DNA of 35,565 nucleotides from contig DVDV01000346.1 in assembly GCA_015296075.1 (NCBI GenBank), forward strand, positions 1 through 35,565. Reading direction: 5' to 3'. Positions 1 through 35,565 of this stretch are shown here, piece after piece. Position numbers and translations under genes: made by a program. This DNA comes from Leptolyngbyaceae cyanobacterium M33_DOE_097 (lineage in GTDB: Bacteria; Cyanobacteriota; Cyanobacteriia; Leptolyngbyales; Leptolyngbyaceae). Each line of letters starts with the position of its first letter. Position 1 is the stretch's first letter. The notes beneath the pieces were generated by a model, which worked only from the letters and a program-made list of their open reading frames with translations, did no database searches and was not told the DNA's origin.

Positions 1-1
1 T

Positions 2-118
2 AACCAAGAGAAATCGCTCAAGGCAGGCACTCGGGCAAAGCGAATGCGAGCGGGATGGGATGACCAATATTTGTGTAGGGTCTTGACCAATTATGCTCAG
101 ACTAATACCAAACCATGA
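2..118 (+). CDS. Possible 3' end of an unidentified gene cut by the window edge
   Basis: Frame 2 is open from the left edge to a TGA at 116-118, giving a basic 38-residue tail that contains AKRMRAGWDDQYL and ends NTKP. The other two forward frames close sooner (TAA at once, or after about 27 codons). I do not recognise a family. A transposase or other DNA-binding tail is possible from the basic composition and the accessory surroundings, but this is a guess. The 105 bases that follow, up to 223, show no gene. Confidence 0.25.
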   Translation, partial: NQEKSLKAGTRAKRMRAGWDDQYLCRVLTNYAQTNTKP

Positions 119-223
119 AGAATCATGTGCGTTTACCCTAGTTGCAGAGATAACTCTCCTTAATGTCGTCATGTTGCCGTTTAAGAAACAGAGTAAATCT
201 GCTTGCTTGTTGGAGCACCTAGC

Positions 224-655
224 TTAAGTACTGAGTGAGGATGCAAAGCCAATCAAGAACCCTGCCACATGGTTGAGTACAGACAATGCTGATGGATGCT
301 CAAGTGAAAAATCATCTGGTAAATGTGTAACGCAACTCATTTTTCTTAATTCAGATTTCATGTCACCAGGCTCTAACTCATGTGCAAGGCGGTTACGAAT
401 AGCGTTAAGTGCTTGTATCGCTTCCCATATTTCTTCTTGACCCTCTTTATAGAAGAAAGCTTTTGCAAGGCTGAGTAATTGAGCAAATCCAGGTTTTGCC
501 TTCTGTAGGAAATAAGGGTTTGGCAGTCTCCTTTGAACAGCAGTAAATAGAGCTTTCTCTATAAGCAGGTGAGTCTTTAACACCAAAAGTTCTGCTTCGG
601 TGATCCCATCGAGATGGTAATCCATTCGCTCTACAGGATGTTGCCCTTGTGTCAT
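224..655 (-). CDS. HEPN-like / DUF4145-like hypothetical protein
   Basis: A 143-residue, mostly helical protein. Residues 87-92 read RNRLAH, which fits the R-x4-6-H motif of HEPN-domain proteins, after an amphipathic helix (about 73-86). HEPN proteins include RNases of toxin-antitoxin and defence systems as well as non-catalytic helical modules. No nucleotidyltransferase (MNT) partner is adjacent, so it would be an orphan. The ATG at 655 has only a distant GAGGCG upstream; the ATG at 625 (MDYHLDG) is an alternative start. Local DNA is AT-richer than the core genes and lacks HIP1 sites, consistent with an accessory island. The assignment rests on one short motif. Confidence 0.5.
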   Translation of the reverse strand: MTQGQHPVERMDYHLDGITEAELLVLKTHLLIEKALFTAVQRRLPNPYFLQKAKPGFAQLLSLAKAFFYKEGQEEIWEAIQALNAIRNRLAHELEPGDMKSELRKMSCVTHLPDDFSLEHPSALSVLNHVAGFLIGFASSLST

Positions 656-909
656 CGGTACTGAAACTACGCCTCTTTGAATTTGACTTAACAGCTAATG
701 TGCATTTTTCCTTCTCGTATATTAAAAGGTTGTAATTGAAACCATTAACAAGATTTTTCTTTTCCAAAGAAACCCAAAAGATTTAGCTTCTATATGGACA
801 TGTCTACAAAGTAGAAGTCCTTTCTAGTGGTAGTTATAGCGATTTAGATACATATAACAGTGCAAATTAGGTCGTAGGTGTTTGTCGAGAAGCTTTTTGT
901 CGGGTGAAC

Positions 910-965
910 CATAACTTTTCCGTCACAGAGCTCTTATGCTTCTAATTGACTTCGGAAAAGTTATG
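910..965. repeat. 13-bp perfect inverted repeat (possible insertion remnant)
   Basis: CATAACTTTTCCG at 910-922 is matched by its exact complement CGGAAAAGTTATG at 953-965, with a 30-base loop. The right arm lies inside the reading frame of the truncated DUF5615 gene and supplies its abnormal last residues, so the element may have entered the gene. The rest of 656-941 shows no gene; it also contains TTTGTCG twice near 881-903. Confidence 0.6.
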
Positions 966-1127
966 TGTGGGAATCACAGCGCTTTCAACCCGTGCTGCTT
1001 CAAAAATTTCAAGATGTTTAGCGTCTCGAAGTGACAAGTCGCGTAATGCCGATGCTTCTAAACCAAACGTGACTGATAGCCAACTTGCTAAGGCTGGAGG
1101 TAGTTGAGCGTCAACCCAAACTCTCAT
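942..1127 (-). pseudogene. DUF5615 PIN-like toxin, truncated
   Basis: The 61 residues begin MRVWVDAQLPPALASWL, typical of DUF5615 (PIN-like, VapC-related) proteins, with the conserved early Asp at residue 6. Family members are usually about 110 residues. After residue 48 the expected region carrying the second acidic cluster (typically T-K-D-x-D-F) is replaced by IPTHNFSEVN and a stop. The missing half is not visible downstream. The ATG overlaps the stop of the DUF433 gene (ATGA, 1124-1127), so the two were translationally coupled. The toxin is probably inactive, which would leave the antitoxin-like gene without a target. The truncation coincides with the inverted repeat at 910-965. Confidence 0.75.
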
Positions 1128-1357
1128 GCGGTCAGTCTAGGAAAATCGGTGCGTCGTGCTGCAAAAAACAGGCAAGCTTGGATATCAGCAAGTTCTAAAT
1201 CGGGAAAATCTTCTAAGATTTCAGCGACGCTAACATTTTCGGCAAGCATTTCTAAAATATCGGTTACACGAATCCGCATCCCGCGAATGCAGGGACGCCC
1301 TCCACATTGACCAGGGGTTTGTGTAATGCGAGTGAGCAAGCTAGAGGTTGAATTCAT
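1124..1357 (-). CDS. DUF433 family antitoxin-like protein
   Basis: A 77-residue protein. RITQTPGQCGGRPCIRGMRI followed by V-x-DILEMLAENVS and DFPDLELADIQACLFFA is the classic DUF433 pattern: a short beta segment, then a helix-turn-helix-like domain. DUF433 proteins are commonly encoded just upstream of DUF5615 PIN-like proteins and are thought to act as antitoxins, as here with a 4-base overlap. Because the downstream toxin is truncated, this may be a relic or may act on a toxin elsewhere. No operator was identified in the 110 bases upstream. Confidence 0.85.
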   Translation of the reverse strand: MNSTSSLLTRITQTPGQCGGRPCIRGMRIRVTDILEMLAENVSVAEILEDFPDLELADIQACLFFAARRTDFPRLTA

Positions 1358-1466
1358 GGAAAGAGCTGCTAAATGCCTTTGTTAGCTCTATCTTATCGGT
1401 TGTTTTGCTCAGAGCCATGATCATTTGAAGGCGATCGCTCCACCGCAGCAGCACCGTTTGCTTGAC

Positions 1467-2210
1467 TTAACTAAACTGCACCTTCACCAGGGTCAAAATT
1501 TCACCGGGCAGGGTTTTGACGATTTTGCCACCTGCCGCCGCGATCGCCTTTTTCCAGTCGCTCATCGGTTCTAAAAAGACTTCGGCATCCAGATAGGTTT
1601 CTAAAATCGCCCAGTTTTCAGCCAGGGGTTGTTCAGCATCGGCAATGTCAAAAACAAACACGCCACCCGGTTTCAGCACTTTTTTCACAGCGCTCAAAAC
1701 ATCTGCCCAGTAAGCGATGGGGTAGTAGCAACTCACCCCAGTGGAGATCGCCCCATCAAAAAAGTTTGGCTCGTACTCGAGTTCATGGGCAGCGGCAAGT
1801 TTTACCCCTTTGAATAACTTCGAGTTGAGCTGAGAACCACGCGAGTTCACCAGGTCACGGGCGACAGTGCTGATGTCTTGCCCATAAAAAATGGCATCCC
1901 AATCGCGCCAGGGATAGATCATAAAGCTGACACCGCAGCCTAAATCGAGCCAGCGCTGGTTTTTTTGCGGTTTTGCCAGTTGCCAGAAGGGAGAAGCCAG
2001 TTTCGATTGCAGCAAGCCGCTCGCATACTCCTGCGCCACTGGCATCGCCATCACTTCATCGGGCAAGTTTACCTTCTCGCCGCGATACTCGCGGTTAAAG
2101 CGTTGTGCGATCGCGGCAATTTGTGGTTGCCAATCTTGCGCTTTGGGCAAGCTGCCAAGGTAGCTGTTCGAGGCGGAGACAAATGTATCTTGCTGTTCTC
2201 GTTTAGCCAT
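1467..2210 (-). CDS. Class I SAM-dependent methyltransferase
   Basis: Motif I of class I methyltransferases is LDLGCG (residues 88-93 from the chosen start). YGQDIS (about 109-114) follows as the acidic loop that binds the ribose of SAM, then a motif II-like segment around FFDGAISTG and the methyltransferase-11 feature VLKPGGVFVFDIAD. Predicted length is 247 residues, soluble and cytoplasmic. An upstream TTG at 2225 would add five residues; the ATG at 2210 is preferred, although neither has a strong ribosome binding site. The substrate cannot be told. The next gene upstream on this strand is a small membrane protein 85 bases away. Confidence 0.8.
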   Translation of the reverse strand: MAKREQQDTFVSASNSYLGSLPKAQDWQPQIAAIAQRFNREYRGEKVNLPDEVMAMPVAQEYASGLLQSKLASPFWQLAKPQKNQRWLDLGCGVSFMIYPWRDWDAIFYGQDISTVARDLVNSRGSQLNSKLFKGVKLAAAHELEYEPNFFDGAISTGVSCYYPIAYWADVLSAVKKVLKPGGVFVFDIADAEQPLAENWAILETYLDAEVFLEPMSDWKKAIAAAGGKIVKTLPGEILTLVKVQFS

Positions 2211-2295
2211 GCGATGAAGTTGCAAAGTAGGAACTCAAATCTTAGCAACCGCGATCGCGCAGTGCATCTATTCACTAACGGCTCAGCAATGCTTC

Positions 2296-2475
2296 TTAAC
2301 CTTTGAGCGCCTTTGTAAAGTTTTGGCGATACGAACGGTTGACCAGCAACACGGGCCATAACAACGCCAGAATCAACTTATTCTGGGTGAAGTTGGTGCG
2401 CTTAAACCCACTCAGAAACTTCCAAATTCCGCCAGCGTAGATGCCGCCTAACACCATCACGACTAAAGTTTCCAT
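2296..2475 (-). CDS. Small membrane protein, unknown function
   Basis: From the ATG at 2475 the product is 59 residues, METLVVMVLGGIYAGGIWKF then a basic loop and a second hydrophobic stretch (LILALLWPVLLV) with a basic C-terminus. This start has a good ribosome binding site, GAGAGGAG two bases before the ATG, so the longer version from 2505 is not favoured. One or two membrane segments are likely. I do not recognise a named family, but small cyanobacterial membrane proteins of this kind are common. The strong binding site and the coherent hydrophobic pattern argue that it is real. Confidence 0.6.
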   Translation of the reverse strand: METLVVMVLGGIYAGGIWKFLSGFKRTNFTQNKLILALLWPVLLVNRSYRQNFTKALKG

Positions 2476-2505
2476 AGCTCCTCTCAAGCAATTATTTGAG
2501 TTCAC

Positions 2506-2925
2506 TGTCTAAAGCTACAGGTGAAGCCTTCTCTTTTTAGGAAACGCAAACGATACAAAGCGTAATCTGAAAAGGCGGATAAGTGTTCGATAGCAGACTA
2601 AATCCACTTAAAAAACCACAGTAGCTTAGGCACAGTCATATCCTATCGTGCAGGACGATTGACCCAGGTGTGATGAGTAATCTAGAAATCTTCCTATTTA
2701 TTTTGGGGATACCCGAATTTTGATTTGCGTATGACACTAGAGAATAGGAAATGTGAATGGCTACCGCGAGAGATGACGATCAGATAAGCACACTCTACAG
2801 TAGGTTGCGGCTGAAGTAGGAGCGATTTGCCTCAGCGTGAATGACAGACTATCGTTCCCTACAAGCAGCTACAACCAGCCACAACCAATTTCTTTTCACC
2901 AGCTTTTAGTAAACCAGGAGGGAGT
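2506..2925. other. Intergenic region between divergent genes
   Basis: About 420 bases separate the small membrane protein and the large sugar-nucleotide gene, so promoters for both directions must lie here. A direct repeat of CTACAACCA/CCACAACCA lies near 2865-2887, just before the strong Shine-Dalgarno AGGAGGGAG at about 2915-2923. No gene, RNA or clear operator was recognised. Confidence 0.5.
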
Positions 2926-5466
2926 ATGCGAGCGGTTTTAATGGCAGGCGGGTCGGGTACACGGCTACGCCCTCTCACCTGTGATTTGCCAAAACCGATG
3001 GTGCCTGTTTTAAATCGCCCAATCGCAGAACACATCATCAATCTTCTGAAACGCCATCGCATCACCGAAGTGATTGCAACGTTGCATTACCTGCCCGACA
3101 TTTTGCGCGATTACTTCCAAGATGGAGCCGATTTTGGGGTGCAGATGACCTACGCGGTTGAGGAAGACCAGCCCCTGGGTACCGCTGGTTGTGTGAAGAA
3201 TATTGAGGAATTGCTCGATGACACTTTTTTGGTCATTAGTGGCGATTGCATCACTGATTTAGATTTAAGTGCTGCGATTCGATTTCATCGCGATCGCCAG
3301 TCAAAAGCGACGCTGGTGCTGACACGAGTGCCTAACCCAATGGAGTTTGGTCTGGTCATCACCGATAAGGATGGTCGCATCAACCGCTTTTTAGAGAAAC
3401 CTTCTACCAGCGAGGTTTTTTCAGATACGGTCAACACGGGCATTTACATTCTCGAACCTGAAGTCCTGGACTATTTACCGATCAACTTTGAGTCTGACTT
3501 CTCAAAAGACTTGTTTCCCAAACTGCTAGATATGGGTGAGCCAATCTACGGTTACGTTGCCGAAGGCTATTGGTGCGACGTTGGGCATTTAGATGCGTAC
3601 CGTGAGGCTCAGTATGCTGCCTTACAACGGCGTGTAAAGTTGAACTTTTCCTATGAGGAGAGATCGCCCGGTATTTGGATTGGGCAAAACACGTTTATCG
3701 ACCCAACCGCCCACATCGAAGCGCCCAGTGTGATTGGCAGCAATTGCCGGATTGGGCCGCGGGTGCAGATTAGCTCCGGCTCTGTTGTCGGTGATAACGT
3801 GACGGTTGGAGCCGATGCCGAACTTAAACGCCCAATTATTTGGAATGGCAGCATCTTGGGCGAAGAAACACATCTGATTGCCTGCGTCGTTGCGCGGGGA
3901 GCCAGGGTCGATCGCCGCGCTCACATTATGGAAGGGGCGATCGTCGGGCCGCTCACGACAATTGGTGAAGAAGCGCAGGTCAGTCCTGAAGTGAGAATTT
4001 GGCCAAGCAAACGGGTTGAGCCAGGTGCGACCCTCAATATCAACTTGATTTGGGGCCATGCAGCGATGCGCAACCTGTTTGGGCAACGGGGCGTGTCCGG
4101 CTTAGCCAATGTGGATATCACCCCTGAGTTTGCCGTTAAGTTGGGGGCGGCCTATGGCTCAACCCTCAAAACAGGCGCAACGGTCACAGTTTCGCGAGAT
4201 CAGCGCAACATTTCGCGGATGGTGTCGCGATCGCTCATTGCAGGCTTGATGTCGGTTGGTGTGAATGTGCAAAACCTGGAGGCGACGGCGATTCCGGTGG
4301 CGCGATCGGTGGTGCCGACTTTAGGTGTTGCCGGCGGAATCCACGTGCGGGTTCACCCGGATCGCTTTGATCACCTGTTGATTGAATTCTTTGACCCCAA
4401 GGGCATCAACCTCTCAAAAGCACGTGAGAAAAAGATTGAAGGGGCTTTCTTCAAAGAAGACTTTCGGCGGGCGCAGATCAATGAGATTGGCAATGTAGCC
4501 CTGTCGAATCAAGTGCTGGATATTTACAGCCGGGGCTTTGAGCAACACCTGAGTTTAGATGCGATTCGGCATAGCAGCTCGAAAGTTGTAATTGACTATG
4601 CCTACGCGGTGTCGGGTGCCGTTCTACCACTGTTATTAGGGAAGTTTGGCTGTGATGCAGTTGTGCTGAATGCCAGCTTGAGCCAGAAGACCTTGACGAT
4701 GGCCGATCGCGAAGGCTTGCTGAATCAACTAGGGCATGTGGTCGAAGCCTTAAAAGCTAATTTTGGCGTGCAAGTCTCTGCGCATGGTGAGCAACTCATT
4801 TTGGTGGATGATGCCGGAAGTCCGATTCGAGGTGAGATTCTTACCGCTTTGATTACGGAGATGATCTTGACGCACCAACCGCGCGGCACTGTGGTCGTGC
4901 CAGTGCATGTTTCGAGCGCGATCGAGCAAATCGCTCGGAGGCATGATGGGCAGGTGATTCGCACAAAGGCAAACCCGACCGCTTTGATGGAAGCTTGCCA
5001 GAGTCACCCCAATGTTGTGCTAGGTGGAAGTGCTGAAATGGGCTTCATCTTCCCGCAGTTTCACCCCGGCTTTGATGCCATGTTTTGCATTGCCAAGCTA
5101 ATTGAGATTTTGACATTGCAAGAGCGATCGCTCGGTCAAATTCGGGCTGACCTGCCACGCATCTGCCACAAGTCCTACACGGTGCGTTGCCCCTGGGCTG
5201 CAAAAGGCGGGTTGATGCGTCATCTAGTCGAAACCCATTCTGTGGATAGCTTGGAACTGGTTGATGGCGTCAAAATCTTCAACTATCCCCGCGATAGTTG
5301 GGTGTTGATCCTGCCCGACGCAGGTGAACCGTTGGTTCACATCTTCGCCAACAGTAGCGATCGCGGCTGGGTTGACGAAACACTCCGCGAATACCGGATT
5401 CGGGTGCAAGAGTTTGTTGATCACGAGCAAGAAACGGATCGCCAGCTTGAGAGTCAGTTTGCTTGA
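2926..5466 (+). CDS. Mannose-1-phosphate guanylyltransferase / phosphomannomutase-like fusion
   Basis: The 846-residue protein has three parts. Residues 1-235 are a nucleotidyltransferase: MAGGSGTRLRPLT (6-18), LPKPM (21-25), the metal-site SGDCITDLD (105-113), EKP (157-159), NTGIYI (170-175) and WCDVG (216-220). Residues about 250-375 are left-handed beta-helix hexapeptide repeats. Residues about 385-846 have the phosphohexomutase fold (SRDQRNISRMV; GFIFPQFHPGFDAMF at 706-720; SWVLILPDAGEPLVHIF at 791-807). It should make GDP-mannose or a related NDP-sugar for surface glycans. The mutase catalytic loops are degenerate: the usual TASHNP serine loop reads GGIHVRVHPD (470-479), the DxDxDR metal loop reads AHGEQLILVDD (619-629), and the RPSGTEP phosphate site reads LPDAGEP (796-802). 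That domain is therefore probably structural or regulatory. The start has a near-perfect Shine-Dalgarno. Confidence 0.9.
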   Translation: MRAVLMAGGSGTRLRPLTCDLPKPMVPVLNRPIAEHIINLLKRHRITEVIATLHYLPDILRDYFQDGADFGVQMTYAVEEDQPLGTAGCVKNIEELLDDTFLVISGDCITDLDLSAAIRFHRDRQSKATLVLTRVPNPMEFGLVITDKDGRINRFLEKPSTSEVFSDTVNTGIYILEPEVLDYLPINFESDFSKDLFPKLLDMGEPIYGYVAEGYWCDVGHLDAYREAQYAALQRRVKLNFSYEERSPGIWIGQNTFIDPTAHIEAPSVIGSNCRIGPRVQISSGSVVGDNVTVGADAELKRPIIWNGSILGEETHLIACVVARGARVDRRAHIMEGAIVGPLTTIGEEAQVSPEVRIWPSKRVEPGATLNINLIWGHAAMRNLFGQRGVSGLANVDITPEFAVKLGAAYGSTLKTGATVTVSRDQRNISRMVSRSLIAGLMSVGVNVQNLEATAIPVARSVVPTLGVAGGIHVRVHPDRFDHLLIEFFDPKGINLSKAREKKIEGAFFKEDFRRAQINEIGNVALSNQVLDIYSRGFEQHLSLDAIRHSSSKVVIDYAYAVSGAVLPLLLGKFGCDAVVLNASLSQKTLTMADREGLLNQLGHVVEALKANFGVQVSAHGEQLILVDDAGSPIRGEILTALITEMILTHQPRGTVVVPVHVSSAIEQIARRHDGQVIRTKANPTALMEACQSHPNVVLGGSAEMGFIFPQFHPGFDAMFCIAKLIEILTLQERSLGQIRADLPRICHKSYTVRCPWAAKGGLMRHLVETHSVDSLELVDGVKIFNYPRDSWVLILPDAGEPLVHIFANSSDRGWVDETLREYRIRVQEFVDHEQETDRQLESQFA

Positions 5467-5671
5467 GGTCTAGAGTGGCAGGGCTTTGAGTCGGTGAACG
5501 TAGCCAATTGCAGCTCGATATGAAGTGGGAACAAATGTTCTACTTTTCTTGAAGTAAATTGGTAGGGGCATCGACTTAATTGTTAAAATCGAATTCCCAC
5601 CAATGCTTTCACGCATACGCGACAGCCATTTATCCGTCATCTGTCGGTTTAACCTGAGTCATTCGCCCAAT

Positions 5672-5699
5672 CCTGCAAAAATCTCTGTGGGATTGCAGG
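5672..5699. promoter_or_regulatory. Inverted repeat upstream of ssb
   Basis: CCTGCAA (5672-5678) pairs with TTGCAGG (5693-5699) across a 14-base loop, about 65 bases before the ssb start. It could be a hairpin in the ssb leader, an operator, or a late terminator for the gene ending at 5466; it has no U-tract. Otherwise the 296-base gap 5467-5762 shows no gene. Confidence 0.4.
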
Positions 5700-5762
5700 G
5701 GCATTCGATTGTTTATATCCTTATTTTTTGTCTAAACCCCATCCAACTTTAGGACACGATTT

Positions 5763-6236
5763 ATGAACCAGTGCATCCTAATGGCTGAAATTATTCAACC
5801 ACCGGAGCTTCGTTATACGTCTGACACCCAAACACCGATCACAGAAATGGTTGTGCAGTTCCCTGGGTTGCGGTCTGACGACCCACCCTCAACCGTAAAA
5901 GTGATTGGTTGGGGCAATATGGCACAAGAAATTCAGGAAAAATATCACCAGGGCGATCGCGTGTTGATTGAAGGACGCCTCAGCATGAATGTGGTTGATC
6001 GGCCTGAAGGCTTTAAAGAAACGCGAGCCGAGTTAACTGCCCAACGAATTCATGCTCTGGGTGCTGACACACCGTTAGAGATGCCAGCCTCACTGCCTCA
6101 ACCGACGGCAACTCCAACGGCTCCACCCCGCGCAGAGGCTGCACCCGCTAGAAGCAAGTCGTCACCTCGCGCTTCAGAAGCAAAAGCAAGTAAAAAGCCC
6201 GTTGCTCAAGAAGACTTTGATGACATTCCCTTTTAA
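5763..6236 (+). CDS. ssb: Single-stranded DNA-binding protein (cyanobacterial SSB family)
   Basis: A 157-residue protein with an N-terminal OB fold (about 1-105; features include MVVQFPG, VIGWGNMAQEI and GDRVLIEGRL). A Pro/Ala/Ser-rich linker (about 108-148) follows, then the acidic tip DFDDIPF (151-157), the conserved SSB tail used to recruit repair and replication partners. It would bind single-stranded DNA as an oligomer during replication, recombination and repair. The start ATG is preceded by AGGA. It reads alone, with nothing on the same strand close by. Cyanobacteria often carry more than one ssb-like gene, so this may not be the main replicative copy. Confidence 0.88.
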   Translation: MNQCILMAEIIQPPELRYTSDTQTPITEMVVQFPGLRSDDPPSTVKVIGWGNMAQEIQEKYHQGDRVLIEGRLSMNVVDRPEGFKETRAELTAQRIHALGADTPLEMPASLPQPTATPTAPPRAEAAPARSKSSPRASEAKASKKPVAQEDFDDIPF

Positions 6237-6258
6237 GGCTGTTAGCGGAACAACGGCC
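6237..6258 (+). terminator. Possible weak terminator after ssb
   Basis: GGCTGTT (6237-6243) can pair with AACGGCC (6252-6258), including one G-U pair, starting directly after the ssb stop codon. There is no run of T after it, so intrinsic termination is uncertain. Confidence 0.35.
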
Positions 6259-6333
6259 CTAAACAAGCGTCTCAAGTGATTGTAAGGGCGATGTAAGACA
6301 CGCTTTGACATAAATGGCTTGCTTCGCTTCTAC

Positions 6334-6852
6334 CTATCGCCGCTGTTTGTTGGTCATAAACTCTTCTAAGAAGCCAAACGGGTTGTCTTCCCAGCAAGGG
6401 GCAGGCCACAGTACCAGCAGACAATGAGCAATATCAGCCTCGATCGCGCCCATGTCGTCTCGCCCAAACCAGTTTGCCAAGGCATCAACATCCCGCTCTC
6501 GGAGGGGGGCAAGTGGTGCTGCATGACTGAGAGCGTCGTTTGAACCTGGCACAAAGGGACGCCCAAGGTCGCGTCGAGCTTGCTCAGCTTGCTGCTCGCG
6601 GCTCTTGGCAAGCCGCTTAAGTGCTTCCAGCCCATCAAGCGGTAAACCGGGTTTGGCAATTTTGTCTGGTCGGTGGTATTCGACCCCCGTTTGGAGGGCG
6701 GATGGGATTGACCGTAGTCCGGCAACTCGATTTACTCGTCTGTTACGAGGTTGGCGCATTTCATTACTGGAGCGCACGACTGAGTTGAGGTCTCCCACTG
6801 TCGATTCACTGGGGTCGAACGCAGTACTACCCTCAAACGGAGTCATAACCAT
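6334..6852 (-). CDS. Hypothetical protein, unknown function
   Basis: A 172-residue soluble protein with no signal peptide or membrane segment. The N-terminal third is rich in Ser, Arg and Asn (including MRQPRNRRVNR) and looks disordered. A Lys/Arg/Gln-rich helix (about 78-97: KRLAKSREQQAEQARRDLGR) follows. The C-terminal part is compact and acidic with two Trp and two Cys (WFGRDDMGAIEADIAHCLL, WPAPCWEDNPFGFLEEF). I do not recognise the family. The long open frame and structured C-terminus suggest a real gene, but the start is unsure: ATG at 6852 or 6846, neither with a clear ribosome binding site. It converges on ssb. Confidence 0.5.
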   Translation of the reverse strand: MVMTPFEGSTAFDPSESTVGDLNSVVRSSNEMRQPRNRRVNRVAGLRSIPSALQTGVEYHRPDKIAKPGLPLDGLEALKRLAKSREQQAEQARRDLGRPFVPGSNDALSHAAPLAPLRERDVDALANWFGRDDMGAIEADIAHCLLVLWPAPCWEDNPFGFLEEFMTNKQRR

Positions 6853-7594
6853 ATCGCACCATATATGCCATCAAAAATGGATAACAAACCAGAACGGTGT
6901 CGGTTGATGGACAGCGTTCACAAATTTTTTCTAAGAAATAATAAAATATCTAGCAGTATTTTCAATCTGCCAGAATGTTCAATTTCACTAACCCTGAGAG
7001 GGTTTCTTCAGTAGATGCACATTCGTAGATGCACAGGGTTAGACGACGATCGCGGTAGTCCTTCACAGACTGCCTAAAACCCTATGATGTAGATTCAAAT
7101 CCTAACTCTGTTATAGCGATTCAGCGGTGCTTTTGCGTGTGATCTGGCACGAGTCTGAACCTGAGATAACTCACTGCTTCTACGTGACAGGCAGTCACGT
7201 TCCTCTTAATAATAGATTGTAGAAGGCTCTAAGGGCTTTTCAGCAAAACTCACAATCTGTAATGTCTAGCTAGCTTAATTGGGTAAGCGGATGATGTTAG
7301 TCAAAGGATGGGAACGTACGCAAGAATACGGTGCCGAAAATAGGATCGCTTGCTGGAAATATCTGCAGATCCGCTACTATCTTAAGTAGAATCCTGAAAT
7401 TTGCTGGTTGACAGATACCGTTAGTGATTGGTATCGAGGTTTGATAAAACCCGTAATCCTGCGGTTAATCTCTCTGTCACTAGCACCCTAATCTTGAAGC
7501 AAACGAATTGTTTAATTAAGTCTCAAGGCAGCTCATGACGTTTGAATCTTCTCATTCATGGGTTCAATCTTTAAAGTAAGTAAAGTTCCTGATT
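6853..7594. other. 742-base intergenic region with several short repeats
   Basis: No gene was recognised. Structures seen are: AACCCT-N3-AGGGTT (6990-7004), the direct repeat GTAGATGCAC at 7011-7020 and 7025-7034, a perfect ACGTGAC-N5-GTCACGT palindrome (7182-7200), and GATACC/GGTATC (7414-7419 and 7430-7435). It separates divergent genes (unknown protein on minus, FHA protein on plus), so promoters for both are expected. A non-coding RNA cannot be excluded. Confidence 0.5.
7182..7200. promoter_or_regulatory. Perfect 7-bp palindrome, ACGTGAC-N5-GTCACGT
   Basis: The symmetric 19-base site lies about 395 bases upstream of the FHA gene. The spacing and symmetry resemble a dimeric regulator operator, but it would also form a short hairpin in RNA. 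No matching regulator is encoded in the window. Confidence 0.4.
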
Positions 7595-8296
7595 ATGGCC
7601 GATCCACGTCTGCTGGCTGATTATTCTGCTCAACTCGCTGAGGTAACAGCGAGCAGTGAGCTAGACCAGCGCCTTGGTCTTTACCGGGTGTTTGTCAAGC
7701 TTTACGACCATCACCGTTGGCTTCTAGATGAGATTCTAGATCTTGAAAATACTCCCGGTCGCACGCCGCTAAATCTATCAGCCCGGTTTGCTCAGGGTGT
7801 TTTGATCGGTAATCAAGTGTGTTTAGTCACAAATCTGGTTGATGACTGCACACAAGTGTTTACGCAACCACAGGCCGTCTGGACAATTGGGCGCGATCGC
7901 CGCTCGATGATTGCGATTGCCGATAAGCGCATCTCACGCCGCCATGCAGCGATTCAATACGTTGAAAATCAAGGGTTTTATTTAATTGACCTCAAGAGTA
8001 CGAATGGCACCTACGTGAATGGTGAGCCGATTCGGCACAGTATCCGTCTTAAAGATGGAGACAAGGTGCGGTTAGGTAGTCTTTCCTTTGTCTTCTTTAC
8101 TTCGCGTGTAAACAAGGCTCTGCAACCGCTGTCTTCAGAAGACCTGGCAGCCATTAACTTGGCGCGTAAAGAGGGGCAACCCACCAGCGACTACCCGACC
8201 CTGTCGGATGGGGTTTGTAGCTCAACTGCGATCGAGCCAGAAACTGGCCTAACAGATGAAACATCCATGTTTTTGCTCTCGCGGGCTGAGTTCTAA
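7595..8296 (+). CDS. FHA domain protein
   Basis: A 233-residue protein. Residues about 94-168 form a forkhead-associated domain with the hallmark residues GR (99-100), SRRH (114-117) and STNGTYVNG (135-143). FHA domains bind phosphothreonine peptides, so this is likely a reader for a Ser/Thr kinase signalling or scaffolding circuit. The N-terminal 90 residues are helical and of unknown function (DQRLGLYRVFVKLYDHHRW); the C-terminal 60 residues look disordered. No kinase or phosphatase gene is adjacent. Start region: ATG at 7595 with a weak binding site. The downstream kinase gene starts about 130 bases later, so co-transcription is possible but not evident. Confidence 0.88.
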   Translation: MADPRLLADYSAQLAEVTASSELDQRLGLYRVFVKLYDHHRWLLDEILDLENTPGRTPLNLSARFAQGVLIGNQVCLVTNLVDDCTQVFTQPQAVWTIGRDRRSMIAIADKRISRRHAAIQYVENQGFYLIDLKSTNGTYVNGEPIRHSIRLKDGDKVRLGSLSFVFFTSRVNKALQPLSSEDLAAINLARKEGQPTSDYPTLSDGVCSSTAIEPETGLTDETSMFLLSRAEF

Positions 8297-8308
8297 ACTT
8301 CAGAATTG

Positions 8309-8331
8309 TTTGGTTTTTGGGGTTTACCAAA
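8309..8331 (+). terminator. Weak hairpin after the FHA gene
   Basis: TTTGGT (8309-8314) pairs with ACCAAA (8326-8331) 13 bases after the FHA stop. The stem is short, AT-rich and has no following T-run, so it is a poor terminator candidate. Confidence 0.25.
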
Positions 8332-8423
8332 TTGGGGGTGCCAACCTGTAAGAGCGGTTGCGATCTGAGAGGATAATGGGCAAATGTGTGCCGCACTTTG
8401 CACGTCATTCTTGGATTGAGGTA

Positions 8424-9743
8424 ATGACAACGAACCCCAAAATTATTGTGTTAGATGATGACCCCACTGGCTCTCAGACCGTGCATAGCTGTTTGCTGCT
8501 GACCCAGTGGGATGTCGAAACGCTGCAAATTGGTTTAGCAGACGATTCACCCATCTTCTTTATCCTGACGAATACACGGGCGCTCACCCCCGAAAAAGCT
8601 GCTGCTGTAACGCAAGCGGTGTGTCACAACTTGAAGGACGCGATCGCGGCAGAGCAGATGACTGATTTTTTAGTGGTCAGTCGCTCAGACTCAACCTTGC
8701 GGGGGCACTACCCGGTTGAAACGGATGTTATTGCTCAGGAATTAGGCCCGTTTGATGCGCATTTCCTGGTGCCTGCGTTCTTTGAAGGGGGCCGCACCAC
8801 GCGCGACAGCATTCATTACCTTAAGGTGAATGGGGTTGATACACCCGTTCACGAAACCGAGTTTGCGCGGGACTCGGTGTTTGCCTACCACCACAGTTAC
8901 TTGCCCGATTACGTGGAGGAGAAAACGCAAGGCCGGATCCCAGCGGATCAGGTTGAACGGTTTGTGCTGGCGGATATTCGAGCGGGAGTGTTATCCCGTT
9001 TGCGTAACCTGCAAGACAACCAGTGCTGTGTCGTCGATGGCGAAACCCAGGCAGATTTGAATCAGTTTGCTCAAGAGATTTTGGTTGCGGCAGCTCAAGG
9101 CAAACGGTTTCTGTTTCGTAGTGCGGCCAGTATCCTAACCGCTTTAGCCGCCCTGCCGCCCCAGCCGATCGCCGCTGAAAACATGGCAGAATATGTGCGC
9201 AAGAGCAAACCTGGCGCGGTGATCGTTGGTTCTCACGTCAAGAAAACGACTGAGCAATTAGAGCAGTTACTCAAAGCGCCTGGAACAGAAGGCGTTGAGA
9301 TTGACGTAGCCCGGTTACTAGAACCCGATCAGAAGTCAGCGGTGTTGGATGCCGCGATCGCGGAGGTGAATCGGATTCATGCGGCTGGGAAGACGCCTGT
9401 AATTTACACGAGCCGAAAAGAACTGACCTTTGACGACATCCAAACTCGACTTGATTTTGGTGAAGCGGTGTCTGCTCTGTTGATGGACATCATCCGTCAT
9501 TTGCCGTCAGATATTGGCTTTCTGATTAGCAAAGGTGGCATCACCTCCAATGATACGCTGAGTCAGGGATTGGCTCTGCGCACTGCGCGTCTGTTGGGAC
9601 AGGTGTTGCCGGGGGTGTCGATGGTGCGGACTCCGGTTGATCACCCTCAATTTCCAAACTTGCCAGTTGTCTTGTTTCCCGGTAATGTCGGCGGTTCCGA
9701 TGCTTTAGCCCTGGCTTATCGGCGGTTAACCCGGCAAGGGTAG
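8424..9743 (+). CDS. Four-carbon acid sugar kinase family protein (DUF1537)
   Basis: The N-terminus KIIVLDDDPTGSQTVH and the C-terminal FLISKGGITSNDTL and FPGNVGGSDALALAYRRL match the two-domain DUF1537 kinases, here 439 residues. Members phosphorylate four-carbon acid sugars such as 2-oxo- or 3-oxo-tetronates in threonate or erythronate breakdown (OtnK, DtnK, DenD). The DDDPTG form belongs to a branch whose substrate I cannot name. An ATG at 8424 with GAGG just upstream is preferred over the longer frame from 8358. The next gene, 44 bases downstream, is a beta-hydroxyacid dehydrogenase, the enzyme class that partners DUF1537 in known pathways. No OtnC aldolase or OtnI isomerase gene is nearby. 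Confidence 0.85.
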   Translation: MTTNPKIIVLDDDPTGSQTVHSCLLLTQWDVETLQIGLADDSPIFFILTNTRALTPEKAAAVTQAVCHNLKDAIAAEQMTDFLVVSRSDSTLRGHYPVETDVIAQELGPFDAHFLVPAFFEGGRTTRDSIHYLKVNGVDTPVHETEFARDSVFAYHHSYLPDYVEEKTQGRIPADQVERFVLADIRAGVLSRLRNLQDNQCCVVDGETQADLNQFAQEILVAAAQGKRFLFRSAASILTALAALPPQPIAAENMAEYVRKSKPGAVIVGSHVKKTTEQLEQLLKAPGTEGVEIDVARLLEPDQKSAVLDAAIAEVNRIHAAGKTPVIYTSRKELTFDDIQTRLDFGEAVSALLMDIIRHLPSDIGFLISKGGITSNDTLSQGLALRTARLLGQVLPGVSMVRTPVDHPQFPNLPVVLFPGNVGGSDALALAYRRLTRQG

Positions 9744-9787
9744 CTGAGCAAACCCATCCAATGTTCTGACTCTTCACGGATGCACCC

Positions 9788-10675
9788 ATGAGTACGACTC
9801 AACGACTTGGTTTTATTGGCCTGGGCATTATGGGCAAGCCGATGGCGCACAACCTGCTGCAAGCAGGCTATCGTTTGACCGTGTATAACCGCAGCCGATC
9901 GCCGATGGATGAGTTAGCAGCGGCAGGCGCGGCACAGGCAGACTCACCCCAAGCGGTTGCCGAAAACTCTGATGTGGTGCTGTCTTGTGTGTCGGACTCG
10001 CCCGATGTCGAGGCGATCGCGCTGGGCACTCACGGTCTGATTCATGGCGTGCGACCTGGCATGCTTTACATTGATATGTCTACCATTGCCCCAGCGACGG
10101 CTCGTAAGGTCTTTGGCGCGATGCAAGCGAAAGGGGTGGAGATGCTGGATGCTCCGGTGTCAGGTGGGGACATTGGGGCACAGCAGGGCACACTGTCGAT
10201 CATGGTGGGAGGGGATGAACCTGCCTTTGAGCGCGCGCTACCCATCTTGCAGGTGTTGGGCAAAAATATTGTGCATGTCGGCTCGACTGGAGCCGGACAA
10301 GTGACCAAAGCCTGCAATCAAATTGTGGTTTCAGTCACGGCGCAAGCGGTTGCCGAAGCTTTGATGTTAGCTGAGCAATCAGGGGTAGACCCGGCTAAAG
10401 TGCGAGCAGCGTTGTTAGGTGGGTTTGCCGCCAGCCGAGTGTTAGAAGTTCACGGCCAACGGATGCTGGAGGGCAACTACGCTCCAGGCTTCAAACTGGA
10501 TCTGTTGCGCAAAGACCTCAACATTGTCTTGCAAACCGCCCGTGAAGAACATCTGCCACTGCTGGCTGCCGCTCAAGTCAGTAGCCTGATTGACGCACTC
10601 TTAGCCCAGGGCGAAGGCAACCTGGACACCGCCGCGATCGCCCTGATCTACCAACGTCTCATCACGAAATCGTAA
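9788..10675 (+). CDS. NAD(P)-dependent beta-hydroxyacid dehydrogenase (GarR/LtnD-like)
   Basis: A 295-residue 6-phosphogluconate dehydrogenase-like enzyme. The Rossmann motif is GLGIMG (11-16), the substrate loop is DAPVSGG (121-127), and the catalytic lysine is probably K174 in GAGQVTKACNQ. Relatives include tartronate semialdehyde reductase (GarR), 3-hydroxyisobutyrate dehydrogenase and L-threonate dehydrogenase (LtnD); the sequence alone does not decide between them. Co-orientation with a DUF1537 kinase 44 bases upstream favours a four-carbon acid sugar substrate. It ends three bases before the stop of the convergent aminotransferase, leaving no room for a terminator. Confidence 0.88.
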   Translation: MSTTQRLGFIGLGIMGKPMAHNLLQAGYRLTVYNRSRSPMDELAAAGAAQADSPQAVAENSDVVLSCVSDSPDVEAIALGTHGLIHGVRPGMLYIDMSTIAPATARKVFGAMQAKGVEMLDAPVSGGDIGAQQGTLSIMVGGDEPAFERALPILQVLGKNIVHVGSTGAGQVTKACNQIVVSVTAQAVAEALMLAEQSGVDPAKVRAALLGGFAASRVLEVHGQRMLEGNYAPGFKLDLLRKDLNIVLQTAREEHLPLLAAAQVSSLIDALLAQGEGNLDTAAIALIYQRLITKS

Positions 10676-10678
10676 ACC

Positions 10679-11851
10679 CTAAGCTGCCGCGAGAAATTGA
10701 CCGATGCGAGTAACCGCTGTTTCTAAAATGGTTGGCTCGTGAACCAGGGCAAAGCGCACGTACCCTTCGCCTGCTTTGCCAAATCCGGCACCGGGTGCAA
10801 CGGCAACTCCAGTTGTTTCGACCAGACGAGTGCAAAAGCCGATCGAATTTTGACTCCATGCAGGCGGGAGTTTGGCCCAGACGTACATCGTCGCGATGGG
10901 GGTGGGTACTTCCCAACCGATTTGGTGGAGTGAGCTAACAAAGGCATCGCGGCGACGTTGGAAGGTTTGCACAACGGTTTGCACGCCTGCTTGCGGCCCC
11001 GTTAAGGCGGCGATCGCCCCATTCAAAATGCCACGGTACTGGTTAAAATCAATCGCTGCTTTGACTTGGCGCAGTGCCTGAATCAGTTGGGCGTTACCAA
11101 TCGCATAACCGACGCGAAAACCGCCCATATTGTAGGACTTCGAGAAGGTGAAGAACTCAATTGAAACTGTTTTGTCGGGGTCGGCCTGCAAGACCGAAGG
11201 GGGGCGATCGCCATCAAACACCAGATCGGCATAGGGGAAGTCGTGGGCTAGCACGAGGTCGTGATGCTGACAAAAGGCAACTGCACGCTGAAAGAACTCT
11301 AGACTGGCGGTAGCCGTGGTTGGGTTGTGCGGGTAACTCAGCACCATCAGCCGTGCCTGAGCCAGCACAGGGGTCGGAATCGCCTCAAAGTCTGGGAGAA
11401 AATTGTTTTCTGCCAGCAGGGGCATCGTGTAGATCTGCCCACTTGCAAGATAAACACCCCCTGCATGGGAAGGATAACCAGGGTCTTGCAGTAAGGCAAA
11501 ATCACCCGGATTCAGGACAACCAACGGTAAATGAGCTGTTCCCTCTTGGGAGCCGATCAGGGTGAGAACTTCTGTCTCTGGATCGACTGGGATGCCATAG
11601 CGATCGCGGTACCAGTTGGCGGCTGCCACTCGAAATGCCTGGGTGCCATGAAAGAGCAAATAGCCATGCGTGCTGGGGTCGGGGAGAGAATCTGCGATCG
11701 CCTGCAAAATGTGGGGTTCGGTTGGCAAATCAGAGGAACCCAGTGACAGGTCGATGATTTCTTTACCTGCCGCCCGCGCCCGTGCCTTGGCCTGATCCAT
11801 ATCTGCAAAGACATTCGCGCGTAAAAAATTGAGGCGATCGGCAAATTTCAT
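10679..11851 (-). CDS. Class I/II pyridoxal-phosphate aminotransferase
   Basis: The 390-residue protein has the fold-type I aminotransferase signature: PHNPT (174-178), HDFPYADL with the PLP-binding Asp204 and Tyr207, SKSYNMGGFRVGY with Schiff-base Lys238, and a late R in VRFALV for substrate carboxylate binding. It resembles the group annotated as aspartate or LL-diaminopimelate aminotransferase-like. It differs from the plant/cyanobacterial DapL as I remember that protein, so the substrate is left open. It is cytoplasmic. The ATG at 11851 is adequate. It faces the dehydrogenase gene tail to tail, with only three bases between stop codons. Confidence 0.85.
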   Translation of the reverse strand: MKFADRLNFLRANVFADMDQAKARARAAGKEIIDLSLGSSDLPTEPHILQAIADSLPDPSTHGYLLFHGTQAFRVAAANWYRDRYGIPVDPETEVLTLIGSQEGTAHLPLVVLNPGDFALLQDPGYPSHAGGVYLASGQIYTMPLLAENNFLPDFEAIPTPVLAQARLMVLSYPHNPTTATASLEFFQRAVAFCQHHDLVLAHDFPYADLVFDGDRPPSVLQADPDKTVSIEFFTFSKSYNMGGFRVGYAIGNAQLIQALRQVKAAIDFNQYRGILNGAIAALTGPQAGVQTVVQTFQRRRDAFVSSLHQIGWEVPTPIATMYVWAKLPPAWSQNSIGFCTRLVETTGVAVAPGAGFGKAGEGYVRFALVHEPTILETAVTRIGQFLAAA

Positions 11852-11910
11852 AGTTCACAACTCGGAGACACAAGGATAGAACTTTTTCTATGGAGTTCCG
11901 CTATCAAGAG

Positions 11911-12237
11911 TTATCCCAAATGGGGGGCTAGCATTTCTTCTAGCTTTTGTTTGGGAACCGCTCCCTCAGAAGTTTCTATAATTTCGCCTGCTTTAAACAA
12001 GCGAAAAGCGGGCACCCCTTCAACCCGGCACTTTGAAACGGTATCGGGGTTGGGGTCTACTTCCATTTTGACGACTTTGAGGCGATCGCCGTATCCGTCT
12101 GCGAGGCCATCAATAATGGGAGCCATTAATCGGCAGGGTCCACACCAGGCTGCCCAAAAGTAGACTAGGACGGGTTTATCGGCAGACAACACTTCTGCCT
12201 GAAACTGTGCATCTTCAATAATCGTTACACGACTCAT
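11911..12237 (-). CDS. trxB: Thioredoxin, cyanobacterial x-type (TrxB-like)
   Basis: A 108-residue thioredoxin with the active site WCGPC (31-35), the preceding KPVLVYFWAA strand and the cis-proline in EGVPAFRLF. The sequence LMAPII and VDPNP match my recollection of the cyanobacterial x-type thioredoxin (Synechocystis slr1139 family) better than m-type. x-type proteins are linked to 2-Cys peroxiredoxin and oxidative stress. The ATG at 12237 has GGAAAGG upstream; an ATG at 12255 would add six residues with no good site. It lies downstream of vipp1 on the same strand, separated by a long hairpin. In cyanobacteria trxB names this thioredoxin, not thioredoxin reductase. Confidence 0.8.
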   Translation of the reverse strand: MSRVTIIEDAQFQAEVLSADKPVLVYFWAAWCGPCRLMAPIIDGLADGYGDRLKVVKMEVDPNPDTVSKCRVEGVPAFRLFKAGEIIETSEGAVPKQKLEEMLAPHLG

Positions 12238-12261
12238 AGCCTTTCCATAGAGCAATTACAA

Positions 12262-12334
12262 GGTAGCCTCAGCCATTCTGACGCTTTTCGTGTCTGCATG
12301 GCAAACCGTTTGATCAGAAAGCTGAGGCACTACC
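12262..12334 (-). terminator. Long imperfect stem-loop between vipp1 and thioredoxin
   Basis: GGTAG-CCTCAGC-N2-TTCTGA (12262-12281) pairs with TCAGAA-N1-GCTGAGG-N2-CTACC (12314-12334), a stem of about 18 pairs with small internal bulges and a loop of about 32 bases. There is no T-run after it on either strand. It could terminate or process vipp1 messenger, or be a folded leader for thioredoxin, whose start is only 24 bases away. Confidence 0.5.
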
Positions 12335-12366
12335 CGGAAAGGATGATCGCTAAATCAGGCAATCAC

Positions 12367-13143
12367 TTACAGTTGGTCAAGCTGAGTCTTCAGCGCTTCT
12401 AACTCAGCATCAACGGCTGGGTCGCTGCTCTCGCTTGTACCCGCTGTGGTTTGTTGGGCAGGTAACTGGGCGGTTTGCGTGGTGCCACCCAACAGTTGCG
12501 CTTTCATCGCGGCAAGTTCTTCATCGACATCGCTACCCGACTCAAGCTGGGCAAACTTGCTTTCTAAGTCAGCCCCGGCCAACTCAGAAGCCGCTTGTGA
12601 TCGCGCTTCCATTTGCAGCACCTTTTCTTCCATCCGCTCAAAAGCTGCGGTTGCGCCTGATGTGCCGACCTTAGAAACCATGCCTTGCAGTTGCTCGTTG
12701 GCTTTAGCTGCTTGGGCGCGCGCCTTGAGCATGTCTTTCTTGGTCTTCGCCTCAGAGATCTTGCTTTCGAGCTTGATCAGGTTGCTCTTGAGCGTATCGA
12801 CCATGACGCTTTGTTGATCCAACTGCGTTTTTAGCACGTTGGCAGTTTCAACATTTGCCTTTTTGCGGGTCAGCGCTTCCCGTGCGAGGTTTTCGTCTCC
12901 CTTTTGCAGGGCGAGTTGTGCCCGTTGTTGCCAGGAGTTTGACTCAGACTGAGCCTGGTTATACTGCTGTTGAGTTCGCTTTTGGCTGGCGATCGCACTG
13001 GCAACGGCCTGTCGCAGTTGCACCAGGTCTTCCTGCATTTCAACAATAGTTTGCTCTAAGATCTTCTCGGGATCTTCGGCTTTGCTAACCAGGTCGTTAA
13101 TATTAGCTGCTGCCAATCGACGAACGCGATCAAATAGTCCCAT
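12367..13143 (-). CDS. vipp1: Vipp1 / IM30 membrane-remodelling protein (PspA family)
   Basis: The 258-residue protein starts MGLFDRVRRLAAANINDLVS, the amphipathic membrane-binding helix of PspA/Vipp1, followed by long coiled-coil helices (about 25-220). It ends with a linker and a short helix, VDAELEALKTQLDQL. That C-terminal extension is what separates Vipp1 from PspA. Vipp1 is an ESCRT-III-like protein that forms rings and helices and maintains thylakoid membranes. The ATG at 13143 is preceded by GGAAAGGGG, so the 17-residue longer version from 13194 is rejected. It is followed on the same strand by thioredoxin after the long hairpin. Confidence 0.93.
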   Translation of the reverse strand: MGLFDRVRRLAAANINDLVSKAEDPEKILEQTIVEMQEDLVQLRQAVASAIASQKRTQQQYNQAQSESNSWQQRAQLALQKGDENLAREALTRKKANVETANVLKTQLDQQSVMVDTLKSNLIKLESKISEAKTKKDMLKARAQAAKANEQLQGMVSKVGTSGATAAFERMEEKVLQMEARSQAASELAGADLESKFAQLESGSDVDEELAAMKAQLLGGTTQTAQLPAQQTTAGTSESSDPAVDAELEALKTQLDQL

Positions 13144-13710
13144 GACATCCCCTTTCCTTTCCGTTGGTTTAAGGTGTGCAGGCAATGCCCGCATCGACTA
13201 AATGTTGGCACTGCTACAGCGCTGTTGCAGCGATGGTCTCGTTTTCAGTGTAAAACTTCAAGACAGAAACGACATATTTCGGCTGATTTTTTAAGAATGC
13301 GGCAGACTCACTCAACAGGTTCTATGACACCGCTTAGCCTCGTGAATCTAATTAATCTGCAAACTGTACGGGCGGGTTTAGCAGACCCAGCGGTATCCTG
13401 CAATGGATTGAACGGCAGAACCCACCCCCACCAGGCATCGAACTTACTTGATTGCCATTCCCTAACCGCTTTAAGGCTTGATCAACCTTTCGCAACGCAC
13501 AGACTGCTTGCGCAAAAGTCTGGCTCTACAGGAGCCGAATAACACGGATTGCCGCTGCCTCCTGACTTGAAACCTACACCCATTGTAGGCGGGTGAACCA
13601 ATTGCATGGCTTCTGGTGCAAATGAAGCGAAGCTCGCACCATCATTCCGTTTAAGAACCGACAAACCGCGATCGCAATTCCTAAATTTGGGATCAATCAA
13701 CCCATTTTCC
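13144..13710. other. Intergenic region upstream of vipp1
   Basis: About 570 bases with no convincing gene. It contains the folded repeat at 13365-13432 and a small hairpin CCTACA-N5-TGTAGG (13571-13587). The open frames at 13174-13542 (plus) and 13482-13745 (minus) have a composition typical of non-coding cyanobacterial repeats. The vipp1 promoter is expected at the left end. Confidence 0.5.
13365..13432. repeat. Cyanobacterial intergenic foldback repeat
   Basis: The left arm TGTACGGGCGGGTTTAGCAG and the right arm GCAGAACCCACCCCCACCA are imperfect complements around a variable centre. I recall this design, a GGGGCGGGTTT arm and an AAACCCGCCCC arm, as a dispersed intergenic repeat in many cyanobacterial genomes. 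It is probably a small non-autonomous or extragenic palindromic element. Confidence 0.6.
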
Positions 13711-13899
13711 TTAAGGACTGGGCACAAGTTGCACACGTCCGGCATCCATTTCTGCCATTAATAACTCAAGCGCTTCGTAATCAACATCAGAAATATGCCC
13801 CGTTCGGGTGAGTTCATAATTAATTTCGTTTTCTATGTCAGGGGTTAACTTTCTGATATAGAGTGCTTTTTCAACAAGTCCTCGGATAATGCTTTTCAT
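13711..13899 (-). CDS. Small cyanobacterial protein, unknown function
   Basis: A 62-residue acidic protein, MKSIIRGLVEKALYIRKLTP then a helix, EINYELTRTGHISDVDYEALELL and a short tail. It resembles the short helical proteins that cyanobacteria carry in several copies, with the pattern I-x-LVE-A-x5-LT-x-E-x-E-x-x-I. I cannot name the family or function. The ATG at 13899 lacks a clear Shine-Dalgarno. A GTGA-N6-TCAC site lies 90 bases upstream and may control it. Confidence 0.65.
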   Translation of the reverse strand: MKSIIRGLVEKALYIRKLTPDIENEINYELTRTGHISDVDYEALELLMAEMDAGRVQLVPSP

Positions 13900-13988
13900 A
13901 TCGTTTGTGTGAGTAAAGTTACAGGAACCTTAAATTAAATTTTTATGCACCGCAGTCATCCAATAAGTGATCTAACCCAGCGAACCGA

Positions 13989-14002
13989 GTGATTTAGATC
14001 AC
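13989..14002. promoter_or_regulatory. CRP/SyCRP1-like palindrome GTGATTTAGATCAC
   Basis: GTGA-N6-TCAC is the core of CRP-family sites, and the known SyCRP1 consensus is TGTGATCTAGATCACA. The site is centred about 96 bases upstream of the 62-residue gene. It also lies within a wider perfect inverted repeat, GTGATCTAA (13967-13975) and TTAGATCAC (13994-14002). No CRP gene is in the window. Confidence 0.55.
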
Positions 14003-14428
14003 GGTAAAGGCTAATACTACAAAAAAAATTATGGCAGCAGTGAAAAACCCAAAAAAATTAGCAATGGCTTTAACTTTAGTTAAATAGAGTGTTGTACTAG
14101 CTAGATAAGCATAGGGATAGATGCTCCAATTATTTGTTAGGTGTAAGTCGCTCAAATTGAGGGCTGCAAAGCGCTAATATCAATCTGTGTAAAGTTAAGA
14201 TGAATGACTTTTTGCCCCTAAAAATGCAACCAGATAAAAGCTTTGATATTTTGCTCAGCTGTTGAAAACTAAGTTGAGAACGAACCTGGTTTCTCTCTAA
14301 ATGACGCATCAAAAGTTAGAGAAGTGAAGTTCTTTTAGAGTTTCTAAAGCTGCGATCGCCTTGATTTTATAGCTAGATATGAGGGAGATTTTTCTACCTT
14401 TGGTACTAAGAAGGGAACTGACTTAAGT

Positions 14429-14495
14429 TGTGGAAAAAGCTGTGGAAAACCATGCTTTAAGTCAGGTGTATCGCTATCAGTTTGCTTGTGGAAAA
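14429..14495 (-). promoter_or_regulatory. Cluster of three exact DnaA boxes (TTTTCCACA)
   Basis: TGTGGAAAA, the complement of the cyanobacterial DnaA box TTTTCCACA, occurs at 14429-14437, 14441-14449 and 14487-14495, all in one orientation. One-mismatch copies are at 14260-14268 (TGTTGAAAA, same orientation) and at 14604-14612 and 14651-14659 (GTTTCCACA, opposite orientation, inside the nucleoside hydrolase gene). By chance a perfect 9-mer is expected about once per 130 kb over both strands. Confidence 0.6.
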
Positions 14496-14502
14496 CTTCA
14501 CG

Positions 14503-15446
14503 TTAAGGGTTTGAATAGGTTGCGAGCGATCGCTGCAAGAGCTGATAAAACCCATCGACATTCATAGATTCTGCCAGGTTCACATTAGGAGGTTGGTTTG
14601 TGAGTTTCCACATGTCTGCGATAGTCCGCCCGATGGTTGTCTCGCCTTGCGTTTCCACAGCAATGTGAACAAAGCGGGTGGTAAACAACGTGGGGTCGAG
14701 CAAGTAGGCAATCACACACGGATCGTGAAGGGGCGCTCCAGCAAATCCGTACGTTGTCATGTCGTGGCGGCTGTAGTGGGTCAGTAGATTGATGACCGTG
14801 TTACCAACGGGAGTGTTGAGTTGAGCGATCGGTGCTAACCGTTCTGGGGTGGCGATCGCCTGGTGAGTTAAATCGAGCGTGATCAGCGTGATTGGAATCC
14901 CAGATGTCAGAACTACGTGGGCCGCATGGGGGTCAACGTAGAAGTTGAATTCGGCGGAAGGGGTAATGTTGCCGTGGGTAATTGCACCCCCCATCACAAC
15001 CAGCGATTGAATTTTGGTGCAAATCTCAGGTTGTTGAATCAGGGCAACCGCCAGATTTGTTAGAGGCCCCAATGCTGCAATGACAATCTCACCCGGCGAT
15101 CGCATCAGCGTCTCGATCAAAAACGAGACTGCATGTTGTGATTGCAACGGCATCTCTGGCTCTGGCAAGCTGACACCATCCAGACCCGTTTTGCCATGCA
15201 CGTCTTCGGCAGTATGAGAGGACGCAGGAGGGGACGAGGGCAGCCTGCATATACCGGAATGTGAGCGTGATTCGCCAGTTCACATATGCGACGCGCGTTG
15301 GTCTGGGTTAACGCCAGCGGTACATTGCCCGCCACCGTCGTCACAGCCAGGATTTCTAAGGCTTGCGGATGGGCAAGAGCCAGCAACAGGGCGATCGCGT
15401 CATCGGCCCCTGGGTCGCAGTCAATAATGACTTTTTGAGGTGTCAT
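14503..15446 (-). pseudogene. Nucleoside hydrolase (inosine/uridine-preferring family) with a frameshift
   Basis: The N-terminal part (15117-15446 frame) has VIIDCDPGADDAIALLLAL, the Asp-rich calcium and ribose site, and runs to VYAGCPRPLLRPL. The rest lies in another frame (to 14503): HGKTGLDGVSLPEP, ALGPLTNLA, VVMGGAITHGN, EFNFYVDPHAA and the late catalytic HDPCVIAYLLDP. Adding one base near 15212-15216 restores a continuous protein of about 314 residues, normal for the family, which cleaves the N-glycosidic bond of nucleosides for base salvage. All motifs are intact, so this is either a very recent mutation or a sequencing error. There is a one-base gap between the stop of the preceding reading and family consensus, and no other lesion. 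Confidence 0.85.
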
Positions 15447-15823
15447 AGGTCAGGTTAGCCGTTTGGATGGTTCATGGTGAGTTCTCGCCGCAGTGGGTTA
15501 AGACTCAATCACAACGAGAATTTTGGTCGCTGTAAAGATTATCGCTAGCTCAAACTTAGCTGTGAAGTCTGAACCGAGGGCTAGTGAGTTTGTAAACCGG
15601 GGAGTTGTATCGTGAGCCTGGATTCTGAAATCGATTTTGTTAAACCTAGCGTAAGGTCGGGTTTCAGCCAGTTCAGAACCTTTTGCAAGGGAAGTCGTTG
15701 CATGTCTGTTGATCCTTAGGAGTGCTTCATTGCAAGGAATAGCAGTACTTAATCCTTCCCACGTTTTGTTTGAATTCATTCGCCACTTCAATCGTTCGTT
15801 TTTTATTTCTTAGGAGATCGATC
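15447..15823. other. Intergenic region between divergent genes
   Basis: About 375 bases between the nucleoside hydrolase and the exported-protein gene. A 97-codon minus-strand frame (15498-15791) is present but shows no family resemblance and no ribosome binding site, so I do not call it. Promoters for both neighbours should be here. Confidence 0.4.
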
Positions 15824-16198
15824 ATGAAGCTCACTTCTCTCATAACGGGCGTCGCTTTGATGGGTTTAATGACAGTTGGCATTGCCCAATTACCGACTGT
15901 TACAACTGGTTTAGTCGCACAAGCTGCTGAGCAAAAAGACTCCACCGGACTGACGACAAAGCAAAAAGTCGAAACTATCACCAAAAACAAAGGGCAATTT
16001 GGCAGTGGTGATCAACTTCGCCGCTTTTTCTTTGGCGATTTAGAGCCGGTTAGTGTGCAACCGGGTGGCGCAGGCATGGTGGTGAACCTCTACAACAAAG
16101 CCACCGATACAACCTTTGCTTATTGCGCGACCTATGACGTTGTTGTAGCCGTCAAACAAGGGCGCATCACAGCATTTGCCGCTAGTGAAGTGAAGTAA
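15824..16198 (+). CDS. Small exported protein, unknown function
   Basis: From the ATG at 15824 (TAGGAG upstream) the product is 124 residues. It begins with a signal peptide: MKLTS, a hydrophobic core LITGVALMGLMTVGIAQL, and a likely cleavage site after VAQA (about residue 34). The mature part of about 90 residues is basic at first (LTTKQKVETITKNKG), then a compact beta-rich segment with DLEPVSVQPGG and one Cys (YCATYDVVVAVKQGRI). I do not recognise the family. It should be periplasmic or in the thylakoid lumen. It has its own terminator, so it is probably monocistronic. Confidence 0.7.
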   Translation: MKLTSLITGVALMGLMTVGIAQLPTVTTGLVAQAAEQKDSTGLTTKQKVETITKNKGQFGSGDQLRRFFFGDLEPVSVQPGGAGMVVNLYNKATDTTFAYCATYDVVVAVKQGRITAFAASEVK

Positions 16199-16217
16199 AT
16201 CCCAGCCTCACCGCTAC

Positions 16218-16251
16218 AGAGGGAGAAATGTCACCTGTTTTTCCCTCTTTT
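16218..16251 (+). terminator. Intrinsic terminator of the exported-protein gene
   Basis: AGAGGGAGAAA (16218-16228) pairs with TTTTTCCCTCT (16238-16248), with one mismatch, 19 bases after the stop, and the stem runs into TTTT. This is a good Rho-independent terminator. Confidence 0.75.
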
Positions 16252-16355
16252 ATGCAAGTTTCTTAACGGAGAGGTAACGCTATAGTCAGACACGTGCCCC
16301 AGCGATCGCGTCGAGCTTGTATACTCAAACAGCGATCGCGATTCGGCTGCACCTC

Positions 16356-17231
16356 ATGACATCTCCAGCAATTCAGTGGTATCCAGGGCATATTGCCAAG
16401 GCAGAAAAGGCACTCCGTGAGCAGCTTAAGCTCGTGGATGTTGTGCTAGAAGTGCGTGATGCGCGCATTCCACTTGCGACTGAACACCCTCAGATTAATC
16501 AGTGGGTAGGGAGTAAGGGCAGAGTTTTGGTGCTGAATCGGCTGGATATGGTGCCTCAATCTGCGCGTCAACAGTGGACAGAGTGGTTTCAAGCTCAGGG
16601 GCAGCCGCCGTTATTTACTGATGCTCAACATGGCAAAGGGATTGATGCTGTCACCAAAGCGGCTCAGGCCGTTGGCGAAAGTATGAACCAACGTCGCCGC
16701 GATCGCGGCATGTTACCTCGCCCTGTGCGCGCGGTTGTGATTGGTTTTCCCAATGTTGGCAAATCGGCTTTGATTAATCGCCTGCTCAAACGACGTGTGG
16801 TTGAAAGTGCGCGACGTGCAGGCATCACCCGTCAACTGCGCTGGGTGCGCATCTCAGACCAGATTGAATTGCTGGATGCACCAGGTGTATTGCCATCGCG
16901 CTTAACCAACCAGGATGCCGCATTTAAACTGGCGATCTGTGACGATATTGGCGAAGCTGCCTACGATAATCAACGGGTAGCATCGTCCTTAATTGATTTA
17001 CTCAAGCAACTCAACCACGAAGACGCTCTGCTGAACCGCTACGACTTTGACCCTGCCGATAAAACAGGCGAAGGCTACTTACATGGACTGGCTCAGCAAA
17101 AATATCAGGATGATGTTGAGCGCACCGCGTGCCAAATTTTAAATGATTTTCGCAAAGGGAACTTGGGGGCGATCGCGCTAGAGTACCCTCCCTCAAATGA
17201 GGTGAGCCATCAAACAGAAACGTCAGGCTAA
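16356..17231 (+). CDS. rbgA: Ribosome biogenesis GTPase RbgA/YlqF
   Basis: A 291-residue circularly permuted GTPase beginning IQWYPGHIAKAEKALREQL, the hallmark YlqF N-terminus. G4 comes first (NRLD, 61-64), then G1 GFPNVGKS (130-137), the G2 threonine (T158, in RRAGITRQ) and G3 DAPG (174-177), followed by a C-terminal helical domain. The family assists late assembly of the large ribosomal subunit and binds 23S rRNA. NRLD in place of the usual NKxD is a mild change. The ATG at 16356 gives the family N-terminus; a TTG at 16317 would add 13 residues. It ends in a terminator shared with the convergent metallothionein gene. Confidence 0.92.
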   Translation: MTSPAIQWYPGHIAKAEKALREQLKLVDVVLEVRDARIPLATEHPQINQWVGSKGRVLVLNRLDMVPQSARQQWTEWFQAQGQPPLFTDAQHGKGIDAVTKAAQAVGESMNQRRRDRGMLPRPVRAVVIGFPNVGKSALINRLLKRRVVESARRAGITRQLRWVRISDQIELLDAPGVLPSRLTNQDAAFKLAICDDIGEAAYDNQRVASSLIDLLKQLNHEDALLNRYDFDPADKTGEGYLHGLAQQKYQDDVERTACQILNDFRKGNLGAIALEYPPSNEVSHQTETSG

Positions 17232-17256
17232 AGTCTCGAAACTCTCAAGCCTGACG
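17221..17256. terminator. Bidirectional terminator between rbgA and smtA
   Basis: CGTCAGGCT (17221-17229) and AGCCTGACG (17248-17256) form a perfect 9-bp stem around an 18-base loop, overlapping the rbgA stop codon and followed by ATTCTTT. It should end rbgA transcription and also serve the convergent smtA. Confidence 0.7.
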
Positions 17257-17278
17257 ATTCTTTAAAGCAACGCAATGC

Positions 17279-17446
17279 TTAATGGTTGCAGCCACAGCCG
17301 GTGTGTCCACATCCAGCACCTTCGGGATGCCCGTTTGCACAGGCTTCACCGCAGTAAGCTTTACCGTCTTTCATCACGGCATCCGCTAGATTGACGACAC
17401 ATAGACATTCAGAACAAGCACATTTCATTTGAGTGACAGTTGTCAT
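17279..17446 (-). CDS. smtA: Bacterial metallothionein SmtA
   Basis: A 55-residue Cys-rich protein with nine cysteines (9, 11, 14, 16, 32, 36, 46, 51, 53) and His40 and His48, the spacing of Synechococcus SmtA, including KCACSECLC, YCGEACANGH and CGHTGCGC. It buffers zinc (also cadmium and copper) in a Zn4 cluster in the cytoplasm. The ATG at 17446 gives the family length; the frame from 17470 would add eight residues. A perfect SmtB-type operator lies 40 bases upstream, so it is probably induced by excess zinc. The repressor gene is not adjacent, unlike the divergent smtB-smtA arrangement of Synechococcus. Confidence 0.93.
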   Translation of the reverse strand: MTTVTQMKCACSECLCVVNLADAVMKDGKAYCGEACANGHPEGAGCGHTGCGCNH

Positions 17447-17485
17447 AGAGGTTTCCCTTGAGTGCAACACATTTATATTAACATA

Positions 17486-17499
17486 TGAACAGTTATTCA
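17486..17499. promoter_or_regulatory. SmtB/ArsR-type operator TGAACAGTTATTCA
   Basis: TGAACA-N2-TATTCA is the 6-2-6 inverted repeat bound by Synechococcus SmtB at the smtA operator. It lies just upstream of an AT-rich minus-strand stretch containing TAATAT (17475-17480) that could be the -10 element of smtA, so repressor binding would block the promoter. Confidence 0.8.
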
Positions 17500-17981
17500 G
17501 ATGTTAAAAAATCAAGCAATTGGGCGATCGCGGCTGTCAGTTCTGGTGTGACAGTGATTCAGAGCGAGGTGTGGGACTGTACTCTGGCTAATTCTGGATG
17601 GTAGCAATTAAGGCAAAGCCAATCTGTTTCCTTATTGAGCCAAGGGATTCACTACCCGTTAGATTTCTCAAAATCTTCATGAAAAGAACCCTTTACTTCA
17701 TGAAGCCTATAAATTGTCCCGAAAAAATCCCCTTAGGATGACGATAAATCTAAGTGATATTACTTAAAGCACTGGTTAAGGCTAGCAGAATTCGCAGTTC
17801 CTGAAGTGTCGATTCGTGTTGCTCCGCTTGCTATGTCTCGTTTGCAACGGAGTCTTGGCATTGTTTGAAGCTCTTGGCTTTCAACAACGGTGAGGGTGGA
17901 GCGACCTTTTAAGGCTGATCGCGGTTCTGCTGCTTCGACTGGGCTGAGTTATTGCAGCGTCTTTAAACCAAGGAATAAGGG
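17500..17981. other. Intergenic region between smtA and the PEP-CTERM genes
   Basis: About 480 bases without a gene. The sequence CTTCATGAA appears twice (near 17675 and 17696). No smtB-like reading frame is present. The promoter of the first PEP-CTERM gene is expected near the right end. Confidence 0.4.
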
Positions 17982-18746
17982 ATGAATCGTTTAACGAAAC
18001 GACCAGCCAGCGAGAAAACAACTCAAAGAGCGACATCGATCGCTCTCGGTGCGATCGGGTTGAGTTTTGTTGCTATGCCTGTGCAGGCTGCATCATTCAC
18101 CCTGCAAGAGGTAACGGAAGCAAGCGTCACGTTTGCAGGTGAATACTCAGTCGAGGGAGGTGCGTCAACGCCCTTTACCTCGGTCGGCACCCTGAAATAT
18201 AGCAACACTCCTTTAGAAGGCACATTCTACTTTGCGCCTTTGACGTTTTTGTTTGTGTCAGACCCGGCTGATCTACCTGAAGACTTTTTCCCGATTTCAG
18301 CGTTTTCGGTTGTGGCAGATGATGATTTCCGGTTAGTGACGGAGTTCAGCTTTGATTTTCCGACATCGAGTTATCTCTACACATCCGACTTAACTTCTGG
18401 TAGCACCTTTAACAATGTGTTGCTGTTTAAGCCAGCATCAACACCGACTTTTCCTTCAGGCGATGGTGCTTTGCTGAATATTTCCATCGGTGATCCACGG
18501 AGACCTGAACTTGTCATTGGGGAATCGTGGTTTTTGGGTGACATAAGTGCCTCTCCTGAGCGTCAGCTATCGATCTTTGCCGATGGCTCGTTTATTGGCT
18601 TTGATCAGGCTCCACCCGGTTCCTCCTCCCCTACTTGGCTGGCTGGAAGTTGGCGTGCAACAGCTGTACCCGAACCCTTCTCTGTCTTAGGAACGGCAAT
18701 GGCGCTAATTGGCGGGGCTTACTTAAAGCGGCAGCCAGCAAAATAG
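17982..18746 (+). CDS. PEP-CTERM sorting domain exported protein, copy 1
   Basis: A 254-residue protein with a signal peptide (a basic N-region, then ALGAIGLSFVAMPVQA, cleavage about residue 36), a beta-rich mature part starting SFTLQEVTEASVTF, and the C-terminal sorting signal VPEPFSVLGTAMALIGGAYL-KR. Such proteins are recognised by an exosortase, cut near VPEP and delivered to the envelope or exopolysaccharide. The mature domain has no family I recognise. AAGGAATAAGGG before the ATG is a good ribosome binding site. It has a paralogue directly downstream. No exosortase gene is in the window. Confidence 0.85.
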   Translation: MNRLTKRPASEKTTQRATSIALGAIGLSFVAMPVQAASFTLQEVTEASVTFAGEYSVEGGASTPFTSVGTLKYSNTPLEGTFYFAPLTFLFVSDPADLPEDFFPISAFSVVADDDFRLVTEFSFDFPTSSYLYTSDLTSGSTFNNVLLFKPASTPTFPSGDGALLNISIGDPRRPELVIGESWFLGDISASPERQLSIFADGSFIGFDQAPPGSSSPTWLAGSWRATAVPEPFSVLGTAMALIGGAYLKRQPAK

Positions 18747-18940
18747 CCTGGTTCAACACTTCAGACAGGAGTGCTATGCAACGTTGCAGCCCCCAGTGCT
18801 GGAAGAATGCGGGTCGTTTGTCCGACGTTCGATCTGGTTACGTGGAGGTCGTTGCCAAATGAAAGTAGCATCTGCTGATCCTCAAAAATCCCCATCCATC
18901 ATCGCGAGTAGGCAAAATGCAGTTTTTAACACCAGCAAAA

Positions 18941-19705
18941 ATGAAGAGATTAACAAAAGAAGTTTCAATCAGCAAAATCGGTTGCGCGATCGCGACATCG
19001 GCAGCACTGAGCGGCATGGTAGCCAGCTTACTAATCAGTGAGTCTGCAAATGCTGCTACTTTAACCCTGCAAGAAGTCACTGAAGCTGAGCTTTCTTTCT
19101 CAGGCTCCTATGGTTTTCCAGAATACTTTGTTGTACCTTTTACAGCGGTTGGCTCAATGAAATACCAGTCCACCCCAATAGAAGGTAGTTTTTATGCGGT
19201 TCCAGAGGATGTTATTTTCCTGGCTGGCCCTGACGATCTACCTGAAGACGCTTTTCCGACTCGCTCGTTTACAATCACGGCTGATCAGGGCTATCGGTTG
19301 GTGACTGAGTTGAACTTTAGTTTTCCAACTTCTGCTTTTTCTGCTTTTTCCTACACTTCCAATCTGACGTATGGCAGCGAAGTGGATGAGGTCTTGTTTT
19401 TTCGCCCTCCCTCAAGCTCATCGTTTCCTGCATCAGATGGAGCTTTGCTACAAATTTCTAACGGGGATGGGCGAAATCGATCGCTGTTTGTGCTGAATTA
19501 TTGGTTTTTTGGTGGTAGCAATGCACAGCTACTTTTTAATCCGAGTGGTAGCTTTTTTGGTTTTGACGATGCGCCTAGTAGTTTTCAAACCGTCTCCGTT
19601 GATGGAACCTGGCAAATAACGGCTGTACCTGAGCCGTTCTCTATTCTGGGAACTGCCGCTGCTGTGGTTGGTGCTGCTTATCTGAAACGGCGGCAGGGTC
19701 GATAG
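18941..19705 (+). CDS. PEP-CTERM sorting domain exported protein, copy 2
   Basis: From the ATG at 18941 (MKRLTKE) this is also 254 residues and clearly homologous to copy 1. Shared stretches are TLQEVTEA, the PFT-x-VG-x-x-KY motif, DLPED-x-FP, RLVTE and the tail AVPEPFS-x-LGTA. It has a signal peptide (ATSAALSGMVASLLISESANA) and ends in two Arg-rich residues. The two genes are in tandem, 194 bases apart, and have diverged widely outside the shared motifs, so the duplication is old. A start at 18917 would add eight residues. The second hydrophobic region carries alternating Ser and Phe (SAFSAFSY). Confidence 0.85.
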   Translation: MKRLTKEVSISKIGCAIATSAALSGMVASLLISESANAATLTLQEVTEAELSFSGSYGFPEYFVVPFTAVGSMKYQSTPIEGSFYAVPEDVIFLAGPDDLPEDAFPTRSFTITADQGYRLVTELNFSFPTSAFSAFSYTSNLTYGSEVDEVLFFRPPSSSSFPASDGALLQISNGDGRNRSLFVLNYWFFGGSNAQLLFNPSGSFFGFDDAPSSFQTVSVDGTWQITAVPEPFSILGTAAAVVGAAYLKRRQGR

Positions 19706-19824
19706 CTGTGTAAGAGATTTACGATGCGTTTTTCAAGCCCTTGGATCGTTAAGAATTCAAGGTTTTGGGTGCGATCGCAAGCCTCTCCAACAAGTGCCTC
19801 TTACATCACGCCAAGAAGGCTAGA

Positions 19825-21396
19825 TCAGATCCAGGTGGGTAGCCACATGCGCCATTGGAAGCTGACGGGGTCGAGGGGTAAGCCCAGGTAGATAGGGAGC
19901 CAAAACAGAAAGGCCAATGCGATCACGCCGATTAAGCTCACTGTCACCCACTGCACTTGGGAGTCACGGCTTGCAAGCCAGCGATCGCACAGCCATGCAA
20001 ACCCCATCCAGGCGAAAACGGAGGCGGGGAGATAGTGATAGAGAAAGGTGCAACGGCTGACGCGCAGCCAGGGTAAGAGGTTGGTAGCGTAGTTGACCAG
20101 CAGAAAGATAAGCAAACCCAGGTCGATCGCTGTGAGGTCTAAAAATGAGTCGGATGCTTTAAGGGGCGGCGTTGTTTCTTGGTTGAACTGGCGCATCAGA
20201 AAGCGACCCAGAGTAACCGCCATCAGGACGATCGCGGCGGTTGAGAGCCACCACAAAATCGGATTACCCATTGAGTGAACATCATAGATAACGGTGTTTT
20301 CGGCGGGGGCAATCTTCCATTGGCCAGCAGGCAGGGGCGCACCTTTGGGTGTGACCTGATAGAAGTAGGCAACGGGCCGCAGCATCAACAACCAGCTAAA
20401 CCAGGCTGAGCAATAGGGATGTACCGTTGGGTCATTGCCACCGACCTGTTGGTGATAGCGCAAAATCTGGCTGTTTAGCTCGACAAGCAGACCGAGGGGT
20501 GAAATGGGGGGCACGGTGCCATCGGCTAAGCGGGCGACGTAGGGGCGACACAACCCTTGCGGATCGGCTTGGCAGAGGGCAAGGTGCGGGATCCAGCTTA
20601 GGGCGTAGAAGACAAAGGGCACCACCGCTAGATACAGGAGGATATGCCAGATCTTGAGTCGCGCTAAGCCGAGCATCCAACGGGGCATTGTTGGGTGCGC
20701 TGGGTCAGTCTCTGCCAGGGATTGCTTGGTTTGTCGCCAGTGCCAGAGTTTGGCGATCGCGATCAGGCCATAGGCTCCAAACAAAAACCACAGCCCATTC
20801 CATTTGATGCCAGCACCTAGACCAAAGGCGATGCCTGCTGCGGTGAGCCACCCAACCCGATACAAGGGGTTTCGCGCACTCGCCGCAATCACGAGAAACC
20901 AGAGGCTGAGTAAGCCCAAAATCAAAATGTAGGTGTTGTTCAATGCATAACGTGATTCAACCAGCAGCATCCCATCCAATGCGGCAAAACTACCTGCTAA
21001 CAGCGCATAACGGCGGCGCTGGGTGAGTTGATAGGCCAAGCCCGCAATGATTAGGGGAATAAATGCCCCCGTTAGGGCATTAAACCAACGGTAGCTAAAT
21101 GTGCTGAACGTTAGACCCGCTTTGTCGTTGATGGCATCGCGCCCAAACGGTAGGAGGTTGCCAAACCAAATCGCGATCGCCAGAACGTATTTCCCTAGCG
21201 GTGGGTGCCCATCAAAATAAGGGGTTTGGCTCAGATAATTCTTCGCAAATTTGACGTAATACACCTCGTCAAAGACTAGGGTGTTAAAGCGACCTAAGCC
21301 CCAAAATCGTAAGGCGAGCGACACGCCTAAAATTACGGCTAAGCTCCACCAAAACCAGATGGGTAAAGATTTGGGTGATGGCTTGACTAACCCCAT
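19825..21396 (-). CDS. PMT-family lipid-linked glycosyltransferase
   Basis: About 523 residues with many hydrophobic segments. The first lumenal loop has FDEVYYVKFAKNYL (acidic pair D47-E48 in the 527-residue reading) and DGHPPLGKY, typical of protein O-mannosyltransferase / ArnT-type GT-C enzymes that use polyprenyl-phosphate sugars. A periplasmic loop carries four Cys or so in the middle (CQADPQGLC). It acts in the plasma membrane. Substrate and acceptor are unknown; the family is annotated as dolichyl-phosphate-mannose-protein mannosyltransferase. The ATG at 21396 is preferred to a TTG at 21408. It is divergent from the VOC gene. Confidence 0.85.
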   Translation of the reverse strand: MGLVKPSPKSLPIWFWWSLAVILGVSLALRFWGLGRFNTLVFDEVYYVKFAKNYLSQTPYFDGHPPLGKYVLAIAIWFGNLLPFGRDAINDKAGLTFSTFSYRWFNALTGAFIPLIIAGLAYQLTQRRRYALLAGSFAALDGMLLVESRYALNNTYILILGLLSLWFLVIAASARNPLYRVGWLTAAGIAFGLGAGIKWNGLWFLFGAYGLIAIAKLWHWRQTKQSLAETDPAHPTMPRWMLGLARLKIWHILLYLAVVPFVFYALSWIPHLALCQADPQGLCRPYVARLADGTVPPISPLGLLVELNSQILRYHQQVGGNDPTVHPYCSAWFSWLLMLRPVAYFYQVTPKGAPLPAGQWKIAPAENTVIYDVHSMGNPILWWLSTAAIVLMAVTLGRFLMRQFNQETTPPLKASDSFLDLTAIDLGLLIFLLVNYATNLLPWLRVSRCTFLYHYLPASVFAWMGFAWLCDRWLASRDSQVQWVTVSLIGVIALAFLFWLPIYLGLPLDPVSFQWRMWLPTWI

Positions 21397-21620
21397 ACAA
21401 TTTACCAACGCTGCAATCTTGCGAAAACTATCTCAAACCGGAGGTGTAACAATCATCCGGGTGGATTCGCTACGCCCTCTACTTTTACATAGCAACCGAC
21501 CTTGCGGGAGTAGAAAAAAGAAACGTTTCGCAATGGGGACATTTGTAGACATCGGGGGGCGATCGCTCACAGTTTTTGCCAATTCGCCTATACTCAGGCT
21601 GTAGCACTTCGATCAGAGCT

Positions 21621-22052
21621 ATGCTGCATCACGCTTCCATTCGCACAGCAGACATTTTTCGGGCACTCGCTTTTTATGAGTTACTGGGCTTTGAGGTGAC
21701 CGAGCGATTCACGACGGGCTACACATTGGGCTGCTGGATGGAAGGCTTGGGCGGTCGAATTGAACTGTTGCAAGTGCCTCAGCCTAAAGCCCCACCCGAC
21801 CCCTTTGGCGATGAAGAGTATGTCGGTTACTATCACCTGTCGTTTGACCTGACCCAGCTAACAGAGAGCTTGCCGACCTGGTTGAGCGCAACAAAATCTC
21901 ACTTTGCCGCTGCAAACGATGGGGAAGGTCTGCCTCTGAAGGTGTTGTTAGAGCCGACTCAGCAAATGATTGGCGATCGCGTCTATGAAGTGGCATTTAT
22001 TGCCGACACGGATGGTATGCCAATTGAATTAATCCGCGTGTTAAAGAGCTGA
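21621..22052 (+). CDS. VOC-family (glyoxalase I-like) protein
   Basis: A 143-residue protein with paired beta-alpha-beta-beta-beta modules. Candidate metal ligands at the usual places are H4 (LHHASIRTADI), E48 (RIELLQV), H72 (YYHLSFD) and E136 (PIELIRV). Members include glyoxalase I, dioxygenases and resistance proteins; the HASIRTADI start and ELIRV end fit a glyoxalase-like enzyme, but the substrate is not decided. The ATG at 21621 is preferred over a longer frame from 21576. It ends one base before the stop of the convergent ftsI. Confidence 0.8.
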   Translation: MLHHASIRTADIFRALAFYELLGFEVTERFTTGYTLGCWMEGLGGRIELLQVPQPKAPPDPFGDEEYVGYYHLSFDLTQLTESLPTWLSATKSHFAAANDGEGLPLKVLLEPTQQMIGDRVYEVAFIADTDGMPIELIRVLKS

Positions 22053-22053
22053 T

Positions 22054-23898
22054 TTACTCGGCTCGGCTCGGTCGGCGACGGCGTACAGGCGCACTATCAG
22101 CGGCACTATTAGCAGCAGAACTGGGAGGTAGGCGATCAAGAGCGATCAACGACTCCATCACGGTTTTAACAATTGGGGCTGCTACTGTAGAACCCGCTAC
22201 CGCTCCCCCTTTTGGCTCGTCAACGACCGCTAGCACCACATACCGTGGGTCATCGACAGGTAAAATTCCGACAAAGCTGGTAATCACAGCTGTGCTAGAG
22301 TAGCCTCCCCGCACCGCCTTCTGAGCTGTACCCGTTTTGCCTGCAATGCGATAGCCGGGAATCTGCGCATTTTTCCCTGTCCCAGCTTTTACCGCTTCTT
22401 CCATCATCGGCAGCACCGCAGTTGTTGTTTCTGGCGAGAAGAGGTTCTGAGGTGGACGCAAATTGGGTTGCCAATAAGGATTTTCCTGGCTATCGTACAG
22501 TCCCTCAACCAGGTGAGGCACTACCAACTTACCCCCATTCGCGATCGCGGCGTGCAATTGAACCAACTGCAACGGTGTTAACGAAAAACCTTGTCCAAAC
22601 GCTGTAACGGCTGGCTCAATCCGAGCGCGGGTAAAAATCTCTTTCTTCTTAAACTGGCCCTTGACTTCACCCGGTAAATCAATGCCAACGCGATCGCCTA
22701 GCCCCAGTTTCTTCAACCAGTTGTAGAAATCGATTGATTTCATCGTCTGAGCGATTTTTACAGTGCCGACGTTGCTGGAGTACTTGATAATCTCCGTGAC
22801 GCTGAGCCTGCCTGTGTGACCGGTGTAAGCGTTGCCAATCGTGTGCCCATCAACTGTGATGCCTCCCGGATCGTGGAAGGTGCTATTAGGCTTGATCGTG
22901 CCCGCTTCTAAAGCAACGGATACCGTGACTGGCTTGAAGGTTGAGCCAGGCTCATATAAGTCGGTAATCAGCCAGTTTTTATAGCGCTCAACTGGGAAAT
23001 CATAGTACTTATTAGGGTCAAATGAAGGCTCAGTGGCCATCGCCAAAATGCCCCCCGTGTGGACATCCATGACAATGACACCGCCACGCTTGGCCTGATA
23101 TTGCTTCACCTGCTGCCGCAAGGCCGCTAAAGCCACCCGTTGCAGCCGCGTATCTAGTGTCAGGCGCAACTGCAAGTCATCCAGGTTTAAGAAGCCACCC
23201 GGTACCTGGTCAGGCATCAGGGAACCGTCACCCATGCGGGTCAAGCGTAATGCTTTAACCTCTCGTTCTAGCAGGTTTTGTTGGCTTAGCTCAATGCCTG
23301 CTTGCCCCCGGTGGTCAACGTTGGTGTAACCCACAATCGTCGCCAAAACATCATTTTGCGGGTAGAACCGCTGTTGATACTGGATCCGCTCCAGGCCATC
23401 CAACTGTAAATTCTGAATGCGCTCGGCTACATCTTCTGGCAAAGTCCGCTCTAGTCGAATGCCACTTCTTTGTTGACCAAAGATATTTACTAGCTCTGGC
23501 GCGGGACGATTTAGGATGGGCGAAAGGGCCGCAGCCACTTCTTCAGGCGGTTTTGTAAAGAGTTTGGGGTGAACAAATAAGCTGTACACCGGACGATCGA
23601 TCGCCACTGCTGTACCGGCCCGATCAACAATGGTGCGACGTGGCACAAACGGGCGCATAAAAATTTGCTGCTGCTGCCGAGCTTTGCGCTGCAAGACAGG
23701 CCCCTGCGTCACCTGGACGTAGTATAGATTGATACCCAATACGCTCAGGCCACCTAAAAGAATGCCCCAAACTAGGGTCAGGCGAGCCAATGATGGCTCA
23801 ATCTCCCGTGCTTTTGTCCCTGGCTTTTGAGTCCGTGGCTGCGGGGTGCTACCCCTGGATGCAGTGCGAAGTGGCAGAATTCGAGGAAGATTTGCCAT
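22054..23898 (-). CDS. ftsI: Penicillin-binding protein FtsI/PBP2-type transpeptidase
   Basis: A 614-residue class B PBP. It has a cytoplasmic N-terminal tail, one membrane helix (about 42-62), a dimerisation domain with RRTIVDRAGTAVA, and a transpeptidase domain with active-site STFK (S319), SSN (374-376) and KTGT (521-524). It cross-links septal peptidoglycan in the divisome. The upstream gene, five bases away on the same strand, is an FtsL-like membrane protein, consistent with a division pair. The C-terminal tail after residue 595 is rich in Ser, Ala and Arg. It converges with the VOC gene with a one-base gap. Confidence 0.92.
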   Translation of the reverse strand: MANLPRILPLRTASRGSTPQPRTQKPGTKAREIEPSLARLTLVWGILLGGLSVLGINLYYVQVTQGPVLQRKARQQQQIFMRPFVPRRTIVDRAGTAVAIDRPVYSLFVHPKLFTKPPEEVAAALSPILNRPAPELVNIFGQQRSGIRLERTLPEDVAERIQNLQLDGLERIQYQQRFYPQNDVLATIVGYTNVDHRGQAGIELSQQNLLEREVKALRLTRMGDGSLMPDQVPGGFLNLDDLQLRLTLDTRLQRVALAALRQQVKQYQAKRGGVIVMDVHTGGILAMATEPSFDPNKYYDFPVERYKNWLITDLYEPGSTFKPVTVSVALEAGTIKPNSTFHDPGGITVDGHTIGNAYTGHTGRLSVTEIIKYSSNVGTVKIAQTMKSIDFYNWLKKLGLGDRVGIDLPGEVKGQFKKKEIFTRARIEPAVTAFGQGFSLTPLQLVQLHAAIANGGKLVVPHLVEGLYDSQENPYWQPNLRPPQNLFSPETTTAVLPMMEEAVKAGTGKNAQIPGYRIAGKTGTAQKAVRGGYSSTAVITSFVGILPVDDPRYVVLAVVDEPKGGAVAGSTVAAPIVKTVMESLIALDRLPPSSAANSAADSAPVRRRRPSRAE

Positions 23899-23903
23899 AG
23901 CAA

Positions 23904-24428
23904 CTAATAGCCCAAAGGAAGACTGGAAGGTTTGGCGGGTGAAGCCGCAGGTGCAGGGTTAGGAGAAGGTGCTGCGGCAGGTTGAGCCGATTGCGTTGGA
24001 TTCACAAAAATCATGCGGTTTGGGTTGAGGGGGGCCATGCCAGAGTCGGGTTGCTCGGCCTGCTGAGCCATCTGATCTTTCAAAACTTCGCCCACAGTCG
24101 TCATCTGGCGCTGATTCCGCTCAAGTCGTTCAAAGGTGCGGTATTGTTGCCCCCACAGTTGTTGAATATAAACGGTGCTGCAATAAACTCCGGCAACGGC
24201 AATTCCTGAACCTAACGCCGCGATCGCCGATAACTGCTGCACCCGCATCAGCAAGCGCAACCAGATCGGTAAGGCGGGTTTTGCGGGTAGACGCCGCACT
24301 GTGCTGGAGCGATTGCTGCTAACTTGAGCAGGTGCTTGTAGTCGCTGTGCATTGGCAGTCACCGCTACTGAAGGCACCGAACGGAGCCTTTTCGCAGAAC
24401 GACGAGAGTTAGAAGGAACGGGAACCAT
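23904..24428 (-). CDS. FtsL-like membrane protein upstream of ftsI
   Basis: A 174-residue protein: a basic N-terminal cytoplasmic region (1-60), one membrane helix (about 67-86, SAIAALGSGIAVAGVYCSTV), then a coiled-coil-like helix (about 88-122) rich in Gln, Arg and Glu, and a Pro/Ala/Ser-rich tail. This topology and its position directly before ftsI match FtsL, the divisome protein that recruits FtsI; the sequence itself is too divergent for a firm call. The ftsI start follows after five bases, so they are very likely co-transcribed. Confidence 0.65.
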   Translation of the reverse strand: MVPVPSNSRRSAKRLRSVPSVAVTANAQRLQAPAQVSSNRSSTVRRLPAKPALPIWLRLLMRVQQLSAIAALGSGIAVAGVYCSTVYIQQLWGQQYRTFERLERNQRQMTTVGEVLKDQMAQQAEQPDSGMAPLNPNRMIFVNPTQSAQPAAAPSPNPAPAASPAKPSSLPLGY

Positions 24429-24691
24429 TGGTTTTACACAAATTGAGCCACTACAGGCAGAGATAACAATTAAATGTCAATTTTTTAAAGATGGCTGGGG
24501 TGAAACCCCGCAATAAAAGAACGAAATAGCAGCATTTTGGTAGGATACTAACCGACTCTAGCGGCGATCGCACGAAAATTTTGATGGTGGACACCAATCG
24601 TAGCAAAGAAAAATTGTTCTGCAACCCAAAAACTGCGTGCTTGCGTTTGCTAGACTGAACCTCCCAGAACCGTAGCAGGTACTTCTATAGT

Positions 24692-24988
24692 ATGTCTGAT
24701 CCAAATAAGGAAAAGAAAGACCAGCAACATCCTCAATGGAGCAAAGATCGTCAGATTGTGAATACCTTGTTAGCGGGCGAAGCAACCGACTTTAACCTGG
24801 CAGAGCTGGCTCGCCTACGCATGCGCTATCTTGGTTTTCCGGGTGCCCGCGACATTCAGAAGGATCTCGACGCTCTGATGCAACGCTGGCAACTCACCGA
24901 AGAAACGCTGCACGAACGAACCCGTGCCTTGCATGCGGCGGGTCAAGTGTATAAGAGCCGAACCGCGCAACAAGAAGATTGGAGCTAA
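24692..24988 (+). CDS. DUF3288 family protein
   Basis: A 98-residue soluble protein of the cyanobacterial DUF3288 family: KDQQHPQWSKDRQIVNTLL, then LAELARLRMRYLGFPGARDI, then a basic helix with LTEETLHERTRALHA. Function is unknown. It is all-helical and charged. The ATG at 24692 is good. It stands alone on the plus strand between ftsL-like and mlaD genes on minus. Confidence 0.85.
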   Translation: MSDPNKEKKDQQHPQWSKDRQIVNTLLAGEATDFNLAELARLRMRYLGFPGARDIQKDLDALMQRWQLTEETLHERTRALHAAGQVYKSRTAQQEDWS

Positions 24989-25092
24989 GGGAATCCGCAA
25001 GTAGGTAAAATCCCCGTTGGAGAGTCGTCTGTGGCAGGGGATTTGGCACTGTCAACCCCCCTGCAATGGGATGATATTTACCCGCAAATGCC

Positions 25093-26340
25093 TTAATTTT
25101 CGGCTGACTTCTTTAGTGGATCGGCTAAATGGTTGAGCTGGTCTGAGTTTACCGTGTGAGATTTGACAGCTTTTACCTTTGAGCGATCGCCTGTTGTACT
25201 GGTCAACATCGGGGTTAAGACCTGAGCTACCTGTGTTTGCTGTTGCAATTGATCGGTTGAAGACACTAACCCACTCAGCCCGTTGATTAACTTCCGTAGG
25301 TTATCGAGCAACGCCGGATCACCCGTTAACTCCTCTAAGTCAGAGGTGATTTTTTGAGCATTTTGAAAGGTTGCGCGCGCCGAGTCTAAGGTCTGTTGCA
25401 ACACAACTAAATTGGTCGGGCTGTTAAGTGCATTTGAGACATCGCGCAAGTTCGCACTAGCCTGCACCGCATTCGCGGACAAAACTTCCAGGTTTTTGAG
25501 CAGTTCTCCCTGGTCAACCCGGTCTACCACCGGGCCAAGCTTATATACCGTCGATCGCAGGTCACGCGTAATCAGATTGACGTTGTTCAGTGTGCTAACC
25601 AGTGAGGTGCGATTGGTATCAATTAAACCATTCACCTGATCGGCGGTCAGTCCCAATTTTCCGGCTGTGACGGTAAACGCCTGAGCGGTGCCTTCAACAC
25701 TCTCCGCCGTTCTTGAGAGGGAGGCAATCTGCACCCGCGTTATGCGAGTCAAATCGCGAAACTCTTTGGTCAACTGGGTCACTTCCGCCGCCGCTGTCGC
25801 ACTATTTTTTGCCAATGTGTTGAGGTTATTAAAGAACTCAGGTTGGCTGTAGACATCAGCAAACTTGATCGAGGCGCGAATCAATTCATCAACGCTGACG
25901 CCGATTTGTCCTTGCAGGCGTGCCTTATTGCAAACAATCAGACTGGGGTCACAGTCGCGATCGAGGGGTTTTGCTTCGATTTCTGCAGTTAACCGCTCAG
26001 TGGGAAAAATATCAATCGAGGTGCTACCCAAGAGGCCAGACTGGTTGGCTTCGACCCTCACGTCTTTGGGAATCACCAGGTCAGGTGGCGAAATTTCAAT
26101 TTCAACCTCAACTCCATTGGGGCCGGGTCGGGTGCGGGTAATTTTGCCAACTGTGACCCCCCGATAGCGCACAGGTGTGCCTTGCTCCATGCCAGCAACG
26201 TTGGCAAAATCAATAAAAACCTTGTAACTGCGTCTGCCTAAGCTGACTCCGCGCAACCAGAGAATCAGACCTGCAAATAGCGATAGCCCCAGGATAATTA
26301 ATAACCCAACACTGCCCTCACGAATACTGCGCGATCGCAT
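25093..26340 (-). CDS. MCE-family lipid-transport protein (MlaD/Ycf22/TGD2-like)
   Basis: A 415-residue protein from the ATG at 26340 (GAGGAGG upstream). It has one N-terminal membrane helix (11-29), an MCE domain (about 37-115; VFIDFANVAGMEQGTPVRYR and VGKITRT), and a long helical C-terminal part (about 150-360), as in cyanobacterial Ycf22-type proteins. Such proteins form a hexameric channel for lipid traffic between membranes. It starts 14 bases after the stop of the ATPase gene, so they form an operon. The MlaE-type permease is not in the window. Confidence 0.88.
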   Translation of the reverse strand: MRSRSIREGSVGLLIILGLSLFAGLILWLRGVSLGRRSYKVFIDFANVAGMEQGTPVRYRGVTVGKITRTRPGPNGVEVEIEISPPDLVIPKDVRVEANQSGLLGSTSIDIFPTERLTAEIEAKPLDRDCDPSLIVCNKARLQGQIGVSVDELIRASIKFADVYSQPEFFNNLNTLAKNSATAAAEVTQLTKEFRDLTRITRVQIASLSRTAESVEGTAQAFTVTAGKLGLTADQVNGLIDTNRTSLVSTLNNVNLITRDLRSTVYKLGPVVDRVDQGELLKNLEVLSANAVQASANLRDVSNALNSPTNLVVLQQTLDSARATFQNAQKITSDLEELTGDPALLDNLRKLINGLSGLVSSTDQLQQQTQVAQVLTPMLTSTTGDRSKVKAVKSHTVNSDQLNHLADPLKKSAEN

Positions 26341-26354
26341 AGTCACTCCTCCTC

Positions 26355-27137
26355 TCAACCAGCCACTTGAATCGGCCCTTCGATATTGCCACTAAAAAAT
26401 TGACGAATGAGTGGGTTGTCGGTTGTGTCCAATTCGTGAACTTTTCCTTCCCACTGCACTTTGCCCTGGTAGAGCATAATGACCCGATCCGCTGTGCGCC
26501 GAATCGTGCTTTCCTGGTGTGTGACCATCACGTAAGACCCGCAGCCTCCCTCCGTACATTGAATCTGACGTACCAGATCTTCAATAATGGTGGAAGCGAT
26601 CGGGTCTAACCCTGCGGTTGGCTCGTCGTAAAGCAGAACTTCAGGGCGATCGCGCGGATTTTCGGGATTTGCCATAATTGCCCGCGCAAAGCTCGCTCGT
26701 TTCCGCATCCCACCAGATAATTCCGCCGGGTAGCGGTCAGCCATACCCGATAACCCTACCATCTTGAGCCGTTCTTCGACTAACTCTCGCACTTTGCGAC
26801 GGGGCAAGTGAGAGTGCTGATACAGCGAAAAACCAACATTTTCATCCACGGTCAATGAGTCAAACAGGGCCGCCTGTTGAAATACCATGCCAATCCCGAT
26901 TGGGTCTTCTGCATCTTCGATGAGGCCCAGGCGCTGTTGACCTTGAATATAAATTTCACCCTCATCGGGTGCTAATAAACCCGCCATAATCCTGAGGATG
27001 GTTGACTTGCCTGTTCCTGAAGGGCCAATAATAGCCAAAGCTTCCCCACGCCGGATCTGGAGGTCAACCATATCCAATACTTTCTTGTCTCCAAACTTTT
27101 TAGAGACACCTTTTAACTCAATCAACGGCTCATCCAT
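26355..27137 (-). CDS. ABC transporter ATP-binding protein (MlaF-like, MCE system)
   Basis: A 260-residue ATPase with Walker A GPSGTGKST (38-46), Q-loop VFQQ (85-88), ABC signature LSGGMRKR (140-147), Walker B VLLYDEP (167-173) and the switch His207 (VTHQ). The GMRKR signature and QAALFDSLTV are typical of MlaF/TGD3-type ATPases. It should drive lipid movement with the MCE protein encoded immediately downstream. The permease must be elsewhere, as is usual in cyanobacteria. The ATG at 27137 has AGGA too close to be ideal. Confidence 0.9.
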   Translation of the reverse strand: MDEPLIELKGVSKKFGDKKVLDMVDLQIRRGEALAIIGPSGTGKSTILRIMAGLLAPDEGEIYIQGQQRLGLIEDAEDPIGIGMVFQQAALFDSLTVDENVGFSLYQHSHLPRRKVRELVEERLKMVGLSGMADRYPAELSGGMRKRASFARAIMANPENPRDRPEVLLYDEPTAGLDPIASTIIEDLVRQIQCTEGGCGSYVMVTHQESTIRRTADRVIMLYQGKVQWEGKVHELDTTDNPLIRQFFSGNIEGPIQVAG

Positions 27138-27462
27138 TCCTAACGTGTCAAATAACCAGGCGTTTAGCGAAGCCTAATCAGGATTTTGTGGCTGTTCCAA
27201 GCGTATCGAAATTTTGTCAATTTAGGTTCTAGAGAGGGACAATCATTTTGATCGAAGGTCAGGTTTTCTAACAAGTTAATTTTGCTTTTTTAGAAAAATA
27301 AGAGTTGAATTTACCTGTTAAAAAAAGATTTTAGAGAAACGGTGGTTTCAGCACCCCTAACTAAAGAACGGACTTTGCTGAGTCTGCAAGCAGGGTCGGC
27401 GAAAGAAGCTATTGCACGAATATACAACATGCCTTGATTGAGAGTGGTAAAAGAGTCATTCT
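27138..27462. other. Intergenic region between gpmA and mlaF
   Basis: About 325 AT-rich bases without a gene. It holds the promoter of the mlaF-mlaD operon and the end of the gpmA transcript. No clear hairpin terminator was found. Confidence 0.4.
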
Positions 27463-28161
27463 CTATTGCTCAAGTATCTGTTTCTTTAAAACGTCTCCAG
27501 TGTCGCTAATTTCGTAAACAATAGGCACTGCGGTTCCCAATTCCATTTTGACAATCTCATCAGCTGATAACTTTTCAAGATCCATAATGATCGATCGCAA
27601 GGAGTTGCCGTGCGCCGCAATCAGCACATTGTCTCCCTGGATAAGATGCGGCATAATCCGGCTGCGAAAAAAGGGAACCGTACGCTTCATCGTGTCGGCT
27701 AAACTTTCACCCCCTGGTGGTGCCACGTTAAACGATCGCCGCCAGATTTGCACCTGCTCTACGCCATATTGTGTGATCGTTTCGGCCTTGTTTTTGCCTT
27801 GTAAGTCTCCGTAATAGCGCTCGTCTAAAACGGGCGTTGGGTAAATTGGCAATTCGTTGGCACAGTCACCGTCGTATTTATCCCAGCCTTTCCAGTTGGG
27901 GTCATCGGCATCATGCTTAATGACGGGCGTGCGCCCCCCACAGATTTCATCGACTTCAGTCAGAATGCAGACGGCCGTTTCGATCGCCCGAAACAACAGG
28001 CTGGTGTAGCAAACCCGCACTCGGTAGTCGCGCAGTTTGCAGGCTGCGATCGTCGCTTCGGCGCGACCCCGCTCACTCAGGGGCACATCGACCCAGCCTG
28101 TAAATCGGTTTTCGGCATTCCAAAGGCTTTGTCCGTGGCGCGTCAAAATTAGGGTAGCCAT
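27463..28161 (-). CDS. gpmA: 2,3-bisphosphoglycerate-dependent phosphoglycerate mutase
   Basis: A 232-residue protein with LTRHGQSLWN and the phospho-accepting His9, GWVDVPLSERG, the acid residue E114 (DERYYGDLQG) and the second catalytic His184 (AAHGNSLRS). It interconverts 3- and 2-phosphoglycerate in glycolysis. Several features, such as the insertion VDEICGGRTPVIKHD, are typical of longer GpmA proteins. GAGGA lies upstream of the ATG. It is read from the same strand as pyk, 91 bases downstream of it, so both lower-glycolysis genes may be co-expressed. Confidence 0.93.
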   Translation of the reverse strand: MATLILTRHGQSLWNAENRFTGWVDVPLSERGRAEATIAACKLRDYRVRVCYTSLLFRAIETAVCILTEVDEICGGRTPVIKHDADDPNWKGWDKYDGDCANELPIYPTPVLDERYYGDLQGKNKAETITQYGVEQVQIWRRSFNVAPPGGESLADTMKRTVPFFRSRIMPHLIQGDNVLIAAHGNSLRSIIMDLEKLSADEIVKMELGTAVPIVYEISDTGDVLKKQILEQ

Positions 28162-28252
28162 TACAAAAAGTCCTCAAGGTCAACACGGCAGGAGCTGCTT
28201 CGGCATCGCAAGCAAGTCAAAAGCGACGGTTTGAACATTCTTAAGCTATGTG

Positions 28253-29707
28253 CTAACCCCCTACCTGATGCAGTTTCAAGAAATTGGTGCCACCCACCTG
28301 CCCAACCGGAATGCCACCCGTGATCAGGATGCGATCGCCCCGGTCAACCAGCTTGCGATCGCACAAGTACTCTTCTGCTTGGCTCACAATCTTTTCAAAT
28401 GAGGACTCTTCATAGTCCAGCAGCAGGGGTTTTACACCCCAGATCAGGTTGAGCCGATGGTAAACGTCGATGTTGGGGGTTAAGGCGACCACTGGCGCGC
28501 GCGGACGTTCTTCAGCCACCAGGCGAGCGGTGTAGCCACTGGTGGTAAAGGCCACAATACAACGCAACGGCAGCAAGCGGTCAATCACATTCAGCCCTTC
28601 GCTAATTGCGTGGGTGTCATCGTCGCGATCGGCAGCGTACTGGTTAAACGTGGCTTGCTTTTCAACTTCGTTCGCGATCAGGGCCATCATGGCAACCGCC
28701 TGCACTGGATAGTTACCCACCGCCGACTCACCTGACAACATGACTGCGTCTGTGCCATCGAGAATCGCGTTGGCCACATCATTCGCCTCGGCGCGGGTCG
28801 GTCGAGGATTTTGAATCATGCTTTCGAGCATTTGCGTTGCCGTAATCACCGGAATGCCTTTTTGGTTGCACCGTCGAATGATGTGCTTTTGCAGAAGTGG
28901 CACCTTGGCTGGACTGATTTCGACCCCCATGTCACCTCGCGCCACCATGATGCCGTCTGTGACTTCTAGAATGGCCTCTAAATTTTCGATCGCCTGGGGT
29001 TTCTCAATCTTGGCAATCACGGGCAAATCGGTGCCTTTTGACGTGAGCAACGCTTGCAAACTGAGAATGTCTTCGGCCCGCCGCACAAAGCTGAGACACA
29101 CCCAGTCAACCCCTTGTGAAATGCCAAACTCTAAATCTTCTTTGTCTTTGTCGGTCAGCGATGGCAGGCGCAGATTTAAGCTCGGTAGGTTGACGCCTTT
29201 GCGGGGTTTCAAAATGCCGCCTTTAATCACCCGACAGCGTAAATTTGCCCCGGCGATCGCTTCGACTTGCAGTTCTAGTAAGCCATCGTCTAACAAAATC
29301 TGCGTTCCCGGCGTTGCCTCTTCTGCCAAATCGGGATAGTCGATCGCAAAACAGTTGGGTTCACTCAAAATGCCGTCGTCGGGCATCAGCGTCACCAGTT
29401 CATGCTCAGTTAAGACGAGCGTTTCTCCTGGCAGTTGGGCAACTCGAATCTTTGGCCCCTGGAGATCTTGCAAAATCGTCACAGGGGTATCAAATTCTTC
29501 GGAAACGTCACGCAACATTTTGATAGTTTTAGCGTGGTCTTCATAGCTACCATGCGAAAAGTTTAGACGTGCAACATTCATACCTGCTTGCACCATCTGC
29601 CGAAGAGTTTCAACCGAGCGACTAGCCGGACCAAGCGTGGCAACAATCTTTGTGCGATGGCTGATTGCAGGGATAGCCGTTTGAGCGGGGCGAGTAATCG
29701 TTTGCAT
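28253..29707 (-). CDS. pyk: Pyruvate kinase
   Basis: A 484-residue protein with the family signature [10 protein letters not shown] (about 231-240), substrate and metal motifs NFSHGS (49-54), [13 protein letters not shown] (251-263) and TATQMLESM (289-297), and a C-terminal domain with the usual length. It converts phosphoenolpyruvate and ADP to pyruvate and ATP. It is the short form without the PEP-utilising C-terminal domain; cyanobacteria usually have a second, longer pyruvate kinase elsewhere. The ATG at 29707 gives the family N-terminus after a 15-residue extension but lacks a visible Shine-Dalgarno. Confidence 0.95.
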
Positions 29708-30188
29708 ATCAAATGTGAGGAGCTAAATGAGTAGAGAAACGACTGAGCTGCGCTTTATCCTAGAGCAAACTTTTGAGTTTCCTTGTGTCGTGCATGACGA
29801 GTTGAATGGGAATCGTATATTTGCTGATTTTTCCCGGACTTAAGGACAGGTTTTGAGTATGGAGTTGTGTTGGATCGAAGCAGTAAATCGATATCAATAG
29901 CAAATGATTTAGAAAAACGAAATAGATGGAAATATAGAAAATTAGTTGTTTTTTTTGAAGAGATGATGAAGCCAGCCAATCACCATTTCTTATGCAATCA
30001 AATCCGATCCCTAAACGATGTCTGAATTAGCTGGTTTTTGGCGATCGCATCCCTTTTTGTCTCCACTCAAAGACCTACTTCGGAAAGAGGAAATTGTCTG
30101 TAGAAAATCAGAACATAGGTTATTCTGCTGCTAGACATCTGATGATCGGCCTAAATGTGTGATGAGTCTCTCCTATCCCTAAACCATC
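29708..30188. other. Intergenic region between divergent pyk and yvcK
   Basis: About 480 AT-rich bases between divergent genes, containing their promoters. An open frame at 29755-29979 has a biased composition with no family match and is not called. No operator was identified. Confidence 0.45.
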
Positions 30189-31550
30189 ATGACAATCGGT
30201 TTAATTAAACACGCAATCCACGTTCTGAGACTTGATAGCAGTCTGAGTAAGCAACACCGATTGAATCAATGGGTGAAGTGGTTAGCACCCGGTTTGCTGG
30301 TTAAGCGGTGGTTGCTTTTAAGTGCTAGCGGGGTGTTACTAGCGACGCTTGGCTTCGCTATTTGGATCAAGCTCACACCTGTTTTTCACACGACTCAGCT
30401 GCTGCAAAAGATTGCTGATCTTGTTCCCAGTTATATCAGTGGCCCGTTGGTCATGGGTTCTGGTCTGCTGCTGGTGTGGTGGGGCCAAACCCGAACGCTG
30501 GGTTCTATTACAGAGGCGTTGATGCCGGGGGGCGATGCCGAGTTGGTGGATGTGCTTTTGACCCATCGACGCTTGCATCGTGGCCCTAAAATTGTGGCGA
30601 TCGGGGGTGGTACAGGTTTATCAACTTTGCTGCGTGGTTTAAAGGAATATAGTGCGAACATTACAGCGATTGTGACCGTTGCCGATGATGGCGGTTCATC
30701 AGGTCGATTGCGACGTGAGATTGGGGTGTTGCCTCCGGGCGATATTCGTAACTGTTTGGCAGCTCTGGCCGATGAAGAAAAACTGCTGACGGAACTGTTT
30801 CAATACCGATTTCGAGCGGGGGATGGCTTGACCGGGCACAGTTTTGGCAATCTGTTTTTGACCGCGATGAGTGACATCACGGGTGATCTGGTGCAGGCGA
30901 TCGCGGCTAGCTCTAGAGTATTAGCGGTGCGCGGGGAAGTGTTGCCTGCAACGTTGAGCGACATGCGGCTATGGGCGCGGTTGGCGGATGGTCGCTATAT
31001 TGAGGGCGAGTCTCAGATTACGGAAGCAGGTGGCAAGATTGTTGAGTTAGGTTGCACCCCATCCAATCCACCTGCGCTGCCGCAAGCGGTGCAAGCGATT
31101 CGAGAGGCTGATTTCATTGTGATTGGCCCCGGTAGTTTGTATACCAGTGTGATTCCCAATTTGTTGGTGCCCGAAATTGCAGCGGCGATCGATGCGAGTG
31201 ATGCTCCCCGGATTTATGTCTGCAACATCATGACGCAACCGGGTGAAACTCAGGGATATAGTGTGGGTGATCATATTCGGGCGATCGATAAAGCCTGTGG
31301 TAAGCAGTTATTTGATGCCGTTTTAGTTCAGCGTAATTCGCCTTCTGCAAAAGCACTGATTCGCTACGCCCAAGAGAATTCCAATCCGGTGCCGCTTGAT
31401 CGCGATGTGATTGACCAGTTGCAGCGGCGTGTGTTGATGGCGAATGTGATGGATGAAGATGAGCAGACGGGTTTAGTGCGTCATAATCCTAAAGCGCTGG
31501 CTAGAGTCTTGTTCCGTTGGTGCAGTCGGGCGCAAACAACGCATCTGTAG
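30189..31550 (+). CDS. yvcK: YvcK/CofD-like gluconeogenesis factor with N-terminal membrane segments
   Basis: A 453-residue protein. Residues 40-60 and 84-98 are hydrophobic helices, a membrane anchor found in cyanobacterial YvcK. The catalytic-like domain (about 133-445) has [44 protein letters not shown] and [15 protein letters not shown], typical of YvcK, a UDP-sugar-binding relative of CofD. In Bacillus, YvcK is needed for growth on gluconeogenic carbon and affects peptidoglycan synthesis. It is divergent from pyk and near gpmA, a fitting neighbourhood. The ATG at 30189 has a weak binding site. Confidence 0.9.
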
Positions 31551-31597
31551 TGGTTGGGGCGATCGCGACTATCCCTTGAACGATGAAGTCCCGGTTT

Positions 31598-31716
31598 CTT
31601 GATCACTGGAGTTTGGACTAATTTCAAAAATACACCCCATTTAGGGGGGGCAGACAGCTGTTTGCCCTTACATATAGTAGAAAATTGCGTTTAGTCTAAA
31701 GTCCCACTTGATCAAG
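31598..31716. repeat. 119-bp foldback element (MITE-like or transcript-end hairpin)
   Basis: The left arm (31598-31621, CTTGATCACTGGAGTTTGG...) and the reverse complement of the right arm (31690-31716) align over about 25 bases with few differences. The centre is a second hairpin, GGGCAGACAGCTGTTTGCCC (31648-31667). The whole forms an imperfect palindrome downstream of yvcK. No transposase is encoded. Confidence 0.55.
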
Positions 31717-31904
31717 GACGTTAGCTTAAGCTTTTGCAACTTTCACATTCATTGCTCCAGTTTGTAAAGAATAGATTAATAATTCGGCTTACTACACGAC
31801 GATAGACAGCTGAACCACTAATCTTGTTAAAAATCTCATAATGGGTGCTAGCTGTTTTATTGAATTTTTCTTTATAGATAAAAATTTCTGGATCGCAAGT
31901 TGTT

Positions 31905-31941
31905 TAGGAGGCAGACACTTTTATTAGAGTCTTGCCCTTAC
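31905..31941. repeat. Second copy-like hairpin, GGCAGACA...TTGCCCTTAC
   Basis: TTAGGAGGCAGACAC and GTCTTGCCCTTAC form a hairpin sharing its arms with the centre of the element at 31598-31716 (GGGCAGACA and TTGCCCTTAC). This suggests a dispersed small repeat. The remaining bases of 31551-32106 show no gene; the galE promoter should lie at the right end. Confidence 0.5.
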
Positions 31942-32106
31942 TTGTGGTTGATTTCCAGATATTAGCGGCAGGTTAGTCTTAAAGCAGGCAACCGCGTTCG
32001 TTAAATGTCGTCTCCTCTTCCACCGGGTTCTATCTTTTCCATTAATTAGGGTGGCTCTATTTCGTAGCTTTTCCATTGTTCTTTATCTAAAAAATAGGGA
32101 TTCGCA

Positions 32107-33105
32107 ATGTCGTTTGATCAAGCCATTTTGGTAACCGGTGGTGCCGGATACATCGGTTCGCATGGGGTGTTGGCGCTCCAGCGAGCAGGCTACCGGGTTG
32201 TGGTGTTAGATAACCTGGTCTATGGCCATCGAGATATTGTTGATAATGTTCTCAAAGTTGACTTTATTGAGGGAGACACCAACGATCGCGCTCTGCTTGA
32301 CAAAATTTTTGCTGACTATAATATCGGTGCGGTGATTCACTTTGCGGCCTATGCTTATGTAGGTGAATCTGTCAGTGAGCCCGATAAGTATTACCGCAAC
32401 AATGTCGTGGGCACGCTGACCTTGCTAGAGGCAATGGTTGCCGCCGGGATTGATAAGTTCGTGTTTTCGTCTACTTGCGCGACCTACGGCATTCCGAAAA
32501 CGGTGCCTATCCCCGAAGATCACCCCCAAAGCCCAATCAATCCCTACGGGATGACCAAGCTCATGGTCGAGCGGATTTTGGCTGATTTTGGGGTTGCCTA
32601 TGGTTTGCGATCGGTTTGTTTCCGTTATTTCAACGCTGCCGGAGCTGACCCGCTAGGGCGACTCGGCGAAGATCACAATCCTGAAACCCATCTGATTCCG
32701 CTGGTGTTGCAAACCGCTTTGGGGATACGCCAAGCGATCTCGATTTTTGGAACCGATTACCCAACTCCAGACGGCACCTGCATTCGCGACTATATCCATG
32801 TGTGCGACCTGGCCGATGCCCATGTTTTAGGGCTACAGTACCTGATCGACGGTGGTGCAAGCACAGTCTTTAACCTGGGAAATGGCAGTGGCTTTTCGGT
32901 GAAGCAAGTGATTGATACCGCACGGGCGATTACAGGCTGCGAAATTCCGGCGGTGGAGTGCGATCGCCGCCCTGGAGACCCACCCGCCTTGGTTGGCAGC
33001 AGTGAGAGAGCCATTCAAACGTTGGGTTGGAAACCTGTTTACCCAGATATTGAGTCCATCATCACGCACGCCTGGAACTGGCACCAAAAGCGTCACAAGG
33101 TTTAG
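32107..33105 (+). CDS. galE: UDP-glucose 4-epimerase
   Basis: A 332-residue extended short-chain dehydrogenase. It has the NAD-binding GGAGYIG (11-17), the catalytic SST (121-123), YGMTK with Y147 and K151, RYFNAAGA and DGTCIRDYIHVCDLADAH. It interconverts UDP-glucose and UDP-galactose, supplying galactose units for glycolipids and polysaccharides. The start is preceded by TAGGGATTCGCA. It converges with the glycosyltransferase genes. Confidence 0.93.
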   Translation: MSFDQAILVTGGAGYIGSHGVLALQRAGYRVVVLDNLVYGHRDIVDNVLKVDFIEGDTNDRALLDKIFADYNIGAVIHFAAYAYVGESVSEPDKYYRNNVVGTLTLLEAMVAAGIDKFVFSSTCATYGIPKTVPIPEDHPQSPINPYGMTKLMVERILADFGVAYGLRSVCFRYFNAAGADPLGRLGEDHNPETHLIPLVLQTALGIRQAISIFGTDYPTPDGTCIRDYIHVCDLADAHVLGLQYLIDGGASTVFNLGNGSGFSVKQVIDTARAITGCEIPAVECDRRPGDPPALVGSSERAIQTLGWKPVYPDIESIITHAWNWHQKRHKV

Positions 33106-33124
33106 TGTTTGAGCGTTGAGATTT

Positions 33125-34252
33125 TTACTCAGCAGTCCACTCGTAGCGATCGCGCTTTGAGTGGAAAAATGGAAACTTGGCGATGAACGGCAGCATCCAG
33201 TGAAAGAGTAGCCCAATTGAAATCATCAGTTGAATTGTAAGCTGCTGTTTGAGGGTAGGGTGACTGGGTACATAAGCTTTGAGCGGCGCGACTGGCTGAG
33301 GTTGCGGTGCCGATTCTAATGTCGGAGTTGCAGCAAGCCATGCTTTGAATAAAAGGCGGTATAAGCTGGGTCGCAGCAGTGGAGTGAATGGATCAGCGCT
33401 GAGTGCTTGTCGCAACCAAAATCGCGTGTTGGATCGATCGCCCGCGCGATCGCACTCATAGGCCAGGTACATATAGAAGTTGCCGAGCGACAAGCGAAAC
33501 AACCGCTCTGAGAGTTCAGGATGGCGCGATCGAATCCCTTGCAACACCAGCCGATAAGACTTTGCCATCGCGGTATAGTCGCGTGACATACTCGTCATTA
33601 GTTTGCGATAACCAACCAGCAACTGGGGCACAACTCGAAACTCGCAATGTTCTGCCAAGCGCAGGTAGACATCCCAATCTTCACAGCCTTGGGCTTGTTG
33701 AGCGCGTAACTCTGGGTCATATAGCCCCGATTGATCCAGATAGGAACGACGGATGAGTGAGGCACTGGCATTGCCTAAAAAGTTGTGGCAGAGCAGCGTC
33801 AAAAAGACATTCCCCTCAATCTTAAAGGCTCGCACCCCTCCTAACGGTTGATCGGTTTCGTCAATGTAGACCGACCAGGAGTAAACGACTCCTACAGGTT
33901 CTCCGCCTGCGATCGCGCACTGTACTTGAGCCGCAATATTATCGGGATACCAGAGGTCATCCGCATCAATGGGCGCAATGAACTCACCCTTCGCTTGCTG
34001 AATGCCGAGATTACGGGCAGCGGCAACTCCAGCATTGGCTTGTCTCAAAAGGCAAACTCGGCGATCGCGCTGAACAAACTGCTGCACAATCTCACACGTC
34101 TCATCCGTCGAGCCATCGTCAATCACGAGGACTTCTAAATTCGTGTAGGTTTGCTTTAACACTGATTCCAGTGTGCGAGGTAGAAACGTAGCCGCGTTAT
34201 AGGCTGGAATAATAACGGAAACAAGTGGTCCGGTTGTCACCAAGTCCGCCAA
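33125..34252 (-). CDS. Family 2 glycosyltransferase
   Basis: A 375-residue protein. The GT-A domain opens VSVIIPAYNAATFLPRTL and has VIDDGSTDET and the divalent-metal motif IDADDLWYPD, typical of GT2 enzymes. A C-terminal hydrophobic helix (ISIGLLFHWMLPFIA) anchors it to the membrane. The start codon is TTG at 34252, with AAGGAG six to eight bases upstream. It overlaps the upstream glycosyltransferase by 16 bases, so they are translated as a unit. The sugar is unknown. Confidence 0.88.
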   Translation of the reverse strand: MADLVTTGPLVSVIIPAYNAATFLPRTLESVLKQTYTNLEVLVIDDGSTDETCEIVQQFVQRDRRVCLLRQANAGVAAARNLGIQQAKGEFIAPIDADDLWYPDNIAAQVQCAIAGGEPVGVVYSWSVYIDETDQPLGGVRAFKIEGNVFLTLLCHNFLGNASASLIRRSYLDQSGLYDPELRAQQAQGCEDWDVYLRLAEHCEFRVVPQLLVGYRKLMTSMSRDYTAMAKSYRLVLQGIRSRHPELSERLFRLSLGNFYMYLAYECDRAGDRSNTRFWLRQALSADPFTPLLRPSLYRLLFKAWLAATPTLESAPQPQPVAPLKAYVPSHPTLKQQLTIQLMISIGLLFHWMLPFIAKFPFFHSKRDRYEWTAE

Positions 34253-35286
34253 GATGCTTCTCCTTGAGACTTAACCACAAACGGCTTTTGCTGCCGATTG
34301 TCGAGCCAATGTAACACAACGCCACAACCAAACGAAACGCCGCAATAGAGATAGTAAATCCAGTGCAGGACGATCGCCCCGACACTAAATAAGCCACCCC
34401 GTTTGCGATTAAAAAAGCAGTAGAGGTGCCAGTTGAGTTGCAGCAAAGCTGCCAGAGCAAGGAGCGACAACAGCAAGAGTTTTGGCATCAACAACCCACT
34501 TGCCAGTAGCAGCAGCAACGTGTAAGCCGCCAAGACGCTCAAACGGCTAGAAACCTGAAGATTCAAATCATCAACTAAACCAGAGGGTTGGCTGAGCAGC
34601 ATCCGCGTCCAGGGAATGCCCCGATCTAACACATCGGTTTTGATCATGGAGAAGAGATTCCATTCTTTGTGGTGCTTCACCTGAACATGCTTGGCTAAAC
34701 AGATCTTGCCGCCTGCCCGCCGGATCCGGTAGCCCAGATCAATGTCTTCTAACATTCGCATTTGAGGGTTAAAGCCCCCAACTTTTTGAAACATTGATCG
34801 TTTCACGACCCCGCAGCCTGTCCAAAACGTCGAGGCTTCTTCAGATCCGGTTTGGTGGACGTAGTGGTGCAGCAAGTTGCGATACTGGGCGACAAACCCT
34901 CGCGGTTTGGGCGCATCATCATAGGATCCAAAAACAGCGTCCGCTTCAGGATGACGTTGCAAAAAGGCAACCATGCGAGAGAAGGTATCAGGATGGACTT
35001 CACAGTCTGCGTCGATGAAGAATAAATAGTTTCCTCTCGCAAGTTGGGCACCGTAGTTTCGCGCAGCGGCAGCTCCCTGTTGTTCAGCCGATCGCACAAC
35101 TAACGCTGGAAAACGCTCTGCCAGAAAAGCGGATCGATCGGTTGAGCCATCGTCAACCACAATCAACTCCCACAAGCTATAGTCAGACTGAGCGATCGCA
35201 TCTAAGCAAAATGCCAGTGTTTTCTCGCCGTTATACACGGGAACAATTACGGATAGGAACGGGGCATTTGCCTTATCAATTTTCAC
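34237..35286 (-). CDS. Family 2 glycosyltransferase with C-terminal membrane helices
   Basis: A 349-residue protein: LSVIVPVYNGEKTLAFCLDAI, VVDDGSTDRS, the DxD-like FFIDADCEVHPD, the acceptor-site WTGCGVVKR and MLEDIDLGYRIRRAGG. Three C-terminal hydrophobic stretches (LAAYTLLLLLASGLL, LLLLSLLALAALL and a later one) suggest membrane location, as in polysaccharide-synthesis GT2 enzymes. The start is GTG at 35286 with AAGGAG seven bases before it. It is the first gene of a two-gene operon. The IS66-like element begins about 140 bases upstream. Confidence 0.88.
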   Translation of the reverse strand: MKIDKANAPFLSVIVPVYNGEKTLAFCLDAIAQSDYSLWELIVVDDGSTDRSAFLAERFPALVVRSAEQQGAAAARNYGAQLARGNYLFFIDADCEVHPDTFSRMVAFLQRHPEADAVFGSYDDAPKPRGFVAQYRNLLHHYVHQTGSEEASTFWTGCGVVKRSMFQKVGGFNPQMRMLEDIDLGYRIRRAGGKICLAKHVQVKHHKEWNLFSMIKTDVLDRGIPWTRMLLSQPSGLVDDLNLQVSSRLSVLAAYTLLLLLASGLLMPKLLLLSLLALAALLQLNWHLYCFFNRKRGGLFSVGAIVLHWIYYLYCGVSFGCGVVLHWLDNRQQKPFVVKSQGEASWRTW

Positions 35287-35426
35287 AATCGGCTCCTTCG
35301 CGCTGTTTCGTTTAGAATATCGACTGCGAGCTGTAAACGCTTGCTGTATTGACCAGAGAGTGGAGACAGGTGACTCACCAAATTAACTGAGAGTTAAAAA
35401 CCACAAAAATTAATCTAAGAAAAATT

Positions 35427-35442
35427 GTAACCGTTCAGGGGG
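35427..35442. mobile_element. Left terminal repeat of an IS66-like element
   Basis: GTAACCGTTCAGGGGG matches the form I recall for IS66-family terminal repeats. The bases just outside (GAAAAATT, 35419-35426) would be one copy of the expected 8-bp target duplication. The rest of the element extends past the window edge. Confidence 0.6.
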
Positions 35443-35565
35443 TGCAGTCTTGAATCGGTAGCAAAGAGGGTGCTGGTAGACCTTGGCGAGAGGCACGACA
35501 CGCTTGCACTAAATACTCCAACACCGAGCGATTTTGGGCACGCAAAGAAGTGGTTACCGTCAGCA
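35435..35565 (-). CDS. IS66-family transposase, C-terminal fragment
   Basis: An open frame enters from the right edge and stops at TGA 35435-35437. The 43 codons read ...VTTSLRAQNRSVLEYLVQ-ACRASRQGLPAPSLLP and end QDCTP, like the C-terminal tail of IS66 transposases (V-T-T-x-R-x-Q-x-R-S-V-L-x-[FY]-L-x-x-A). The stop overlaps the terminal repeat at 35427-35442, a position usual for this family. Most of the gene is outside the window, so its integrity is unknown. Confidence 0.65.
   Translation of the reverse strand, partial: LTVTTSLRAQNRSVLEYLVQACRASRQGLPAPSLLPIQDCTP

What the first reader, a model, noticed from the sequence alone, without database searches (positions are those of the whole stretch)
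4084..5466. Phosphomannomutase domain has lost its catalytic loops
In the fusion protein the mutase fold is recognisable, but the phosphoserine loop TASHNP is GGIHVRVHPD (470-479), the DxDxDR metal loop is AHGEQLILVDD (619-629) and the RPSGTEP phosphate loop is LPDAGEP (796-802). The domain is therefore probably a pseudoenzyme that may sense a sugar phosphate or NDP-sugar and regulate the intact nucleotidyltransferase. Fusions with this layout occur in other phyla, so the architecture is not new. The role of the dead domain appears undescribed as far as I know.
Basis: partly seen in the sequence, partly recalled or inferred. Interest (0 to 1): 0.55.

Follow-up and report, generated by a model that had tools for sequence, protein, structure and literature searches.

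The report
Dead mutase domain with rebuilt pocket
In cyanobacteria and some other bacteria, an enzyme that activates sugars carries a second domain that still has the shape of a sugar-phosphate mutase but has lost the parts needed for that reaction and carries a different conserved pocket instead, so its usual label as a two-activity enzyme is probably wrong and the domain may serve as a control module.

Summary
Confirmed. Window 2926-5466 encodes an 846-aa fusion: intact nucleotidyltransferase, left-handed beta-helix, then a complete phosphohexomutase fold (AlphaFold pLDDT 91.5; Z 45.5 over 441 residues to an archaeal mutase). The loops keep their length: substitution, not deletion. In 171 fusions read, from three phyla, none has DxDxDR or RxSGT; 18 of 18 true mutases do, including this genome's own three. 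The dead domains form one clade and are under strong purifying selection (dN/dS 0.052 against 0.055 for the live half). In the cyanobacterial phylum the replacements are themselves conserved (His473, Arg475, Glu487, Glu622, His713, Pro797-Asp798, His805). The pocket lost cations and gained acids, which argues against a conventional hexose-phosphate sensor. A published reading of the Streptomyces counterpart as bifunctional is doubtful. Best explanation: a remodelled, non-catalytic regulatory or ligand-binding module of the nucleotidyltransferase. Deadness is close to certain; the regulatory role is inferred. New variant of a known kind (pseudo-phosphohexomutase).

The parts
2926..5466 (+). fusion gene, 846 aa plus stop: nucleotidyltransferase - beta-helix - pseudo-phosphohexomutase
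2932..3624 (+). NTP_transferase domain (aa 3-233), catalytic motifs intact (GGSGTRLRPLT, K23, D107, EKP, D218)
   Evidence: conserved 171 of 171
3673..3981 (+). left-handed beta-helix / hexapeptide repeats (aa 250-352)
4072..5415 (+). complete phosphohexomutase fold, about aa 383-830 (Pfam domains I-III plus a C-terminal fourth domain seen in the model)
4090..4101 (+). GVSG, former GxRG loop (aa 389-392); Arg replaced by S391
4333..4389 (+). former phosphoserine loop and NGxK (aa 470-488): GGIHVRVHPDRFDHLLIEF; Ser replaced by H477, Lys by E487; new H473, R475
4777..4794 (+). former DxDxDR metal loop (aa 618-623): SAHGEQ
5023..5076 (+). former sugar-specificity loop and following stretch (aa 700-717): GGSAEMGFIFPQFHPGFD; Glu replaced by S702, new H713
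5311..5331 (+). former phosphate-binding loop (aa 796-802): LPDAGEP; Arg replaced by L796, Ser by D798

Best explanation
The C-terminal half is a phosphohexomutase that was joined to a sugar-1-phosphate nucleotidyltransferase before the fusions sampled here diverged, and lost mutase chemistry (shown: fold, intact front half, loss of the canonical catalytic residues, single clade, purifying selection). Its cleft was not left to decay: loops of the same length now carry a different conserved residue set (shown for the cyanobacterial phylum). I infer that this cleft is a non-catalytic site that binds a metabolite or partner and, through the beta-helix, tunes the activity or assembly of the nucleotidyltransferase, much as dead GMPPA controls GMPPB in animals. 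The ligand is probably not a hexose phosphate held in the usual way. Deadness about 0.95; regulatory or ligand-binding role about 0.5; which NDP-sugar the live half makes is open.
For: Fold: second AlphaFold model pLDDT 91.5, pTM 0.90; Foldseek 9du5_C E 3.6e-46, TM 0.86; VIA Z 45.5 over 441 residues; profile comparison with mutases 100%. Loss. Replacement conserved: H473 166, R475 168, E487 165, E622 170, H713 164, P797 171, D798 170, H805 165 of 171; loop positions more conserved than the rest of the domain, mean 0.642 against 0.566, p 4e-4, 145 sequences. Selection: median dN/dS 0.052 C-terminal against 0.055 N-terminal, 261 pairs. One clade of 13 fusions against 18 mutases, 100/100, with and without loop columns. 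Real mutases exist beside it: three in this genome; one by the fusion on a Streptomyces plasmid. Precedents read: GMPPA, a non-catalytic paralogue that binds GDP-mannose and inhibits GMPPB (PMC11228364, passages); PGM5, an inactive mutase that still binds substrate (PMC7761743, abstract and section 24).
Against: No ligand, no activity data and no structure of the cleft with a ligand. The new residue set is not the same outside the cyanobacterial phylum: in the 6 others H473 is kept in 1, R475 in 3, E487 in 0, so a single shared ligand is doubtful. Position 477 varies (H, D, S, A, T, Y, V). Gene neighbours give no pathway in cyanobacteria: an SSB-like gene in 32 of 63 loci. The conservation test also picks up loops that any fold needs. 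The full-length model was poor (pLDDT 66.7, pTM 0.40), so contact between the halves is unknown.
Confidence: 0.5

Rival explanations
1. The dead domain is only a structural or docking part: it holds the nucleotidyltransferase oligomer together or recruits a separate live mutase so that sugar-1-phosphate is passed on. No small ligand is bound in the cleft.
For: Strong conservation over the whole domain, not only the cleft; W792, M764, Y534, F385, C755 and R514-R515 rank high. GlmM-CdaA complexes in the PDB lists show a mutase fold acting through protein contact. A live mutase or isomerase can lie beside the gene or its unfused relatives.
Against: The former catalytic loops are more conserved than the rest, and polar residues such as H473, E622 and D798 are nearly invariant in cyanobacteria, which a pure scaffold need not require.
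Confidence: 0.33
2. The rebuilt cleft has a new chemistry: a second enzyme in the same chain, with the His/Arg/Glu/Asp set as active site.
For: Several nearly invariant ionisable residues at catalytic-loop positions.
Against: The set is not kept in Actinomycetota and Campylobacterota, while the fusion is; no known chemistry matches; no pathway context.
Confidence: 0.1
3. It is the bifunctional guanylyltransferase/phosphomannomutase of the annotations, with an unusual but working mutase site.
For: [quoted passage not shown]
Against: Ser nucleophile position not conserved (S in 9 of 171); D.D.DR and R.SGT in 0 of 171. [quoted passage not shown] In the alignments I saw no other conserved Ser or Asp triad taking their place.
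Confidence: 0.03

Closest known systems
Archaeal-type phosphomannomutase/phosphoglucomutase (1wqa, 9du5, 2f7l; TIGR03990)
   Same: Whole fold, 25-29% identity, loops of equal length
   Different: Catalytic Ser, metal triad, sugar-loop Glu and phosphate loop all replaced; fused behind a nucleotidyltransferase
PGM5 / aciculin (vertebrate inactive phosphoglucomutase)
   Same: A catalytically inactive member of the same superfamily with another role (PMC7761743)
   Different: PGM5 keeps the serine, metal site and substrate binding; here they are lost, and the domain is part of a two-domain enzyme chain of bacteria
GMPPA/GMPPB GDP-mannose pyrophosphorylase pair
   Same: A dead sugar-nucleotide domain paired with a live nucleotidyltransferase of similar build (PMC11228364); GMPPB 7d72_K is among the PDB matches of the front half
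   Different: In GMPPA the dead part is a nucleotidyltransferase; here it is a mutase, covalently fused
SCO1388-type 'ManC/ManB' fusions of Actinomycetota (KEGG K16881, name recalled)
   Same: Same architecture; actinobacterial fusions L160, L161, L182-L184 have the same losses
   Different: Replacement residues differ (GGIYVR, GGIALR or GGITLT; no H713); gene context differs: in Nonomuraea a CDP-alcohol phosphatidyltransferase gene ends 4 bases before the fusion

Membership tests
alpha-D-phosphohexomutase superfamily (fold) | four-domain fold with sequence similarity over the whole length | tested here: met
active phosphomannomutase/phosphoglucomutase | phosphoserine loop [ST]ASHNP | tested here: not met
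   RVHPDR in the window; SHNP in 0 of 145; Ser at the aligned place in 9 of 171; 18 of 18 controls have SH[NS]
active phosphomannomutase/phosphoglucomutase | metal loop DxDxDR | tested here: not met
   0 of 171; 18 of 18 controls
active phosphomannomutase/phosphoglucomutase | phosphate loop RxSGT/RxSNT | tested here: not met
   Arg at the aligned place in 0 of 171; 18 of 18 controls
active phosphomannomutase/phosphoglucomutase | measured mutase activity | not testable with these tools
   needs purified protein
sugar-1-phosphate nucleotidyltransferase (PF00483) | GxGTRLxPxT...PKP signature, catalytic Lys and metal Asp residues | tested here: met
   (171 of 171)
GDP-mannose pyrophosphorylase as substrate class | score over a curated GMP family cut-off | tested here: not met
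   best NF052502 283.9 bits against cut-off 440; specificity stays open
GDP-mannose pyrophosphorylase as substrate class | only source of GDP-mannose in genomes that have GDP-mannose dehydratase | tested here: inconclusive
   this genome has gmd and a separate ManC-type match (E 6.8e-85); some fusion genomes such as G193 have gmd without a ManC match at 1e-60
regulatory pseudoenzyme (PGM5/GMPPA kind) | inactive yet under purifying selection | tested here: met
   dN/dS 0.052; inactivity inferred from residues only
regulatory pseudoenzyme (PGM5/GMPPA kind) | binds a ligand or partner and changes its activity | not testable with these tools
   no assay

The most novel reading that the evidence does not exclude
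A mutase active site was rebuilt, loop for loop, into a new binding site for something other than a hexose phosphate, fixed across the cyanobacterial phylum, where it acts as the allosteric control of a nucleotide-sugar enzyme; related fusions in Actinomycetota carry a further rebuilt version of the same cleft.
Probability: 0.4. Interest if true: 0.65.

Novelty: new variant of a known kind. Interest (0 to 1): 0.45.

Why it matters
The gene is present full-length in 75 of 89 sampled genomes of this cyanobacterial class. At least one paper assumes two activities for its Streptomyces counterpart. If the second half is dead, pathway models that count it as a phosphomannomutase are wrong. If the rebuilt cleft is a sensor, it would be a control point of nucleotide-sugar supply for glycans of cyanobacteria and actinomycetes, and a case of an active site turned into a control site, with intact relatives for comparison.

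Tried and rejected
Rejected: sequencing error or recent decay (same state in 171 fusions; dN/dS 0.05). Rejected: loop loss by deletion (loops align with equal length). Rejected: misalignment, since different aligners (phmmer, MAFFT, hhalign) agree on where the loops fall.

Led nowhere: a genome-contig scan gave only cyanobacterial loci; a viral-contig scan with the dead domain found nothing; gene neighbourhood in cyanobacteria gave no pathway; the tree of the nucleotidyltransferase half did not resolve; the full-length structure model was poor. I could not sample Bacillota, Myxococcota, Chloroflexota or other phyla by taxonomy, so an intact, still active fusion elsewhere is not excluded. The VIA list is a second look at Foldseek hits only.

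Dropped rows: L073 (G143, frameshift between aa 724 and 779), L074 (G147, split near aa 250-269), L075 and L077 (contig edges), L093, L101 and L107 (incomplete front half; kept for the domain alignments only). In one search one row (L212) was an antisense frame; found and corrected. Five SHSP regex hits lie near aa 770, outside the loop. In one search a regex for the sugar loop matched 69 rows out of register (GETG and the like); the aligned position 702 is Glu in 0 of 171. The same call's regex for the Ser loop matched 1 row.

Full report
What was claimed. The finding says that the mutase half of a nucleotidyltransferase-mutase fusion (window 4084-5466) has lost its catalytic loops and is probably a regulatory pseudoenzyme.

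What is there. Window 2926-5466, + strand, is one open frame of 846 codons. Pfam gives NTP_transferase at 3-233, hexapeptide/LbH at 250-352, and PGM_PMM domains I, II and III at 383-514, 534-631 and 636-743, all over cut-off. The best curated family for the front half is a mannose-1-phosphate guanylyltransferase model, at 283.9 bits against a cut-off of 440; for the back half it is archaeal GlmM, at 242 against 439. So neither half is a member of a named equivalog by score. The genome has 6.96 Mb in 437 contigs; the nearest named records, at 82%, are Oscillatoriales and Leptolyngbyaceae, so it is a cyanobacterium.

The loops. phmmer against solved structures aligns the domain to 1wqa over 436 residues at E 1e-56. 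MAFFT with 12 true mutases gives loops with few or no gaps: GxRG becomes GVSG; [ST]ASHNPxxxNGxK becomes RVHPDRFDHLLIE; DGDADR becomes SAHGEQ; GGExSGH becomes GGSAEMG; RxSGTEP becomes LPDAGEP.

Is it more than chance or one bad gene? I read 171 fusions: 165 from the cyanobacterial phylum (65 sequences after one frameshifted row was dropped; 77; 23) and 6 from plasmid records of Actinomycetota and Campylobacterota. At the aligned positions Ser is found in 9 of 171, Asp at the second metal position in 0, Glu in the sugar loop in 0, Arg in the phosphate loop in 0. All 18 true mutases taken as controls have SH[NS], D.D.DR, a GE motif and R.S[GN]T; three of them are this genome's own GlmM, PMM/PGM-like and PGM-like genes (names from similarity). 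In the 194 sampled genomes of the phylum a single match covers both halves in 88 (75 of 89 in this class, 13 of 105 outside it); one more, G147, is split by a frameshift; 13 genomes of the class lack it, 12 of them of one family with genomes of 1.6-3.0 Mb (my count from the listing). Fusions of 87 of these 88 genomes are in the count; G143 is frameshifted and was left out.

Decay or rebuilding? The dead half is under the same selection as the live half: median dN/dS 0.052 against 0.055 over 261 pairs. The substituted loops are more conserved than the rest of the domain (145 sequences, Neff 37, p 4e-4), with the caution that loops can be conserved for folding. In the cyanobacterial phylum the new set is nearly invariant: H473, R475, E487, E622, H713, P797, D798, H805. 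In deep members the metal loop reads DANGER or DAHGER, so two of the three former metal positions are acidic there. In Actinomycetota it reads DPxGER, and H473, E487 and H713 are not kept. So the loss is general, but the replacement differs between phyla. I take this as evidence against one ligand for all.

Charge. Four positions that are Arg/Lys in the true mutases (391, 487, 623, 796) are Arg/Lys in 6, 0, 27 and 0 of 171; acids stand at 487, 622 and 798 in 165, 170 and 170. A cleft built for phosphates has turned largely neutral or acidic. R475 and the histidines could still hold a phosphate in another way.

Fold. With true mutases added to the alignment the domain model reached pLDDT 91.5 and pTM 0.90. 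Its nearest solved structures are archaeal PMM/PGM: 9du5_C E 3.6e-46, TM 0.86; Z 45.5, rmsd 2.4 over 441 residues. Adding mutases may pull the model towards that fold, but the sequence evidence is independent of the model. The full-length model was too poor to use. No coordinates were available to me, so that the new conserved residues meet in one cleft rests on the known place of these loops in the mutase fold.

Origin. In a maximum-likelihood tree 13 fusions from three phyla form one side of a branch against 18 mutases with support 100/100, also after all loop columns were taken out. L162, the Campylobacterota member, has a long branch. One origin is thus supported, but long branches could mislead. 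Unfused pairs exist: in G021 of the same phylum an isomerase, a nucleotidyltransferase of 356 aa and an intact mutase lie in a row; in Methanohalobium glmM overlaps a nucleotidyltransferase gene. This makes a path from operon to fusion easy to imagine; it is not shown, and the G021 mutase is of another branch of the tree.

What does the live half make? Open. This genome has gmd, a separate ManC-type match and a 400-aa relative that I take for the UDP-glucose pyrophosphorylase CugP (the name rests on recall and on a match of the family profile to a solved UTP-glucose-1-phosphate uridylyltransferase). [quoted passage not shown] A genome-wide screen names SCO1388 among mannosylation genes whose insertions lowered actinorhodin, though the same text also lists it among down-modulators (PMC6585502, passages). 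In Synechocystis a frameshift in sll1496, annotated as mannose-1-phosphate guanyltransferase, is listed for substrain M (PMC10068330, passage); that sll1496 is this fusion is recalled, not tested, and likewise I did not align SCO1388 itself. Together this suggests a dispensable, conditional or differently specific enzyme.

Mechanism. I favour a non-catalytic control or binding module (0.5), then a scaffold or docking part (0.33), then a new chemistry (0.1), then a working mutase (0.03). Dead partners that control a nucleotide-sugar enzyme are known (GMPPA; PMC11228364, passages), and so is a dead mutase that keeps its substrate (PGM5; PMC7761743, abstract and section 24). A mutase fold acting through protein contact is seen in the GlmM-CdaA entries of the lists (their function is recalled).

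Print. Searches for this fusion, its genes or its KEGG number and for related pseudoenzymes found no description of the dead domain's role in the library held, which lacks most subscription journals. The paper on CugP was not held.

Verdict. The pseudoenzyme reading is sound. It is a new variant of a known kind, of moderate interest, and it calls for correction of 'bifunctional' annotations.

Noticed in passing
L161:3612-7374: In Nonomuraea a CDP-alcohol phosphatidyltransferase gene (PF01066) ends 4 bases before the start of the fusion; a 2026 table of Streptomyces synteny (PMC13118837, passages) lists K16881 with K08744 and K08999 in one cluster. A link of the fusion to phospholipid-type chemistry in Actinomycetota is possible.
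   Followed up: partly
L182:139-8508: Streptomyces plasmid: DJ-1/PfpI, AGE-type epimerase, STAS domain gene and the fusion overlap by 4 bases each, with a live-looking phosphomannomutase gene close by on the other strand.
   Followed up: partly
L162:3369-8141: In Sulfuricurvum the fusion lies between a phospholipase A gene and a patatin-like phospholipase gene that overlaps it by 4 bases.
   Followed up: no
L185:3663-7388: Unfused row in G021 (same phylum): SIS-type isomerase, 356-aa nucleotidyltransferase, intact mutase (TASHNPPEYNGFK, DGDADR, GGEESGG, RASGTEP).
   Followed up: partly
L074 and L073: Fusion genes broken by frameshifts in G147 (near aa 250-269) and G143 (between aa 724 and 779); G147 also has no gmd match at E 1e-80. 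Possible recent losses or assembly errors.
   Followed up: no
L212: An antisense open frame of 881 codons, longer than the gene itself, runs against the fusion gene in G029.
   Followed up: no
window:8358-10675: A four-carbon acid sugar kinase-like gene (PF07005/PF17042) followed by a 3-hydroxyisobutyrate/2-hydroxy-3-oxopropionate reductase-like gene (PF03446/PF14833), an apparent sugar-acid pair.
   Followed up: no
window:5763-6236: SSB-family gene downstream of the fusion; a relative lies in 32 of 63 cyanobacterial loci examined.
   Followed up: partly
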